DNA of 64,000 nucleotides, taken from Candidatus Nitrosopumilus sp. GTDB taxonomy: Archaea; Thermoproteota; Nitrososphaeria; Nitrososphaerales; Nitrosopumilaceae. Position numbers and translations under genes: made by a program. The notes below the pieces were generated by a model, which was given only the letters and a program-made list of their open reading frames with translations, was not told where the DNA came from and ran no database searches. The stretch's first letter is position 1. Each line of letters begins with the position of its first letter. Positions 1 through 64,000 of the stretch are shown piece after piece. The stretch spans positions 482,919-546,918 of the forward strand of contig JABSRD010000001.1 in assembly GCA_013215285.1 (NCBI GenBank), read 5' to 3'.

Positions 1-1
1 T

Positions 2-172
2 AGACATCCATTACATGTAATTGATGCAGCAAAAATTGGTGCAGATGTAGTTACTTTACCGCCTGCTGTATTAGAAAAAATGCTACACCATCCATTAACT
101 ACTATTGGATTGGAAAATTTTCTTAAAGATTGGGAAAAACTAAAATCTGGAAATCCTGATATCAAAATTTGA
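2..172 (+). CDS. tal: Transaldolase (small FSA/TalC-like type), C-terminal end
   Basis: Open reading frame entering from the left edge and ending at TGA 170-172; only the last 56 residues are present. They contain [15 protein letters not shown] and a closing segment with [13 protein letters not shown], which match the end of the small transaldolase / fructose-6-phosphate aldolase family: the last barrel strand and the C-terminal helix that packs on the neighbouring subunit. Family members act in the cytoplasm in non-oxidative pentose phosphate interconversion. The Schiff-base lysine would lie outside the window, so the exact reaction cannot be checked. Confidence 0.8.
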
Positions 173-269
173 TAAACAATTCCTGAAAATCAAGTTTAAG
201 AAGAAAATCTGAAAAATAAAATAATGAGATTATTAACTTCCGCCTCTACTCTTTCTAGAACCTGTACCT

Positions 270-497
270 CTACCTGATATGTTTTGTTCTTTTTGCAGCA
301 GGTTTATCTTTTGGTTCTGGTATGTCTGATAGTTTTCTTCTACCAGTTCCTCTTCCTGATGAAACCATTACATTTCCGGCTGCCTTTTTTTTCGCTGCTT
401 GAACTTTTTTATATTCTTCTCCAGAAAAATTAAGGTCTTTTACATCCACATCTATTGTGCTTGTACCTCTACCGGTTCTGATTTTTACTTTGACCAT
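270..497 (-). CDS. Small basic protein with GRGT motifs, probably frameshifted at its 3' end
   Basis: A 75-residue lysine/arginine-rich protein, start ATG 495-497. It holds TGRGTSTIDVDVKDL near the N-terminus and SSGRGTGRRKLSDIPEPKD in the middle. It ends abruptly after KRTKHIR. One base out of frame, the sequence immediately downstream encodes SGRGTGSRKSRGGS followed by a stop at 233-235, which is a third copy of the same motif. The natural product is therefore probably about 87 residues, spanning 233-497, with one extra base in the A-rich stretch complementary to 282-294. Function unknown; the composition suggests nucleic-acid binding, which is inference. Confidence 0.6.
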   Translation of the reverse strand: MVKVKIRTGRGTSTIDVDVKDLNFSGEEYKKVQAAKKKAAGNVMVSSGRGTGRRKLSDIPEPKDKPAAKRTKHIR

Positions 498-561
498 AAT
501 AATAATTGAAATATCTGGTATTTATCTAAGTCTATAACTGAAAACTGTAAGAAATTTTATT

Positions 562-1584
562 TTAATTTCCAATCCAGCCTAATTTCTTGAAATAGGCAAA
601 CATCATAATTGCCGGAATTATTGATGCCAGAATAATAATAATGAACATTGTATTTGAACCTAAGAACACTAAACTTTCTCCTGTACCTCCTGGCAAATTA
701 ACATTCATTCCATAAAATGTTCCAATTACCGTTGACGGAATAGCCAATGTGAAGATGATCGTTAATAATCCTAATACTTTGTTAGTTTTTTCAGTACTCA
801 ACACAAAATCCGTGTCTTTGTAAATTTCCATAGTTTCTCTAGATTCTTCTAATGTTTCAATAACTTTGTCTATGTGGTCAATTACATCATCAAAATACAA
901 TGTAAGTTCTTCATCACCTCTATCTGAAAATCTTTTGATATTTTTTGCAATTTCCAAAACAAATCTCTTTAATGGATTTACTATCCTTCTTAATCTATTA
1001 ATTTCTCTTCGAAGTAGTGCAATATTTCTTGCCACTGGTTTTGTTTCATCAAATACTCTATCTTCAATCTCATCTAGATTTGCAATAATTTTTCTAGAAG
1101 TGTGTAGGAGATCATCTACTAGAACATCTATTATTTCATGAAGTAAGAATCCTGAAGATTTTCCTAATAACTTTTCTTTTCTTTGTTGATCAGAATTTGT
1201 TTTACATATTTCTGCTAATTCCACTAGGGGCTTAAGATCACCTTGATGAACAGTAACTAGAAAATCTTTTCCAAGAAATATGGATAATTGACTGTTTTTT
1301 GATATTCCTGTCTTTTGTGAAAGTGGTGGAAAATGTAGAATTACAAAAAAGTGATCATCATAACTGTCTAGTTTTGGAAGTTCAAATTTAGTCATACAAT
1401 CTTCAATGTTTAGTGAATTGAAATTGTATTTTTTTGCTAATTTTTCAACATCTGTTCTATCTGGATTTTGTAAATCTGTCCAAACAAATTTTTCTCCTTG
1501 AATTGTATCAATTTTGCTTTCAACAGGTACATCTACTGATTTTTTACCTGAACGTAATCTATTAGCAATGAATCCTTTTTTCAA
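562..1584 (-). CDS. corA: CorA family divalent metal ion transporter
   Basis: 340 residues, the usual length of CorA. A long soluble N-terminal region with acidic helices is followed by two C-terminal membrane helices (about 270-290 and 310-332). Just after the first lies the selectivity signature YGMN (residues 291-294), followed by VNLPGG. CorA pentamers carry Mg2+, and sometimes Co2+ or Ni2+, across the cytoplasmic membrane. The gene stands alone, with about 100 non-coding bases upstream. The family is clear; the transported ion is inferred from the GMN class. Confidence 0.95.
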   Translation of the reverse strand: MKKGFIANRLRSGKKSVDVPVESKIDTIQGEKFVWTDLQNPDRTDVEKLAKKYNFNSLNIEDCMTKFELPKLDSYDDHFFVILHFPPLSQKTGISKNSQLSIFLGKDFLVTVHQGDLKPLVELAEICKTNSDQQRKEKLLGKSSGFLLHEIIDVLVDDLLHTSRKIIANLDEIEDRVFDETKPVARNIALLRREINRLRRIVNPLKRFVLEIAKNIKRFSDRGDEELTLYFDDVIDHIDKVIETLEESRETMEIYKDTDFVLSTEKTNKVLGLLTIIFTLAIPSTVIGTFYGMNVNLPGGTGESLVFLGSNTMFIIIILASIIPAIMMFAYFKKLGWIGN

Positions 1585-1683
1585 GTTGTAAAATAGCCTG
1601 ATACAGCAAATTTAAAGCGATCGCTATCACTTGTTGTAAAAATTTTAGTTAATTACACATTTGAAACTTATTTTTGAATTTGA

Positions 1684-1764
1684 CTATTTGAATGGCATTA
1701 AATAATCTGCTCCAACCCATGCAAGTACAATTGTTATACCCATTGCAATCCACCATAATCTCAT
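1684..1764 (-). CDS. 26-residue single-helix membrane microprotein
   Basis: A short frame from ATG 1762-1764 to TAG 1684-1686 encodes MRLWWIAMGITIVLAWVGAD and six more residues. It has a charged start, an aromatic interface and one hydrophobic helix, as in membrane microproteins. It lies alone between corA and tRNA-His. No function can be read from it. Support is the good start context and helix composition only; conservation in relatives would settle it. Confidence 0.45.
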   Translation of the reverse strand: MRLWWIAMGITIVLAWVGADYLMPFK

Positions 1765-1858
1765 GTCTTTATTTTAAACTAGTCAATAATAAATCTACAG
1801 TCTAATTTTCAGTCAAAATTCAAAGATTATTACAGGATAACTAATTTTTCATTTTTGT

Positions 1859-1931
1859 GGCCCTCGTAGTACAGTGGTGAGTATAGAGGATTGTGGATCC
1901 TCGGACAGGAGTTCGATTCCCCTCGAGGGCC
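1859..1931 (+). tRNA. tRNA-His (anticodon GTG)
   Basis: Cloverleaf readable by eye. The acceptor stem gccctcg (1860-1866) pairs with cgagggc (1924-1930). The anticodon stem gagga/tcctc encloses loop ttgtgga with GTG at 1893-1895. The T arm has the ttcgatt loop, with one A-C mismatch in its stem. The extra encoded G at 1859 opposite C1931 is the G-1:C73 identity pair unique to tRNA-His. No intron, and CCA is not encoded. The last 11 bases recur at 9605-9615. Confidence 0.95.
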
Positions 1932-2056
1932 CATTGAAATTTTTCAAGGCTCTTGTTTTCTATTTTGTTCTCAAAAATACAAAAAATTATTTTAAATGTT
2001 AGAGTACTAAACTAAAACAACTAGACCCTTTGATGGACTAAATTTTGAATCACAAA

Positions 2057-2218
2057 TTATTTCCAAGTATCAGATTTTTTATCCCATGATTCTGCACCTT
2101 TGGTATCTTTTTTTATGGGTTCACTATTTTTAACATCTGATAAAAGACATTCATCAGAGCAGTGACTAAGCTCAGAGTTTTTCATTATTTTATCACACTT
2201 CATGCAGAATTTTCCCAT
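2057..2218 (-). CDS. 53-residue protein with a zinc-ribbon-like Cys/His cluster
   Basis: Reads from ATG 2216-2218 to TAA 2057-2059. The N-terminal third contains FCMKCDK, then SHCSDEC, a CxxC...HC...C arrangement that could hold one zinc ion. The rest is lysine- and aspartate-rich and ends WDKKSDTWK. Several such tiny Cys-rich proteins occur in this window (3393, 8295, 26530). Function unknown; the cysteine spacing argues against a chance frame. Confidence 0.5.
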   Translation of the reverse strand: MGKFCMKCDKIMKNSELSHCSDECLLSDVKNSEPIKKDTKGAESWDKKSDTWK

Positions 2219-2332
2219 ACTCTAAAAACCCCATACAGAAATAAACAAATTTCATAGATTTTCAAGTTTGAGAATAACTGAATTATTATGCTATTGTATA
2301 GTTACTGATCTACCATTTTATTACATAACAAC

Positions 2333-2932
2333 ATGCCACAATTGTTGGATAGCACTTCTGTAAAGCGAAAACCTCATGAACATAAAAAAGAAAAAACACG
2401 AACTATTACCTATAGATTACCAGTAAAACTCGTTGAAGAATTAGAAACAGAAGCTTCTCAAAAAGGAATTTCTCAAAATGTTTTGACAAAACAAATTCTA
2501 GAAAAATATATTCAATGGGACCGATTCTCAGATAAAATTGGCATGATTCCAGTTCCTAAAGCAATCTTACAGTCACTTGGAACCTACATGGAAGGTTCGG
2601 ACATAAACATGATAGTTGACCTTCTAAAACCCATTATCAAAGACAATGTCATGTTCATGAAAGGCAAGTATGATCTAAAACGATGTATAGAAACACTAGA
2701 AGATTACATGCGTGCATCAGGAATGAAATCAGATCACAGAATTGAAGGTTCTTTACATCACTTTATCATACAGCATGAACTTGGAGATTCTTGGTCATTA
2801 TTCACCGAACAACTACTAAAAGAAATATTTCATGAATTTCTACCAGACAAAAAAATCAAAACACAGACAACAGAATCTACTGTAATTGTTACAATTGCTT
2901 TGGGTGCTGACTTTAATGAACATGAATATTAA
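2333..2932 (+). CDS. Ribbon-helix-helix-like regulator with a conserved C-terminal domain
   Basis: 199 residues. After a basic lead, residues 24-62 (RTITYRLPVKLVEELETEA, then GISQNVLTKQILEKY) fit a ribbon-helix-helix DNA-binding fold: a short strand followed by two helices. The remaining 135 residues include DRIEG-like and LHHFIIQHELGDSW segments and end in alternating strands; I recognise no named domain there. Probably a cytoplasmic transcription factor with a sensing or dimerising C-terminal part. The gene is free-standing and converges on the small winged-helix gene at 2942. Confidence 0.6.
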   Translation: MPQLLDSTSVKRKPHEHKKEKTRTITYRLPVKLVEELETEASQKGISQNVLTKQILEKYIQWDRFSDKIGMIPVPKAILQSLGTYMEGSDINMIVDLLKPIIKDNVMFMKGKYDLKRCIETLEDYMRASGMKSDHRIEGSLHHFIIQHELGDSWSLFTEQLLKEIFHEFLPDKKIKTQTTESTVIVTIALGADFNEHEY

Positions 2933-2941
2933 GAAAAAGAA

Positions 2942-3271
2942 TTATTTGTTGAGAGTTAGCTCAACTTCTACTTGACCATTGTTGAAATTGCACTGAATCC
3001 CTTTAACTTTGCTTTTGTACAGGAATAATTTTTTCCCATCTTCAGTTATGGTGCCAGATGTTGCAACTAGATTGTTGTCGTGAAGTGTTTGAATTCTTCG
3101 ATATACTGTACTTATTGGTATTTTGGCTTCTACAGTAATCTCCATTATTGATTTTGGTTTGTACATGATAGATTCTAGGATGGTTCTACAGTATTTGTCA
3201 GAAACAACTTCAAGTAGGGTATCTTTTTTTCCTAATTCTTCAATTCTGAAGGTAGTTTGTAATGTTTGCAT
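2942..3271 (-). CDS. Winged helix-turn-helix transcriptional regulator (ArsR-like)
   Basis: 109 residues. Residues 20-75 form a winged-helix unit: SDKYCRTILESIMYKPKSIM, ITVEAKIPISTVYRRIQTL as the recognition helix, then the wing LVATSGTITEDGKKLFLY. The C-terminal strand pair (VKGIQCNFNNGQVEVELTL) may serve in dimerisation. There are no metal-binding cysteines of the ArsR/SmtB type. Convergent with the gene at 2333. Target unknown. Confidence 0.7.
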   Translation of the reverse strand: MQTLQTTFRIEELGKKDTLLEVVSDKYCRTILESIMYKPKSIMEITVEAKIPISTVYRRIQTLHDNNLVATSGTITEDGKKLFLYKSKVKGIQCNFNNGQVEVELTLNK

Positions 3272-3392
3272 GAATGTAGTTATTCATAAGTGGATATAAT
3301 GACTGAGTAGACATTGTGTTGCACTGTATTGCAAAAAAAGCCCAGAAATATTTCTTCTGATCTTATGTGATTAATTTTTCATATCAATCTAC

Positions 3393-3503
3393 TTAACCAA
3401 ATCTATCTCGTAATTGATGACAATCACATATGCAACCTTTCTGACATTTATTTCTCTTACAGTCAGAGCATAATTTTTTATTCCAATATGGGGCTGTATT
3501 CAT
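3393..3503 (-). CDS. 36-residue cysteine-rich microprotein
   Basis: Reads from ATG 3501-3503 to TAA 3393-3395. It has six cysteines in 19 residues (LCSDCKRNKCQKGCICDCHQ), plus a histidine, enough ligands for one or two zinc ions or a small metal cluster. It lies directly downstream of the membrane-protein gene at 3505 on the same strand (the two nearly abut), so they may be cotranscribed. Function unknown. The cysteine density makes a chance frame unlikely. Confidence 0.5.
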   Translation of the reverse strand: MNTAPYWNKKLCSDCKRNKCQKGCICDCHQLRDRFG

Positions 3504-3504
3504 A

Positions 3505-3726
3505 TTAGTATCTCTGGGTAACCTTGAAAGTACCTTTTTTTCTTTGAAGTAAAATTCTCATTAAAACGATAACCCAAATTCCAATTAAAATAAAATACAA
3601 AATATTCCCATCCGGCTCTTCAGTAATTATTTTCTCATCTGGTTTTTCAGGTAGTTCAAATGGTGGTACAAATGCAATTCCAAGAAAAATTGGTATTGCC
3701 ACTAGTATTATTATTGGTATTACCAT
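3505..3726 (-). CDS. Small two-helix membrane protein
   Basis: 73 residues: hydrophobic helix 2-20, an acidic/proline loop (FELPEKPDEKIITEEPDG), a second helix at about 43-60, then a basic tail (RKKGTFKVTQRY). The start codon is 5 bases after the stop of the CBS gene at 3732 on the same strand, indicating a shared transcript CBS - membrane protein - Cys-rich microprotein. No family recognised. Confidence 0.5.
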   Translation of the reverse strand: MVIPIIILVAIPIFLGIAFVPPFELPEKPDEKIITEEPDGNILYFILIGIWVIVLMRILLQRKKGTFKVTQRY

Positions 3727-3731
3727 AATTT

Positions 3732-4193
3732 CTAATTGTAAGGACTATAATTTGCATAAATTTTAGCTATTGAATGAAAATACATATCTCTCACATCATC
3801 CTCTACACAAACTGCTAGTAAATTAACAATATCTGTTGCTGTAATTATTCCAACTATCTCTTCGTTATCAATTACTGGCAATTTCCTTATTCCTCTATCA
3901 TGCATTAAATCGGCTGCAGTTCTGATTGATTCATCTGAATTTATTGCAAATAGTGGAGATGACATTATTTGTTTTACAGGTGTTGTGATTTGATACGCAT
4001 TAGCAACAATCTTGACTGTAAAGTCCCTGTCAGTTAGAATTCCTATAGGGGTATTATTTTCCATAACGACAACTGCTCCAACTTTTGCGTCTACCATCAT
4101 TTTTGCAGCTTCATTTACTGTCAGTGAGGCATCCACAGAAATTACTGATTTTGTCATAACATCTGCAATAGTCATAGTTTTTGCAATTGTCAT
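3732..4193 (-). CDS. CBS-domain pair protein
   Basis: Two CBS motifs in tandem cover the protein. The first runs from ADVMTKSVISVDASLTVNEA through GILTDRDF; the second runs from VKQIMSSPLFAINSDE through GIITATDIVNLL. Pairs of this kind bind adenosine nucleotides and regulate a partner. The frame stays open to 4280, but the extra N-terminal residues read antisense through an amino-acid permease remnant, so I place the start at ATG 4191-4193 (ATG 4173-4175 is also possible). A related pair is encoded at 6244. Partner unknown. Confidence 0.8.
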   Translation of the reverse strand: MTIAKTMTIADVMTKSVISVDASLTVNEAAKMMVDAKVGAVVVMENNTPIGILTDRDFTVKIVANAYQITTPVKQIMSSPLFAINSDESIRTAADLMHDRGIRKLPVIDNEEIVGIITATDIVNLLAVCVEDDVRDMYFHSIAKIYANYSPYN

Positions 4194-4194
4194 T

Positions 4195-4443
4195 ACATTT
4201 GCGATGGTGAATTTATCAGTGATTTTATTACGATATGTAAGACCTGATGAAGAAAGACCATTTAGAGTTCCACTAAACATAGGTAAATTTCCAATTTTAC
4301 CACTTTTTGGATTTGTTACAACCGTCTACATGGCAATGCAATTTGAATTAGAAATTATTTTAGTAGGAGTTGGAATAATTGGAGTGGGTATTGTTTTTTA
4401 TCTTTTGTATAATAAACGAAAGATTAATCATCATACAGTTTAA
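4195..4443 (+). pseudogene. C-terminal remnant of an APC-family amino-acid permease
   Basis: Plus-strand codons from about 4195 to TAA 4441-4443 read as the end of an APC-superfamily amino-acid transporter: a helix ending VNLSVILLRY, the family loop RPDEERPFRVPLN, and two further helices ending in the basic tail YNKRKINHH. The upstream 350-400 residues are missing and are replaced by the oppositely oriented CBS gene, whose ATG lies at the junction. No start codon or promoter suits an 82-residue product, so this is a truncated gene left by insertion or deletion. Confidence 0.65.
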
Positions 4444-4451
4444 ATTTTAAT

Positions 4452-5354
4452 TTAGATAGATTGGATGCTATTTCGAATGCTTTGAGCTGATATTTTAAAT
4501 AATTCTTGTTCAGATTCATCCAATTTTCTATCTTTAATTTCTATAATTCCTTTAGATGTTATTTTTATTGGAACACCCATGGCTACATCCTTTTCGCCAT
4601 ATTCTCCTTCAAGAACTACAGATGCAGGAATGGCTAATTCTTTTGAATTGATGATGGCATTAATTACGTCATAGGCATTTTTAGCAATACCAAAGTGAGA
4701 TCTACTCTTGTAACTTCTTAATTTCTTCCAGTAATTTCTAACACTACTAGTCATAGAATCCTTCTCATCACCATCTATCATTGAGAGGAGGGATTTTCCG
4801 TTAACAGAGACGCCAGAAAATACTGGCACCAAAGAATCACCATGTTCTCCAAGAACTAGGGCATTAGAAATTGAAGATTGGGGAATAGATAATTTTTCTG
4901 AGATACAATAACGAAATCTGCTTGAATCGAGGCTGGATGCAACACCAATTACTTTGAATCTAGATAATTCACTTTCTCTTTGAAAGAAATAAGTCAAAAT
5001 ATCAAGAGGATTTGAAATTAACAGAACTATTGCCGAAGGACAATACTGTTTGATTTTTCTTGCAATTTCTTTTATCATAATTACTTGGGAACTCATATTC
5101 TCCATTCTATTTTTTATGTATACTCCTGTACTTGTTGCGATAACAACGATGTCAGAACCTGATAATTTAGAATAATCATCGGTTCCATGAATAGAAAATT
5201 TTGAAGTGGGGGGAATTGCATTTGCAATGTCTAAAGATTCCCCAATTACTTTATCTTTAGTATGATCGAGAAGTAAAACATCATCTAACGCATTTGATAC
5301 GCAAAGAAAGGCAATAGATGTACCAACTCTTCCACCACCCACAATTGAAATCAA
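4452..5354 (-). CDS. Malate/lactate dehydrogenase family protein (divergent paralogue)
   Basis: 300 residues with the LDH/MDH layout: dinucleotide motif GGGRVGTS near the N-terminus, acidic LLLD ending the second strand (NAD preference), substrate arginine region KNRMEN, catalytic pair in LDSSRFR, and catalytic histidine in GEHGDS. The active-site loop lacks the RKPGMTR pattern present in the canonical paralogue at 38515, so its substrate may differ from malate. It lies in a minus-strand run with a universal stress protein (15 bases away) and an HPF-like gene. Family certain, substrate open. Confidence 0.8.
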   Translation of the reverse strand: MISIVGGGRVGTSIAFLCVSNALDDVLLLDHTKDKVIGESLDIANAIPPTSKFSIHGTDDYSKLSGSDIVVIATSTGVYIKNRMENMSSQVIMIKEIARKIKQYCPSAIVLLISNPLDILTYFFQRESELSRFKVIGVASSLDSSRFRYCISEKLSIPQSSISNALVLGEHGDSLVPVFSGVSVNGKSLLSMIDGDEKDSMTSSVRNYWKKLRSYKSRSHFGIAKNAYDVINAIINSKELAIPASVVLEGEYGEKDVAMGVPIKITSKGIIEIKDRKLDESEQELFKISAQSIRNSIQSI

Positions 5355-5368
5355 TTATACCACATTAT

Positions 5369-5806
5369 TTATTTTACAATTAGAACATGACATTTAGTTT
5401 TTTGAGAGACACCATTTGCAACACTACCTAAAAGTAATTTATCAAAGCCAGTTCTACCATGAGAACCAATTACAACTAGATCATGTTTTCTTGATTTTGC
5501 AAAATTTACAATATCTTTAACTGTTGATTTTGATGTTAAAATTTGAGACTTTACAGAAACGTTATTTTTATCTGCAAGGGATTCTAACTTTTCAAAATAT
5601 TTTTTTATAACTTTGCTTTGTTTTTTTACAAGTTGTGAATTAACTCTTGAATCAAGATATTTGTGACGCCATGCATCTACTTCAATACACGTAAGAATGG
5701 TTACTTTTGAATTGTATTTCTCTGCAACATCTAATGCAACTTTAAAGGCTCTTGTAGATTGATTAGATAGATCTAAAGGAACAAGAATATTTCGGGACAA
5801 TCTCAA
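5369..5806 (-). CDS. Universal stress protein (UspA family)
   Basis: 145 residues. N-terminal NILVPLDLSNQSTRAFKVAL and C-terminal GSHGRTGFDKLLLGSVAN, the G-x2-G-x9-G(S) loop of ATP-binding Usp proteins, frame one alpha/beta domain. Its start overlaps the end of the HPF-like gene at 5803 by 4 bases, so translation is probably coupled. Known roles of the family are nucleotide-dependent stress responses; the specific role here is unknown. Two more Usp genes lie at 7845 and 8846. Confidence 0.9.
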   Translation of the reverse strand: MRLSRNILVPLDLSNQSTRAFKVALDVAEKYNSKVTILTCIEVDAWRHKYLDSRVNSQLVKKQSKVIKKYFEKLESLADKNNVSVKSQILTSKSTVKDIVNFAKSRKHDLVVIGSHGRTGFDKLLLGSVANGVSQKTKCHVLIVK

Positions 5807-6147
5807 TTATTCTCCTTCTTACGAATGCTTTCTCTTTGACGTTTATCCTCATGTTTGGATAATTCGCCTTCTAACTTTCTACATAAGTTATCAGCAATTT
5901 TGAGAATATCCCAACCTGATTCAGTATAGATTATATGATTTTTAGGTGTGATTACAGTAGATCTGACTTCATAGTGAGTTCTTGTTCCCTCTGTATTTTG
6001 AGTTTCTACTGCAATTTTAGCCTCAATTATCTCTGGAAGTATTTTTTTAGCTTTTTCTAAAGCATGTCCAAATTTTGACAAAAGAAGTCCTTTGGCTGGT
6101 TCATTTTTTGGTAAACCAATTACAAACAAAGGAACGTTTTCAACCAT
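5803..6147 (-). CDS. HPF/RaiA (sigma-54 modulation/S30EA)-like protein
   Basis: 114 residues with the strand-strand-helix order of ribosome hibernation factors: ALEKAKKILPEIIEAKIAVE, then THYEVRSTVITPKNH, then WDILKIADNLCRKLEGELSK and a basic tail RQRESIRKK. The last helix with a Lys-rich tail is the typical HPF end. In bacteria such proteins bind the 30S decoding region in stationary phase. Upstream of and 4 bases overlapping a Usp gene, which fits a dormancy or stress unit. The fold call is from pattern only. Confidence 0.6.
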   Translation of the reverse strand: MVENVPLFVIGLPKNEPAKGLLLSKFGHALEKAKKILPEIIEAKIAVETQNTEGTRTHYEVRSTVITPKNHIIYTESGWDILKIADNLCRKLEGELSKHEDKRQRESIRKKENN

Positions 6148-6243
6148 ACATGATTAGCATCAACTTGAATTAAAAACACACAATGATTTTCAATTATGAT
6201 AATTTAGGATTTATCTCATATAATTGAAAAGTGATAGTGGATT

Positions 6244-6687
6244 GTGGAAAGTACATTTGTAAATGATATAATGAGTAAAAAGGTACTAACTGTTGACAAA
6301 TCAACATCATTACAAGAAGCTACAGAGAAGATGAAAAAATCAAACATTGGTTGTGTTATTGTTACAGATAATACTCAACCTATGGGAATTGTAACTGAAA
6401 GAGATTTTGTAACAACAGTTGCTGCTGAAGGAAGACCTTTGTTTACGGAAATAGCAGAAGTGATGTCATCACCATTAATTACAATTAGTCCAGAAGAAAC
6501 AATATGGGAAGCCACAGAAATAATGAAAGCGAAAGGAATCCATAAACTACCAGTTATAGAAAATAAACAGATTATTGGAATAGTGACAACCACAGATATT
6601 GTAAAAATTGCTAGTGTAGGATCCGATTCTGAAATGCGTAGAATCTGTGATCAGATACTTTTGAGAATGAAAAATGAAACCCTATAA
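6244..6687 (+). CDS. CBS-domain pair protein
   Basis: 147 residues, GTG start at 6244. Two CBS motifs: VNDIMSKKVLTVDKSTSLQE to GIVTERDF, and AEVMSSPLITISPEETIWEA to GIVTTTDIVKI. It overlaps the start of the nucleotide cyclase gene at 6674 by 14 bases, indicating coupled translation. CBS pairs bind adenine nucleotides, so it could sense or modulate the same nucleotide pool as the cyclase; that link is inference from position. Similar to the CBS protein at 3732. Confidence 0.88.
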   Translation: MESTFVNDIMSKKVLTVDKSTSLQEATEKMKKSNIGCVIVTDNTQPMGIVTERDFVTTVAAEGRPLFTEIAEVMSSPLITISPEETIWEATEIMKAKGIHKLPVIENKQIIGIVTTTDIVKIASVGSDSEMRRICDQILLRMKNETL

Positions 6688-7708
6688 CCAACAACAATCT
6701 ATTATGTCAAATTTAATTTTTTTTAGTTTACAGAAAAAATTATTGGTATTAGTTTTATCTACAACTATGATTTCCATATTAATTACTACCATTTTATTCC
6801 TAAATTTTGATGATATAGTAATTTTTGAATTACAAGAAAATATCATATTGATTGGAATAGTATTGATGATTGGACTTAGCATCATGACATATTTTCTCTC
6901 AAAACGTCTTTCTGGCCCAATAACGAAGCTTAGTGATGCTGCCAATGAAATAGCAGATGGAAACTTTGGTGTTAGAACCAACATAAAAACACGCGATGAA
7001 ATTGGACAACTTTCTGTATCCTTTGATGAAATGGCAAAAAAGCTTCAAGATGCACAATTTACAATTAAACAAAAAGAAGAGGTCATACAACAACAAGAAG
7101 ATATTCTACTGAAATTTTCTAAACACACCGAAAATGATTGTGTAGGTGTAATTGACATGCAAGATTCCACTAAAATTTCAGCTGAATTATCAGATGAAGA
7201 TATTACCAAATTATATGAAATTTTTCTAAATTTTATGGCAAGAATTGTTCGTAAATATGATGGTGAAGTAATAAAGAATATTGGGGATGCTTTGTTGTTT
7301 AGGTTTCCAAATGTTGAACCTAGTGATCATACAGTAATGAAAAACATCTTGGAATGTTGTTTATCTATGATTGAATCTAATGGGAAACTAAAAGAAGAAC
7401 TCAAAGCAGAAAATTTGCCTGAATTAAATTACAAGGTTAGTTTAACATATGGTTCTGTAAAGGTAGCTCAAAGCGATACTTCCAATGTTAATGACATTTT
7501 CGGACCAACAGTAAATCGATGCTTTAAAATCAATTCTCTTTGTCCAAAAAATAGTATAGTAGTAGGTGAAAATTTGTATAACATTCTAAAGAGTTTTGAT
7601 GAATATGATCTTGTAGAATTATGTATTATTGAATTAAAGCAAAAATATGATTACAAGATTTTTGAAGTTAGAAGAAAAGACTTTGTCAAGCAAAAAATTC
7701 TGGGTTAG
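6674..7708 (+). CDS. Membrane-bound class III nucleotide cyclase with HAMP domain
   Basis: 344 residues. Two membrane helices (about 23-43 and 57-77) are separated by only a short outer loop, then come a HAMP linker (RLSGPITKLSDAANEIADGN, to about 130), a coiled coil, and a class III adenylate/guanylate cyclase domain. Its metal aspartates fit D161 (VIDMQDST) and D205 (NIGDALLF); GPTVNRCFKI supplies the Asn/Arg transition-state residues. The product, cAMP or another cyclic nucleotide, cannot be read from sequence. With almost no external sensor, input probably comes through the membrane or the adjoining CBS protein. Confidence 0.82.
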   Translation: MKPYNQQQSIMSNLIFFSLQKKLLVLVLSTTMISILITTILFLNFDDIVIFELQENIILIGIVLMIGLSIMTYFLSKRLSGPITKLSDAANEIADGNFGVRTNIKTRDEIGQLSVSFDEMAKKLQDAQFTIKQKEEVIQQQEDILLKFSKHTENDCVGVIDMQDSTKISAELSDEDITKLYEIFLNFMARIVRKYDGEVIKNIGDALLFRFPNVEPSDHTVMKNILECCLSMIESNGKLKEELKAENLPELNYKVSLTYGSVKVAQSDTSNVNDIFGPTVNRCFKINSLCPKNSIVVGENLYNILKSFDEYDLVELCIIELKQKYDYKIFEVRRKDFVKQKILG

Positions 7709-7844
7709 GGAAGTTAAGTTATTGTTCTAATCTATGTGTAATCTAAAAAATTCCATATTGACATTATTAGAATTATGAAAGTGTTATTTTCAACATCAAT
7801 AATCATATTTGTAACATAAATAGAAAATCCAAATTTGGGTATGT

Positions 7845-8276
7845 ATGAGTTTAAAGACAATAATGGTTTGTTTAGACGGTTCAAAGAATTCTCTACGAGG
7901 ATTAGATAAAGCAATTTCATTTGCAAAACAATCAGATGCAATTATTCTTGGTGTTCACAGTGATACTAGCTTTAGTGCATTTTCTGCTGTTCGTGCCCCT
8001 ATACTACCAGAGAAAAAATGGAAAAAAGGAGCAAAAGCGTTGATGTATGTTGCAAAGAAAAAAGTAGAAAAAACCAATATTGAATTTCAAGGTATTGTTA
8101 TTGGTGGTCATACTTCAGGTATTGATTTGACTACATTTGCTAACAATCCTGCAAACAAGATTGATCAGATTGTTATAGGTTCAAGAGGAATGGGATTCCC
8201 AAAAGAACTCTTTTTTGGAAGTACTTCAAACTTTATTCTACACAAAGCTAAAGCTCCTGTTACCATTATCAAATGA
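7845..8276 (+). CDS. Universal stress protein (UspA family)
   Basis: 143 residues with N-terminal TIMVCLDGSKNSLRGLDKA and C-terminal GSRGMGFPKELFFGSTSN, close to the ATP-binding loop of the family, ending APVTIIK. Stand-alone gene preceded by about 135 non-coding bases with no other gene visible. It differs clearly from the Usp proteins at 5369 and 8846, so the three are old paralogues and not recent copies. Confidence 0.88.
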   Translation: MSLKTIMVCLDGSKNSLRGLDKAISFAKQSDAIILGVHSDTSFSAFSAVRAPILPEKKWKKGAKALMYVAKKKVEKTNIEFQGIVIGGHTSGIDLTTFANNPANKIDQIVIGSRGMGFPKELFFGSTSNFILHKAKAPVTIIK

Positions 8277-8294
8277 TTGTAATTATTAGATGGA

Positions 8295-8387
8295 ATGAAA
8301 AAACGAGATTGTTGTGTTTGTAATTGCTTGATACATCCATATCATAGTAATTGTGGAATGTGTGGATGTAAATTATATGAGAATTAA
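8295..8387 (+). CDS. 30-residue cysteine-rich microprotein
   Basis: Reads from ATG 8295-8297 to TAA 8385-8387. It has seven cysteines in 30 residues, arranged as DCCVCNC, then NCGMCGC after a short His-containing stretch (LIHPYHS). Two clusters of closely spaced cysteines suggest a zinc or copper site. It follows the Usp gene by 18 bases on the same strand, so it may share its transcript. Function unknown. Confidence 0.5.
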   Translation: MKKRDCCVCNCLIHPYHSNCGMCGCKLYEN

Positions 8388-8495
8388 AGATATATTTTAG
8401 ACCCAGAATTATCCAAATTTCAGATTTGAATATCAAAAATGAAAATTATCTTCTGTATTTAATATATAAAATAAAAAAAATAATACTGAAAGCAA

Positions 8496-8864
8496 ATGTC
8501 AGTTACAAAAGAAAGAGTTGGAATTAGTTCCGCAGCAGGTTTATCACTTGTAGCTGGAATTATCATTGTAATTGGAAGTCTAGTTTCATCCTTTTGGCAC
8601 ATGGCATTCTTTCCACAAATGGGTTGGATGATGGGACAACAGTTTGCTAGTGGGATTGTTTTTGGTTCAATAGTTAGCATTGTATTTGGGGCAATTGTGA
8701 TAGGGGGAGCAATTCTAATGTTTAAGAAACCACTTCAAACTCGTCAGTGGGGGGTAATAGTGTTGATTGCATCAGCATTGAGTTTTATTGGAATGGGTGG
8801 TTTTATGATTGGCGGAATACTGGGAATAATTGGAGGCGTTATTGCGTGTACAAAAAAATTCTAG
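8496..8864 (+). CDS. Small polytopic membrane protein
   Basis: 122 residues with about four hydrophobic helices (roughly 15-35, 48-70, 72-88, 96-118), Gly/Ile-rich, including HMAFFPQMGWMMGQQF between helices 1 and 2. Its end overlaps the GTG start of the next Usp gene by 19 bases, so the two are probably translated together and the membrane protein may anchor or partner the stress protein. No named family recognised. Confidence 0.65.
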   Translation: MSVTKERVGISSAAGLSLVAGIIIVIGSLVSSFWHMAFFPQMGWMMGQQFASGIVFGSIVSIVFGAIVIGGAILMFKKPLQTRQWGVIVLIASALSFIGMGGFMIGGILGIIGGVIACTKKF

Positions 8865-9307
8865 TTCCTCATGCAGGTACTCCTGCAGGTGATAAGGCAC
8901 TCAAACATGCAGTACACATAGCAAAATCTAATTCATCTGAAATTTTGATTTTACATGTTGTTGAGGCATTACAAAGACCCCCAACATTTGCTTTATCTGG
9001 AACAGAAAGTAAATCACTAGTTAAAGAATTTAGAAAAGCTGCAAAACAATCTGTAATCAATAGGAAAAAAGAAATGGAGAGAAAAGTTGAACATTACAAA
9101 TCTCAAAATATCAATATTCGTTACAGAGTTGTAATTGGATATGCAGACGAAGTGATTACAAAATATATTAAAAATAACAAATTTGATCTCATCATAATGG
9201 CAAAAAGAAGAAAACTATCTGGAATAATGAAACTTTTGTCACTCGGTAGCGTTTCAAGAAAAATTGTTGAAATTGGAAAATGTCCAGTTCTATTAATTGA
9301 TGCATGA
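8846..9307 (+). CDS. Universal stress protein (UspA family), atypical nucleotide loop
   Basis: 153 residues from GTG 8846: KKILVPHAGTPAGDKALKHA opens the Usp fold and LGSVSRKIVEIGKCPVLLI closes it. The usual G-x2-G before the final GS is replaced by MAKRRKLSG, so ATP binding may be weak or absent. The frame continues upstream to 8747, but that part is out-of-frame reading of the membrane-protein gene; Usp homology starts at the GTG. Coupled to the gene at 8496. Confidence 0.8.
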   Translation: MYKKILVPHAGTPAGDKALKHAVHIAKSNSSEILILHVVEALQRPPTFALSGTESKSLVKEFRKAAKQSVINRKKEMERKVEHYKSQNINIRYRVVIGYADEVITKYIKNNKFDLIIMAKRRKLSGIMKLLSLGSVSRKIVEIGKCPVLLIDA

Positions 9308-9367
9308 TTATCATCTTTGAAATTAAATTACAAAGTATAACCCAACTTTATTTGATGTAAATTTATC

Positions 9368-9484
9368 ATGAAAAACAACAAAATCTGGAGAGTAGAGAAT
9401 ATGGAACCTGTTCATGACGATTCTGAAATTGAAGATCCAGAGATTGATGAATCTAAAATCGATGATCAAGAAGACGAACCTTAA
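9368..9484 (+). CDS. 38-residue acidic microprotein
   Basis: Reads from ATG 9368-9370 to TAA 9482-9484. A short basic start (MKNNKIWRVENME) is followed by a run of Asp/Glu with repeated (D/E)-(S/P)-(E/K)-I-(E/D)-D units. Fourteen of the last 25 residues are acidic. It lies 60 bases after the Usp gene. Such a tail is typical of disordered acidic peptides; function unknown, and it could be a chance frame. Confidence 0.35.
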   Translation: MKNNKIWRVENMEPVHDDSEIEDPEIDESKIDDQEDEP

Positions 9485-9624
9485 TTTAATAAAAAAATTA
9501 TTTTCATGCTCACCTGCGTCTCATTTCTATCCTCAATTTGGTAGATCCATTCACGTGGACTCACGCCTAATATTGTAAGGGCCTTGAACTAATTTGACAA
9601 GTCACCTCGAGGGCCTATGTGATT
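9485..9624. other. Intergenic stretch with an 11-bp copy of the tRNA-His 3' end
   Basis: No gene seen. The bases 9605-9615 (cctcgagggcc) are identical to 1921-1931, the 3' acceptor end of tRNA-His, in the same orientation. The area is less AT-rich than its surroundings. It could be the distal mark of an old tRNA-targeted insertion, or chance. Flanking bases do not continue the match. Confidence 0.3.
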
Positions 9625-9972
9625 TTAAAAAATACCAAATTTACTAGATTCCATTTCTTCTTTAATGGCAAGTTTGAATCGCGGAGATTTGTTTTCAATA
9701 TTTTTTGTTAACCATGTGAGAAATTTTTTTTCAACACTTTTTCCTTTTAATATTCTAAAATCCGGACCCATCATTTCAACCAATTTTTGAACAAGTGATC
9801 TATTAACACTCAATACAAAAAAATGCCAACCAAATGCAAATTCAGAATCTGTCATCGCAAAATCTTCTTTGCTATGAACCATTTCTTCAAGCATAGATAA
9901 TTGATGGATTAGTGCTTTGCTTGTTTTGTCATAATCTACTGTAGATACATTAATGTTAATTCTATCATCCAT
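9625..9972 (-). CDS. Conserved hypothetical protein
   Basis: 115 residues, predicted all-helical after an N-terminal strand (ININVSTVDYD). Helices include KALIHQLSMLEEMVHSKEDF, FFVLSVNRSLVQKLVEMM and a lysine-rich C-terminal pair. No signal peptide, membrane helix or catalytic motif. It precedes, in the downstream direction, the methyltransferase-like gene at 10004 on the same strand, 31 bases apart. I do not recognise the family. Confidence 0.55.
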   Translation of the reverse strand: MDDRININVSTVDYDKTSKALIHQLSMLEEMVHSKEDFAMTDSEFAFGWHFFVLSVNRSLVQKLVEMMGPDFRILKGKSVEKKFLTWLTKNIENKSPRFKLAIKEEMESSKFGIF

Positions 9973-10003
9973 GTTTTTTTCATGTTAAAACAAAATAAAA
10001 GGC

Positions 10004-10774
10004 TTACACAGATTCTTCTTTTAGAAGATGTTCAAAATCAATATCAAAATTCATTTTCATTATGTTGATGTATGTTTGAATGGATTCTGGAATTCCTTCA
10101 CCACATGCCACTCCTAATTTCTTTGCATTAATCCAAATTACTAAGGTTTGTATGATTGTCAAAAACCGATCATTTTTAATTTCTGGAGATCCAATGGATT
10201 TTGTATATCTTTCTGCAAATTCCCATGCTGTTACAAAATCTATGCATTTCACTCCAAAAATTGCTAATACCTGTTCTTTCATATTTGAAGCTTTTTTGAA
10301 AGGTACTGTGTTAATGATATATGGAAATTTCACTTTATCTGGAAGACAATTTGGCAATGGTCCCCATATTGTAATTATTTTTGTCTCAGGTTTTAAATTT
10401 TCAAATTTTTTTAACATTTGATTAATTACACTATCATCTGTAAACCAGAATAAAATCACTGAAGCCTCTGAAATGTCTGATTCTTCTATATTTTCATGAA
10501 TTAACTGACCTTGAATATTTTTTTGTTCAAGAGTTGTTTTTGCATGTTGAATTTTTTTTAGATTGTTATCTATTCCTACAGCTTTTTTTACATTAAATTC
10601 ATTTATTGCTATTTCAATTCCTTTTGCATCACCACAACCTAAATGATAAAAAATATCATTTTTTCCTAAATCCACAAATTTGAAAATATCTCTAAAAGAT
10701 TTTTCTGGAAGTTGAACATCCTCTCCACTAAGTAACTTTTCTGGAAGTGTTTCTAAATATTCTTCAAATTTCAA
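10004..10774 (-). CDS. SAM-dependent methyltransferase-like protein
   Basis: 256 residues. Residues 35-70 (FYHLGCGDAKGIEIAINEF, then AVGIDNNLKKIQHAK) give a Rossmann-type motif I with GCGD and an acidic residue ending strand 2, typical of class I methyltransferases. ILFWFTDDSVINQML takes the place of motif IV. The C-terminal 90 residues are helical and may bind the substrate. Substrate unknown. On the minus strand just downstream of the UPF0147 gene (25 bases), so probably one transcript. Confidence 0.65.
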   Translation of the reverse strand: MKFEEYLETLPEKLLSGEDVQLPEKSFRDIFKFVDLGKNDIFYHLGCGDAKGIEIAINEFNVKKAVGIDNNLKKIQHAKTTLEQKNIQGQLIHENIEESDISEASVILFWFTDDSVINQMLKKFENLKPETKIITIWGPLPNCLPDKVKFPYIINTVPFKKASNMKEQVLAIFGVKCIDFVTAWEFAERYTKSIGSPEIKNDRFLTIIQTLVIWINAKKLGVACGEGIPESIQTYINIMKMNFDIDFEHLLKEESV

Positions 10775-10799
10775 TAGCGTTATTTTTACAAGAGGGGAT

Positions 10800-11069
10800 T
10801 TATTCTCTTATACTTTCCAATTTTGAAACTGCTTGCCACAACTGTGTTCTTACATATGATGGCATATTAGGATCTTGTGTTACATCATCTAAAAGACTAA
10901 TTGTATTTGCTGCTCTCACTGAAAGTGAATCTCCTTCTTTACTCAAATCTACAACTAACTCTAAAACCGATTTTTTAATTGTCTTTGGAGTTGAATGACT
11001 AGAAGCAATCAGATTTAATGTTTGGATTGCTTCTTTCATTGATTCCTTATTTTGAATTGCATCAACCAT
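10800..11069 (-). CDS. UPF0147 family protein
   Basis: 89 residues, all-helical, with the hallmark segments of this archaeal family: LVVDLSKEGDSLSVRAANTI, SLLDDVTQDPNMPSYVRTQL and WQAVSKLE. It is nearly universal in archaea and of unknown function; the repeated helix pairs resemble a HEAT-like layout. It lies between a Rieske-protein gene and the methyltransferase-like gene, all on the minus strand. Confidence 0.85.
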   Translation of the reverse strand: MVDAIQNKESMKEAIQTLNLIASSHSTPKTIKKSVLELVVDLSKEGDSLSVRAANTISLLDDVTQDPNMPSYVRTQLWQAVSKLESIRE

Positions 11070-11105
11070 TTCTTACACTTTTTATTAAAAATTCGAGGTA
11101 TATAG

Positions 11106-11414
11106 TTACATCTCTACAAACACATTATCTGATTCCACTATGACGTTATACGATGCCAAATCTCTAATTTTTGCTGGAAATTTAACTAATTTCCCAGTCT
11201 CACAATCAAATTGTGCTCCGTGCCAACCACAAGTGACTGTACACCCATCTAATTTTCCTTCAGACAAACTAGAACCTGAATGTGTACATGAATCATCTGT
11301 TGCACAATATTTACCATCAATGTTTGCAACTAAAATATCCCTTCCATCAATTGATACTTTGATCATTTTTCCTGGAGGTATGTCTGATGTTTTACCTGCT
11401 ATAATTTTCCCCAT
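11106..11414 (-). CDS. Rieske [2Fe-2S] ferredoxin-like protein
   Basis: 102 residues with both Rieske boxes: DSCTHSGSS (Cys-x-His) at about 43-50 and CGWHGAQFDCETG (Cys-x2-His) at about 61-73, spaced as in soluble Rieske ferredoxins. There is no membrane helix, so it is a cytoplasmic electron carrier, perhaps for an oxygenase; no partner gene lies next to it. It diverges from the acetyltransferase gene at 11457, leaving 42 bases for both promoters. Confidence 0.9.
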   Translation of the reverse strand: MGKIIAGKTSDIPPGKMIKVSIDGRDILVANIDGKYCATDDSCTHSGSSLSEGKLDGCTVTCGWHGAQFDCETGKLVKFPAKIRDLASYNVIVESDNVFVEM

Positions 11415-11456
11415 TGCAGTTTTAACTAATCATTTCTAATATTTTTATGTATACTG

Positions 11457-12233
11457 ATGATCCGAGAAGCAACTGATAGAGACAAATCATCCATTCTAAA
11501 ATTTTGTAAAGATACTTTTTCTTGGGGAGATTATATAGAATATGTATGGGATTTTTGGCTATCTGAAGGTTCTTTGTTTGTATGTGAAAAACAATCACCT
11601 ATTGGAATTTGCCATGCATTTTATTCAAAAGATCAGATTTGGATTGAAGGAATCAGAATTGATCCTAATTTTCGTAAACAAAAAATTGCATCACAATTAG
11701 TACAACAGGCTGAATCTAATGGAAAAAAAATTAATGCATTATTTTCATATATGTTAGTCGACACTGAAAATTCAATCTCCCTTTCTATGGCAAATTCTTT
11801 AAATTATCAAATTTCTCAAACCTGGAATTTTTATTCTCTTGAGCCTAAAAAAAATTCCAATTTTCATATCCAGTTTGAAAAATCATTAAATCTTGATATC
11901 TATACTCACTATGTAAAATCCTGGAGATGGCTTCCAATTGATGATGATACACTATCAAAATTTTACACACAAAATAAAATTACCAAATCTAACATAGATG
12001 TTAATAATTCAATTGCAATTATGACTGATTCAGAACATTTTGATAAGACATTAATTGTTACATTATTTTCTGGTTCAGATAATTCCACATTACAAATTAT
12101 TTTATTTTTACAAAATTATGCTATTGAAAATGATTATGAGCGAATACAAATTTTAACTAAAGAACAATTACAAACTTTTGAATTATTGGAACATAAACTT
12201 TCATTCCATTTAATGAAAAAATTTCTAGTCTGA
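11457..12233 (+). CDS. GNAT family N-acetyltransferase
   Basis: 258 residues. The N-terminal half is a GNAT domain: IREATDRDKSSILKFCKDTF at the start, WIEGIRIDPNFRKQKIASQL as the acetyl-CoA loop (R-x2-x-I-A pattern), then QAESNGKKINALFSYMLV. The second half (from about 140) repeats the strand-helix character without a clear CoA loop and may be a degenerate partner domain. Substrate unknown. Its 3' end overlaps the convergent FAH gene by 9 bases. Confidence 0.75.
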   Translation: MIREATDRDKSSILKFCKDTFSWGDYIEYVWDFWLSEGSLFVCEKQSPIGICHAFYSKDQIWIEGIRIDPNFRKQKIASQLVQQAESNGKKINALFSYMLVDTENSISLSMANSLNYQISQTWNFYSLEPKKNSNFHIQFEKSLNLDIYTHYVKSWRWLPIDDDTLSKFYTQNKITKSNIDVNNSIAIMTDSEHFDKTLIVTLFSGSDNSTLQIILFLQNYAIENDYERIQILTKEQLQTFELLEHKLSFHLMKKFLV

Positions 12234-13094
12234 TTTTACAACTTTGATTGTATTATTTAAAATCCCCAAACCTTCGATTTCCATTTCTACTTTATCACCG
12301 TCTTTCAAAAATACTGCATTTGGTTTGTTCAACATTACTCCTGCTGGTGTTCCTGTGGAAATAATGTCTCCTTTCTCCAAAGTCATAACTTTGGAGATTT
12401 TTGAAATTATTTCTGGGATTTTTATAAACATGTTACTTGTTGAAGAATTTTGTCTTAATTCACCATTAATTTTGGTTGTTAATTTTAGATTTTGAGCATC
12501 TTGGATTTCATCAGCTGTTGTTATCCATGGTCCGCATGGTGCAAATGAATCAAAACTCTTTCCTCTAGTGAATTGTTTGTCTTTGAATTGAATATCTCTA
12601 GCTGAGACATCATTGAAAACCATATATCCAAAAATTACGCTTTTTGCATCTTCTACGCTGATATTTTTACAATTTTTTCCAATTATCATGGCTAATTCCA
12701 CTTCATAATCTAATTGTGTGACAAAATCTGGGCAGACGATATCTGATTTGGTACCATTCAATGTTGTTCGTGGTTTTAAAACGATGGATGGATCTTCTGG
12801 TGCTTGTAGTCCTTGTTCTTTGGCATGATCCACATAATTAAATGCCAAACAAATTATTTTATTTGGATTTGGAATTGGTGATAGCAATTTGAATTTAGAA
12901 ATGTTTTGTTCATATGATAAACCATCTATTTTATTTTTAATTTCATTGTACCATCCATCAAAAAGAAAATCTTTTACATTATTTGGAATTGGAATTCCAG
13001 TGAGATAAGTAATCTCATCTTTTGTTGCTACTTTGTCACCTTTTATGAAACCATATGTTTCATTATTATTGTATGATAGTCGTGCTATTTTCAT
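12225..13094 (-). CDS. Fumarylacetoacetate hydrolase (FAH) family protein
   Basis: 289 residues with an N-terminal cap and a FAH catalytic domain from about residue 75: IICLAFNYVDHAKEQG, DYEVELAMIIGKNCK with the metal-binding E-x-E, and FNDVSARDIQ, ending in GDIISTGTPAGV. The family includes acylpyruvate hydrolases, oxaloacetate decarboxylases and 2-hydroxyhepta-diene-dioate isomerases acting on 2-keto acids; the substrate cannot be fixed. It is the last gene of the minus-strand cluster that starts at rpo10, 6 bases after gltX. Confidence 0.88.
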   Translation of the reverse strand: MKIARLSYNNNETYGFIKGDKVATKDEITYLTGIPIPNNVKDFLFDGWYNEIKNKIDGLSYEQNISKFKLLSPIPNPNKIICLAFNYVDHAKEQGLQAPEDPSIVLKPRTTLNGTKSDIVCPDFVTQLDYEVELAMIIGKNCKNISVEDAKSVIFGYMVFNDVSARDIQFKDKQFTRGKSFDSFAPCGPWITTADEIQDAQNLKLTTKINGELRQNSSTSNMFIKIPEIISKISKVMTLEKGDIISTGTPAGVMLNKPNAVFLKDGDKVEMEIEGLGILNNTIKVVKSD

Positions 13095-13100
13095 TATTGA

Positions 13101-14819
13101 TCACTTGTGTGTAAAAATTGCTTGATTCTGTGAATCTTTTCGACAATATCCAAATCTAACAAATTGAATTTCTTCACCTTCTTTTAATTGTAGATAATGT
13201 GGTTCTGTATATACATCCAATTCTTCTAGACTATCTTCGTTAAATTTATCTCCGTTGAATAATACTTTTGGAATTAGCATTTTGATTTTATGTGCAGTTT
13301 TTTGTGAAACCCATTGAATTTTTGGAATATTTGCAATGTTTTGCTCTCCTACAAATTCACCTTCAAATTCTATACCATCTTTTTTAATGGAAATATTTCC
13401 TAATCCTAAAAGTCTAATCTGCATCCACTCTTTGATGTTTTTTGCATCATCTCCAGAAATATAGAACTCACCATTAACTTCAATTTTTCTTTTCCCCATA
13501 TCAATAACTGGATGATTAGGAATTTCTACTGATGATACTGGCAAATTTTTAACTGATAATTTCTTTGCATTACTCACCATGAATAGTCTTTTACTATCTG
13601 GATCAACAAATTTTCGATTAAATGCTTCAAGTGAGTCAAATGGTGCTAGAGTATTTGCTTTAGTTAATCCTAATGACATAATGAATTTTCTAATGGCTTC
13701 GGGTTTGATTCCTCTCCTTTTTAGTGCCTCTAGAGTTGGTAATCTTGGATCATCATACCATGAAACCTTCCCTTCTTCAATTAATGGTCTGATGATTCTC
13801 TTTGAAATTGGCATTCCTTTGAATTCCAATCTTGAGAAAAACCCTTGGTATGGCTTTCTCATGTTTAATGTATCCAAAATTGTATCCGTCAACTCTTTTC
13901 TTAATTCAAATTCTTTTGAACGAAAAGCATGTGTCACTCCATCAATACTATCCTCAATTGCAACTGCAAAATCATAACTAGGCCAAATTCTATATTTTTT
14001 ACCTAGTGTGTAATGTTTCTCATCAATAATTCTGAACAATACTGGATCTCTCATTACTGCATTGTCTGCTTTCATATCTCCACGAAATCTTACAACAGCA
14101 TCTCCAGGTTTGAATTTTTCCTGCATTTTTTTCCAATTTTTATTATTTTTATCAACATCTTTCATACTACATTTACATGCTTTACGTTCTCTTCTATTTT
14201 TGCTAATATCTTCTCTTTTACAAGTGCAAACGTAAGCTTTCCCAGAATTAATTAACTCTATACCTTTTTCATAAAATATTTCCATATCATCTGATGTGCT
14301 TTTTACTATGTCAAATTCAATTCCTAACCATTCTAATCCTACTTTGATTGCTGCATGATATTCCATTCTTTCTGCTTCGGGGTTTGTATCATCCATTCTT
14401 AAAATAAATTTTCCACCATACATTTTTGCATATTCTGAATTAATGATGGCAGCTTTTGCATGTCCTATGTGGGGATAACCATTTGGTTCAGGGGGAAATC
14501 TTGTAATCACTTTTCCTTGAATTGCATTTTTTAATTCTGGGAGGCCTTCTCGCCCTTGAATTTTTTCTTTAGGTGCTAAAATTTCAGGAAAATTTTCATC
14601 AATTTCTTTTTTCTGTTCTTCAGATGATAGTTGATTTACATCAGAAACAATTTCAGAAATATCTTTTGAAATTTCTTTTACTTTGGTTCTAAATTCTGGT
14701 TTTGTACCAAGAATTTTTCCTAAAACTATTTTGTCTCTTGTTTCGCCTCCATGCTCAAATGCATTTTGAAGAGCCATTTTTCTAATTTCCCTCTTTAATT
14801 CATCATCCATACTATCCAC
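13101..14819 (-). CDS. gltX: Glutamyl-tRNA synthetase, archaeal type
   Basis: 572 residues, typical of the archaeal/eukaryal GluRS branch. A helical N-terminal extension is followed by the class I HIGH signature in RFPPEPNGYPHIGHAKAA, a Cys-rich insertion (CTCKRE, then CKCSM) that may bind zinc, the KMSKS counterpart GMPISKRI, and an all-beta anticodon-binding C-terminal half. In archaea the enzyme also charges tRNA-Gln with Glu for amidation. Ten bases downstream of the prenyl synthase gene in the same operon. Confidence 0.95.
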   Translation of the reverse strand: MDSMDDELKREIRKMALQNAFEHGGETRDKIVLGKILGTKPEFRTKVKEISKDISEIVSDVNQLSSEEQKKEIDENFPEILAPKEKIQGREGLPELKNAIQGKVITRFPPEPNGYPHIGHAKAAIINSEYAKMYGGKFILRMDDTNPEAERMEYHAAIKVGLEWLGIEFDIVKSTSDDMEIFYEKGIELINSGKAYVCTCKREDISKNRRERKACKCSMKDVDKNNKNWKKMQEKFKPGDAVVRFRGDMKADNAVMRDPVLFRIIDEKHYTLGKKYRIWPSYDFAVAIEDSIDGVTHAFRSKEFELRKELTDTILDTLNMRKPYQGFFSRLEFKGMPISKRIIRPLIEEGKVSWYDDPRLPTLEALKRRGIKPEAIRKFIMSLGLTKANTLAPFDSLEAFNRKFVDPDSKRLFMVSNAKKLSVKNLPVSSVEIPNHPVIDMGKRKIEVNGEFYISGDDAKNIKEWMQIRLLGLGNISIKKDGIEFEGEFVGEQNIANIPKIQWVSQKTAHKIKMLIPKVLFNGDKFNEDSLEELDVYTEPHYLQLKEGEEIQFVRFGYCRKDSQNQAIFTHK

Positions 14820-14828
14820 CTGTAATAA

Positions 14829-15809
14829 TTACACACTTCTCTTAACTACAAAATCCAATAATGTGATTAATTCTGATTTAGCAGAACCTGAGTATTTTGA
14901 TAATGATTTTTCTGCTTTTTCTGAATATTTTTGTGCCTGTTTTCTTACACTTTCCTCAATTCCTAATGATCTTATTACCTCCACTGCTTTGTTGAGGTCT
15001 TTTTTTGTTACTTTTGAATTGCCAAATGCTTTTAAAATTATTTTTTTATCTTTACCTTTTACTAATTTAATTGCCATAAGAATTGGTAATGATTTTTTCC
15101 CTTCTCTTAAATCATTTCCAACTGGTTTTTTGGTAACTTTAGGATCTCCCATGACTCCTATTAGATCATCTGTAATTTGAAATGCAATTCCTAAATTTCT
15201 TCCAAATGATGAGAGATTTGAAACATCCTTTGATTTGTTTGATGCACAAATTGCACCCATTGCACAAGACACATCAAATAATGCTGCAGTTTTTTTACCA
15301 ATCATTGTAATATACTCTGCCTTTGATGGAATTTTTCTTTCTTCAGCCATTTTGATGTCTAGTAATTGACCTTCACAAATATCCACACAAGCTTTAGAAA
15401 GTCTTGATACAAGTTGTGTAGTTGCACTATCTGACAATTTTGAATTAGAAATTATTTGAAATGCTTTTGAAAATAACACATCACCTGCAAGAATTGCAAG
15501 TGGCATTCCATATTTTTTATGAACTGTTGGAACTCCATGACGCATTTCATCATTATCCATTATATCATCATGAACCAAACTAAAATTATGAACCATTTCC
15601 ACTGCACTTGCAGCATTCATGGCATTGGAACTTTTTCCACCTACAATTTGACAACTTCGAATTACCATGTATGGTCTTAGTCTTTTACCTCCATTAACAA
15701 TCAAATGCCCTGCTGCATCATAGAGTTTTTTTGGATTTCCTTTTAATTTTGAATTTAGATATTTGTTTACTATTTTTGCATTTTTTTCGATCTGTCTAGT
15801 TTTTTTCAT
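14829..15809 (-). CDS. Polyprenyl diphosphate synthase (geranylgeranyl diphosphate synthase type)
   Basis: 326 residues. The first aspartate-rich motif is LVHDDIMDNDEMRHG and the second is FQITDDLIGV, with the lysine region KGNPKKLYDAAGHLIVNGGK at the front. These bind the Mg-diphosphates of the allylic substrate and isopentenyl diphosphate. It makes the C20 precursor of archaeal ether lipids; chain length is inferred from the family. Start overlaps the end of idi by 14 bases, downstream in one isoprenoid operon. Confidence 0.92.
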   Translation of the reverse strand: MKKTRQIEKNAKIVNKYLNSKLKGNPKKLYDAAGHLIVNGGKRLRPYMVIRSCQIVGGKSSNAMNAASAVEMVHNFSLVHDDIMDNDEMRHGVPTVHKKYGMPLAILAGDVLFSKAFQIISNSKLSDSATTQLVSRLSKACVDICEGQLLDIKMAEERKIPSKAEYITMIGKKTAALFDVSCAMGAICASNKSKDVSNLSSFGRNLGIAFQITDDLIGVMGDPKVTKKPVGNDLREGKKSLPILMAIKLVKGKDKKIILKAFGNSKVTKKDLNKAVEVIRSLGIEESVRKQAQKYSEKAEKSLSKYSGSAKSELITLLDFVVKRSV

Positions 15810-16446
15810 TTACTAACCTCCATTTTTCTTCTGGTAGATGAACTTTGATTGCATCTAACAATCCTTCGTGAACTTTACCATTAATCCATGTTGATAAGAC
15901 ATTTGCATGCTTATCAAGCATAGATTTATCTGATTTTTCTAATAATTCTAATGCAATTAACATCCATGGACAATAAATTTTGGGATTTATCTTTATTTCA
16001 GAAATCAATTCATCTGCAGAAATCCATTTGATTTCATCTATTTCACCATCAATCTCTTTTAGTTCTGTAGTTTCATCAATTATCCCAATCAATGTTCCAC
16101 AAATTTCATTTTCGGAACCTATGTCTTTGTAAGGAACATGATATTCAAATTTATGCAAATAATCTAATTTTCCTTCAATCCCTAATTCTTCAGGCATTCT
16201 TCTTTCTGCTGATGAAATAAAAGTTTCTGATTCTTTTGGATGACTGGCAAATGTTCCATCCCAATCTCCAGGCCATAACATTTTTCCTTTTGCTCTTCTT
16301 GTAAGTACTAGTCTTCCATTTTTATCAAATAATAAAGCAGTGAATGCTCTATGTAATTTCCCATTTGGTAAATGGCATTTTACTTTTTCTTCAGTACCTA
16401 TTGCATTATCATTCTCATCAACTAAAATTACTAATTCTTCAGGCAT
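15796..16446 (-). CDS. idi: Type 1 (Nudix) isopentenyl-diphosphate isomerase homologue lacking the catalytic Cys
   Basis: 216 residues. The Nudix core aligns well with E. coli IDI: LVLTRRAKGKMLWPGDWDG, then ASHPKESET, AERRMPEELGI and ENEICG. E. coli has its catalytic cysteine (C67) in WTNSVCGHP; here the same place reads WDGTFASHP, so alanine replaces it, while the glutamate of the ENE motif is kept. Most archaea use the flavin-dependent type 2 enzyme. Position between isopentenyl phosphate kinase (8-base overlap) and the prenyl synthase supports an isoprenoid role, though catalysis must differ or the activity may have changed. Confidence 0.8.
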   Translation of the reverse strand: MPEELVILVDENDNAIGTEEKVKCHLPNGKLHRAFTALLFDKNGRLVLTRRAKGKMLWPGDWDGTFASHPKESETFISSAERRMPEELGIEGKLDYLHKFEYHVPYKDIGSENEICGTLIGIIDETTELKEIDGEIDEIKWISADELISEIKINPKIYCPWMLIALELLEKSDKSMLDKHANVLSTWINGKVHEGLLDAIKVHLPEEKWRLVNEKN

Positions 16447-17191
16447 TTATTTTCCTCTTAAACAAAGTCCCTTCAAATTTTTTATTTTTAACTGCCTTTA
16501 CAATTCTTTCTGGTTTGTTACCATTAACAAAAAATACATTCATACCCATTTTTGCAATTTTTGATGCTTCTTCAACTTTTCTAGTCATTCCTCCTGTAAC
16601 ATCCATCGTATTTTTTGAAATTACTGGACGTTCCCCTTTTAATTCATAAATTAATTTTTTTGATTTAAGATCCGAATACAACCCATCTTCATTTAATGCA
16701 AATATGCTTAATCTTGGTCTTAGAATTTTTGCAAAATGTGTCATAATTTTATCTCCTGATAGAATGTATGTTTTTTTCTGACCAAACCATAATGCATCTC
16801 CAAATGTTACTGGAATCATGCCTGATTTTGCAATTTTTTCAATTTCTTTGACTTTTTTTACAATCGGTTTATTTCCTGTCATAAAATCAGTGGGTGGTAA
16901 ACAATATGGGGATTGTTTATTTTTTAATAATGAATCTAAAATTATTTTATTTAATTCAATCATAGAATTTTTTATTATGGCAACACCTCTAAGATCGTAT
17001 TTTTTTTCTTTTGTATGCATATCATATTTTACAGACCAATAATGCCCATAGGATCCACCACCATGAACGATAATTATTGGCTCATTTATTTTTCTTAAAC
17101 TTTTTGTAAGATTATCTATTGTTTTTTTCCTAGGTGATAATGGTTTTTCTTTATTTGTAATAATTGAACCGCCCAATTTTATCAGAATCAT
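16439..17191 (-). CDS. Isopentenyl phosphate kinase
   Basis: 250 residues of the amino-acid kinase fold: ILIKLGGSIITNKEK at the N-terminus, the substrate loop with histidine HGGGSYGHYW, TFGDALWFG, ILSGDKIMTHFA, and DVTGGMTRKVEEA near the end. IPK makes isopentenyl diphosphate from isopentenyl phosphate in the archaeal mevalonate pathway. It sits 23 bases downstream of mevalonate kinase and overlaps idi, an order common in archaea. Confidence 0.92.
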   Translation of the reverse strand: MILIKLGGSIITNKEKPLSPRKKTIDNLTKSLRKINEPIIIVHGGGSYGHYWSVKYDMHTKEKKYDLRGVAIIKNSMIELNKIILDSLLKNKQSPYCLPPTDFMTGNKPIVKKVKEIEKIAKSGMIPVTFGDALWFGQKKTYILSGDKIMTHFAKILRPRLSIFALNEDGLYSDLKSKKLIYELKGERPVISKNTMDVTGGMTRKVEEASKIAKMGMNVFFVNGNKPERIVKAVKNKKFEGTLFKRKINA

Positions 17192-17214
17192 GCTGTTTCA
17201 AAATATTTAGTCAA

Positions 17215-18156
17215 TTAAAAAGTATTCAGTCCTTCCAGATCTATTTTTACTGAAAAGCATTCATAATTTTTATTTCTGAATTGATTTATTGTTTTATTCA
17301 AATTTGTATCATCAGTCAAGGCAAACACACATCCTCCTCCACCAGCTCCAGTGATTTTTGAGCCAAAAGATGATTCTTTTCCAATCTGTATCATTTTTCT
17401 AATTTTTTCATTTGATATTCCAATTGTTTCAAGATATCTTTGATTTTCATTAACTTTTTCTCCTAACACTTTGATGTTATTTTTTTTAAATAATTCTAAA
17501 ACATCTTCAACTAATTTTCTTTCATCTTTACACAGATTTGAAAATTCATTTTCATTATTTTTTTTAAATAATTTTACATCTTCAACTATTAATTCTGTAG
17601 AATGCTTGATGTTGGAATTTGCAATAACTAGGTGAAAATCAGGCTCATATTTTATTTTTGAAAACCCATTTTTTTTGTCATATTCCATAATTCCTCCAAA
17701 TGTACAAACTGTACAATCTGCCCCTGATGTATTTGGGAAAATTGTTTTTTCAGCTTCAATCGCCAATTCTAAAATTTCCTCTTTTGATATATTTGAAAAC
17801 AATCTAGAAATTGCAGCTGCTCCTGCAACACAACATGCAGATGATGAACCCAATCCTACACCTAACGGAATTTCTGATTCAACTTTAATTTTAATTCCTG
17901 TATTTTTATTTTTAATTATTTTGTTTGCTAAATAATAAAATGGTTTTAATGGTGAATTAATTTTTGAAACATCTTTGTTTGGTTCTAGTTCTAACTTTCC
18001 AATATTTGATTGAATACAAATTATATTCTCTTCAATTTTTTCTGCAGTAACAGTAATTCTTTTATTAATTGCACAAAGAATTGCTTTTACTCCATACACT
18101 ACAAAATGTTCTCCAAAAAGAATTACTTTTCCTGGTGCTGAAGCTTTAGATTTCAA
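17215..18156 (-). CDS. mvk: Mevalonate kinase
   Basis: 313 residues, GHMP kinase family: APGKVILFGEHFVVYG at the start, ATP loop PLGVGLGSSSACCVAGAAA at about residue 95, and GAGGGGCVFAL near the end. It phosphorylates mevalonate as the first kinase step of the pathway. It follows rps2 by 23 bases in the operon. The ribosomal protein S2 - mevalonate kinase - IPK neighbourhood is widespread in archaea. Confidence 0.93.
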   Translation of the reverse strand: MKSKASAPGKVILFGEHFVVYGVKAILCAINKRITVTAEKIEENIICIQSNIGKLELEPNKDVSKINSPLKPFYYLANKIIKNKNTGIKIKVESEIPLGVGLGSSSACCVAGAAAISRLFSNISKEEILELAIEAEKTIFPNTSGADCTVCTFGGIMEYDKKNGFSKIKYEPDFHLVIANSNIKHSTELIVEDVKLFKKNNENEFSNLCKDERKLVEDVLELFKKNNIKVLGEKVNENQRYLETIGISNEKIRKMIQIGKESSFGSKITGAGGGGCVFALTDDTNLNKTINQFRNKNYECFSVKIDLEGLNTF

Positions 18157-18179
18157 GTAAATGTAAAAATACTATTGAT

Positions 18180-18803
18180 TTATTCGATTACCTCTTCGGT
18201 AATCTTTGTTTCAAAATCATCGATTTCATATTTCATTGACTCATTTTCTTTTAGTTCTCCTCTTTCAATGAGAATTTGACGTACCAATAACCAGTAAACA
18301 GTTGCTAGAGCTTTTCTTCCTCTATTGTTTGCTGGAATAATCACATCCAAGTTTGATGTGATGTTATCTGTATTTGCAATTCCTATGACTGGAATACCTG
18401 CATTTGTTGCTTCAATAATCGCTTGCTCATCAACTTGAGGATCTGAAATAAAGACTAATTTTGGTTCAATGTAATATGGTAATGATGGATTTGTTAGAGT
18501 ACCGGGCATGAATCTTCCAAGTAATTTCTTTGAATCTAACATTTCACAGAATTTCTCAATTGGTGTTTCTGCATATTGTCTACCTGAACAAACGATAAGT
18601 TTGTCTGTTCCTAATCTATTGATGAATTTGGCTGCAGTTTTTATTTTTTCTAATGTAATATCTAAATCAAGCATGTACAATCCTTCTGGACTAGCTTTTG
18701 TGATGAATGATTTCATGAATTTTGTTTTTACTTGAGTACCTACTCTGATTCCTGTGGTTAGAATCTTCTTTTTGATGTCTGTTGGTTCAGCTTGTTGACT
18801 CAT
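18180..18803 (-). CDS. rps2: 30S ribosomal protein S2
   Basis: 207 residues, the compact archaeal form. Recognised by FINRLGTDKLIVCSGRQYAE, RFMPGTLTNPSLPYYIEPKL, VFISDPQVDEQAIIEATNAG, IPVIGIANTDN and NNRGRKALATVYWLLVRQ, with a short acidic C-terminal tail. It binds the head-body junction of the small subunit. Eight bases downstream of enolase in the rpo10 operon. Confidence 0.96.
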   Translation of the reverse strand: MSQQAEPTDIKKKILTTGIRVGTQVKTKFMKSFITKASPEGLYMLDLDITLEKIKTAAKFINRLGTDKLIVCSGRQYAETPIEKFCEMLDSKKLLGRFMPGTLTNPSLPYYIEPKLVFISDPQVDEQAIIEATNAGIPVIGIANTDNITSNLDVIIPANNRGRKALATVYWLLVRQILIERGELKENESMKYEIDDFETKITEEVIE

Positions 18804-18810
18804 GACGATT

Positions 18811-20049
18811 TCAAATCTCAGCCATACCGCGTATTAAACCATGCCCTGATAAACGTAATAATTCATTAAGTTTAGCTACTCTTTCCCCTCCAACCACGCC
18901 AACTTTGAGCATTTTTGACTTTGTTGCTATTCCTATGTGGGATATTTGTGAATCGTTTGACTCGCCCGATCTGTGTGATGTGATTAATCTAATATTATTT
19001 TGATTTGCCACATTGGCAAATTCAAGAGCATCATAAAGAGTTCCTGCTTGGTTAACTTTTAGAATTGCAGCATTACATGATTTTGAATCAATTGCTTTTG
19101 TTAGAATATCTTTGTTTGTAACTATCAAATCATCTCCTGTAATCAAAACATTTGGGAATTTAGCAGTTAGTTCTGACATATCTTGAAATGCTTCTTCGTG
19201 AACTGCATCTTCTGCATAAATTAATTTATATTTTTCAATAATATTTGCTGCAAAATCAATTTGTTCTCCAGTAGAATTTTCAAATCCAGCTCTATCATAA
19301 ACATACTTTTGTTTTTCTTCATTCCATTGTGTGGATGAAGCAAAGTCTACTCCTAATGATACTTCTTTTCCTAACGTGAATCCTAAACTCTCACAAGCTT
19401 TTACAGAAATCTCTAGTGCCTTTTGATTTTCTAATTTTGGTGCCCATCCTCCTTCATCACCTCTTCCATTTGTAAAATTTGGATCTTCTTTTTCTAAAAT
19501 ATTGCGTAATTCTTTGTGTACTGCTAAATTGGTTTCAATCGCTTCTTCAATAGTTTTTGAGCCTGTTGCACAAATCAAAATTTCTTGAATATCGGGAGTT
19601 CCAGGTCCTGCATGTACACCACCTCCTAAAATATTTCCTATTGGAAATGGAAATTTGAATGATGATTCTGATGATAATGTCTTAAACAATGGTTCTCCTG
19701 CAGCTTTTGATGCTGATTCAGTTGATGCAATTGTAACTGCAAAAGCTAGTGCTCCTCCAATGATTGAATAGTTTTCAGAGTTATCCAAATCTTTCAAAGT
19801 ATCGTGGATGGATTTTAAATCTGAAGATTCTAATCCGATAAATTTTTGATAATTTTCTTTTAAAATTCTAAGACTTTCTTCAGGTTTTCCATTTGGAAAA
19901 CTTACTGCTTCATATTTTCCAACACTTGCACCTGAAGGGGCACAAACTCTTCCTAGAAACTTTCCATCTGATTCAACATCAACCTCAATTGTTTTGCTAC
20001 CTCGACTATTGTATAGAATACGTCCTTCAATTGAAGTAATTTTAGACAA
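18811..20049 (-). CDS. eno: Enolase
   Basis: 412 residues. Signature parts are the N-terminal capping domain with YNSRGSKTIEVDVES, APSGASVGKYEA, the metal ligands in GVDFASS, AEDAVHEEA and TGDDLIVTN, the catalytic lysine region AILKVNQAGT, and TSHRSGESND. It interconverts 2-phosphoglycerate and phosphoenolpyruvate. Lies between rpo10 (one base apart) and rps2, the usual archaeal arrangement. Confidence 0.95.
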   Translation of the reverse strand: MSKITSIEGRILYNSRGSKTIEVDVESDGKFLGRVCAPSGASVGKYEAVSFPNGKPEESLRILKENYQKFIGLESSDLKSIHDTLKDLDNSENYSIIGGALAFAVTIASTESASKAAGEPLFKTLSSESSFKFPFPIGNILGGGVHAGPGTPDIQEILICATGSKTIEEAIETNLAVHKELRNILEKEDPNFTNGRGDEGGWAPKLENQKALEISVKACESLGFTLGKEVSLGVDFASSTQWNEEKQKYVYDRAGFENSTGEQIDFAANIIEKYKLIYAEDAVHEEAFQDMSELTAKFPNVLITGDDLIVTNKDILTKAIDSKSCNAAILKVNQAGTLYDALEFANVANQNNIRLITSHRSGESNDSQISHIGIATKSKMLKVGVVGGERVAKLNELLRLSGHGLIRGMAEI

Positions 20050-20050
20050 A

Positions 20051-20287
20051 TTAGTCTAGTTCAGATTGAACTTCTTGTCTTCTTCTTTCAATTGCTTCAT
20101 AGAATGGGATTACTTGTTGAATTGATTCAACAGTAGTCAAAAGCATTCTTCTGCAACAATATCGCTCCATTTTCAAAGAATCAAGAACCTTTGTTGCATC
20201 CTCTCCTGCCTTGATTTTATTTTGAAAATCCTCAAATTTATCGGCAACTACATTTCCACATGTAAAGCATCTAACAGGAACTAACAT
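20051..20287 (-). CDS. rpo10: DNA-directed RNA polymerase subunit Rpo10 (N)
   Basis: 78 residues with the zinc-binding signature of Rpo10/RPB10: PVRCFTCGNV at the N-terminus and RYCCRRMLL at about 44-52, four cysteines for one zinc. It bridges the alpha-like subunits and RpoB during polymerase assembly. First gene of the long minus-strand operon through eno, rps2, the mevalonate genes and gltX; tRNA-Leu lies divergently 50 bases upstream. Confidence 0.95.
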   Translation of the reverse strand: MLVPVRCFTCGNVVADKFEDFQNKIKAGEDATKVLDSLKMERYCCRRMLLTTVESIQQVIPFYEAIERRRQEVQSELD

Positions 20288-20338
20288 ACGAACAAAAAGT
20301 CATCAAGGATTATAAAAACCATACAAGGAAATTTTGTT

Positions 20339-20423
20339 GCGGGTGTCGCCCAGCCTGGCCAAAGGCGCTAGCTTGAGGGGCTAGTCTCTTAGGAGTACGT
20401 GGGTTCAAATCCCATCGCCCGCA
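20339..20423 (+). tRNA. tRNA-Leu (anticodon GAG)
   Basis: Type II cloverleaf. The acceptor stem gcgggtg (20339-20345) pairs with cgcccgc (20416-20422) with one G-U pair. The anticodon stem ctagc/gctag holds loop ttgaggg with GAG at 20375-20377. A long variable arm (tctcttaggagta) is followed by the T loop ttcaaat. Discriminator A20423, as expected for Leu. No intron. Confidence 0.95.
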
Positions 20424-20439
20424 TATACAATTTTTAAAA

Positions 20440-21063
20440 CTATCTTTCTAGTTTTTGTAAAGTTTGTATTAATTCAGTTCGCCTTCGTTCTTCTGTAATG
20501 ATAGATCTAACATCATCTACAAGAATCCTATTTACATCAATTTTTCTTCTAGCTTCTTTTACCACTTTATCATACATTGAAAAAGTGTAAAGATGAAGAT
20601 AGAGGTTTTCCATTATCTCAAAAATTCTTGTTGCTTCATCAACATTCCCAATTCTGATTTTATCAAATACCATTCTTTTTAATTCACCAATACAATCTAG
20701 TAATCCTAAAACATATGATTCTGGCATCACAGATAATTTTGTATCTGAAGGAATTTGTTTTTTTTCAACAATTGCAATAAGACATGCAGCTTCCACAAAT
20801 TCTTGTTCAGGTGTGATTAAGTATCTCCTTAGTTGACCACTTGCTTTTTTCTTGTATTTTTTTAAGAGCACATCTGCTTGCTTTAAATTATTTTTCCCTG
20901 TTTTCAATTCTCCTTTATGAACTGCAATAATTGATCTGCTACAGAGAATTATTATTTCCCTTGTATTTTTTAATAGAAATTCTCTTGAATCTTGAACTTT
21001 TTCTAAAGATTTTGCAATTTTGTTTAGTGATGGTTTTACATTCTTTAATGTCATGCTTGACAT
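20440..21063 (-). CDS. Translin family protein
   Basis: 207 residues, almost entirely helical. The segments RSIIAVHKGELKTGKNNLKQ and the long helix ending KDVRS-like VDDVRSIITEERRRTELIQ match archaeal translin-like proteins, as do PEQEFVEAACLIAIVE and YVLGLLDCIGELKRM with the acidic residues (E, D) that in TRAX form the metal site. Translins bind single-stranded nucleic acids and, with TRAX, cleave RNA. No operon partner; it converges on tRNA-Leu. Confidence 0.8.
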   Translation of the reverse strand: MSSMTLKNVKPSLNKIAKSLEKVQDSREFLLKNTREIIILCSRSIIAVHKGELKTGKNNLKQADVLLKKYKKKASGQLRRYLITPEQEFVEAACLIAIVEKKQIPSDTKLSVMPESYVLGLLDCIGELKRMVFDKIRIGNVDEATRIFEIMENLYLHLYTFSMYDKVVKEARRKIDVNRILVDDVRSIITEERRRTELIQTLQKLER

Positions 21064-21128
21064 TGTCTGAAAACTAGGATAAAGCCGTTTGCTAAACTCT
21101 TATTTTGGTTATGATTTTCATGTAAAGT

Positions 21129-21776
21129 ATGGAAATCACTGTTGATCAAATGTATAGAATTGAAAACAAAGGCCATGATATGGGCTTTTTAAAAAAATTC
21201 ATGATGGAAAATGCAGGTGCCGCAGCAGTCAGACGATTAGTAAATAAACTTGAAAATGTAGCCTCAAAAAATATTCTAATTTTTGTAGGATTGGGAAATA
21301 ATGGTGGTGATGGTCTAGTGATGGCAAGACATCTGGTTGGTTATGGTGCAAATGTTACAGTAATACTTCTTGGCACTCCTGATAAAATCAAAACTGATGA
21401 AAGTAACTGGAATTGGTCACTCTTACAAAAAATGCCTTCTGTGAAATTATTATCTGGAGACTCTTTTGACTTTAATTTCAAACCTGATGTAATTATTGAT
21501 GGTATTTTAGGTACGGGAATTACTGGAGATATTAGAGAACCATATGCCTCTGCAATTAATTTTATCAATAAAACAAATTGCTACAAATTTGCAGTGGACG
21601 TACCATCTGGATTGGATCCTCAAACAGGAGAAACTGCAAATATTTTTACAAAATGTGATATGACAGTTACATTCCATAAAATGAAACAAGGAATTCCTAA
21701 GAGAAAAGATTTGACTGGTGAACTATATGCAGAAAAAATTGGAATTCCCCCTGAAGCTGAAGAGGGAATTATTTGA
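21129..21776 (+). CDS. nnrE: NAD(P)H-hydrate epimerase (YjeF N-terminal domain)
   Basis: 215 residues covering only the YjeF_N domain: LIFVGLGNNGGDGLVMARHL (as FVGLGNNGGDGLV), VIIDGILGTGITGDI and FAVDVPSGLDPQTGE, with the catalytic aspartate in DVPSG. It epimerises damaged R-NAD(P)HX to the S form for repair. The ADP-dependent dehydratase domain that is often fused is absent. Stop overlaps the TTG start of the MBL-fold gene, so they are coupled. Confidence 0.9.
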   Translation: MEITVDQMYRIENKGHDMGFLKKFMMENAGAAAVRRLVNKLENVASKNILIFVGLGNNGGDGLVMARHLVGYGANVTVILLGTPDKIKTDESNWNWSLLQKMPSVKLLSGDSFDFNFKPDVIIDGILGTGITGDIREPYASAINFINKTNCYKFAVDVPSGLDPQTGETANIFTKCDMTVTFHKMKQGIPKRKDLTGELYAEKIGIPPEAEEGII

Positions 21777-22381
21777 AAGTACATCAAATTCAAGTTGGAA
21801 ATATGCAAAATTTTTCTTATATTGTAGAAGATGATGAAACAAATGAGGCAATAATTATGGATCCTTCATGGGATCTAATTGAATTAGAATTAATAATTAA
21901 AAAAAATGATCTAAAAATAAAATACATTGTAAATACACATCATCATTTTGATCATACATTGGGAAATAAGGCAATGGCTGAATTAACTAAAGCTCCAATT
22001 ATTCAACATGAATCTTCAGAATTAAAACATGATATTTCAGTAAAAGATGGTGATTCTATAGATTTTGGTAATTCAAAATTAAAAGTACTTCACACTCCTG
22101 GTCATTCTAAGGATGGTATTTGTTTGATTGGTGATGGAAAACTTTTTTCAGGTGATACACTATTTGTTGGAAATTGTGGAAGAATAGATTTACCTGGAGG
22201 CAGCGCAAAAGAACTCTATCATAGTCTTTTTGATGTACTATATTCACTAGATGATGATTTGATTATGTATCCTGGGCACAATTATGGGAATTCAGAGATA
22301 TCTACAATCGGTCAAGAAAAAACCACTAATATGATAATGCAAAAAAGAACTGAGCAACAATTTATTGAAATGATGGGTTAG
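21773..22381 (+). CDS. MBL-fold metallo-hydrolase (glyoxalase II-like)
   Basis: 202 residues, TTG start at 21773 overlapping the nnrE stop by 4 bases. Metal-binding motif THHHFDHT near residue 60, then LHTPGHSKDG, LFSGDTLFVGNCGR and YPGHNYG, the complete di-metal ligand set of glyoxalase II/persulfide dioxygenase-like proteins. The family hydrolyses thioesters or oxidises persulfides; the reaction is not decidable here. Confidence 0.88.
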   Translation: MKVHQIQVGNMQNFSYIVEDDETNEAIIMDPSWDLIELELIIKKNDLKIKYIVNTHHHFDHTLGNKAMAELTKAPIIQHESSELKHDISVKDGDSIDFGNSKLKVLHTPGHSKDGICLIGDGKLFSGDTLFVGNCGRIDLPGGSAKELYHSLFDVLYSLDDDLIMYPGHNYGNSEISTIGQEKTTNMIMQKRTEQQFIEMMG

Positions 22382-22388
22382 TAAAATT

Positions 22389-23447
22389 TTGGAAAATTTT
22401 AAACTATTTGGAAATATTGATCGAGCTCAAAATTTCCTTGAATCTGTAAAGTCTGGAAAATTTCTTTTTTCATTTGTAATTTCTTATACTGAAACCTGTG
22501 AAATTCCTGGAATTACTTTTGCAGGTGCTGATAAGAATTCTATTCAGTTTACTCCACCAGCTGATGCTGAATATCTTCATTACGGATATTGTAAAACAAT
22601 TAATAAAATCCCAATGACTCCTGATGGAAAACCCACTCCTGGATTATTGACAAAAACTGCTTTAGAATCATCAAGCATTCCCCATTTAACAATTAATGCT
22701 GGAAGTAAAATTTCACCACAATTACCTTTTATTGAAACAGGATTACCTTTTGGAAAAAATATCTTAACTCAAGATGCAATGACCGATTCTCAGGTATCAC
22801 ATGCAGTTGATTTTGGAAGAATTGTTGGAAGAAGTTTAGCATCTTTAACTGATTGTTTGATTATTGGTGAAAGTATTCCTGGCGGAACTACTACTGCTTA
22901 AGCTGTTTTACGAGCATTTGGTTATGATGCTAAAGTTAGTTCCAGTATTCCAAATAATCCTGTTGAATTAAAAAATGAAATTGTTGAATCTGCAATGAAA
23001 AGAATAAACTCTGATCATCCGTATAGTATTGTTGCAAAAGTGGGTGATCCTATGATTCCTTTTGTTGCAGGAATGCTTAGTTCCGCATCTGGTGTTTCTA
23101 AAGTAATGTTAGCTGGTGGAACTCAAATGAGTGCAGTGTTGGCATTTGCATCAAAAATTGGATTTAATGAAGAAAACACTGCTATTGGAACAACTTCATA
23201 TATTACAAATGATCAAAGTGCAAATTTCAAGGAACTTGTTCAGAAAATTGCAGATATTCCAATAATATCTGTAGATCCAGGCTTAAAAAATTCACGTTAT
23301 TCTGGATTAAGGGCATTTTCAGAAGGATTTGCAAAAGAAGGTGTTGGTGCAGGTGGTACTATTATTTCCTCAATGCTTAAAACAGGAAATGATTCTACAA
23401 AATTTTTAGAGATGGTTGAAGTAGAATATGGAAGATTATTTACTTGA
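22389..23447 (+). pseudogene. cobT: CobT-like nicotinate-nucleotide phosphoribosyltransferase, split by one in-frame TAA
   Basis: The frame from TTG 22389 runs 170 codons to TAA 22899-22901 in GESIPGGTTTA, and continues without another stop to 23447 (AVLRAFGYDAKVSSS, then AMKRINSDHPYS, MLAGGTQMSAVLAF, SEGFAKEGVGAGG). Joined, the 352 residues fit the archaeal CobT-related family (TIGR00303 type), which is tied to the lower ligand of cobalamin. The break lies inside the conserved glycine/threonine turn. One base (for example TTA to TAA) explains it: a real nonsense mutation or a sequencing error. It follows the MBL gene by 7 bases. Confidence 0.8.
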
Positions 23448-25200
23448 CTGTAACTGATTTTGCTAAATTTCTTGGATAATCTGGATCTGTATTTTTTTCA
23501 AGAGCTGCATAATATGATAACAATTGAATTGGGATAATTTCTGAAATTGGATATAATATTTCATCTAGTTTTGGGATTTCAATCCAATAATCATAAACAT
23601 CACTTTCTATATCTGATATTCCAATAATTTTTGCTCCGCGAACTTTGATTTCTCTTGCACTTGTTAGAGTGTCTGAATATGTTGAATCATTTGGATTAAT
23701 GATTATTACAAATACATTTGAATCCATTAATGCAAGAGGTCCATGTTTCAACTCACCACCTGGAATTCCTTCTGCATGAATGTATGTTAGTTCTTTGAGT
23801 TTTAATGCGGCCTCCATTGCAACCGGATAATTGATTCCTCTACCTAAAATGTAAATATCTGAAATATCTTTCAATTCTTTTGCAATTTGTTGAATTTTGG
23901 TAGGATTTTCTAATATTTTTAAAATTGATTTGGCAAAATTTTCAAAATTAATTGTGATGTTATTGTTACTTAATTTTTGCACAATTTTGTAGAGGACTAC
24001 AAGTTGTGATGTGAAACTCTTTGTTGCTGCAACTCCTATTTCTGGCCCACAATTCATTCCTATAACTACATCTGATTTACGTACTAGTGATGATGTAAGT
24101 AAATTTACAATGGATATAATTTTACAATTTACTTTTTTTGCTATTCTTACTGCATCTAACACATCTGCACTTTCGCCACTTTGAGATATTGCAATTAGGA
24201 TAGAATTTTCTTCAATAATATCTGGTGAAAATTGGAGTTCGCTTGAAATAATCGTTTCTACCTTTATTTTGGCATATTTTGATAGAATTTGTTTTGCAAT
24301 AAGCGCAGAATTATAACTTGTACCACTACCTGTAATGTAGATATTTTTTGCATGTTTGATATAGTCTGCTGTTTTTGTTATTGCGTCTACTGTTTTTTCA
24401 CCAGCTCTCAGAATTGTATCAGGTTGTTCATAAATTTCTTTTAATGTAAAATGTGCATAATCCCCTTTGTATGCATCTCCAAATTCTTTTGAAATTTTTG
24501 TAATTTCATATTTTACATCTTTACCCTCAAAATCTAAAATTTGAAATTTCCATTTGTCTAGAATTATAAAATTTCTACTTTTCATATAGATTGCATTATC
24601 TGTATATTCGACAAACCCCAAAACATCACTGGATAAAAAGATGTTGTCTTGCCCAACTCCAATTATTAGTGGTTCGTGAAATCTTGCTGCTGCAAGTTGA
24701 CCATTTTCAAACATTGCAACAAATGCATAATGTCCTTTAATTTCTGAAACAGTTTTCATTATTGTCTCTCTGACGTTTTTTGTTAATTCATAATTTTTTT
24801 GCAACAAGTTTGCAATAATTTCACTATCTGTTTCACTTTTGAAACTGTATCCTTCATTTTCTAACTGCTTTTTTAATTCTTCAAAATTTTCTATAATCCC
24901 ATTATGAACTATTGCAATTTTTCCAGAATTACTTGAATGTGGATGTGCATTCACATCAGTAACTTTTCCGTGAGTTGCCCATCTAGTATGACCAATTCCT
25001 ACTTTTCCTGGTAATGTGTCTAGTTGAATTTTTAAATTTACTTCATTTACTTTTCCAATGCCTTTTTTTAATTCAATTTGATTATCTGATTCTGTTGCAA
25101 CTCCTACACTATCGTATCCACGATACTCCATTCTTTTAAGCCCCTTTACAATAATAGGTGCTGCCATTTCTTTTCCAGAATAACCGATAATTGAACACAT
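23440..25200 (-). CDS. glmS: Glutamine--fructose-6-phosphate aminotransferase (isomerising)
   Basis: 586 residues. The glutaminase domain starts with the nucleophile Cys2 in MCSIIGYSG and holds RMEYRGYDSVG, GHTRWATHG and HNGIIENFEE. Two sugar-isomerase (SIS) domains follow: ITGSGTSYNSALIAK with AISQSGESADVLDA, and ILGRGINYPVAMEAALKLKE with the end PRNLAKSVTV carrying the catalytic lysine. It makes glucosamine-6-phosphate for surface glycans and cofactors. Overlaps the broken cobT-like gene by 8 bases, convergent. Confidence 0.96.
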   Translation of the reverse strand: MCSIIGYSGKEMAAPIIVKGLKRMEYRGYDSVGVATESDNQIELKKGIGKVNEVNLKIQLDTLPGKVGIGHTRWATHGKVTDVNAHPHSSNSGKIAIVHNGIIENFEELKKQLENEGYSFKSETDSEIIANLLQKNYELTKNVRETIMKTVSEIKGHYAFVAMFENGQLAAARFHEPLIIGVGQDNIFLSSDVLGFVEYTDNAIYMKSRNFIILDKWKFQILDFEGKDVKYEITKISKEFGDAYKGDYAHFTLKEIYEQPDTILRAGEKTVDAITKTADYIKHAKNIYITGSGTSYNSALIAKQILSKYAKIKVETIISSELQFSPDIIEENSILIAISQSGESADVLDAVRIAKKVNCKIISIVNLLTSSLVRKSDVVIGMNCGPEIGVAATKSFTSQLVVLYKIVQKLSNNNITINFENFAKSILKILENPTKIQQIAKELKDISDIYILGRGINYPVAMEAALKLKELTYIHAEGIPGGELKHGPLALMDSNVFVIIINPNDSTYSDTLTSAREIKVRGAKIIGISDIESDVYDYWIEIPKLDEILYPISEIIPIQLLSYYAALEKNTDPDYPRNLAKSVTVK

Positions 25201-25253
25201 AACTATTCTCTTTGATAATATGGGGTTATTTACTGATAAGCCTATTTTTTTAA

Positions 25254-25850
25254 TTATTTTGTTGAAGAGTTTTCATCTTTTGTTGCTCCTTCAGTCTTTA
25301 CCTCTGTTGCTCCTTCAGCAGTTACCTCTACTTTTGGTTCTTCTGATTTTGTTTTTTCTAGCATTTCTGGAATTTTTGATTCAGGTGAAAAATGAATTCC
25401 ACCTTCTTCTTCTATTTGAACTGTATATGATGGAATGTTAATTTTTCTTTCGCCAATCATAATGTGTCCATGAATTACAGCTTGTCTTGCTTGATATGGT
25501 GTTTTGAACCCAAGCTTTTTTGAAACAATAGTTTGTAATCTTCGTGAAAGTAAATCATCAACATTTAGGTTAAGTACATCATCTAATGTTGCATCGCTAC
25601 TTACTAATCCTATTCTAGCAAGTGATTTCATTAAAATTGGTTCTTTTTCAGCTCTAACTTCTTGTCTTAGTGCAAGTAATGATCTTGCTTGATGTCTAAC
25701 ACGTGATAATTCTGTATGTGCTTTCCATAACTCTCTTTTAGTTCTTAACCCAAATGTACCTAGAGTTTTTAATTCCTCCATTTTTAATTCATAATTAAGA
25801 GGTCTCTTTGGCTTCCTCCAAACTTTACGTGGATATTTTGGATCTCCCAT
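25254..25850 (-). CDS. rps4: 30S ribosomal protein S4
   Basis: 198 residues. [20 protein letters not shown] opens the archaeal S4, followed by [20 protein letters not shown] and an S4 RNA-binding domain ([40 protein letters not shown]). The last 35 residues form a Glu/Thr/Ala-rich tail with repeated TEGAT units beyond the usual end. Nine bases downstream of rps13. Confidence 0.95.
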
Positions 25851-25859
25851 TCAAAACAC

Positions 25860-26423
25860 CTATTCTTTTTTCTCCTTTGCTGCAGGAGCTTCTTTTTTCT
25901 CCTCTGCTGCTGGTGCATCTGCTGCTGCAGGAGCTCCTGGGTCTCCCTTCTTTACTGGAGCTGCTAATCCACCTTTAGCAACACCTACTGCACCACCTTT
26001 TCTACCTGAAGTTCTGGTTCGTTGTCCTCTAACTTTTAGACCACTTAGATGACGATAACCTCTCCAGCTTGCAGTGATTCTTTCTCTTTCGATATCATTT
26101 CTTAATGTAAATGGAATATCTGATGTTAACAAATGCAAATTTGTACCAGTTTCAATATCTTTTTGTCTGTTGAGAAACCATGTTGGAAAATTTCCTTCAA
26201 CTGGATTTAAAATTAATTTTTCAATTGCCTGAACATTAGATTCAGTAAGATTACCAATATTGGAATTTGTGTTAATTTTTAGAGTATCTAGAATTGCTGT
26301 GGCAAAATTATATCCTATTCCTTTAATTTGTGTTAATCCTACGAGTGTTTTTCTCTCTCCTGGGATATCATTACCTACGATCCTAACAATGTGATTATAT
26401 TCTTGGGTACTCAAGTATTCCAA
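25860..26423 (-). CDS. rps13: 30S ribosomal protein S13
   Basis: 187 residues. The core [33 protein letters not shown], and the C-terminal basic motif [20 protein letters not shown] are diagnostic. From residue 150 a low-complexity Ala/Pro/Lys/Glu extension ([16 protein letters not shown]) is added, longer than in most archaea. It contacts the subunit head and bridges to the large subunit. First gene of the rps13-rps4 pair. Confidence 0.95.
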
Positions 26424-26529
26424 AATTCAAAGAAAGCCCGATAAAAACCATGCTAGGCATCAAATTAGATGTTTTTCAAAATATTCATTTTTGCCTCTAT
26501 GCCTAATCATCTTAAATTTTTAATATGAA

Positions 26530-26682
26530 TTATCTAAAGTCTTCATTCTCTGTCCAATCATTACCTTGAACATTCCATTGGTTACATTTACAGCATTTTT
26601 TGATCCCACGCTGAACATCAACACCTATACAAAAACAGTGTTTTCCTTTTCCTGATGGATCTTTATTGCAAAGTTTTTGCAT
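26530..26682 (-). CDS. 50-residue cysteine-rich protein
   Basis: Reads from ATG 26680-26682 to TAA 26530-26532. Cysteines occur as LCNKD, HCFCIG and KKCCKCNQW, six in all with one histidine, which fits one or two zinc sites. The C-terminal third is acidic with two Trp. It lies about 107 bases upstream of rps13 on the same strand. Function unknown. Confidence 0.5.
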   Translation of the reverse strand: MQKLCNKDPSGKGKHCFCIGVDVQRGIKKCCKCNQWNVQGNDWTENEDFR

Positions 26683-26770
26683 ATTTTTAGTGATATCTTT
26701 TTACTAATTATCTTATTGGCATAAGTCTCTTGGACAAGTTATAAATTTACAAATTTCATCTTTAATAGAA

Positions 26771-27082
26771 ATGGATGAAGAATTTGATCGAGAAAAAGTT
26801 GTAGATTGTATGTTTGATCCTGTAACTTCTTCAATATTAGCAGAACTAGAAGATGGTAAAAAAGAGTGTTCATTTTTAGCCCCACAAACATCTATACTCG
26901 AATCTGAGGTTCTTGAAAGGCTCTCTTATTTGATTGAACATAAATTCATTTACAAAAACTTTGATGATGGAAAATGTACACTTGCAGCAAATTCTGATAA
27001 ACTTAGTGCTCTTGTTGAAAGTGGTGATAACTTTGATGAGACAATTAACAGTCTTGAAAAAATGGATAGTTATCTAAATTGA
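26771..27082 (+). CDS. Winged-helix-like small protein
   Basis: 103 residues. FDPVTSSILAELEDGKKECS, then TSILESEVLERLSYLIEHKF and IYKNFDDGKCTLAANSDKL give the helix, helix-turn-helix and wing order of a small DNA-binding domain; the C-terminal 20 residues (LESGDNFDE and onward) are helical. Possibly a transcription regulator, judged from this pattern alone. Its 3' end overlaps the convergent gene at 27074 by 9 bases. Confidence 0.55.
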   Translation: MDEEFDREKVVDCMFDPVTSSILAELEDGKKECSFLAPQTSILESEVLERLSYLIEHKFIYKNFDDGKCTLAANSDKLSALVESGDNFDETINSLEKMDSYLN

Positions 27083-27577
27083 TTTTTTTCTATTTTTAAT
27101 TCCATTAATCCCAAATCCTACCATTCCAACCATTCCAATAATTAGAATACATACTGAGATTAAACCGAGTAATTTTTTACTAGCGTCTGGAAGTGGTCCC
27201 ATAGCTCCAAATACTTGGATTTCTTCAGTACCTTCATTTTCAATAACTAATTTGTAAATTCCATTATCTACAATATCAAATTCTTTTTCAATAGCTTCTT
27301 CATTAATAATTTGAGAAATTATTTCAATATCTAATGGATCTAATATTTTTACAGTTAATGTGTTGTCTTTAAAATCAATTATTTGTACTGCAAATACACC
27401 TTGTGTTGTTTCTTGTATATCAAATTCTGCTGAAATTATGAGCGATTGGCTTTGACTTATTTTCCCATTTCCTTGATTAATTCCTTCAAGGATCATTTGA
27501 TTTCCTAAAACTAACAAAATTAATGCTATTCCAATTAATGCCCCTGAAACAATTAGGATTATAATTGATTTCTGCAT
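27074..27577 (-). CDS. Membrane-anchored exported protein with a beta domain
   Basis: 167 residues. An N-terminal hydrophobic helix (IIILIVSGALIGIALILLVL) is followed by an external beta-rich domain of about 105 residues (FDIQETTQGVFAVQIIDFKD, TLTVKILDPLD, GIYKLVIENEGTEEIQVFG) and a C-terminal helix (LLGLISVCILIIGMVGMVGF) with a basic tail inside. The beta domain resembles emp24/GOLD-like surface modules, which is only a resemblance. Faces the wHTH gene tail to tail. Confidence 0.6.
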   Translation of the reverse strand: MQKSIIILIVSGALIGIALILLVLGNQMILEGINQGNGKISQSQSLIISAEFDIQETTQGVFAVQIIDFKDNTLTVKILDPLDIEIISQIINEEAIEKEFDIVDNGIYKLVIENEGTEEIQVFGAMGPLPDASKKLLGLISVCILIIGMVGMVGFGINGIKNRKKSI

Positions 27578-27716
27578 AATTTGTGACTGATTTTCTTTCG
27601 TTTAAACGTAATTTTTTTAAATTTTATTAGCTTTCTATAATAAAATTAGATAAGACTAAAAAAGTTAGCTTAGGGTAACTTTATATTATAATTAAGAAAT
27701 GTGCCAGATATCTATA

Positions 27717-28805
27717 ATGAATAAACCTCGCTCTAAAATTATAATCACATCACTAACTGTAATTATTGCAATGTCTGCACTATACGTTGCATTTCCTGAA
27801 ACCATCAATGCACAGCTAGAAGGTAATATCTTTGCTACACATTCTGGTGGTGTTATAACCACATCAGGTGTGGTAATTGATCCTGTATACACAACAACAA
27901 CTGATCCTGAATATACAGAAGCAACTGTAGAATTTGATCCAATGCAATATTTGAGAGAATTTAACTATGGAGTAGTATCTACGTTGCCTGACGGTAAAAT
28001 TCTAAGAGAATTTACAATTATTGCTGAAGATGATCAAATTATGGAGGTCTCCCCTGGAATATTCTTTAATGTATGGACATTCAACGGAACTGTTCCGGGT
28101 CCAACCATAAGGGCTACTGAAGGAGACATTGTTCGTATTAATTTCATCAATAACGGTGCAAAATCACATACAATGCATTTCCATGGAATTCATCCAGCAG
28201 AAATGGATGGAGTATTTGAGATAGTTGGAGGTGGAGGCGGACAATTCACCTATGAATTTGAAGCAGGTCCAGTTGGAGTTCATCCATATCATTGCCATGT
28301 AATGCCTCTTGAAGAACACATTGTACGTGGCTTGTATGGTGTCTTCATAGTTGATCCAAAAGAGGGCAGACCCGCAGCAGATGAAATGGTCATGGTTCTA
28401 AATGGTTTGGATATGGACTTTGATGGAGAAAATAATTTCTATGCTGCAAACACGATTCCATTTTACTATCAAAATAATCCAATTCAAATTAACACAGATG
28501 AGTTGGTCAGAATTTATGTGGTTAACATGGTAGAATTTGATCCAATAAACAACCTTCACTTACATGGCAATCTATACTATTACTACCCAACAGGAACTGA
28601 TCTTGTACCTTCGTTTTACACTGATATGATTACTCTGTCACAAACAGAACGTGGCATTATGGAATTCCAATATGAATTCCCTGGAAAGTACCTGTTCCAT
28701 GCTCACAAGGTAGAATTTTCAGAAAAAGGTTGGGTTGGAATATTCCAAGTCAACGACAATCCACAAGATAAAAAATCAACAGAGAAAGTAGACTATGGAA
28801 GTTAG
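27717..28805 (+). CDS. Secreted two-domain multicopper oxidase (possible NirK-like)
   Basis: About 362 residues with an N-terminal membrane/signal segment. Two cupredoxin domains carry His-x-His pairs: HTMHFHGIH and HPYHCHVMP in domain 1, LHLHGN and LFHAHKVEF in domain 2, making a trinuclear copper site. The type 1 cysteine is only in domain 1 (HCH), with a later His in LEEHIVRGLYG and Leu at the likely axial position. Family members act as laccase-like oxidases or nitrite reductases. A TATA-like tttatattataat at about 27680-27692 favours ATG 27717 over 27699. Overlaps the ZIP gene by 11 bases. Confidence 0.85.
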   Translation: MNKPRSKIIITSLTVIIAMSALYVAFPETINAQLEGNIFATHSGGVITTSGVVIDPVYTTTTDPEYTEATVEFDPMQYLREFNYGVVSTLPDGKILREFTIIAEDDQIMEVSPGIFFNVWTFNGTVPGPTIRATEGDIVRINFINNGAKSHTMHFHGIHPAEMDGVFEIVGGGGGQFTYEFEAGPVGVHPYHCHVMPLEEHIVRGLYGVFIVDPKEGRPAADEMVMVLNGLDMDFDGENNFYAANTIPFYYQNNPIQINTDELVRIYVVNMVEFDPINNLHLHGNLYYYYPTGTDLVPSFYTDMITLSQTERGIMEFQYEFPGKYLFHAHKVEFSEKGWVGIFQVNDNPQDKKSTEKVDYGS

Positions 28806-30006
28806 TGATAGAAAACAATCAAAAGGTAAACTGATTGCAAGTGGAATAATTCCATTTGTATTTTTAATAGTTTTGGTGATTTACATTTTTGGACCAGGTT
28901 CTGATGTTTTAGATTTAGGTGTACCATTGCCTGAAATAACTATGGAAAAAATTGATTTTGTAGATTCTGAAATTCAAGTAACTGTAAGAAATACCGGACC
29001 AATTCCTGTAGTGATTGCAATGGCTGACATTAATGACAGAATACAGCCTGCAGCTGTTGAACCTGATGGATTCCTAGAACGATATGAAACTGCTTTGGTA
29101 AGAATACCTTTTGCATGGAATGAAGCAGAACCTTATAGAATTGGATTAACAATTGAGGATGGAACTAGATTTGAAAAAGAGGTAGAGGCAGCAGCACCTG
29201 CATTACAACCAACTCTTGAACTTGTTGGATTCTTTGCATTAATTGGAACTTATGTTGGAATTATACCTGTGATGATTGGATTACTCTGGCTTCCGTTTAT
29301 CAGGAGAATTAGTAAACAAAAATATCATTTCTTTTTGGCATTAACTGCTGGTCTGTTGCTGTTCTTAGGAATTGATTCCATTGAGGAGGCACTAGATGTT
29401 TCTGAAGAAAATCTTGCAGGCAGTTTCAATGGTGTATTGCTGGTAACTACAGTTATTGTCTTATCCTTTCTTGGTCTCTACTATACTGGTGAAAAGCTAG
29501 TAAAAAGAGCAGTAGCATCTACTGCGTCTTCTCGACTCTCAAAACCTGTAGCTATCGCATTAATGATTTCAATTGGAATCGGACTGCACAACTTTGGAGA
29601 AGGACTTGCAATTGGTGCAGCTGTTGGTTTAGGTTCTATTGCATTTAGTACATTTTTGATAGTTGGATTTGCATTACACAATACCACTGAGGGCATTGCC
29701 ATTGCAGGACCAATGTCTAGAGGAAAAGGAGCAATGACAGGAAAATCAATGATACTAAAACTTGCAGCACTGGGATTAATTGCAGGCTCTCCTGCTATTT
29801 TTGGTGCTTGGATAGGTGGTTTTGTTTACTCTCCATTTACTTCAGTTATTTTTCTTGCAGTAGGTGCAGGGGCAATATTCCAAGTAATAATTACCATATT
29901 GAGATGGATACGAGAAGAAGGTGACAAAAACCTCTCTAGTGGATCAGTAGTATCTGGTTTTGCTGCAGGAATGTTGATCATGTATCTTACAAGTATCTTA
30001 GTTTAG
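28795..30006 (+). CDS. ZIP family metal transporter with an extracytoplasmic N-terminal domain
   Basis: 403 residues. A first helix (about 12-31) anchors an exported beta domain (residues 40-135, with IQVTVRNTGPIPVVIAMADI). Then come about eight membrane helices of the ZIP fold with both metal motifs, HNFGEGLAIGAAVGLG in helix IV and HNTTEGIAIAGP in helix V. ZIP proteins move Zn2+, Fe2+ or Mn2+ into the cytoplasm. Start overlaps the multicopper oxidase stop, so oxidase and transporter are probably made together, reminiscent of oxidase-permease metal uptake; that reading is inference. Confidence 0.88.
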   Translation: MEVSDRKQSKGKLIASGIIPFVFLIVLVIYIFGPGSDVLDLGVPLPEITMEKIDFVDSEIQVTVRNTGPIPVVIAMADINDRIQPAAVEPDGFLERYETALVRIPFAWNEAEPYRIGLTIEDGTRFEKEVEAAAPALQPTLELVGFFALIGTYVGIIPVMIGLLWLPFIRRISKQKYHFFLALTAGLLLFLGIDSIEEALDVSEENLAGSFNGVLLVTTVIVLSFLGLYYTGEKLVKRAVASTASSRLSKPVAIALMISIGIGLHNFGEGLAIGAAVGLGSIAFSTFLIVGFALHNTTEGIAIAGPMSRGKGAMTGKSMILKLAALGLIAGSPAIFGAWIGGFVYSPFTSVIFLAVGAGAIFQVIITILRWIREEGDKNLSSGSVVSGFAAGMLIMYLTSILV

Positions 30007-31361
30007 TTTGGTTCTGGGTGAATTGTAATTACAGCATTTTTAATTTCTGTCCTAATTACATGTTCTATTTCTGATGTCAAATCATGAACTTTTTCAATTG
30101 ATAGTCCTCCATCAAATGAACAATCAATATCTATTTTGAGAATATTTTCAAATTTCAAAGACACTATGCGTCCAATCTTTTTAATCTCTTGATATTCTTC
30201 TAACATTGTCTCAATTTTCTCCTCTGTCACTTTGTCTTCCCAATTAAATTTTTTAGATACTGTCGCAAATGGTTCTAAATGTATTGTAGCATGTTCAATT
30301 TCGGGTATGTTTTCTTGAATTTTTTGTTCAATCATTTCAGAAATTTTATGGGCTGATAAAAGATTAATTCCTCTATCAACCATTACATGCAAGTCTGAAT
30401 ATGTTTTTCCTTTAGTTTTATGTGTACTAACATTATGGATTCCTTTTACCCCCTCAACATTTGTGGCAATATCTAAAATTTTTGCATCTAATGGAACTTT
30501 TTCCCAATTTGGTTCAAAATGAATTGTAATGGATGAATTTGAAATTTTATTTTTTATATTTCTCTCAACATTATTGCTAATTTCATGTGCTTTTTCAAAA
30601 CTTGTATCTCCTCTCAATGAAATAGTTACATCTGCAAAAATTATATCCCCGGATCTTCTCATAAGTATTTGATTTGTCTCAATAACTCCTTCTGTTGATG
30701 TTGTAATTTCTCTGACATTTTTTACAAGATCAGGTGATATGATATCTGTTAAATCAAGAGCAGTTCTGTAAACTAGTTTTATACTTAGCACTAGTAATAA
30801 TCCTCCTAAAACTAATGCTGCAATAAAATCTCCATGGTAGAATCCATATGAAACAAAAACTATTCCAATAATTGCTACTAATGTAGAACCTAGATCCATA
30901 AATGCATGATAAAAATCTGCTTTGAGTGTTGCACCTCCAATTTTTTTAATGGATTTTCTTAGCAGAGCTAATCTGAAAATATCAATTCCTATTGTGTATA
31001 ATCCTGCAACTATTGCAAGTAATCCTGGCAGAATACTTGGTGGAGGACTTTGTAATCTGTTAATAGACTCGTAAATGAAAAAACATGCAATTAGAAAAAT
31101 TGCTATTCCACCAATTAATCCTCCTAAGGATTCAATTTTTCCGTGTCCATAGGTATGCTCCGCATCTGGAGGTTTGATTGCCATTCTTGCTGCTAGCAGT
31201 AAGACCATAGTTACTACACTATCTAATAGTGCATGAATACCGTCTGTAATGAGTGCAAGGCTGTTTGTAATTAAACCAAAAATAAATTCTACTAAAAATG
31301 CAGAAAAAATAGCCAAAAGTGAAATCTGTAAAACTTTGGTTCTTTGAACAAACACTTGCAT
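30003..31361 (-). CDS. Cation diffusion facilitator (CDF) metal efflux protein
   Basis: 452 residues. Six membrane helices in the first 210 residues carry the metal site pairs DGIHALLD (helix II) and DFYHAFMD (helix V). The cytoplasmic part, about 240 residues, holds three ferredoxin-like CDF dimerisation repeats where most relatives have one: around TISLRGDTSFEKAHEIS, GKTYSDLHVMVDRGINLLS and DIDCSFDGGLSIEKVHDL. Exports Zn2+ or related ions. Its stop overlaps the ZIP stop by 4 bases, giving an uptake/efflux pair. Confidence 0.92.
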   Translation of the reverse strand: MQVFVQRTKVLQISLLAIFSAFLVEFIFGLITNSLALITDGIHALLDSVVTMVLLLAARMAIKPPDAEHTYGHGKIESLGGLIGGIAIFLIACFFIYESINRLQSPPPSILPGLLAIVAGLYTIGIDIFRLALLRKSIKKIGGATLKADFYHAFMDLGSTLVAIIGIVFVSYGFYHGDFIAALVLGGLLLVLSIKLVYRTALDLTDIISPDLVKNVREITTSTEGVIETNQILMRRSGDIIFADVTISLRGDTSFEKAHEISNNVERNIKNKISNSSITIHFEPNWEKVPLDAKILDIATNVEGVKGIHNVSTHKTKGKTYSDLHVMVDRGINLLSAHKISEMIEQKIQENIPEIEHATIHLEPFATVSKKFNWEDKVTEEKIETMLEEYQEIKKIGRIVSLKFENILKIDIDCSFDGGLSIEKVHDLTSEIEHVIRTEIKNAVITIHPEPN

Positions 31362-31449
31362 TGTTTTTGATAATTACCTCATGTATTTCAGGTTTCTAAG
31401 AAGAAATACTACGACAACGTTATTTGTGGTTAGATTAAATTTTGCAATA

Positions 31450-34400
31450 TTGAATGAAAAAACTTTGTTTATGGTGGCAATTTTTTCAATAATATTCCTA
31501 ATTCCAATTATTACTGCTGAGGCATCTAGTAATCCCAACTTGTTTGTATCTGCTGAAAATTCTCAATTTGATAACCATTTTTCAGGTTCTATGGTAATTG
31601 AGGTAATTATTCGTGATTCCAATCTACATGACACTGATGAGGGCAAAGGAGAACCCGATGTCACTCTTAATGGAAAATCATTACGAATGGTTCAAGCTAC
31701 TGATGGTAATTGGTACGCTTATTTTGCAAATGTTGACAAAGCAAAGATTGCAGATTCTACAGTAGGTTTAGCTGGAAAAGGATTGGATTTTGGAGTTTTT
31801 TGTAGTAGAGATACTGCTTCTTCTGTGTTTGGAATTACTCTTTCTGAAACTGATGGTTTTGCAGTTCCACAATCTTCTGGCTTAACTGGTTTTACTAATG
31901 GTGATTCTTCATTAAGTTCATGTACTGGCTCTCCAACAGATTCTGCAAATTTGAATAATGTAGTTAGACAGGCAAAATCAATTAATATTAATTCAAATAT
32001 TCCTACTGGACAAATTGGATTAGATTCTGATGCATGGCCCTTAATTCAGCTTTATTCATTTGATGATGTTTCAATTCAATACAATCCTGGCGGTCCATCA
32101 CAACAAGTTTTACTTGTATATGATGAAATGCAAAATATCTCTTTGAGTATTGATAGAGATCTTTACCCTAATAATGCTGAAGTTTTTTTAACAGTTAATG
32201 ATTTCCAATTAAATCAAGATCCAACAGATGAGGACTCTTGGACATTTAACATTAGTTCTCCTGTAAGTACATTTTATCAGGCATTTGATAATTCTGGAAA
32301 TGATGATGCTAATGGAAACACAGGATTAGTAAATTTGGTTCCCCAACTTTCAAGTTTAGGTTTTGAGGATAATGGAAAACTTTCTTTAGATCTTGGAAAT
32401 GTAATGAAACTAAAAACAAATAGTGATCAACCTGATTCCTCAGTTGATAATGATGGATCTTCTAACACATTTTCTAAAATTGTTACTCTAGTTGAACAAG
32501 AACCAAACTCTGGAATTTTTGAAAGTTATGATTCTAATGATCAATCTGTAATTGGAATACTTGGAGATGCCCCTCGCGGTCAAACTGGACAAATTAATTA
32601 TAATGATGAATCCATTTCTGTTTTAACTGGATCATCTACTGCTTCAGTTTTAGTTGATAATGATCCTGTACTAACTATTGTAAATGGTGATGCGTTGCGG
32701 CCTGGAACAAAGTATCCTGTAATTTTGACAGATCCTGATCAAAATCTAAACACTGGTGCACGTGATGATTTGGATGTATTTAGAGCAACAGCAATTATTC
32801 CTACAATTACCATTGGAAATCCTATAACTCTTGAAAATGCTAATAATATTCAATTTTACCCATCTTCTCCTACTTTGTCTGGTGGTGATGATTCAAATTC
32901 ATCTGTGCCTGATTCTAATTCTGATAGGCTGATTATTGACACATCAACTGTAACAAACGGCTCATTTGAGATGATTTCATTGAATTTGGGTATTTCAGCC
33001 TCTACTTTGGCTTCAACCTTACTTGATGTTTCTGATTCAAACACAGCTGGTACAAATTGGATTAATTATGATTTTAGATCATTTGAAAATGACTTTGGAA
33101 TTTCTGATTTTAGTGATACTACTTTTACCCTTTCTTTTGGTGCTCTTGGAACTTCTCAGATTACAATAGTTGATGCAGGTGATATCTTAACATCTCAAGG
33201 ATTTATTCAAATTGATGATTCAGATGTAAAAGATATTGCTAACGAAAGTGGTTCTGTATTTCTAATAATTAATTTTACATCTTCTGGTGCAATGTCTATT
33301 TTTAGTGAAACAAATAATCAACCTATTGTTTTTGATTTCTTTTCATTTGGACTACAAAATGATGAGAGCATAAACAATTCTATCTATCGTTTTGAATTAG
33401 AAGAAACTTTGGATAACTCTTCAACTTTTGATGGTACTTTTGAATACGCTGTAACAAATCAATTGAACATACTAGATCCTAATTTCATTAAAACCATCCA
33501 AACCATTGATGATAAAATAAAAATCATCATAACTGATAGGTTAATTGATGAGGAAGGTATTTCGATATCCTATTCTGATTTAGATGTTACTGGGGTTACT
33601 ACTACAACTTCTACAAAATATGATGTTTCAACACATTCTGGAACCGTTTCAACTGGTTCAGCAACATTGCAATTTGGTCATCCAGTTTACATCACTCTCA
33701 AAGATTCTGATCTTAATTTGAAAAATGATTTGGTTGATATTTATTTTGTAATTAATGATCCAAATTCTGAAAATGTTGATACTGTTGGAAAAGACGGAAC
33801 TATTTTACTTGAAATTTTGTTTAAAGATATTCGTTACAAACGTTGTACTATTGATGGTGTTGAACATGGGGGTTTAGGTGATAGTGGTTTTACTCTTGTT
33901 GAAACAGGACCTAGCACAGGTATTTTTGAGGGTGTATTCAAAATGCCTTCCCAAATATGCAATAAGGCTGGAACTGAATTAATTTCTTCAGCCGGTGGTA
34001 GTCTTGATATAAAATATTATGACTCACGGGATAATTTTGGGAATGCGAATATTTTCAGTTTATTGAGAGATAAATCAACATTTTACAATCCTCCTCAACT
34101 AAGTATCTATGAAATTGTAAAACCTCTAACAGGAAAAATCAAAGAAATTACTCTTTCTGGAAGTGTAGATAATCCTAGACGGGGAGTTCCTTTATCGGTA
34201 ACAATAATTTCTCCTGATGGCAAATCTCAAAATTTTGGTTCTACACTTTCTAATAGCGGAGGTTATCGATCTATAATTTCAATTAATGATAATTCTTTAT
34301 CTGGACAATATGATATTAAATTATTTCATAATAATTTTCATGTTGGAACAATTTCATTTGTAGTTTTGAATCCAGAAATTCCTGAATGGATTAAAATCAA

Positions 34401-34635
34401 TACAAAACAATGGTCTTCGACTTTAATTTCTGACTCTGAATTGATTGATGAGATTAAAAATCTAATTGAAGAAGGCTTCATTATCCAATCTAATGAACGT
34501 AATTCAATTTCTGAACAAAAAATCCCTGAATGGATTAAAAACAATGCAAAATGGTGGACTAGTAATCAAATTTCTGATGAGGACTTTGTCAAATCGATCC
34601 AGTACTTGATCAAAAAAGGCATAATTCGAATATAA
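31450..34635 (+). CDS. Large secreted, multi-domain surface protein with C-terminal IPEWIK repeats
   Basis: About 1060 residues. TTG 31450 gives a clean signal peptide (LFMVAIFSIIFLIPIITAEA); the frame is open from ATG 31381, only 19 bases from the divergent CDF start. The body is Ser/Asn/Asp-rich with repeated beta domains of the type PVYITLKDSDLNLKNDLVD ... TGPSTGIFEGVF, seen about three times. Two C-terminal repeats follow, IPEWIKINTKQWSSTLISDS and IPEWIKNNAKWWTSNQISDE, each ending in a helix (EEGFI, KKGII). Probably a cell-surface or S-layer-associated protein. Confidence 0.78.
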   Translation: MNEKTLFMVAIFSIIFLIPIITAEASSNPNLFVSAENSQFDNHFSGSMVIEVIIRDSNLHDTDEGKGEPDVTLNGKSLRMVQATDGNWYAYFANVDKAKIADSTVGLAGKGLDFGVFCSRDTASSVFGITLSETDGFAVPQSSGLTGFTNGDSSLSSCTGSPTDSANLNNVVRQAKSININSNIPTGQIGLDSDAWPLIQLYSFDDVSIQYNPGGPSQQVLLVYDEMQNISLSIDRDLYPNNAEVFLTVNDFQLNQDPTDEDSWTFNISSPVSTFYQAFDNSGNDDANGNTGLVNLVPQLSSLGFEDNGKLSLDLGNVMKLKTNSDQPDSSVDNDGSSNTFSKIVTLVEQEPNSGIFESYDSNDQSVIGILGDAPRGQTGQINYNDESISVLTGSSTASVLVDNDPVLTIVNGDALRPGTKYPVILTDPDQNLNTGARDDLDVFRATAIIPTITIGNPITLENANNIQFYPSSPTLSGGDDSNSSVPDSNSDRLIIDTSTVTNGSFEMISLNLGISASTLASTLLDVSDSNTAGTNWINYDFRSFENDFGISDFSDTTFTLSFGALGTSQITIVDAGDILTSQGFIQIDDSDVKDIANESGSVFLIINFTSSGAMSIFSETNNQPIVFDFFSFGLQNDESINNSIYRFELEETLDNSSTFDGTFEYAVTNQLNILDPNFIKTIQTIDDKIKIIITDRLIDEEGISISYSDLDVTGVTTTTSTKYDVSTHSGTVSTGSATLQFGHPVYITLKDSDLNLKNDLVDIYFVINDPNSENVDTVGKDGTILLEILFKDIRYKRCTIDGVEHGGLGDSGFTLVETGPSTGIFEGVFKMPSQICNKAGTELISSAGGSLDIKYYDSRDNFGNANIFSLLRDKSTFYNPPQLSIYEIVKPLTGKIKEITLSGSVDNPRRGVPLSVTIISPDGKSQNFGSTLSNSGGYRSIISINDNSLSGQYDIKLFHNNFHVGTISFVVLNPEIPEWIKINTKQWSSTLISDSELIDEIKNLIEEGFIIQSNERNSISEQKIPEWIKNNAKWWTSNQISDEDFVKSIQYLIKKGIIRI

Positions 34636-34659
34636 CCTAGTCAACTTTCTTTCATTGAA

Positions 34660-34669
34660 AATATAAATA
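34660..34669 (+). promoter_or_regulatory. TATA box of the repeat-containing surface-protein gene
   Basis: The sequence aatataaata stands 14-23 bases before ATG 34683. At the usual archaeal spacing, transcription would begin near 34690, so the in-frame ATG 34695 may be the used start of the same protein. Confidence 0.5.
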
Positions 34670-34682
34670 CTCTCAACTTAGA

Positions 34683-35669
34683 ATGAAAATGAAAATGAAA
34701 CTTGTAGCTTTTCTAGCGTTTGCATTATTATCAATCTCTATTCTCTCTTACGGTGTAACCGGATCTGTTTTTGCAGACAGTCATAACGTTGTTCCATTCG
34801 CTGCTTCTTCTAACATGGACATAATTGCAAATGGTGGTAATGTTATCATTTCTGGGGACATTAATTATTATGATTCTGCCTTACATTCTGGACAAGATAT
34901 CACTGTAATAATTAAGTCACCTAGCAATAACCTTGTAACAATTAAACAAATTACTCCTAGTTCTGATGGCTCATTCCAATTTAATTTTGTTGCAGGAGGT
35001 CCATTATGGAAAGTAAGTGGAGATTATATTGTTGAATTACGTTTTGGTGCAGATAAAACTGATGTTACGATTAACTATGTTGGTGGAACCTTTGTTGGCT
35101 CTGCACCAGAACCAGTTGATAAAGAACCAGAACCAGTTGATAAAGAACCAGAACCAGTTGATAAAGAACCAGAACCAGTTGATAAAGAACCAGAACCAGT
35201 TGATAAAGAACCAACATGTGGTGCTGGAACCGAATTAGTAAATGGTATTTGCCAAGTAACCAAGATTGATGAATCTAACGAAAAAGGTGGAGGTTGCTTA
35301 ATTGCAACAGCAGCATATGGTTCTGAACTAGCACCACAAGTCCAATTCTTAAGAGAAATTAGGGACAATCAACTAATGAGTACAGAATCTGGCGCAGCAT
35401 TTATGGAATCATTTAATGACGTATACTATTCATTCTCACCATACATTGCAGATATGGAAAGAGAAAACCCTGCATTCCAAGAAGCAGTTAGAGTATTCAT
35501 CACACCAATGATGTCTACTCTATCAATTATGACTTTGGCTGAAACTGGAAATGATGCACAAGTATTAGGATTGGGAATTTCAGTAATTGCATTAAACTTG
35601 GGACTATACATTGCAGCACCTGCAGCAGTTGGATTTACGATTAGTAGAAAAATAAAGTCTAGAAAATAA
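34683..35669 (+). CDS. Surface protein with EPVDKEP repeats and a CFIATAAYG-like domain
   Basis: 328 residues. Signal peptide (LVAFLAFALLSISILSYGV), then an Ig-like domain (residues 35-135, NGGNVIISGDINYYDS to GDYIVELRFG) shared with the PEFG proteins of this window, five perfect EPVDKEP repeats, a Cys pair (TCGAGTELVNGICQ), and the domain GGCLIATAAYGSELAPQVQF with FLREIRDNQL, known from many surface proteins. A last helix (LGLGISVIALNLGLYIAAPA) and RKIKSRK anchor it. The CLIATAAYG domain is of unknown function. Confidence 0.8.
   Translation: MKMKMKLVAFLAFALLSISILSYGVTGSVFADSHNVVPFAASSNMDIIANGGNVIISGDINYYDSALHSGQDITVIIKSPSNNLVTIKQITPSSDGSFQFNFVAGGPLWKVSGDYIVELRFGADKTDVTINYVGGTFVGSAPEPVDKEPEPVDKEPEPVDKEPEPVDKEPEPVDKEPTCGAGTELVNGICQVTKIDESNEKGGGCLIATAAYGSELAPQVQFLREIRDNQLMSTESGAAFMESFNDVYYSFSPYIADMERENPAFQEAVRVFITPMMSTLSIMTLAETGNDAQVLGLGISVIALNLGLYIAAPAAVGFTISRKIKSRK
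35106..35210 (+). repeat. Five perfect tandem 21-bp coding repeats
   Basis: The unit ccagaaccagttgataaaga plus a is repeated five times with no base difference, coding for PEPVDKE. Perfect identity at synonymous positions indicates recent expansion or continuing slippage, so copy number may vary between strains. It forms a stiff Pro/Glu linker in the protein. Confidence 0.97.
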
Positions 35670-35724
35670 TTATTCCAAATTTCATTCTAGTAAGTTATTA
35701 TATTGAAACACATGATGTAGTTCA

Positions 35725-36048
35725 ATGCATATTGAATATGAAGAATTTAACACAATTGAAGATTTTTTCATGTATATGGCAGCAGCAGCACCTCCAATGA
35801 AAAATACAATGCCAATTAATTCTTACAAGGATCATGTCATGGCATTCATTCCACTTAGTCCCTCCACTGGAGAATCATACTTGATGCTTTATGCAAAGGG
35901 TTCACTTGAATCTGGAATTTATGAATTTGATGTTTCATCAAAATCTTACAAAAAAGTTGAATCTATTGAGAGAGCAGATAAAGTCTATTTCATCTCTATA
36001 ACTCCTAAACGAAACACTATTGCCGATATTGCTTTAGAAAATCTATAA
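35725..36048 (+). CDS. Conserved hypothetical protein
   Basis: 107 residues, no signal peptide or helix of membrane type. MHIEYEEFNTIEDFFMYMAA is followed by a beta-rich part (VMAFIPLSPSTGESYLMLYA, GIYEFDVSSKSYKKVE, KVYFISITPKR). Start ATG 35725 has a TATA-like ttatattga about 27 bases upstream, consistent with a leaderless message. Its 3' end overlaps the radical SAM gene by 6 bases, convergent. Family not recognised. Confidence 0.6.
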   Translation: MHIEYEEFNTIEDFFMYMAAAAPPMKNTMPINSYKDHVMAFIPLSPSTGESYLMLYAKGSLESGIYEFDVSSKSYKKVESIERADKVYFISITPKRNTIADIALENL

Positions 36049-37623
36049 TTTCTTTGTTTGAATTTTAGGTGCAGTTACTGATACACTTCTTGCGTATTTA
36101 TCCATAATCTCATCAGGTGTTCTTCTATTGAAGAGATCTTTACATAATCCTCTAAGATACCTCATGATTGCCCAAGTTCCTGCTTTGAGGATTCCATACA
36201 TGAAAACTTTCATTGGTGGACCATATGTATTATTTCTAAGAATAATTGGAATAATGTCATTAATTACTCGCATATTATTTTCCCAACATTTCCAAAATAA
36301 TGTAAATTGCGCCTCATTCAAGTTTCCAAAATGCATTGAATTCTTTTCACTAAAATCTTGATACAGCAATGGTGCTACCAGTCCTCTAAAGTCCATTGCT
36401 CTAAAATCTCTGATCATATCAATGGTGTATTGACTATCATCTGGAGTTTCATCAGGCCAACCAATAATGATTGTTGCAGCTGGGAACCATTTATTTTTAT
36501 TTAGAATTTTTGCACCTTCCATAACCACACTTCCCCATTCTTCAGGGGAGAATGGTTTTGTTTTAACCCCAAGATGTTTCTTTACTAATGCTGGTGCTAC
36601 TGTTTCAATTCCCAAATTTGTTGCTAACCATCTTCCAGATTCATCTTGTTTATTGATATGTGAAATTTGTTGCATTAATGTAGGATCTGCTGCAACTGCT
36701 GAAAATGTCATATGTGTAGTTCCAACAAAATTTGCCCCCAATCCTTTGAGTCCTTTCCACAAATCCGTAATCATATCTCTGTTTGGAATGAAATCTCTGT
36801 TATCACATCCATAAAGCAACATTTCATCTGAATGTAACCAAATTGAATCAAATCCATAATCTAAGTTAATTTTTGCTTCTTGTTGTAATCTTTCTAATGG
36901 AAGGTCTTTCTTTGATCTTTTATTTACGTCACAAAAATCACATCCTCTTCCACATCCTCTCATTGCCTCGATCAACGAATTAATTGTAGGACCTTCAATA
37001 ACTGGAATATTTTCAAGGTTTCTAACAAAACAATGCATTAATTCTGGTGCATCTCCTTTTTCTAAATCTTGGAATAAATCTACTGCTAATTCATCAGCTT
37101 CGCCTACAACCACTGTATCAATTCCATGAATTTTCATTCTGTCTGATTTTGCCATCTCCCATGCTCCATTACCTCCTACCACAACTTTGAAATCATATTT
37201 CTTTTTAAGCTGAATAATACTTGCACACATTCTTTTGAATTTCATTGCAATGTAGGATAATTTCTCTGGTGACATTGTTGTAGTAACTGGTGCCATTCCT
37301 AATGGATCCATAACGTTAATTCCAACAACCTTGGTATCTGGGCCAATGGATTTCTCGAGCATTTCGGGATGTGCCATAAATACATCCTCTCTTTTGTATC
37401 CTCCTTGAATTAATGAGCTTTCTATTCGTCTTAATCCTACTTGAGCAACTTTAACTTCGCCTGTTATAGGATCTGTTTCAACTGATGGACAGAAAACTTT
37501 GTCAAATACCCATTCAGGTAGAACCTCATATGGCCCACATGCAATAAAACCATAAAGAAAATTCCCCCGATAATTTGTCATTAAACTACGATCAGCAGTA
37601 AGTACTATACGTTTGCCAGCCAA
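36043..37623 (-). CDS. B12-binding-type radical SAM protein
   Basis: 526 residues. The N-terminal part resembles a cobalamin-binding Rossmann domain (VVGINVMDPLGMAP, VVVGGNGAWEM, TVVVGEADE) without the DxHxxG motif. The radical SAM cluster motif is RGCGRGCDFCD (Cys-x3-Cys-x2-Cys) at about 225-235. The C-terminal 150 residues follow the barrel (AATIIIGWPDETPDDSQYT). The family includes the archaeal tetraether ring synthases GrsA/GrsB, attractive in a lipid-cyclising archaeon, but many other members exist and no lipid gene adjoins. Substrate open. Confidence 0.78.
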   Translation of the reverse strand: MAGKRIVLTADRSLMTNYRGNFLYGFIACGPYEVLPEWVFDKVFCPSVETDPITGEVKVAQVGLRRIESSLIQGGYKREDVFMAHPEMLEKSIGPDTKVVGINVMDPLGMAPVTTTMSPEKLSYIAMKFKRMCASIIQLKKKYDFKVVVGGNGAWEMAKSDRMKIHGIDTVVVGEADELAVDLFQDLEKGDAPELMHCFVRNLENIPVIEGPTINSLIEAMRGCGRGCDFCDVNKRSKKDLPLERLQQEAKINLDYGFDSIWLHSDEMLLYGCDNRDFIPNRDMITDLWKGLKGLGANFVGTTHMTFSAVAADPTLMQQISHINKQDESGRWLATNLGIETVAPALVKKHLGVKTKPFSPEEWGSVVMEGAKILNKNKWFPAATIIIGWPDETPDDSQYTIDMIRDFRAMDFRGLVAPLLYQDFSEKNSMHFGNLNEAQFTLFWKCWENNMRVINDIIPIILRNNTYGPPMKVFMYGILKAGTWAIMRYLRGLCKDLFNRRTPDEIMDKYARSVSVTAPKIQTKKL

Positions 37624-37701
37624 TTATTCAACATCGTTAATGATCATTATATATCATTTACGTGATCACTTTACTTTATCCATCTGTAAATTTTGATTGA
37701 A

Positions 37702-38481
37702 TTATTTTTTATTTTTTCTGATGGTTCTATTTGCAATATTTGCTGCAATTCCGCCTGCAGCAATTCCATTATCAATATTCACCACTGATAATCCTAATGA
37801 ACAACTTTGAAGCATCGATGCAAGTGCTGCTATACCTTTTTCGCCATATCCATACCCTGTTGATGTTGGAATTCCAATAATTGGAATATCTATCATGGTT
37901 GAAACAAGTGTTGCTAAAGCACCCTCCATTCCTGCAGCCACTATGATACAATCTACATCTTCTTCTATCATTTTTTTTAAGACTGGAAATATTCTTTGAA
38001 TGCCTGCAACTCCTACATCATAACTTGTGATACATTTACAATTCATTGCTTCACACATTAGTCTAGATTCCTCTGCAACTCCAATATCTGATGTTCCTGC
38101 AGTGATTATTCCCACTTTTCCACCATGAAATTTAATTGGTTTTTTAAATAATAATAGCGATGATGATTTTTTACCAACCTTTGTTTTAATTTTTAACTTT
38201 TTTACAAAAACTAAAATTTTTTGATAATCTTCTTTTCTAATTCTTGAAACAATTACTGAATTTGTTTTTTCCAATGTTTTTTTGATAATCTTTTTAATTT
38301 CATCTAATTCTTTTGGTTCTGCAAAAATTACTTCTGGAATTCCCCTTCGCTTTCTTCTGTTAATGTCAATTTTTGCAAATCCTTCCACTTCTTCAATTGA
38401 ATATAGTGATAGAAGCTTCTTTGCATTATTTACAGAAATTTTATTTGCTTTTAATGATTCCAAAATTTCATGAATTTCCAA
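37702..38481 (-). CDS. larB: LarB: pyridinium-3,5-biscarboxylic acid mononucleotide synthase
   Basis: 259 residues. The N-terminal helical part (ISVNNAKKLLSLYSIEEVEG) is followed by a PurE-like domain: GIITAGTSDIGVAEESRL, VGVAGIQRIFPVLKKM, IIVAAGMEGALATLVSTMID and GIPTSTGYGYGEKGIAAL. LarB carboxylates and hydrolyses nicotinic acid adenine dinucleotide, the first step to the nickel-pincer nucleotide. It faces away from larC across the mdh gene on the same strand as mdh (33 bases). Confidence 0.9.
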   Translation of the reverse strand: MEIHEILESLKANKISVNNAKKLLSLYSIEEVEGFAKIDINRRKRRGIPEVIFAEPKELDEIKKIIKKTLEKTNSVIVSRIRKEDYQKILVFVKKLKIKTKVGKKSSSLLLFKKPIKFHGGKVGIITAGTSDIGVAEESRLMCEAMNCKCITSYDVGVAGIQRIFPVLKKMIEEDVDCIIVAAGMEGALATLVSTMIDIPIIGIPTSTGYGYGEKGIAALASMLQSCSLGLSVVNIDNGIAAGGIAANIANRTIRKNKK

Positions 38482-38514
38482 TGATATTTTTTCTTTGTTT
38501 GCATAAAAAAATGC

Positions 38515-39444
38515 TTAGATCTTGATACCTGAGATAGCGCCTTTCACACTCTCAATTCCTTTTTCAAATATTTTTCGTTCTTCATCATTTAGTTCCAATT
38601 CAATAATTTTTTCCACACCACTTTTTCCAATTACTGCTGGAACTCCAATTGTAACATCTGAATGACCATATTCACCATCAAGGTATGTTGCTATTGGAAT
38701 CACTTGTTTTCTATCTCTTACAACTGATTCAACAATTGAAGAAATTGCATTTCCTGGTGCATGTACTGTTGCCCCCTTTAATTCGATAACTTTAGCTGCA
38801 ACTTGTTTTGTGTTTAGAACTAATTCATCTAATTTTTCTTTTGGAAGAAGTGATGGTAATGGAATTCCTGAAATTGACGAAAATCTTGGTAACGGTAACA
38901 TATTTTCACCATGTTCACCAATAACTAGCGCACTGATGGAATTACGAGAATATCCTGTTGCTTCATGAATGAATTGTTTGAATCTTGATAAATCTAGCAT
39001 TCCGCCCATGCCAAATACTCGACTTCTTTCAAATCCTGATGTTTTGTAAGTAACAAATGCCATTGGATCTAGTGGATTTGTAACTGGAATTATGATTGAA
39101 TTATCTGCATATTTTTTAATATTTTCAACAACACTCTTGACAACTGAGGCATTAATTTTCAAAAGATCCATTCTTGTCATTCCTGGTTTTCTTCCAGAAC
39201 CTGCAACTACTACTACAATGTTTGATCCTTTCATGTCTGCAAAATCATTTGAACCTTTTACTTCTACATCAATTCCTTGCTCTGATAACATATGGTTAAT
39301 GTCTATTGCTTCGCCTTGTGGAAGTCCTTTTGCAACATCTAGTAACAAAATTTGATCATCTAATTTCTTTAATGCAGAAAATAATGCTGCATCTCCACCT
39401 ACTTTACCTGAACCAATTATCGTAATCATGAAAAACGACGCCAA
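38515..39444 (-). CDS. mdh: Malate dehydrogenase
   Basis: 309 residues of the LDH-like MDH group: [20 protein letters not shown], acidic LLLDVAKG (NAD), active-site loop [12 protein letters not shown] with both substrate arginines, [22 protein letters not shown] and [11 protein letters not shown] with the catalytic histidine. It interconverts malate and oxaloacetate. Divergent from larC with 75 bases between, and upstream of larB in the same direction. Confidence 0.92.
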
Positions 39445-39489
39445 TTTTCAATAATTAAATCTAATGAAATTTCTTACAATTTAGACGAA

Positions 39490-39497
39490 TTTATAAG
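39490..39497 (+). promoter_or_regulatory. TATA box of the larC-larE-cysteine desulfurase operon
   Basis: The sequence tttataag is centred about 26 bases before ATG 39520. That spacing puts the transcription start at or next to the ATG, as in leaderless archaeal messages. Confidence 0.6.
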
Positions 39498-39519
39498 CAT
39501 TTTTGCTAATTTTTAATCA

Positions 39520-40743
39520 ATGGTTCTTGTAATTGATCCACAGATTGCAGGTATATCTGGAGATATGCTTCTTTGTTCATTGGTGGATTTGGGCGCTGAC
39601 AAAAATAAAATAATTAATGGAGTTAAGCAATCCGAAAAATATTTCTCAAATTCTTCTATTAAAAAAATTGATTTTAAAAAAATTCAAAAACATGGTATTC
39701 AATCTACTGAATTAATTTTAGAAATCGATGAAGATGTTCATGAAAAAAAAGGTTCTGAAATCAAAAAAGCAATTATTGATTCCATTAAAGCAATTGAACT
39801 TTCAGAAAAAGCAAAAACTTTTGCAGAATCTTGTATTGATACTTTGATTTTATCTGAATCTAAAATTCATGGAGTTCCTGAAGATTCTGTTCATTTTCAT
39901 GAGGCATCTAGTATTGACACTCTTGTAGATATTGTTGGTATATCCATTGCTTTAGATGATTTAGGATTATTTGATGAAAAAATTGCTTGTATGCCAATTT
40001 CTGTTGGTTCTGGGTCTGTAACCTTTTCACATGGTACAATGTCTAATCCTGCAAGTGCGATACTTGAGATTTTTAAAAATTCAAATTTAATAATTAAGGG
40101 AAATTCTACAAATGAAGAACTTACAACTCCTACAGGCGCTTGTATTTTAGTAAATTTATCAAAATATGCTATTGAATTTTATCCTTCTATGAAGATCGAT
40201 TTGATTGGTTATGGTGCAGGACAAAAAAATTTTGACTCTTTTTCAAATGTTCTAAAAATTGTTCAGGGGACTGAAAATACTTTTGGAATTGATTCCGTCA
40301 AAATTCTAGAAACAAACGTAGATGATGTTTCAGGTGAAATTCTTGGAAATCTTATTGAAAAAGTTATGGAAAAAGGTGCTATGGACGTATCAATTTTTCA
40401 TGGAATCACAAAAAAAGGAAGGCCTACTAATCTTGTGTCTGTAATTTGTAATGATGAACAAGTAGATGAATTAATAGATACTCTAGTACTTGAGACTGGA
40501 ACTTTGGGAATTCGAATTTCTGAATGTAATAGATTCACTGTTCCTAGATCAATTCATAATTTCTCTCTAACTTTGAATGGCAAATCTTTTCAAGTACATT
40601 ACAAAAAATCAACTTTTAAAGGAAAAACTGATTTTAAAATTGAATTTGATGATTTAAAAAATATTTCAAACAATATTGATAAATCCATAAAAGAAACAGA
40701 GTCATTTTTACGAAAAGAGATTGAAAAATTGGAGGAATTATGA
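39520..40743 (+). CDS. larC: LarC: nickel insertion protein of NPN cofactor synthesis
   Basis: 407 residues in one uninterrupted frame, combining the parts that in Lactobacillus are LarC1 and LarC2. DPQIAGISGDMLLCSLVDLG opens it; HFHEASSIDTLVDIVGISIA gives the metal-binding histidines; then come VSFSHG-like VTFSHGTMSNPA, TTPTGACILV and TNVDDVSGEILGNLIEKVM. LarC is a CTP-dependent nickel insertase. Stop overlaps the larE start by 4 bases. Confidence 0.92.
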   Translation: MVLVIDPQIAGISGDMLLCSLVDLGADKNKIINGVKQSEKYFSNSSIKKIDFKKIQKHGIQSTELILEIDEDVHEKKGSEIKKAIIDSIKAIELSEKAKTFAESCIDTLILSESKIHGVPEDSVHFHEASSIDTLVDIVGISIALDDLGLFDEKIACMPISVGSGSVTFSHGTMSNPASAILEIFKNSNLIIKGNSTNEELTTPTGACILVNLSKYAIEFYPSMKIDLIGYGAGQKNFDSFSNVLKIVQGTENTFGIDSVKILETNVDDVSGEILGNLIEKVMEKGAMDVSIFHGITKKGRPTNLVSVICNDEQVDELIDTLVLETGTLGIRISECNRFTVPRSIHNFSLTLNGKSFQVHYKKSTFKGKTDFKIEFDDLKNISNNIDKSIKETESFLRKEIEKLEEL

Positions 40744-41540
40744 TGACAAAGATTGATGATCTTGTTAATTGGTTTGAAGACAAAAATAAAGTAATGATTG
40801 CACTTTCTGGCGGTGTCGATAGTGCACTTGTTGCATATGCTGCATTTCAAAAATTAGGAACTTCTGCAATTGCAGTAACTGCTGATTACAAAACCCTATC
40901 TGAGGAAGAACTACAAACTTCTAAACAAATTTGTTCTGAGATAGGTATTAGACAACTATTTTTGGATTATAGTGAACTTGAAAATGAAAAATTCACAAAA
41001 AATGATTCAAATCGATGCTATCATTGTAGGATGGAATTGGGAACTCACTTGCTCGAATTGGCCAAAAAACATAATGTTGAGATTATAGTTGATGGAACAA
41101 ATCTTGATGATTTAGGTGAATATAGGCCTGGAATTAAAGCCCTAAAACAAAATGGAATTAGAAGCCCTCTTGTAGAAACCCATTTTTCAAAATCAGAAAT
41201 CAGGAATTTTGCTAAATTGGTTGGATTATCTGTATATGATAAACCATCAAACTCATGTTTAGCATCAAGAATTCCTTGGGGACAAAGAGTTACTGCTGAA
41301 AAATTAATTCGAATTGAATTTGGTGAAACTATTGTTAAACAACTTACAAAAATAAAACAAGTAAGAGTTCGTGATCTTAATGGTTCAGCAAAAATTGAAG
41401 TTGATAAAGAAATGATTTCGGTGTTTAATAATGGAATGTTAAAACAAATTACTGAGAAATTAAAGATGATTGGATTTACTGCTGTTGAAGTTGACTCCGA
41501 TGGATATATGCTAGGAAAAATTAATGTGATTGCAGATTGA
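40740..41540 (+). CDS. larE: LarE: ATP-dependent sulfur transferase of NPN cofactor synthesis
   Basis: 266 residues of the PP-loop ATP pyrophosphatase fold: VMIALSGGVDSALVAYAAF, then NRCYHCRMELG with a Cys-x2-Cys, VDGTNLDDLGEYRPG, and SNSCLASRIPWGQRV where the cysteine matches the sacrificial or cluster-binding Cys of LarE. Three cysteines in this layout suit the iron-sulfur-type LarE that does not consume itself, an inference from pattern. Overlaps larC and the cysteine desulfurase by 4 bases each. Confidence 0.92.
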   Translation: MMTKIDDLVNWFEDKNKVMIALSGGVDSALVAYAAFQKLGTSAIAVTADYKTLSEEELQTSKQICSEIGIRQLFLDYSELENEKFTKNDSNRCYHCRMELGTHLLELAKKHNVEIIVDGTNLDDLGEYRPGIKALKQNGIRSPLVETHFSKSEIRNFAKLVGLSVYDKPSNSCLASRIPWGQRVTAEKLIRIEFGETIVKQLTKIKQVRVRDLNGSAKIEVDKEMISVFNNGMLKQITEKLKMIGFTAVEVDSDGYMLGKINVIAD

Positions 41541-42706
41541 TTTATCTAGATAATGCTGCATCTACTCAAATCCATGATGATGTTTTAGATTCCATGCTAC
41601 CCTATCTTAAAGAGCAATATGGTAATCCCTCATCACTTCATCGTTACGGTAGGCTAGCTCATAAAGCAATTGAAAAAGCAAGAAAACAAATTGCTTCTCT
41701 AATTAATGCAGATCCTTCTGAAATCTTGATTACTTCTGGTGGTACAGAATCAAACAATACTGCATTGAATGGAATGCTGATGAAAAATACATCTAGTCAA
41801 ATTATTACGTCATCTATTGAACATGATGCAATTTTGGAACCTTGTAAAAGACTATCCAAAAATGGATTCAATGTTGATTATCTCCCAGTTGATAAATTTG
41901 GTATGATCTCTTTATCTGATCTAAAAAATCATATTTCTGAAAAAACTAGTCTTGTTTCAATAATGTTTGGCAATAATGAAGTTGGCACTATTCAACCAAT
42001 ATCTGAAATTGCTAAAATATGCCATGAATATAATGTTCCTTTTCATACTGATGCTGTACAAGCAATTGGCAAAATTCCAATCGATGTCAAAGAATTACGA
42101 GTAGATTTACTGTCTATTTCATCTCACAAACTTTACGGCCCTAAAGGGATAGGTGCATTGTACATCAAAAATGGTATCAACATTAATCCCGTTATTTTGG
42201 GCGGTGGACAAGAGCATGGATTACGTTCTGGAACTGAAAATGTTGCTAATATTGTAGGTTTTGGCAAAGCATGTGAAATTGCAAAAAATAATCTATATGA
42301 AAATATATCCCATGTAAAAAATCTTCGAGATTTTTTAGTTGAAAAGGTATTGAATGAAATTTCTTTAGTTACTCTTAATGGTCATCATGATATCCGATTG
42401 CCAAATAATGCCCATTTTACATTCCTTGGTGTTAATGGGGAGGATTTGTTGATCAAACTTGACGAGTATGGCGTTGCAGCTTCTACTGGTTCTGCATGTT
42501 CTGTTAATACACAAAAAGCTTCACATGTTTTACAAGCAATGAATTTTTCACATGAACAAATCACAGGTTCACTGCGATTAACTACTGGGATATTCAATAA
42601 TCAGCAAGAAATTGAACAAACAATAGATATTATAAAAAAAGTAGTAGAAGAACTCCGTTCAGTTTCCCCCTTTAAAGAAAAATATTCTTTTATTTCTAAA
42701 AACTAA
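41537..42706 (+). CDS. Cysteine desulfurase (NifS/IscS family)
   Basis: 389 residues, TTG start overlapping the larE stop. IYLDNAASTQIHDDVLDSML, YGNPSSLHRYGR, FHTDAVQAIGKIPID, the PLP lysine in SSHKLYGPKGIG, and the persulfide cysteine in STGSACSVNTQKA are all present. It releases sulfur from cysteine for iron-sulfur clusters or sulfur transferases. Coupling to larE suggests it feeds that enzyme. It meets the first PEFG gene tail to tail (4-base overlap). Confidence 0.93.
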   Translation: MIYLDNAASTQIHDDVLDSMLPYLKEQYGNPSSLHRYGRLAHKAIEKARKQIASLINADPSEILITSGGTESNNTALNGMLMKNTSSQIITSSIEHDAILEPCKRLSKNGFNVDYLPVDKFGMISLSDLKNHISEKTSLVSIMFGNNEVGTIQPISEIAKICHEYNVPFHTDAVQAIGKIPIDVKELRVDLLSISSHKLYGPKGIGALYIKNGININPVILGGGQEHGLRSGTENVANIVGFGKACEIAKNNLYENISHVKNLRDFLVEKVLNEISLVTLNGHHDIRLPNNAHFTFLGVNGEDLLIKLDEYGVAASTGSACSVNTQKASHVLQAMNFSHEQITGSLRLTTGIFNNQQEIEQTIDIIKKVVEELRSVSPFKEKYSFISKN

Positions 42707-43506
42707 ATCTTGATTTGTAATTTACTTTTAGATATAAAAATTATTGTCATGATTCCTATGATCATCATAGCCATTGCAATTGCCCCAAATTCTGGAATTA
42801 CATAAGTTCCAATAATTTCAATATCTGAATCACCATTTTCAAAATTAATTGTTATTACTCTGGAATCTGAATGTACCACTGATTCTTGATATGCAACTTC
42901 TATACCATCAATTAGAATGATGAATGTGTCATCTTTACCATCTTGTTTTTCAGCACCAATAAACTCTCTAGGTAAATCTAATGATATTACTCCTTCATCA
43001 GTTGACTCAATTTGCACTATAATTGCAAAAATATCTGAATCAACTATCATATCTTTCACAGTACCACCTTTGATGGTATATTCCACATCAAATGTTCCAC
43101 TACTTCCTGCATCTACTTCAAAATTAGTTGTAGTTTCAATTGATTCTGATTTTGGAGTATAACTAAATTCAGATTCTGCAATGTTTCCTTCACCATATGA
43201 CACTCTAACTGTATACGTTCCAACCTTTTTCCATAATGGACCTTCAGCAATTACTGTATGTGAATAACTTCCGTCTTGCGCGACTACAATCTGTGCAATA
43301 TCTACAAGATTTCCTTCAGAAAATAATTGCAATGTAATTGGTGTTTCACCTATTACCGTGGTCACCATTCCTGAAATAACTATCGTATCACTTTCATCAT
43401 AATTGTTATCATCTGTTTGAACTGAAATTAGTGATCCTTGTGCAAAAACTGTTCCAGTAGAAATTATTAGTAAAGATATTAGACTGTAAACTATTCTATA
43501 CTCCAC
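42703..43506 (-). CDS. PEFG-CTERM surface protein with Ig-like domain
   Basis: 267 residues. Signal peptide (IVYSLISLLIISTGTVFA), an Ig-like domain with DDNNYDESDTIVISGMV to WKKVGTYTVRVSYGEG, a second beta domain (residues 130-230), then the C-terminal sorting signal YVIPEFGAIAMAMMIIGIMT and a basic end SKSKLQIKI. PEFG signals are thought to be processed by an archaeosortase. First of four such genes; its 3' end is not one of the near-identical copies. A TATA-like stretch at about 43529-43540 agrees with ATG 43506. Confidence 0.85.
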   Translation of the reverse strand: MEYRIVYSLISLLIISTGTVFAQGSLISVQTDDNNYDESDTIVISGMVTTVIGETPITLQLFSEGNLVDIAQIVVAQDGSYSHTVIAEGPLWKKVGTYTVRVSYGEGNIAESEFSYTPKSESIETTTNFEVDAGSSGTFDVEYTIKGGTVKDMIVDSDIFAIIVQIESTDEGVISLDLPREFIGAEKQDGKDDTFIILIDGIEVAYQESVVHSDSRVITINFENGDSDIEIIGTYVIPEFGAIAMAMMIIGIMTIIFISKSKLQIKI

Positions 43507-43543
43507 AAAGTTTTCAATACTAGTTTCTATATTTCCTTTACTA

Positions 43544-43677
43544 TTAAAAATGAAAAAAAATTGTAATTTTAGTATCTTGGCATAATGCTAAGTCTTGACT
43601 TTGCAGAGATTGCAATTATTGAGATAATAGATACTGCTAGAATTATGGCTGCGATTGTACCAAATTCTGGTATTACA
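43544..43677 (-). repeat. Shared 3' end of PEFG genes, copy A
   Basis: About 130 bp covering the last 35 codons and the A/T-rich trailer of the gene at 43569. It differs from copies at 44482 and 48567 by only a few bases, although the gene bodies differ strongly. Confidence 0.9.
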
Positions 43678-44444
43678 TAGGTACCAATAATCTCAATTTG
43701 TTCAGCGCCAGCTGGGAACATAATTGTTACTTTGTTTGCAACAATTTCAATATCATCCCATTCTTCTCCATCTACTAGTACCATGAAGATACCTTTTTGG
43801 ATTGTTTTTGATGGGGTTACAGTTAATGTTCCATCATCATTGGCATTGATGTTAATGATAATTGAATTATCATCTGTATTGAGAGTTGCACTTGTTACTA
43901 TTCCACCTGAAATACTATATGGTATACATTGACCACTTGCAGATATTTCATTAGCACCACATTGTTTGTCTTGTGTTGAATAGTCTGGTGTAAATGCAAC
44001 TCCACCAGTTAGTTCAACTTTTGCACTGTTACTTTTTTCAACACTGCCATAGTTTACTTTAATGGTGTAGGTACCGTCATATTTCCATAATGCACCTGCT
44101 GTGTTTAGTGTTGTCTCAAAACTACCATCACTTGCTAAATTGATTTGAGCAATTGTAACAATAGAATTTAGAGGACTCACAACAGTTACTGTGATTGGAA
44201 ATCCAGATACATTTGCTACTTGACCTTTTACCATAATTATCTCATTATGACTATAATCTGTTTTATCTGTCCAGACTGATACTGGTATGTCTGCTAACAG
44301 CATTTTATGTGCTAGTTCTTTGGCATCTGCAGGAATCATTGTACCTCCTTCTTGATAATGCCCAGTAGCATATGCTGATGACATGGTTAATGTACCGACT
44401 GTAAATAAAACGGCTAGTAGCGCGAACGAAGTACGGCTGTTCAT
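43569..44444 (-). CDS. PEFG-CTERM surface protein with Ig-like domain
   Basis: 291 residues. Signal peptide (FALLAVLFTVGTLTMSSAYA), Ig-like domain from DKTDYSHNEIIMVKGQV to LWKYDGTYTIKVNYGS, a linker with two Cys (KQCGANEISASGQCIPY), a second beta domain and the sorting signal YVIPEFGTIAAIILAVSIIS ending SKSRLSIMPRY-like basic tail. The tail is nearly identical in DNA to those of the genes at 44508 and 48593. Probably anchored at the cell surface; ligand unknown. Confidence 0.85.
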   Translation of the reverse strand: MNSRTSFALLAVLFTVGTLTMSSAYATGHYQEGGTMIPADAKELAHKMLLADIPVSVWTDKTDYSHNEIIMVKGQVANVSGFPITVTVVSPLNSIVTIAQINLASDGSFETTLNTAGALWKYDGTYTIKVNYGSVEKSNSAKVELTGGVAFTPDYSTQDKQCGANEISASGQCIPYSISGGIVTSATLNTDDNSIIININANDDGTLTVTPSKTIQKGIFMVLVDGEEWDDIEIVANKVTIMFPAGAEQIEIIGTYVIPEFGTIAAIILAVSIISIIAISAKSRLSIMPRY

Positions 44445-44468
44445 CTTGTTGCGATTTACACCCGTCTC

Positions 44469-44480
44469 TATTTATGTATA
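44469..44480 (-). promoter_or_regulatory. TATA box of the PEFG gene at 43569
   Basis: Reading the minus strand, tatacataaata is centred about 27-30 bases before ATG 44444, giving a nearly leaderless message. The neighbouring PEFG gene has almost the same box at 45379-45390. Confidence 0.6.
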
Positions 44481-44481
44481 C

Positions 44482-44615
44482 TTAAAAAATGAAAAAAAAT
44501 TGTAATTTTAGTATCTTGGCATAATGCTAAGTCTTGACTTTGCAGAGATTGCAATTATTGAGATAATAGATACTGCTAGAATCATGGCTGCGATTGTACC
44601 AAATTCTGGTATTAC
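44482..44615 (-). repeat. Shared 3' end of PEFG genes, copy B (intact trailer)
   Basis: About 130 bp containing the end of the gene at 44508 and its trailer. Because the trailer here runs uninterrupted into the upstream promoter (tttatgtatacttaaaaaat), this copy shows what the transposon target looked like before insertion. Confidence 0.9.
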
Positions 44616-45353
44616 TTTACCATCTAGAATATCCACTACTATTGAATCAGAATAGTTTGGATTGTCATTTTGATATGCAGTTACAGAGTAATCTCCATTT
44701 TGTTTCCATAATGGTCCACCTACTATAATCTCAGCAGTGAATACTCCGTCAAGTGATGCTGATTCCTGAGCAGTTGTAACCAAATTTCCATTTGGTGCAA
44801 ATATCTGTATTACAACGGCTTGACTAAATCTGTCAGTTATTCCAGTAACTGTGAATCTGTCATCTCCATTTACAAAACTTGCTGCGTCAAGTTCAAGTCC
44901 TGCATCTCTTGTAACGACATTTGGAACAAAAATTCCTGTGTCTAAAGTAGATTCAGTATCAGAAGTTTTTTCAGTCATACCGTTGTTCACTTGAACATCG
45001 ACAGTTAATGTAAAAATTCCTTGACCTTGCTTAGCTTGAATTGTATAGTATCCGTCTTCCTTCCATAAACCAACTTTGAATTTTGCATCAAAGTTTCCAT
45101 TTTCATCTGGTGTTACCTGATCTATGGCTACTACATTATTTCCACTAGGAGATGTTACTCTAAATGTAACATCTGTATATCCTGAAGATGTCATACCTGT
45201 TACTGTAACGGTATCTGAACCTTTATCTGCAGTAGCTGTAATACTCATTCCTTGAGATTGAGCAAAAGCATCTTGCTGAATTGAAGCCATTGAAACTAAT
45301 GACAGTGCCATAAGCATTATTGCAATTGATGTTGTAGAACGTTTAAAATTCAT
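44508..45353 (-). CDS. PEFG-CTERM surface protein with two Ig-like domains
   Basis: 281 residues from ATG 45351-45353; an in-frame ATG at 45368 lies closer to the TATA box than the usual transcription start. Signal peptide (SIAIMLMALSLVSMASIQQD) and two related Ig-like domains: one ending WKEDGYYTIQAKQGQGI, one ending WKQNGDYSVTAYQND. Sorting signal VIPEFGTIAAMILAVSIISI with tail SAKSRLSIMPRY. The transposon inserted just upstream of its TATA box. Confidence 0.85.
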   Translation of the reverse strand: MNFKRSTTSIAIMLMALSLVSMASIQQDAFAQSQGMSITATADKGSDTVTVTGMTSSGYTDVTFRVTSPSGNNVVAIDQVTPDENGNFDAKFKVGLWKEDGYYTIQAKQGQGIFTLTVDVQVNNGMTEKTSDTESTLDTGIFVPNVVTRDAGLELDAASFVNGDDRFTVTGITDRFSQAVVIQIFAPNGNLVTTAQESASLDGVFTAEIIVGGPLWKQNGDYSVTAYQNDNPNYSDSIVVDILDGKVIPEFGTIAAMILAVSIISIIAISAKSRLSIMPRY

Positions 45354-45378
45354 TCTAATTGAAACCATATATCTCGGT

Positions 45379-45390
45379 ATTTATGTATAT
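45379..45390 (-). promoter_or_regulatory. TATA box of the PEFG gene at 44508, next to the transposon
   Basis: On the minus strand atatacataaat is centred about 30 bases before ATG 45353. The transposon target duplication (45391-45398) lies immediately upstream, at the B-recognition element, and the duplication keeps those bases the same. Confidence 0.6.
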
Positions 45391-45398
45391 TTAAAAAA
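45391..45398. repeat. Left copy of 8-bp target site duplication
   Basis: ttaaaaaa directly outside the left terminal inverted repeat, identical to 48567-48574 outside the right one. Eight bases is the duplication length of IS6-type transposition. Confidence 0.9.
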
Positions 45399-45423
45399 GG
45401 TTCTGTCGGGTTGACGGGAGCTA
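45399..45423. repeat. Left terminal inverted repeat of the transposon
   Basis: 25 bp beginning ggttctgtcgggttgacggg. Its complement is at 48542-48566 with 23 of 25 positions the same. The opening ggttctgt is like ends of IS6-family elements. It lies 2 bases past the transposase stop codon. Confidence 0.95.
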
Positions 45424-45425
45424 CG

Positions 45426-46547
45426 TTAGATTGAATTTTCCTTGTAAAGACTAGAATTTTGAATTAATGTAATCCATTTGTTTCTTCCATCCACTTCAAT
45501 CATATCTGCTTGAGCTGGTGTCTTTCCCTTTAATGCACCGTGTTTCTTTGTGAAATTATAGTAAACTTTCATTCCATGTATGATAGGCGTATCAATCTTC
45601 TTTAGACCTCGAAATACTTTCTCACGGTCTCGTATCTCACCATTCAAACGCTCCATTTTGTTGTTGTTCATGTCTCCCTTTAGGTGAATATGTCTAGTGT
45701 GAATAGTCTTTTTTCCAAATATTCTTTTTGATGATTTCATGTATGCTGGCAATCCATCCGTGATGAAACGCGTAGGATTCTTACCGATTGTCTCTTTTGT
45801 TAGTTTTAACAGATTGTCTGCATTATGCTGAAACTTTGTATCTGCCATGTCACTAGCCAACCAGTAACGCGTATCATCATCCATACTGGCAAAAAGATAA
45901 TTCTGTTTTCCTGCAATTTTTATCCAAATTTCATCGGCTCTTACCATTACTCTTTCGTTGGTTCTTGGTACAATTTCATTTAGATAATTATTAACCATTG
46001 TAGAGTATTTTGTTATCCAGTCATAGATGGAACTATGATCAACGTCAATACCCAACATATCAAAATTACATTCAATATCTCTAACACTCATTCCCTGATA
46101 ATACATTTGAAGAGCTTGTGTTATGGTTCTTGAATCATATCTCATCTTTTCAAACCCAAAGTTAGCAGTAAATCTTTTCTTACAGTCAAGACACGCGTAT
46201 CGTTGAATCTTGCCTTTTTTGGTGGTACGCGTTCCAGATTTCTTTATTTTGCCTGAATCACAATATTTACACAATTTTAGTTTTGTGCGTTCCATGATTC
46301 TAAATGTATTGTTACGATAGCATTTGTTCTTCTTGATGATCTCTAATACTATCTTGATGTGCTTACAGTCTGCCTTTCTACATAAATGGTCTTTGCATTC
46401 ACAGATTAAACCGTTATCAGTCTTTGATACAGTGTAATAATTTTCTGGGTTTGTTTGTGATCTTACTGTAAACTTGTTTGGTTCTAGTTGCGAACAATGA
46501 CCTTTTGTTTCCATCATTAATTTTGCTCTTTGTTTTCTTGCATTCAT
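45426..46547 (-). CDS. DDE transposase with N-terminal SWIM zinc finger (IS6-like)
   Basis: 373 residues. A SWIM finger (CECKDHLC ... ADCKHI, residues 49-66) is followed by a zinc ribbon (KLCKYCDSGKIKK to YACLDCKKRF), a helix-turn-helix (MYYQGMSVRDIECNFDMLG), then the DDE core: first Asp in VRADEIWIKIAGKQNYLFAS, second in RFITDGLPAYMKS, Glu in NNKMERLNGEIRDREK. The IS6-type core moves DNA by a copying mechanism with cointegrates. Intact from end to end, and its TATA box sits inside the inverted-repeat operator at 46561. Confidence 0.9.
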   Translation of the reverse strand: MNARKQRAKLMMETKGHCSQLEPNKFTVRSQTNPENYYTVSKTDNGLICECKDHLCRKADCKHIKIVLEIIKKNKCYRNNTFRIMERTKLKLCKYCDSGKIKKSGTRTTKKGKIQRYACLDCKKRFTANFGFEKMRYDSRTITQALQMYYQGMSVRDIECNFDMLGIDVDHSSIYDWITKYSTMVNNYLNEIVPRTNERVMVRADEIWIKIAGKQNYLFASMDDDTRYWLASDMADTKFQHNADNLLKLTKETIGKNPTRFITDGLPAYMKSSKRIFGKKTIHTRHIHLKGDMNNNKMERLNGEIRDREKVFRGLKKIDTPIIHGMKVYYNFTKKHGALKGKTPAQADMIEVDGRNKWITLIQNSSLYKENSI

Positions 46548-46560
46548 ATAATAATATTAT

Positions 46561-46595
46561 CCGTTCGGTTATATAATATTTACTTAACCGAATGG
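46561..46595. promoter_or_regulatory. Inverted-repeat operator around the transposase TATA box
   Basis: Arms ccgttcggtta (46561-46571) and taaccgaatgg (46585-46595) are complementary at 10 of 11 positions. The 13-base spacer is tataatatttact, whose minus-strand reading supplies a TATA box about 27 bases before the transposase ATG (46547). A dimer bound to the arms would cover the TATA box. The divergent AbrB-like gene begins 41 bases away. Confidence 0.7.
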
Positions 46596-46635
46596 TTACG
46601 ATAAATTTAATTAATCTGTTATTGTAGATTGTTTT

Positions 46636-46812
46636 ATGACAAAATGGAAAAAAGGTGCAACAGAGTTTGAAATGAACGTAATTGATGACCGTAAAGGTAG
46701 TCGTTATGTAAGAATACCAAAACCACTTGATGAGAAATTAGGCAATCCTGAAAAGATAAAATTTGTGATTAAAAATGACAAAATTTCAATTACAGGCAAA
46801 CTGAATACATAA
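46636..46812 (+). CDS. AbrB/SpoVT-like DNA-binding protein of the transposon
   Basis: 58 residues from ATG 46636 to TAA 46810-46812. The central SRYVRIPKPLDEKLGNPEKI followed by IKFVIKNDKISITGK matches the swapped-hairpin AbrB fold (strand, IPK turn, helix, two strands). A TATA-like gataaattt lies about 30 bases upstream. Divergent from the transposase across an inverted repeat, so it is a natural candidate for the repressor of transposition; this is inference. Confidence 0.65.
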   Translation: MTKWKKGATEFEMNVIDDRKGSRYVRIPKPLDEKLGNPEKIKFVIKNDKISITGKLNT

Positions 46813-47078
46813 GATCTAATGTAGTGGATGTATTTACCACAAGACTTTAGGGATGAACCCCGAATTACAATATCAGAAGATGACAAATGCAATTAGATTT
46901 TAATTCATGTCCCGTCTGAAAATACCTTTATCAGGTCTCGATAATGCAACAGAACCAAAAAATCATTATTACTAAATAGTGATTTTTTATGGGATCTATA
47001 CACAACAAACAAAACCACATTGTTTGTTTAATTCATTCATATAGAACTGCTTTTAATCCAGATTGGTGTATACTTAAC
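46813..47078. other. Non-coding stretch with an internal right-end-like sequence
   Basis: No convincing gene. The bases 46932-46956 (reverse complement starting ggttctgttgcattatcg) agree with the right terminal repeat at 19 of 25 positions in the same orientation. This is where a simple transposase-plus-regulator insertion sequence would be expected to end. Confidence 0.6.
46932..46956. repeat. Internal right-end-like repeat 1
   Basis: Reverse complement begins ggttctgttgcattatcgag. It shares 19 of 25 positions with the true right end at 48542-48566, including the first eight. It could close a 1558-bp core element starting at 45399. No matching target duplication is visible beside it. Confidence 0.6.
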
Positions 47079-47264
47079 ATGGCAAAAATAAAATTCAGAC
47101 ATATTGTTCAATTCCCATCTGTAGATTGTACTGAAAGAGGTTTTGAAACTTTATGTTCTTCACAAAATGGGTTTTCGTATCTGGGCGACAATAAATATGA
47201 AATTAACACAAACCAGAAAAATGCTCTAGATATACAGGGAATTCCATACAAAACACTCCCTTAA
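47079..47264 (+). CDS. 61-residue protein of unknown function in the transposon
   Basis: From ATG 47079: MAKIKFRHIVQFPSVDCTER, then GFETLCSSQNGFSYLGDNKY, ending IQGIPYKTLP. The frame is open upstream to 46989, but this ATG has a TATA-like ttttaat about 28 bases before it. It looks like a small alpha/beta protein with two cysteines. It is followed 14 bases later by another plus-strand gene. No homology recognised. Confidence 0.5.
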   Translation: MAKIKFRHIVQFPSVDCTERGFETLCSSQNGFSYLGDNKYEINTNQKNALDIQGIPYKTLP

Positions 47265-47278
47265 TTTTTGTGATTAAA

Positions 47279-47632
47279 ATGAGTTCTTTTCCAATTATTG
47301 TTCAAATGGATATTATTTTTTCAAGAACAAAAAATTTTAAAAATGCAAAAATAGGGAAAACATTTCATAAAATTATCGAAGAATCTATTTCAAATTTAAA
47401 ACCTAATGGGGACGGACCAATAAAAAGCCAAATACGTATGGCAAAATGTTATATTCGTAATAATGCCGCAACTGAATTTACTTGGACATTAAATTTATCG
47501 GTCTCTAAACTAAATGAAGAAATTACAAAATCATTAATGGAATTAAGAAGTGGTATTAAGAAAGATTTTGAGAAATGGGGAAAGTATCATGTAATACTAA
47601 AACAAATGACAGCAATCTCTGCACTAGAATAA
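47279..47632 (+). CDS. 117-residue protein of unknown function in the transposon
   Basis: From ATG 47279 (a GTG at 47270 is also in frame): SSFPIIVQMDIIFSRTKNFK, AKIGKTFHKIIEESISNLKP, then IRMAKCYIRNNAATEFTWTL and a C-terminal helix ending MTAISALE. Predicted strand-helix-strand-helix. The stop codon falls inside the second internal end-like repeat. Family not recognised; role in transposition or defence unknown. Confidence 0.5.
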   Translation: MSSFPIIVQMDIIFSRTKNFKNAKIGKTFHKIIEESISNLKPNGDGPIKSQIRMAKCYIRNNAATEFTWTLNLSVSKLNEEITKSLMELRSGIKKDFEKWGKYHVILKQMTAISALE

Positions 47633-47654
47633 CACCCGAAGATTACACAGAACC
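47630..47654. repeat. Internal right-end-like repeat 2
   Basis: Reverse complement begins ggttctgtgtaatcttcggg; 17 of 25 positions agree with the true right end. It lies exactly between the two-gene unit at 47079-47632 and the nuclease gene at 47658. Weaker than repeat 1, and part of the agreement may be chance. Confidence 0.4.
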
Positions 47655-47657
47655 CCT

Positions 47658-48494
47658 TTATTCCAACAGGTCACGCGAACCTATCTCATTTGTTAATCCC
47701 AAAACATGAACCAAATTCTCTAGATTTGCTGAGCTAATCTTACATTCATTATGTGCCATTTTAAGCGAACGCGGATAACCCCCTACACTTTCAGACAATA
47801 ACGCATCCATGATTTTCTTAATGTCATTTTCAGTGTGATCACCACCCATTAATTCAATTTTCATTAATGGTGTATCTTCACTTAGACGCGCGTATGTTGA
47901 TGTGATAAGTTGTGAGTGTCCATGTGAAGAATCAACAAAGAGTTTACTAAATCCTGTTTTCCTTACTGCATGATTATAATAGAAAATATCCCCAGCAATA
48001 GAGTCATATTTCTCAAACTGCTTACGCGAGTTTGATGTTTTCCCAATAAAGACTACATTGTTATTTTTGGTCAAAACTCCTTTTACGTTTCTTAATGGAG
48101 TAAGTTTTGATGTAAAATGTGAATATAGTGAACCGTCCATTAAAACATAATCAGCATGATCTGTTGTTTGTTCACACGCGTCAATTTCCATCTTTGCAGC
48201 TTGTTTAGATATTTCCTCATTTTCTCTGCCTAAACCAACTTTAAATTCACGCGCGCGCGTTTCATTTTTTATATTTATTGAGATTACATCTGTAGCCCAC
48301 AAAAATAACCCCTGATATTTTTTGGTGTTAAAACTACTGTCAATCCCAAAAAGATTACTTTTTTTCTTTGTTGGCGCGTAAGTTATCCAATTCTCTTTTG
48401 CCTTCTTTGTAATATCATCAAATTTTTTATCCTTTAGAATGGATGTTATTTCTTCTCTGTTTTTCACTACAAATTCAGTGATTTCTTTTAGCAT
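47658..48494 (-). CDS. NurA-domain nuclease carried by the transposon
   Basis: 278 residues. NurA features in order: first catalytic aspartate in NLFGIDSSFNTKKYQG, VLMDGSLYSHF with the second, the KTSNSRKQFEK segment, FVDSSHGHSQ, KIELMGGDHT, and the C-terminal GYPRSLKMAHNECKISSANL with the conserved His. NurA is a Mn2+-dependent 5'-3' exonuclease and endonuclease that normally acts with HerA in end resection; no helicase is nearby. The gene contains many CGCG runs and unusual codons. It is not a normal cargo of IS elements. Confidence 0.8.
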   Translation of the reverse strand: MLKEITEFVVKNREEITSILKDKKFDDITKKAKENWITYAPTKKKSNLFGIDSSFNTKKYQGLFLWATDVISINIKNETRAREFKVGLGRENEEISKQAAKMEIDACEQTTDHADYVLMDGSLYSHFTSKLTPLRNVKGVLTKNNNVVFIGKTSNSRKQFEKYDSIAGDIFYYNHAVRKTGFSKLFVDSSHGHSQLITSTYARLSEDTPLMKIELMGGDHTENDIKKIMDALLSESVGGYPRSLKMAHNECKISSANLENLVHVLGLTNEIGSRDLLE

Positions 48495-48541
48495 GAAAAA
48501 AATTTAGGTTATTCATTAATTAATTGATCCACGCGCGTTTT

Positions 48542-48566
48542 TAGCTCCCGATAACCCGACAGAACC
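48542..48566. repeat. Right terminal inverted repeat of the transposon
   Basis: Reverse complement begins ggttctgtcgggttatcggg; differs from the left end at two adjacent positions only. Followed at once by the 8-bp duplication. Confidence 0.95.
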
Positions 48567-48574
48567 TTAAAAAA
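48567..48574. repeat. Right copy of 8-bp target site duplication
   Basis: ttaaaaaa, identical to 45391-45398. Joining the two flanks through one copy restores the trailer-promoter junction seen intact at 44469-44500. Confidence 0.9.
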
Positions 48575-48694
48575 TGAAAAAAAATTGTAATTTTAGTATC
48601 TTGGCATAATGCTAAGTCTTGACTTTGCAGAGATTGCAATTATTGAGATAATTGCTACTGCTAGAATCATGGCTGCGATTGTACCAAATTCTGG
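48567..48694 (-). repeat. Shared 3' end of PEFG genes, copy C
   Basis: About 128 bp comprising the last 35 codons and trailer of the gene at 48593, nearly identical to copies A and B. Its outer edge coincides with the transposon insertion point. Confidence 0.9.
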
Positions 48695-49426
48695 GACTAC
48701 AAATGTACCGATTATTTCGATCTCTTCAGCTCCTGCTGGGAATGCTATGGTAAGTGTTCTGTCAGTTGATGTTGTTATTTCATCAAAGTCTACTTCTTCT
48801 CCATCAATCAAGACAAAGAAATCATCATCTCCGCCATTAATTGTTGCATCCATCACAGATCTAGGAATTGTGAGTGTAAGTGAACCATCGTCAGTAGCAT
48901 CAATGGATATGATTAGTGAATTTGAATCCACATCTGGAATAATACTAAGTAATTTTCCACCTGTAATTTCATATCCTATCAAGTCATTTCCTTCACCAAC
49001 TGAAACAGTTGTGTCAGTTACTGTTGATGTGATTTGATCTACTGGTTCTTCAGTAACACCACCAAATTCAAATGATGTTGTTCCTGAATTATTTTTGTTG
49101 TCGCCATATTGAACTGTAATTGTATATGTTCCCTCAACTTTCATTAGTGAACCACCTGCAGCAAAACTAGTGCTGATTTTTTTATCTGATCCAACAGTAA
49201 GCTGATCAATGACAACAATATTGCCATTTGGTGCTACTACTGTAAGCGATAAGGCATATCCGCCTAAAAGTTGAGAAACCTCTCCTGTAACTAAGATTGT
49301 ATCACCTTCTGAATAGGATGCTTTGTCTGTAGCTACTACAACTGAACTTTGTCCAAATGCTGGTGCTAAACCAATACTTGCAATCAAAATTGCAGATAAG
49401 GCAAACACTGTTAGATGAGCTTTCAT
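48593..49426 (-). CDS. PEFG-CTERM surface protein with Ig-like domain
   Basis: 277 residues from ATG 49424-49426; the frame stays open to 49480, but the TATA box at 49445 and the signal peptide (AHLTVFALSAILIASIGLAP) support this start. Ig-like domain DKASYSEGDTILVTGEV to VEGTYTITVQYGDNK, a second beta domain with DDGSLTLTIPRSVMD, then the sorting signal VVPEFGTIAAMILAVAIISI and SAKSRLSIMPRY. Separated from its three paralogues by the transposon. Confidence 0.85.
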   Translation of the reverse strand: MKAHLTVFALSAILIASIGLAPAFGQSSVVVATDKASYSEGDTILVTGEVSQLLGGYALSLTVVAPNGNIVVIDQLTVGSDKKISTSFAAGGSLMKVEGTYTITVQYGDNKNNSGTTSFEFGGVTEEPVDQITSTVTDTTVSVGEGNDLIGYEITGGKLLSIIPDVDSNSLIISIDATDDGSLTLTIPRSVMDATINGGDDDFFVLIDGEEVDFDEITTSTDRTLTIAFPAGAEEIEIIGTFVVPEFGTIAAMILAVAIISIIAISAKSRLSIMPRY

Positions 49427-49444
49427 CAATTTAACGTCTAAGTT

Positions 49445-49456
49445 TTTACTATTTAA
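49445..49456 (-). promoter_or_regulatory. TATA box of the PEFG gene at 48593
   Basis: On the minus strand ttaaatagtaaa, centred about 27 bases before ATG 49426. It sits downstream of the longer open-frame starts, which rules those out as transcribed starts. Confidence 0.6.
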
Positions 49457-49604
49457 GGTTGTGAAAAAATTTATTGACAAAAAAGAAAAAACACTTTTCC
49501 TGCCGAATTTCAGATTAGATATATATTAACCCGAGCGTGAATTTTTGACAGTTTGTGTATATTATTCACTGTTACATTTAATGTTCTACGTGGGGGTTTC
49601 GTAA

Positions 49605-49856
49605 TTGGCAATTAAGAAAAATCAAGTTCTAGTACCTGATCATGTCTATGTACCAAAACACGAAATAATTCCTGTAGCTGAAGCTTTAGAAGTTTTAAAA
49701 AAATACAATTGTAAACCTACTGAATTACCACTAATCTTTGTAAATGACCCAGCAATTATGGGACTTGGTCCAAAACCTGGAGATGTAATTAAAATTACTA
49801 GAAAAAGCTCAACTGCTGGATCTAGTCTTTATTATCGATACGTGGTGGAAGTCTAA
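49605..49856 (+). CDS. rpoH: DNA-directed RNA polymerase subunit Rpo5 (H)
   Basis: 83 residues, TTG start at 49605. VLVPDHVYVPKHEIIPVAEA, then PLIFVNDPAIMGLGPKPGDV and IKITRKSSTAGSSLYYRYVV match archaeal subunit H (the C-terminal half of RPB5). It joins the jaw of the polymerase. One base separates it from rpoB. Confidence 0.95.
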   Translation: MAIKKNQVLVPDHVYVPKHEIIPVAEALEVLKKYNCKPTELPLIFVNDPAIMGLGPKPGDVIKITRKSSTAGSSLYYRYVVEV

Positions 49857-49857
49857 A

Positions 49858-52800
49858 ATGGTACATCCTGCAAACAAACGTTGGCCTATAATTCAAGATA
49901 TCTTAAAACGTGAAGGTATTGCACGTCAACATCTCAATTCATTTGATGAATTTTTAGAGAGAGGTCTTCAAAGTATCATTAATGAAGTTGGTCAAATTGA
50001 AATTGAAAATGCTGAATATCCATACAAAATTCAACTAGGTAAAGTTAAACTTCAACAACCTCGAATGATGGAACTTGATGGTTCAATTACTCATATCACT
50101 CCAGCAGAAGCTAGACTAAGAAATGTTTCATATTCCGCACCTGTAATGATGGAGGCAAGTGTTATAGAAGACGGAAAGATTTTGGAATCTCGATTTGTTC
50201 ATATTGGTGATGTACCAGTTATGGCAAAATCCAATGCATGTATTTTACATAATTTCTCTACTCAAAAATTAATTGAACATGGTGAAGATCCAAAAGACCC
50301 TGGTGGTTACTTTATCATCAATGGGTCTGAGCGAGTAATTGTAGGATTAGAAGATCTATCTTACAACAAGATTATTGTTGATAGGGAAAAAGTAGGTGGA
50401 AATATTGTATTCAAAGCTAAAGTTTATTCCTCAATTGTTGGTTATCGTGCAAAATTAGAACTTGTCATGAAAAATGATGGATTAATTGTTGCCAGAATTC
50501 CTGGTTCACCAGTTGATATTCCAGTTGTAATTCTAATGAGAGCACTTGGATTAGAATCTGACAGAGAAATTGCAGCAGTAGTTTCTTTGGTAGATGAACT
50601 TCAAGATGAATTGGAAGGATCATTTGAAAAAGCAGGTGATGTTCCAACTGCAAAAGATGCAGTGGTTTACATCAGTAAAAGAATTGCACCTGGAATGTTA
50701 GAAGAATTCCAAATTAAACGTGCAGAAACTTTACTTGATTGGGGTCTATTGCCTCACTTGGGTAAACACCCTGAAAATAGAAAAGAAAAAGCTCAATTTT
50801 TGGGTGAAGCTGCTTGTAAATTATTAGAATTAAAACTTGGTTGGATTACTCCTGATGATAAAGACCACTATGGTAACAAAGTAATCAAATTTGCAGGACA
50901 AATGTTAGCTGATTTGTTTAGAACTGCATTTAGAAATCTTGTTCGAGACATGAAATACCAATTAGAAAGATCAGGACAAAAACGTGGAATTAATGCAGTA
51001 GCTGCTGCAATCCGTCCAGGAATTATCACTGATAAACTAAACAATGCCATTGCAACTGGAAACTGGGGACGAGGTAGAGTAGGTGTTACTCAATTACTTG
51101 ATAGAACTAATTATCTTTCAACAATTAGCCATCTTAGACGAATTCAATCTCCTCTTAGTAGAACTCAACCAAACTTTGAGGCAAGAGATTTGCATGCAAC
51201 TCACTTTGGAAGAATTTGTCCAAGTGAAACCCCTGAAGGTTCTAACTGTGGTTTGGTGAAAAACTTGGCACTATCTGGAATCATTTCAGTAAATGTACCC
51301 TCTGAAGATATTGTAGAAAAACTCTATGAACTTGGAACTGTACACTTTTTTGATGCAAAAGAAGATTTGCAAAAAGATGGAACTAGAATGTTTGTTGATG
51401 GTCGTCTAATTGGATATGCCAAAGATGGTAACCAACTAGCAGAATCATTAAGAGACCTTAGAAGAAATTCAAAAATTCATCCACACGTTGGAATCTCATT
51501 CCATAAATCTGACATTGAAGGTTCCACAAAAAGACTATACGTTAATTGTAATGCTGGACGAGTTTTACGACCATTAATTATTATCAAAGATAACAAACCA
51601 CTACTAACTACAGAACTATTAGATAAAATCTCAAAGAAATTAATTTCTTGGACTGATCTTTTGAGAATGGGAGTTTTAGAAATGATTGATGCAAATGAAG
51701 AAGAAAATTGTTACGTCACACTAGATGATAAAGATACTAAAAAATTCACACATCTTGAAGTATTCCCACCAGCAATTCTTGGTGCAGGAGCTTCAATAAT
51801 CCCATATCCTGAACACAACCAATCTCCAAGAAATACATACGAGTCCGCAATGGCAAAACAAAGTTTAGGATTTTCTACACCTATGATGAATACCAGTACA
51901 TATGTCAGACAACACTTGATGCTATATCCACAAGTTCCAATTGTTAACACTAAAGCAATGAAACTCTTAGGATTAGAAGACAGACCAGCAGGTCAGAATT
52001 GTATAGTTGCTGTATTACCATTTGATGGTTATAACATCGAAGATGCAATTGTACTTAGTAAATCCTCAGTTGATAGAGGACTGGGACGAACATTCTTCTT
52101 TAGAATTTATGATGCTGAAGCCAAACAATACCCTGGTGGAATGCGTGATAACTTTGAGATTCCAAATGCTGAAGATAACATTAGAGGTTACAAGGGAGAG
52201 CGTGCATACAGATTACTTGAAGAAGATGGAGTAGTTGCATCTGAATCCACAATTAAAGGTGGAGATATTTTGATTGGTAAAACTAGCCCTCCACGATTTA
52301 TGGAAGAATATAGAGAGTTTGAATCATCTGGTCCATACAGACGAGATACATCCGTTGGTGTAAGACCATCAGAAGCTGGAGTTATCGATACTGTAGTTAT
52401 GACTCAATCAAATGAAGGTGGAAAAATGTATAAAATTAGAGCAAGAGATATGCGAGTTCCAGAAATTGGTGATAAATTTGCATCAAGACACGGACAAAAA
52501 GGTGTACTTGGAATTTTAGCTAAAGCCGAAGATTTACCATATACTGCTGAGGGAATGTCTCCTGATGTTTTGATTAATCCACATGCATTCCCTTCAAGAA
52601 TGACTGTCGGAATGATGATGGAATCAATATGTGGAAAGGCTGCAGCATTTCGTGGAAAACGATTTGATGGTTCAGCATTTGTAGGTGAGAAAATGGATGA
52701 AGTCAAAGAGGTAATGGATGCACAAGGTTTCAAATATTCTGGTAAAGAAATAATGTATGATGGCAGATCTGGAAAAGCATTTCCAGTTGAAGTCTTTATT

Positions 52801-53205
52801 GGAGTTGTATATTATCAAAAACTGCATCACATGGTTGCAGATAAAATCCATGCAAGAGCCAGAGGACAAGTTCAGATGTTAACTAAACAACCAACTGAAG
52901 GAAGAGCAAGAGGTGGAGGATTAAGATTTGGTGAAATGGAGAGAGATTGTTTAATTGCTTATGGTGCTTCAATGATTCTAAAAGATAGATTACTTGATGA
53001 ATCTGATAAATCTGATATCTTTGTATGTGAAAGATGTGGATTAGTTGCTTATCATGATGTTAAACAAAGAAAATATGTTTGTAGAGTATGTGGTGATAAA
53101 GCCAAAGTATCTTCAGTATCTGTTGCATATGCATTCAAATTATTATTACAAGAAATGCAGAGTCTTAACATCGCACCACGATTACTAATCAAGGAGAAAA
53201 TCTAA
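49858..53205 (+). CDS. rpoB: DNA-directed RNA polymerase subunit B (unsplit)
   Basis: 1115 residues in a single frame, so B' and B'' are not separated. Landmarks: [40 protein letters not shown] (fork loop), [20 protein letters not shown] (catalytic-site contacts), [20 protein letters not shown] (second acidic/lysine region), and the C-terminal zinc site CERCGLV ... CRVCGD. Forms the second large half of the polymerase. Stop overlaps the rpoA start by one base. Confidence 0.98.
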   Translation: [1115 protein letters not shown]

Positions 53206-56200
53206 TGTCTATTCAAGCAATAAAAAAAATTGATGGAATTCGATTCTCAGTATGGTCTCCAAATGAAGTTAGAAAATATTCAGTATCTGAAATTATTGCT
53301 CCTGAAACTTATGATGAAGACGGAATGCCTGTTCAAGGAGGACTTATGGATGGCAGACTGGGAACTTTGGAGCCTGGACAAAAATGTCTAACCTGTGGAA
53401 ATACTGCTGCTAGATGTCCTGGTCACTTTGGACACATTGAATTATCTGAACCTGTTTTACATATTGCATTTATTGATAATATCTACAAATTATTACAATC
53501 AACTTGCCGTTCTTGTGCAAGACTAAAAGTTCCTCAAGAAGATTTAGATGCTTTCCAGAAAATTAAAGACAAAAAAGCAGCATACACTGAGATTTCTCAA
53601 AAACGTATTCCTGAACAAATCATAGAAAAGGCAAAAAAAGCAAAAGAGTGTCCTCACTGTGGAAAAACACAATACGAGTTAATCTTTACAAAACCAACTA
53701 TCTTTGTTGAAAAAACAGAAATTGGTGAACATAGATTACTTCCAATTACAATTAGAGAAAGATTCACAGAAATCATTGATGATGATTTAAAATTATTAAA
53801 TTATGATCCAATCACTGCAAGACCTGAATGGTTTATTCTTCAAGCATTACCTGTTCCACCAGTAACTGTTAGACCTTCAATCATTCTTGAAACTGGAATT
53901 AGATCAGAAGATGACTTGACACACAAAATGGTTGATATCATTAGAGTAAATCAAAGACTAAAAGAAAGTAAAGAAGCTGGAACTCCTCCACTTATTGTTC
54001 AAGATTTAGTTGATTTGTTACAATATCACACTACAACATATTTTGATAATGAAGTTTCTGGAATTCCACAAGCTCATCATCGTTCTGGTCGTCCACTCAA
54101 AACATTAACTCAAAGACTAAAAGGAAAAGAAGGACGATTTAGAGGCTCACTATCTGGAAAGAGAGTTGACTTTTCAAGTAGAACTGTAATTTCACCTGAT
54201 CCTAACTTAGATTTGTCTGAAGTCGGAGTTCCAACAACTGTAGCAATGAAACTAACAATTCCTGAAATTGTAACTGAATGGAATATTGAAAGAATGAGAA
54301 AACTTGTAATTAATGGACCTGAAATATTCCCAGGTGTAAACTATATCGTTAGACCTGATGGTGTAAAAATTAGATTAGACTTTGTAGAGGACCGCTCAAT
54401 TATTGCAGAAACACTTGAGATTGGATATCTAGTTGAAAGACATCTTTCAAATGGTGACATTGTAATGTTTAACCGACAACCATCACTCCACCAAATGTCA
54501 ATTATGGCTCACTATGTACATGTACTTCCAGGTAAAACATTCCGATTACATCCTTCTGTATGTCCTCCATACAACGCAGACTTTGATGGTGATGAGATGA
54601 ACCTTCACGTTCCTCAAAGTGAAGAAGCAAGAGCAGAAGCAATTTTACTAATGAGAGTTCAAGATCAACTAATTTCTCCAAGATATGGTGGTCCAATTAT
54701 TGGAGCACTAAGAGACTTTGTAACTGGAGCATATCTTCTAACTAAAGATGATACTACACTAACTGTTCAAGAATTCTCAAATCTTGCAATGCTTGGAAAT
54801 TATTTGGGTGTACTTCCAAAACCTGGAACCAAAACAAAAGATGGACCAGCATATACTGGTAAACAACTATTCTCATTATTCTTACCTAAAGACTTCAACT
54901 ATGTCCTTACTTCAAAATGGTCAAAAGGAACAGGTGGTAAAGAAAAAGATGTTGTAATTAAAAACGGTGAACTAATCAGTGGTGTAATTGATAAAACATC
55001 AATTGGTGCAGAAGAGCCAGAAAGTGTCTTACACAGAATTGTAAAAGACTATGGAAATGAAACAGGAAAAATATTCTTAAACTCTATTCTAATTATGGTA
55101 AAACAATTCATCACCCATTATGGTTTCAGTTATGGATTTGGTGATCTTATTGTTCCAGACAAAGACAAGCAGCAGATTACAGATGACATTAAAGAAACTT
55201 ATGGTATCGTAGAAGACTTGACTGATCAATATAACAAAGGAACCCTCAAACTCACAAGAGGTATGAAAGCTGAAGAGGCTTTAGAGGCATACATTGTCAA
55301 TGAATTAGGTAAAGTAAGAGACAAGGTAGGAAATATTGCAAATAGCTCACTTGATGACTCTAACGCTGGAAAAATTATGGCAACAACTGGTGCCAGAGGT
55401 TCATCACTAAACGTAGGTCAGATGGCAGGTGCATTGGGTCAACAATCAAGAAGAGGAGATAGAATGAATACTGGTTATCATAATCGTGCTTTAACACACT
55501 ATATAGAAAATGATTCAAATCCTGATGCACATGGATTTGTAAAATCAAATTATAGAGAAGGTCTCTCAACACTGGAATTCTTTTTCCATGCAATGGGAGG
55601 TCGTGAAGGACTAGTAGACACTGCAGTTAGAACACAACAAAGTGGTTACATGCAACGTAGATTGATTAACGCATTAGAACACATTAGATTAGAATATGAT
55701 GGAACAGTAAGAGATCCACACGGACACATTGTTCAATTCCTTTATGGTGAAGATGGAATAGATGTAGCAAAAAGTGATCACGGTGAAGCATTCAACAGTG
55801 TTAGATTAACTGAATCTCAAAGTATGATTGATTCTGGAAAGAAAGCAACAAAAGAAGAAATTGAAACTCTAACTAAAAAATACACCAAGACATTTAATCA
55901 AAGATTAAGTGAAAACCTAACTAATGCATTACAGAAATCCACTCTAAGTAAAGATGGTGTAGAAACTGTTTGTAAGAAAGGATTATCATTATACAATAAA
56001 GCCAAAGTTGAACCAGGTCAAGCAGTTGGAATTGTCACTGCACAATCAATTGGTGAACCTGGTACTCAGATGACTTTGAGAACATTCCACTTTGCAGGAA
56101 TTAAAGAGAGAAACGTCACCTTAGGTTTACCAAGATTAATTGAACTAGTTGATGCAAGAAAGAAACCAGTTACTCCAACTATGGATATCTATCTTGATAA

Positions 56201-56996
56201 AGAATCAAAGAACTCACGAGAAAAAGCCATTGAAGTTGCAAGAAATGTCTTACAAACTAAAGTAAGTGCATTACTTGCAGATAATGAGACTGACTATTCT
56301 ACTCAAATCCAACTTATTCTAAGTGAACAGAAACTAAAGGAGAGAGGATGTACAATTGCTGAAGTTGAAGAATCACTTTCATCAAACAAGAAATTCAAAC
56401 TAGAAACTTCTGGTGAAATAATCACTCTAAAACTAGTTGATGAATCAGATACTGCAACAGTAATTGCAATTAGAAATAAAGTCCTTAACACCACTGTTAA
56501 AGGAGTTCCAGATATTCTACGTGTAACACTAGTCCAAAAAGATGATGAATGGGTCATTCAAACAACTGGCTCTAATATTGCTAAAGTTCTTGAAGTCAAA
56601 GGAATTGATAAAAGAAATGTTAGAACAAACAACGTCTTTGAAATTGCCGGAACCTTGGGTATTGAGGCTGCAAGAAACTCTTTGATTAATGAACTAAACC
56701 ATACTTTGGGTGACCAAGGACTGGAAGTTGATAATAGATACATCATGTTAGTGTCTGATTTGATGTGCTCAAGAGGTTACATGCAACAAATTGGTAGACA
56801 TGGAATTGCAGGTTCCAAAGACAGTGTTCTTGCAAGAGCAGCATTTGAGATTACAGTACCAACACTTGCAAAAGCAGCATTAATGGGTGAGGTTGAGGAA
56901 CTAAAAGGTATTACAGAAAATGTAATTGTTGGAAGTAACATTCCAATTGGAAGTGGCACTGTTGATTTATACATGCAAGTAAGCAAGAAAAAATGA
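53205..56996 (+). CDS. rpoA: DNA-directed RNA polymerase subunit A (A' and A'' fused)
   Basis: 1263 residues in one frame. A' part: zinc ribbon CLTCGNTAARCPGHFGHIEL, GKRVDFSSRTVISPDP, and the active-site loop PYNADFDGDEMNLHVPQ with three metal aspartates. A'' part: VGIVTAQSIGEPGTQMTLRT (trigger loop), then to PIGSGTVDLYMQ. Most archaea encode A' and A'' separately; the fused form is characteristic of Thaumarchaeota and some relatives. Third gene of the operon. Confidence 0.98.
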   Translation: MSIQAIKKIDGIRFSVWSPNEVRKYSVSEIIAPETYDEDGMPVQGGLMDGRLGTLEPGQKCLTCGNTAARCPGHFGHIELSEPVLHIAFIDNIYKLLQSTCRSCARLKVPQEDLDAFQKIKDKKAAYTEISQKRIPEQIIEKAKKAKECPHCGKTQYELIFTKPTIFVEKTEIGEHRLLPITIRERFTEIIDDDLKLLNYDPITARPEWFILQALPVPPVTVRPSIILETGIRSEDDLTHKMVDIIRVNQRLKESKEAGTPPLIVQDLVDLLQYHTTTYFDNEVSGIPQAHHRSGRPLKTLTQRLKGKEGRFRGSLSGKRVDFSSRTVISPDPNLDLSEVGVPTTVAMKLTIPEIVTEWNIERMRKLVINGPEIFPGVNYIVRPDGVKIRLDFVEDRSIIAETLEIGYLVERHLSNGDIVMFNRQPSLHQMSIMAHYVHVLPGKTFRLHPSVCPPYNADFDGDEMNLHVPQSEEARAEAILLMRVQDQLISPRYGGPIIGALRDFVTGAYLLTKDDTTLTVQEFSNLAMLGNYLGVLPKPGTKTKDGPAYTGKQLFSLFLPKDFNYVLTSKWSKGTGGKEKDVVIKNGELISGVIDKTSIGAEEPESVLHRIVKDYGNETGKIFLNSILIMVKQFITHYGFSYGFGDLIVPDKDKQQITDDIKETYGIVEDLTDQYNKGTLKLTRGMKAEEALEAYIVNELGKVRDKVGNIANSSLDDSNAGKIMATTGARGSSLNVGQMAGALGQQSRRGDRMNTGYHNRALTHYIENDSNPDAHGFVKSNYREGLSTLEFFFHAMGGREGLVDTAVRTQQSGYMQRRLINALEHIRLEYDGTVRDPHGHIVQFLYGEDGIDVAKSDHGEAFNSVRLTESQSMIDSGKKATKEEIETLTKKYTKTFNQRLSENLTNALQKSTLSKDGVETVCKKGLSLYNKAKVEPGQAVGIVTAQSIGEPGTQMTLRTFHFAGIKERNVTLGLPRLIELVDARKKPVTPTMDIYLDKESKNSREKAIEVARNVLQTKVSALLADNETDYSTQIQLILSEQKLKERGCTIAEVEESLSSNKKFKLETSGEIITLKLVDESDTATVIAIRNKVLNTTVKGVPDILRVTLVQKDDEWVIQTTGSNIAKVLEVKGIDKRNVRTNNVFEIAGTLGIEAARNSLINELNHTLGDQGLEVDNRYIMLVSDLMCSRGYMQQIGRHGIAGSKDSVLARAAFEITVPTLAKAALMGEVEELKGITENVIVGSNIPIGSGTVDLYMQVSKKK

Positions 56997-57028
56997 GGAA
57001 ATTCTAGAGAACATTTTTTGTGATAATT

Positions 57029-57259
57029 ATGGCTGACGAAATTTCAACACTAATGATTAACAACAAAGACAAAGACATACTACTTCGATTACGAAATAAT
57101 ACAACCATCCATGGTAATTTAAAAGAATTTGATATTCACATGAATTTGACTTTAGAGAATGCAGAAGATATCACTAATGAAACACCTGTAAAACTTCACA
57201 AAATTCTATTACGTGGAGATAATATTTTACTAATTTCTCTTCCTGACAACAAATCCTAA
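57029..57259 (+). CDS. Sm-like (LSm) RNA-binding protein
   Basis: 76 residues from ATG 57029 (a GTG at 57020 is also in frame). Sm1: KDILLRLRNNTTIHGNLKEF with FDIHMNLTLENAED; Sm2: ILLRGDNILLISLPD, including the RGDN-type turn that binds uridines. LSm rings chaperone RNAs. It follows rpoA by 32 bases and is probably part of the polymerase operon. Confidence 0.92.
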   Translation: MADEISTLMINNKDKDILLRLRNNTTIHGNLKEFDIHMNLTLENAEDITNETPVKLHKILLRGDNILLISLPDNKS

Positions 57260-57298
57260 TACTCAAACATTAAATTCAATCTTTAGTAAATAATTTTC

Positions 57299-58477
57299 AT
57301 GTATTTATTTTTATTATTACCTTTGATTTTTTTTCCTGCATTTGCTGAACCACCTCCTAATTACAATGATCCATATTCTCCAATTTTTACCGACAAACCA
57401 GTTTACACTTGGACTGATAAAATAATAATGAAAATTATTGCTCCCAGTTGGAACACTGATAGACATCTAATTGATTCAATTGGAGATGATGATGGTCATT
57501 TCATTAAAATCTCTACAAGGGAGAACCATTTGGAACCCTATAGATTCACTGAAACAGATGTTAATTCTGGAATTTTTACAGCTGAGATAATCCTTACTGG
57601 TTTTTCACATGATACTAATGGTGATGGAAATTTTGATACCATTCCCAGAACTACTGGTACTGGTCCTACTAGTGGATTTTTAGAAGTTAATCGAGATTCA
57701 GCTGTTACAATTTCATTTGAATTTGCAGATGGTGTAGTTATGACTGAATCTGTTCCTGTTAAATGGAATATTGGAGAAATTCAATTTACTAAAGATATAT
57801 TTCTTTCAGGTGATACAGTAATGATTCGTGTAGTTGATTTTGATATGAATCTAAATCCTGAAGCACTAGATCATATTTTTGTACAGATATTTTCAGACTC
57901 TGATATTGCAGGAATTACAATTAATGCCATAGAAACATCTGAGAGTTCTGGTATGTTTACTGGGACGATTTCTTTATCACAAACTTCCATCTCTAGTGGA
58001 AATCGACTTTATTCTCTTATTGGGGATGAAATTTTTGCAAAATATGATGACTATACATTACCAAAACCATATTCAACATCCGATAGTTTGGAAATAATCA
58101 CATCAGCTAATTTTGAATCATCAATTCTTCCAATTAATAGACTTGAAAATACATCAATTCATTTCTCTGATGGACTGGGTAATGCATTACAATCATTTTC
58201 AACCAATAATCAAATGCAAATAATTGGAACCATTACAAATGTGAATGACTTTAAGCAGAAATTTACCTATATTTTTCAAGTAAAAAATGATGTCAATTAT
58301 GTAGAATCTATTTCATGGATTCAAGGTGAACTAACTTCAAATCAGAGTTTAGATGTTTCGCAATCTTGGCTCCCAAAAAAATCTGGAATTTATCAAATTG
58401 AAACATTTGTTTGGAGTTCACTAAATAATCCATTGGTATTATCCCAATCAAGATCTGCATCTATCACAGTTGAATGA
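57299..58477 (+). CDS. Secreted surface protein with D-x-D-x-N beta domains
   Basis: 392 residues. Signal peptide (YLFLLLPLIFFPAFAEPPP). Two beta domains: TDKPVYTWTDKIIMKIIAPS ... VNSGIFTAEIIL, and DTVMIRVVDFDMNLNPEALD ... SSGMFTGTISL. They match the repeated unit of the large protein at 31450. The last 120 residues form another Ig-like region (QMQIIGTITNVNDFKQKFTY). No membrane anchor or sorting signal. It sits oddly among polymerase and ribosomal genes. Confidence 0.75.
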   Translation: MYLFLLLPLIFFPAFAEPPPNYNDPYSPIFTDKPVYTWTDKIIMKIIAPSWNTDRHLIDSIGDDDGHFIKISTRENHLEPYRFTETDVNSGIFTAEIILTGFSHDTNGDGNFDTIPRTTGTGPTSGFLEVNRDSAVTISFEFADGVVMTESVPVKWNIGEIQFTKDIFLSGDTVMIRVVDFDMNLNPEALDHIFVQIFSDSDIAGITINAIETSESSGMFTGTISLSQTSISSGNRLYSLIGDEIFAKYDDYTLPKPYSTSDSLEIITSANFESSILPINRLENTSIHFSDGLGNALQSFSTNNQMQIIGTITNVNDFKQKFTYIFQVKNDVNYVESISWIQGELTSNQSLDVSQSWLPKKSGIYQIETFVWSSLNNPLVLSQSRSASITVE

Positions 58478-58530
58478 TAAAAGTATGATTCCTACGTGAT
58501 TATTAAATAGAAAATTCCGTTTTTAATCGT

Positions 58531-60171
58531 GTGTTAGGACATTTACTGGGAATAACGCTAGTACTACTTTCACTATCCTCTGTTATTGTTACAGAAACTT
58601 TTGCAGAACCCTTCACTGCTGATTTTAATAAACAATCATATCATTTTGGGGATTCACTAATTTTTTCAGGAGATATTTTTGATTATAGAATGCCCATTAT
58701 TGCAATGAGTGTTTATGATCCAGATAACAAAATACTATCTGCTAATAGTCTTGAAATTACTCCTCAGAACACCTTCTCAAAATCAATTACACTTGATTCT
58801 TCACAATATGAAAAAACTGGGCAATATTTGGTGAAATTAGACTATGGTACAGTCACTCAAAACTATCATTTTATAATTGAAGACGATTCTTTTGAATCTG
58901 AAACTATTATTGAGATTGAAGAACCTGAGATTCTCTTACTTTACACTGAGAAAAAACAATACACTGACAAAGATATAATCAAAATCACTGGTCTAGTTTC
59001 ATCACTGGATTCATCTACCGTACTGATAGGGATTTATGATCCATTTGGAATGCCTACAGGATTTTATTTTGCAACAATTAATTCTGATTTAGAATTTTCT
59101 ACAAGTTTTCTTGTAAAATCTGGAGTTAATTTTAGAATAGATGGAGTATATTCAGTAAAAGCACATTATGCAGAATCTGAAGCAATGTCTTTTTTTGACT
59201 TTAACAAAATTTTATAACCAATAATTTCCGATGATGTAACACATGAAACTTTTGAAGACACAAAAGAATCACCCAATGAAATAATTGACGAAATAACTGA
59301 TGAAACAATTGATGAAACAATTGATGATACTATTATTTCATCTGATGAAAAAATTACTGACATTGATTCAGTTGAATCTACATTAATTGATGGTTCTTTA
59401 ATTGATAATTCTAAACAAAAGACATCAACTAATGAAAATATTATAATTCAAAATAATGATAAGGATTCATCTATCAAAAAAATAAAAAACTCTGAAACTA
59501 AAAAAATAATTGATGAAAAAAATAATTTAAAAATAATTACACCAAAAATTGAAACTGTACAAACAAATCTTAGTGTTGAAGATATAAAATTAGGAAAATT
59601 ACTAAATCAAATTAATCTAAACTGTGATTCAAGTACTTTGACTGATACGATTTCATATTATGATGGAATGGGTCCTGCTTTGTATAGATTATGCAAGTTT
59701 GATAGTTCTTTGAATTTTTTTAATGAATCATTAATTGATTCACCTGATGATATTGAAATTCTTGTAAACAAAGGCTCCACTCTGGGTAAATTAGGTTATT
59801 TCAATGAAGCAATAGTGTATTTTGATCAAGCCATACAAATTGACTCTAGTTTTCTACCTGCCAAAAACAACAAGGCAAATGCTCTTGTCAATCTTGGAAA
59901 TTTTGATGAGGCAATCTCACTATATCGTGAAATTATAGGGGAAAATCCTGATTATGCCACTGCCCAAAATAATCTCAAAACTGCATTATTTATGATTCCA
60001 CAAATTTCTGATACTGAAAGTATCTCTTCTAATAATGATGAAATTCCTGTTTTTAAGAAATTATTTTCATTTGAAAAAATTAATTCTCCAAAACTAAAAT
60101 CTACTAATTTCTTTGATGAAGTTAGTGTTGCATTTTCGAATTTAGGTTCTCTATTTAGTTTTTTTAATTGA
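58531..60171 (+). pseudogene. Secreted Ig-like/TPR protein interrupted by one in-frame TAA
   Basis: GTG 58531 (TATA-like tattaaat 27 bases before) opens a signal peptide (LGITLVLLSLSSVIVTETFA) and two Ig-like domains (YHFGDSLIFSGDIFDYRMPI; YTDKDIIKITGLVSSLDSST). TAA 59215-59217 follows FFDFNKIL. The same frame then continues with no further stop for 317 codons: an acidic linker (DETIDETIDDT), then three TPR units (YRLCKFDSSLNFFNESLID, GKLGYFNEAIVYFDQAIQ, VNLGNFDEAISLYREIIG). Whole length would be 546 residues. Either a nonsense mutation or error; alternatively a 228-residue protein plus an unstarted TPR frame. Confidence 0.75.
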
Positions 60172-60184
60172 TTTTTTTGTTTTA
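60159..60184 (+). terminator. Oligo-T terminator candidate
   Basis: Runs of seven T's at 60159 onward and again before 60180 follow the end of the TPR frame, just ahead of the L30e promoter region. Archaeal termination needs little more than such oligo-T tracts on the coding strand. Confidence 0.4.
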
Positions 60185-60246
60185 ACGTGCATGTTTTTTC
60201 AATAAACCTATAAAGCCCTGACAGGACGATCGTCTATCGGATATAC

Positions 60247-60570
60247 ATGAGTAAAATTCTTGAAAAATCATTAAAGGATGCCCTAAAAGAGGACAAACTA
60301 ACATTTGGTAGCAGACAAGTTTTGAACTCTGTAAAAAATTCCAAGCTAATTGTATTGTCTCAATCAGTAAAAAAAGAAATGCTTGAGAAAATCGAAACAG
60401 ATGCAAAAAAAGAAAAAATACCTCTCGTAAACTTTCAAGGTACTTCAGTCGCATTGGGAAGATTATGTGGCTTACAATTTAGAATTTCAACGCTTTCATT
60501 CACATCAATACCTGACGCAAACATCACATCGATTATCAAAGATACAACAGTTGAGGAAAAAAATGATTAA
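60247..60570 (+). CDS. rpl30e: 50S ribosomal protein L30e
   Basis: 107 residues. KDALKEDKLTFGSRQVLNSV, then KLIVLSQSVKKEMLEKI and IPLVNFQGTSVALGRLCGLQ are the L7Ae/L30e fold with its RNA-contact loop. The C-terminal tail is slightly longer and acidic. In archaea L30e lies before nusA-like and rps12, as here. Preceded by a TATA-like cctataaag about 30 bases upstream. Confidence 0.95.
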   Translation: MSKILEKSLKDALKEDKLTFGSRQVLNSVKNSKLIVLSQSVKKEMLEKIETDAKKEKIPLVNFQGTSVALGRLCGLQFRISTLSFTSIPDANITSIIKDTTVEEKND

Positions 60571-60634
60571 TCATATTACATTCATCGAAAGTTTAAATGA
60601 GACATTTTTTGTTCGGAATTAAATAGGAATTTCT

Positions 60635-61099
60635 ATGACACAAGCTATCAAACTATCTACAGATCAAATGCGTCTGATGTCACTCTTTCAAAATGTAACT
60701 GGTGCCACTGCACGTGATTGTATAGAAGATGAAAAACAAGATAGAGTAATTTTTGTAGTTAATACAGGTAAAATGGGACTAGCAATTGGTAAAGGTGGAG
60801 TTCACATCAAATCATTACAAAATATTGTTAAAAGAAATGTTGAACTAGTAGAGTATCATGAAGATCCTGCAAAATTCTTATCTAGTTTACTAAATTCAAA
60901 ACTTGTTTCTGAAGTTAAAATTAATGATAGACCTGATGGCTCAAAGCAAGCAATTGTTCTAGTTGATCTAAGAAAGAAAGGAATAGTTGTAGGTAGAGAA
61001 GGTCGGAATGCAGAAAAGGCAAGAATGCTTGCTAAAAGATATTTTAATATTACAAGTGTATTGATTAATAGCCCTGAACGGGCAACTATGGAGTTATAA
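60635..61099 (+). CDS. nusA: NusA-like transcription factor (two KH domains)
   Basis: 154 residues, the short archaeal form without the S1 or N-terminal domain. The two KH motifs are VFVVN-type RVIFVVNTGKMGLAIGKGGV with GKGG and VDLRKKGIVVGREGRNAEKA with GREG, followed by LAKRYFNITSVLINSPERAT. Binds RNA during transcription elongation or termination. Four bases upstream of rps12. Confidence 0.94.
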   Translation: MTQAIKLSTDQMRLMSLFQNVTGATARDCIEDEKQDRVIFVVNTGKMGLAIGKGGVHIKSLQNIVKRNVELVEYHEDPAKFLSSLLNSKLVSEVKINDRPDGSKQAIVLVDLRKKGIVVGREGRNAEKARMLAKRYFNITSVLINSPERATMEL

Positions 61100-61102
61100 G
61101 AT

Positions 61103-61540
61103 ATGAGAAAATCACCACTTGGATTATTTGCAGGCAGGGTTCTAGCATCTAAGAAAAAGAAGCAAAGATGGGCAATTTCTACATACAAAAGAAGAAAATT
61201 AGGTATTGATGTAAAATCAGATCCTCTACGTGGAGCACCACAAGGTCGAGGTATCGTTTTAGAAAAAGTAGGTATTGCTGCAAAACAACCAAACTCTGGT
61301 ATTAGAAAATGTGTTCGTGTTCAATTAATTAAAAACGGTAAAACAGTTACAGCATTTTTGCCACGAGACGGTGCAATGAACTTCATTGATGAACACGATG
61401 AGGTAACCATTCATGGAATGGGTGCAACTCAAGGCGGTGCAATGGGAGATATTCCTGGAGTTAAATTCAAAGTTTTCAAAGTTAACGGTACTTCACTACA
61501 CGAATTAGTAATTGGAAAGAAAGAGAAACCAAGGAGATAG
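61103..61540 (+). CDS. rps12: 30S ribosomal protein S12
   Basis: 145 residues of archaeal/eukaryal (uS12) type: [40 protein letters not shown] with the decoding-centre loop, and [20 protein letters not shown]. Two bases upstream of rps7. Confidence 0.97.
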
Positions 61541-61542
61541 AA

Positions 61543-62142
61543 ATGGCAGAAACTAAGAATTTACTATTATTTAGAAAATGGGATTTATCCGACATTGAAA
61601 TAAAAGATCCTGGATTAAAAACTGCCATCTCTCTAAGAAAGCAAATTTTACCATACACATTTGGTCGTTCAGCACTAAAACGATTCAATAAAGCAGATGT
61701 AAACATTGTAGAGCGATTAATGAACAAGACAATGCACTTTGGTAAAAAATATGCAAAAAATACAGGTAGAATGACTGGTAAAAAGACCAAAGTACTCAAC
61801 ACTGTAAAAACTGCATTTGACATTATTGCACTAAAGACTGGACAAAACCCAGTAGAAGTTTTGGTAAGGGCTATAGAGTTTTCAGCACCAAACGAGGATA
61901 CAACTAGAATTGTTTATGGTGGAACTACATACCACGTATCAGTTGATGTTGCACCAATTAGACGAGTTGATATGGCTTTGAAATTTATCGCAGATGCAAT
62001 CAAAGAGGCAACATTTTCTAATCCAAAACCAATTGAGGAACATATGGCAGAACAAATAATGCTTGCAGCAAACAATGATCCATCAGCTCCTTCTGTAAAG
62101 AAGAAACATGAGCTAGAAAGAATAGCACAAGCATCAAGATAG
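61543..62142 (+). CDS. rps7: 30S ribosomal protein S7
   Basis: 199 residues. NLLLFRKWDLSDIEIKDPGL opens the archaeal form, followed by VERLMNKTMHFGKKYAKNTG, TGQNPVEVLVRAIEFSAPNE, and RRVDMALKFIADAIKEATF. It nucleates the subunit head. Last protein gene of the operon; elongation-factor genes that often follow it elsewhere are not here, since tRNA-Gln follows on the other strand. Confidence 0.97.
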   Translation: MAETKNLLLFRKWDLSDIEIKDPGLKTAISLRKQILPYTFGRSALKRFNKADVNIVERLMNKTMHFGKKYAKNTGRMTGKKTKVLNTVKTAFDIIALKTGQNPVEVLVRAIEFSAPNEDTTRIVYGGTTYHVSVDVAPIRRVDMALKFIADAIKEATFSNPKPIEEHMAEQIMLAANNDPSAPSVKKKHELERIAQASR

Positions 62143-62182
62143 AAATTTTATTTTATTCCATTTAGTTTAGTAATTTTTTAGG

Positions 62183-62270
62183 TAGCCCGAGGCAGATTCG
62201 AACTGCCGTCTCCGCCTATCCACTCTTGAGATCCAGAGGGCAGAATCCTTGACCACTAGACTATCGGGCT
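62183..62270 (-). tRNA. tRNA-Gln (anticodon CTG) with a 15-nt intron
   Basis: Minus-strand cloverleaf: acceptor agcccga/tcgggct, D stem gtct/ggat, anticodon stem ctgcc/ggcgg, T stem ggcag/ctgcc with loop ttcgaat, discriminator A. The anticodon loop is ctctgg-a with CTG at 34-36 once a 15-base intron (atctcaagagtggat) at the canonical 37/38 place is removed, leaving 73 bases. The A1-U72 pair is usual for archaeal tRNA-Gln. Confidence 0.88.
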
Positions 62271-62314
62271 ACTAGAACAAATTTTGAGTATTCAGAATAT
62301 AATGATTTGCTGTA

Positions 62315-62635
62315 TTACTTTATTCGTACTTCATGAATTGCAGTTGCATAATCACATGTAGCACGTAATCTCATGTATGGAATCAATTTGAAATGAATTG
62401 AATAGATGTTTTTTTCTTTTCTAATAATTCCCTTTTGCATTAGTGACACTAATCCTCTTGATGTTACAGTTATGGTTACATTTTTTTTAATACGTACCTC
62501 ATCGCGTTTTTGCTGATACCTCTTTAGTGAAAATGCAACATCATTAATTTCTAAAATTAACGGCCAGATAATTTCAGCCCAAACAAATCGTCTATTTTCA
62601 GTAGCTGATGCGTATTTGCCTTTTTCACTCAACAT
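62315..62635 (-). CDS. Hypothetical protein, possibly a small winged-helix protein
   Basis: 106 residues. RFVWAEIIWPLILEINDVAF, then a basic segment KRYQQKRDEVRIKKNVTITV, TSRGLVSLMQKGIIRKEKNI and YSIHFKLIPYMRLRATCDYA. The strand-helix-strand pattern with a lysine turn resembles a winged helix, but no family is recognised. Divergent from the YkgJ-type gene with 35 bases between their starts if the downstream TTG is used. Confidence 0.5.
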   Translation of the reverse strand: MLSEKGKYASATENRRFVWAEIIWPLILEINDVAFSLKRYQQKRDEVRIKKNVTITVTSRGLVSLMQKGIIRKEKNIYSIHFKLIPYMRLRATCDYATAIHEVRIK

Positions 62636-62670
62636 TAATAATAACTGTCTCAGATGTAATAACTTGTCAG

Positions 62671-63375
62671 TTGTCTCAAAGCGAAATTAAAGAATCACTG
62701 GATTTACTAGAAAAAGATTGGGATGTTGACCCAATATTACGCAAATTCATGCTAGGTGGAATTAGTGATGTGTCAGACTATCCAATCAAAGTTAAAGATG
62801 TAATTTTTCATGTGCCCTATTTGAATTCTGAAAAAAAATATATCTTATGGACATGCCACTGGCCTGACTGTCACAACTGCTGTGATAGACAAGGTCGTTT
62901 ACCACTAACATCTGATGATTTGATTACCATCGGTAAGGGACTAAAATATACAAAAACTTCTGATTTTATAAAAAATGAAACAAATATTGTTACATATTCA
63001 GAACCTGGACCATCAGGACAATTAACTACAATGACTACAATCAATCTCAAAAGAAAAACTGATGAAACAGAGGCAGATGATGGAACTCACATTTCATGTA
63101 GATTTTTGGATACAGAAGGTGGTTGTTCTATGCATCCAGATAGACCAGGTGTGTGTTACCTGTATCCTTTCTCTACATGGCTTGAAAATGAAAAAGGAGT
63201 AGCCAGAGTGCATGCCACATACCAGTTTACTGGGGATTGTCCTGGATTTTACTTGGCAGAGAATTTAGACCCTATGAAAGATGAATTCAAAGCGTATTCC
63301 AAGACCATTTATGATTACAACATGGCATCAAATAGAACAAACAGAGAAGGGTTTGCATCTACTAGTTTTATTTAG
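62671..63375 (+). CDS. YkgJ-type cysteine-cluster protein
   Basis: 234 residues from TTG 62671; the frame is open from ATG 62608, but that would overlap the divergent gene's start. Cysteine motifs WTCHWPDCHNCCDRQG, SCRFLDTEGGCSMHPDRPGV and CYLYPFSTW give the CxxC...C...C set of the family, thought to bind zinc or an iron-sulfur cluster. TGDCPGFY adds a last cysteine. Function unknown. Confidence 0.78.
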   Translation: MSQSEIKESLDLLEKDWDVDPILRKFMLGGISDVSDYPIKVKDVIFHVPYLNSEKKYILWTCHWPDCHNCCDRQGRLPLTSDDLITIGKGLKYTKTSDFIKNETNIVTYSEPGPSGQLTTMTTINLKRKTDETEADDGTHISCRFLDTEGGCSMHPDRPGVCYLYPFSTWLENEKGVARVHATYQFTGDCPGFYLAENLDPMKDEFKAYSKTIYDYNMASNRTNREGFASTSFI

Positions 63376-63474
63376 AAACTAAAATCCAATTACAAATTTT
63401 GATCATTTCCTTAGTTTACGAATGTAAAATAGTTGATTCAATTCAATATGTTTTAGCTATTCTTAACGGGTAGC

Positions 63475-63669
63475 ATGGAAATCACAGAAGAATCCCTTGT
63501 TAGATTTAGAAGTGAATACCCTGACTTTGCTGATTTGTGTGATGCACGGGATGCAGTAGTTAGAGCCATAGAAATGCATCAATTATCAGAACAAGCATTA
63601 CAAGACAAATTGTGTGAATGGGATCACATGCTCAAGACGAGATACGGTGAACTATCTAATCAAACATAG
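63475..63669 (+). CDS. Small conserved hypothetical protein
   Basis: 64 residues, entirely helical and acidic: ITEESLVRFRSEYPDFADLC, then DARDAVVRAIEMHQLSEQAL and LCEWDHMLKTRYGEL. No domain recognised. It is stand-alone, with good initiation context (ATG 63475) and about 100 bases between it and the previous gene. Confidence 0.5.
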   Translation: MEITEESLVRFRSEYPDFADLCDARDAVVRAIEMHQLSEQALQDKLCEWDHMLKTRYGELSNQT

Positions 63670-63710
63670 ATAGTCTCAATTTTTATTTTAAAAAGCAATT
63701 TTGGTGATGT

Positions 63711-64000
63711 TTAGGCTTTAGCCACTTTCATTAAATTACTAATTTTGATATCCATTCCAAATCGTTTTTCATGCTTTTTCATGTATAGGAATATTGCAAT
63801 AAAGTCAGGCAATGCTTTGAAGAAATTAAAGTCCTTGTGGATTTTCTTTCTAACGAAATTAAACACTTTAGCATATACCTTGAAGTGTTTATCAACTGCC
63901 TTTTCATATGCTGCAAAGTCATGCATGTTATCAAGGAAAATATCTACACACTGCATTGATGGAATGATTCCCTCCCCCAACATTGCAAAGACTGTTCCAA
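63711..64000 (-). CDS. Geranylgeranyl reductase-type flavoprotein, C-terminal end
   Basis: The minus-strand frame runs from the right edge to a stop at 63711-63713; about 95 residues are visible. GTVFAMLGEGIIPSMQCVDI is the conserved flavin-proximal turn of the digeranylgeranylglycerophospholipid reductase/FixC family, followed by a helical C-terminus (KHFKVYAKVFNFVRKKI, FKALPDFIAIFLYMKKHEK). These enzymes saturate isoprenoid chains of archaeal lipids. The FAD-binding N-terminus is outside the window. Confidence 0.75.
   Translation of the reverse strand, partial: GTVFAMLGEGIIPSMQCVDIFLDNMHDFAAYEKAVDKHFKVYAKVFNFVRKKIHKDFNFFKALPDFIAIFLYMKKHEKRFGMDIKISNLMKVAKA

Follow-up and report, generated by a model that had tools for sequence, protein, structure and literature searches.

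Members of the IS6 family are held to transpose by cointegrate formation followed by host recombination, and they usually encode a transposase only; the single passenger-bearing member named in the survey of Varani et al. (2021; PMC7986276) is ISDsp3. For archaea, passenger-carrying DNA transposons with diverse genes were stated to be undetected, and one tandemly integrated casposon pair was described in Thaumarchaeota (Krupovic et al., 2019; PMC6563490). Here we describe a 3168-bp, single-unit element at positions 45399-48566 of a 64-kb stretch of contig 1 (contig positions 482919-546918, hereafter the window) from a genome of 1.66 Mb that is 99% complete and, to judge from the closest named NurA relatives, of the Nitrosopumilus type. 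We read it with considerable confidence as a cargo-bearing, single-unit IS6-family transposon ("tIS") with an 8-bp duplication, inserted directly upstream of the TATA box of a PEFG-CTERM gene, and as one of a large archaeal family with exchanged cargo.

An IS6-type element, its empty site and its relatives

Comparison of the termini showed that the left end, GGTTCTGTCGGGTTGACGGGAGCTA (45399-45423, plus strand), matches the reversed right end, GGTTCTGTCGGGTTATCGGGAGCTA (48542-48566, minus strand), at 23 of 25 positions, and inspection of the sequence found an exact copy of the 8-bp target-site duplication TTAAAAAA on either side of the element (45391-45398 and 48567-48574, neither assigned a strand). 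Both ends take the form GGTTCTGT; they are short, begin with GG and contain a CTGT motif. In a blind scoring search for GG...CC inverted ends accompanied by a duplication, the element scored 24, and the 60 random anchors in related DNA that served as a control scored at most 21. The genome holds one full copy and, the element being single-copy, it is the perfect duplication that suggests recent activity.

The transposase is a 373-aa protein encoded by an open frame at 45426-46547 (minus strand), which scored 128 bits against the NCBI IS6 model (cut-off 125). A SWIM-like zinc site (C49/C51/C61/H63) and a second, cysteine zinc ribbon lie N-terminal of a helix-turn-helix and a DD(34)E core, and both zinc sites are conserved in 46 related elements, as are D205, D264 and E299, the spacing between D264 and E299, and R306, the K/R residue seven positions past E299. 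A search of solved structures returned no relatives of the transposase and did return relatives of the NurA protein described below. The DD(34)E transposase with its K/R residue, the GG/CTGT ends and the 8-bp target duplication place the element in the IS6 family, and it is a tIS in that NurA and small ORFs, which are not transposition genes, lie between one pair of IS ends. The preliminary description of this DNA had reported 25-bp inverted ends with 23 matches, an 8-bp duplication on both sides, an intact DDE transposase and a complete transposon with exact ends and a reconstructible empty site; all of these were recovered, the element being a complete IS6-type unit transposon.

Two other architectures were rejected. 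A composite (pseudo-compound) IS6 transposon would have two full IS copies, whereas there is one transposase gene here and the ends are only about 25 bp, and for a casposon both the Cas1 integrase and PolB are absent among the ORFs of the element.

The flanks joined via one TTAAAAAA gave a gapless, end-to-end alignment in about 20 congeneric genomes at 86-90% identity, and in these congeners the empty site sits between the same two PEFG-CTERM genes. In the window these are the target gene (44508-45368, minus strand), whose second in-frame ATG (45353) is 45 nt away from where the target starts, and the gene on the far side (48593-49426, minus strand), whose 3' trailer meets the right duplication. 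The TATA-like box of the target gene, CATAAATA (45378-45385, minus strand), lies 5 nt beyond the duplication and is intact after insertion. An uninterrupted paralogous copy of the target junction at about 44469-44500 (minus strand) matches the joined flanks, which together with the bare sites of the congeners bears out the earlier proposal that the joined flanks restore this junction. Relatives carrying the passenger genes here without inverted ends were looked for and not seen, the relatives having the bare site, nor did the ends fail to occur together elsewhere, equivalent ends being paired on dozens of elements. The region from 42703 to 49426 is a tandem cluster of PEFG-CTERM genes in which the 3' end and promoter junction is repeated, a repetition that accounts for the presence of several empty-site copies in one genome.

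A survey of 185 Nitrosopumilaceae genomes, each at least 80% complete, found a related transposase (E<=1e-20) in 74. Delimitation by inverted ends, from about 80 fetched loci, yielded 48 Nitrosopumilaceae elements of 1855-6198 bp (median about 3.3 kb), 40 of them with a target-site duplication of at least 8 bp and several with perfect ends of 50-80 bp; 13 more elements, of 2.9-6.6 kb, were found in other families of the phylum. None of the 48 was a bare IS with a transposase only. The earlier remark that cargo is unusual for IS6 agrees with published surveys, in which ISDsp3 is the one passenger-bearing member (PMC7986276), but in this archaeal clade cargo is the norm. These elements form a large and apparently undescribed family that shares its transposase type, ends and target preference and exchanges its cargo.

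Target geometry

Targets were analyzed on joined flanks, and counting repeated targets once reduced 38 elements to 26 non-redundant sites. An ORF-opening ATG lay 42-48 nt from the start of the 8-bp target, an interval picked after the sites had been seen, in 25 of the 38 elements and at 14 of the 26 sites, compared with 4.9% of random positions (P ~2e-12) and 4.6% of random intergenic-like positions. A YTTWWW box starting 4-6 nt past the duplication was found at 13 of the 26 sites and, in the other families, in 8 of 13 elements, whose sites had already been inspected when the TATA test was written; the expectation in both cases was 4.1%. The box began at +5 in 12 of 26 and 7 of 13, respectively, forming a peak about 1-3 nt wide. 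The effect is far larger than post hoc choice of window or test could produce, and promoter targeting by the elements of this family is strongly supported. At about one third of sites no start codon could be called in the expected range, and two or three sites fall within ORFs (L098, L092). What had been described as a trailer-promoter junction is a recurrent target in the family.

Leaderless transcripts are common in archaea. If the transcripts at these sites are leaderless, the target would cover approximately -45 to -38, directly upstream of BRE/TATA, and the duplication would therefore leave the core promoter intact.

Guidance of the transposase by promoter-bound TBP/TFB fits both this geometry and the way in which real promoters are preferred to TATA-like hexamers that stand alone. 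It is possible that the transposase alone reads a TATA-like motif and that no transcription factor is involved, a reading that we take seriously without favoring it: the most prominent sequence feature of the targets is a block of A/T at a constant offset, but the TATA sequences used differ widely, and such hexamers are common outside promoters, yet 10 of the 13 boxes at Nitrosopumilaceae sites are accompanied by a start codon at a distance of 40-60 nt, as compared to 12% of background YTTWWW hexamers.

Cargo of the element and its relatives

The preliminary description counted four passenger genes, which holds as a count of ORFs, but one of them recurs in relatives. This is the gene for a 58-aa protein (46636-46812, plus strand), divergent from the transposase gene, with homologues of 36-50% identity beside the transposase in related elements; because it recurs in several of these, it looks like a core companion of the transposase rather than variable cargo. 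The protein resembles AbrB/MazE by eye only, a Pfam search having given no match, and in other family members a different short gene occupies its place, two of these with MazE/AbrB-type Pfam matches. The next ORF, of 91 aa (46989-47264, plus strand; likely start 47080), overlaps a region, 47011-47248, that matches part of a decayed element in genome G099 at 92% DNA identity. A 120-aa ORF with no assigned function follows (47270-47632, plus strand; likely ATG 47279), for which no relatives were found in 250 genomes of the family and no match in Pfam. In genome G099, a stretch at L096 5828-8615 encodes a prokaryotic E2 protein (PF14462) and a ThiF protein with a weak JAB match. Beside these genes lie a DNA methyltransferase in truncated form, ends resembling those of the elements and an ORF that closely matches the 91-aa ORF of the window; the stretch probably represents decayed elements with ubiquitin-like conjugation cargo.

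The fourth gene encodes a 278-aa NurA-domain nuclease (47658-48494, minus strand; PF09376, E=5e-12), in which the catalytic residues are present; these, D52, E103, D120 and H248, are conserved in at least 97% of 71 NurA alignment rows. The host genome retains its own intact NurA, 48% identical to the transposon protein, and in a NurA tree the transposon copy falls outside the main host clade, on a long branch of uncertain position. Scans of viral contigs found no NurA and one weak transposase match, giving no sign that this NurA came from a known virus. PADLOC gave no match to it, so no defence claim is made for NurA from that library. With its catalytic residues in place, the protein could form a DNA-degrading barrier together with host HerA, or could aid recombination.

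It seems unlikely that NurA is carried to serve the element itself, by boosting HerA/RadA-dependent recombination and thereby resolving IS6-type cointegrates. The idea draws on a reported role of NurA in archaeal end resection (PMC12977600), on the resolution of IS6 cointegrates by host recombination (PMC7986276) and on the radA promoters as an insertion hot spot, but NurA is unique to the window element and absent from every other delimited element of the survey, the host has an intact NurA of its own, and sister elements whose transposases are 73-78% identical have entirely different cargo, for example restriction-modification genes, or none of note.

Cargo across the family, as assigned by Pfam scans and PADLOC, is rich in restriction-modification genes. 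Pfam matches included a HaeIII endonuclease with a D12 methyltransferase (L086, from the same genome as the window), a HinP1I endonuclease with a D12 methyltransferase (L174), type I HsdM and HsdS (L091, and also L195 in another family), type IIG enzymes (L094, L131), methyltransferase-HNH fusions (L097, L175), a methyltransferase with an Mrr-like domain (L129), other methyltransferases (L156, L173) and a GmrSD-HNH protein (L162), as well as Fic (L170) and an OLD-like ATPase (L184). Proteasome-subunit-like hydrolases recur in four elements (L091 12975-13787, L153 3696-4529, L154 3821-4747 and L179 6295-7269). The PADLOC matches were chiefly type II/III methyltransferases and MADS mad2, and many cargo genes had no match in either scan. 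The cargo of the family most likely consists of defence or addiction genes. The HaeIII-type pair belongs to a further complete element found in the host genome (L086 3020-7315, contig 19), which is 4296 bp long, has inverted ends matching at 82 of 83 positions and an 8-bp duplication, and also contains a 122-aa ORF that is GIY-YIG-like by eye only.

Hot spots, proposed mechanism and comparison with known systems

Seven elements from seven genomes, differing in transposases, ends and cargo, occupy the PEFG junction ATTTATGTATAT/TTAAAAAN or a near variant (the window element, L147, L155, L161, L165, L166 and L170), and in an eighth genome (L227) a remnant some 110 bp long persists at this junction. 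At the same PEFG target, L217, L218, L224 and L236 (genomes G086, G134, G138 and G089) each have an insertion of about 40-50 bp, possibly what is left of a decayed element. The radA promoters were struck in seven fetched stretches (L084, L091, L137, L145, L148, L149 and L153), the radA target in the window's own genome being at L084 7241-7290 on contig 22. A conserved inverted repeat, TACCGTAC-N-ATACGGTA, precedes the radA start and is a possible operator. Among 51 elements, 13 directly abut the end of another element, always on the TATA-distal side wherever the TATA side could be called; in L091 two elements share three copies of TGTTTTAG, and in L148 a stack contains four copies of one 8-bp target, TGTTTCGA. 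Repeated insertion beside a surviving promoter would produce this pattern.

Selection by itself is an improbable source of the target preference. Were insertion to occur anywhere in AT-rich DNA, with survivors only just upstream of core promoters, the removal of intragenic insertions from dense archaeal genomes and the limited harm done where the TATA box stays intact would both help, but unrelated copies strike the identical 8 bp repeatedly, the offset peak is just about 1-3 nt wide (+5 in 12/26 and 7/13), and insertion at gene 3' ends or in the gaps between convergent genes would do no more harm, yet only 4.6% of random intergenic-like positions fit the start-codon rule. A chance arrangement or a degenerate composite element, to which the single full copy in the genome might point, can be dismissed given the exact duplication, the paired ends, the bare site in relatives, the dozens of like-built elements and the absence of flanking IS copies.

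The element with its ends and duplication, the empty site, the family, the variety of its cargo and the target geometry were all observed, and from these we infer a mechanism in which the transposase would pair two GGTTCTGT ends and join them to the target at an 8-bp staggered cut lying about 38-45 nt ahead of a start codon. It would probably be directed to this position by promoter-bound TBP/TFB or by bent TATA DNA. The reaction is probably replicative, by analogy with other IS6 elements, with the cointegrate resolved by host RadA recombination. Because the duplication would keep the core promoter whole, insertion may be nearly harmless and the same site would stay open to further hits, giving stacked elements. 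The cargo would most likely pay its way as defence or addiction genes, here probably a NurA-like nuclease working with host HerA.

Taken to its full extent, this model describes a transposon family that locates its targets via the archaeal basal transcription machinery (TBP/TFB on TATA), inserts at one fixed, promoter-sparing position and thereby accumulates defence-type cargo in stacked arrays at radA and other strong promoters, a parallel to yeast Ty3; we put it forward tentatively, at a little under an even chance. The yeast elements Ty3 and Ty1 integrate at a constant position ahead of genes, beside complexes that contain TBP. The likeness is one of targeting only, Ty3 and Ty1 being retroelements with unrelated integrases and Pol III targets. 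A search of the open-access literature, which is weak evidence and limited to that scope, found no archaeal transposons aimed at promoters or TATA boxes. What is new here is the IS6-type variant, and its target preference is the most unexpected property.

Cargo-bearing elements are widespread in major ammonia oxidizers, moving restriction-modification and other probable defence genes, in contrast to the stated absence of passenger DNA transposons from archaea (PMC6563490) and to the view that IS6 members are almost always bare. The fixed TATA offset offers a directly testable case of transposon targeting by archaeal transcription machinery, and the elements represent a natural safe-harbour insertion system for archaea that have no genetic tools.

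Insertion sequences and casposons of Thaumarchaeota (PMC6563490) come from the same host group, and tandem integration is known for one casposon pair, but casposons use Cas1. The described IS6 elements (IS26, IS257, IS240; PMC7986276) share with the archaeal ones a DD(34)E domain that passes the IS6 model, GG...CTGT ends and an 8-bp duplication, whereas the archaeal elements add N-terminal SWIM-like and zinc-ribbon domains, are 1.9-6.6 kb long, carry cargo as a rule and insert at promoters. ISDsp3 likewise has a passenger and an IS6 transposase between one pair of ends, but its passenger is one hypothetical gene in one bacterium, as against restriction-modification and other cargo in dozens of elements from archaea.
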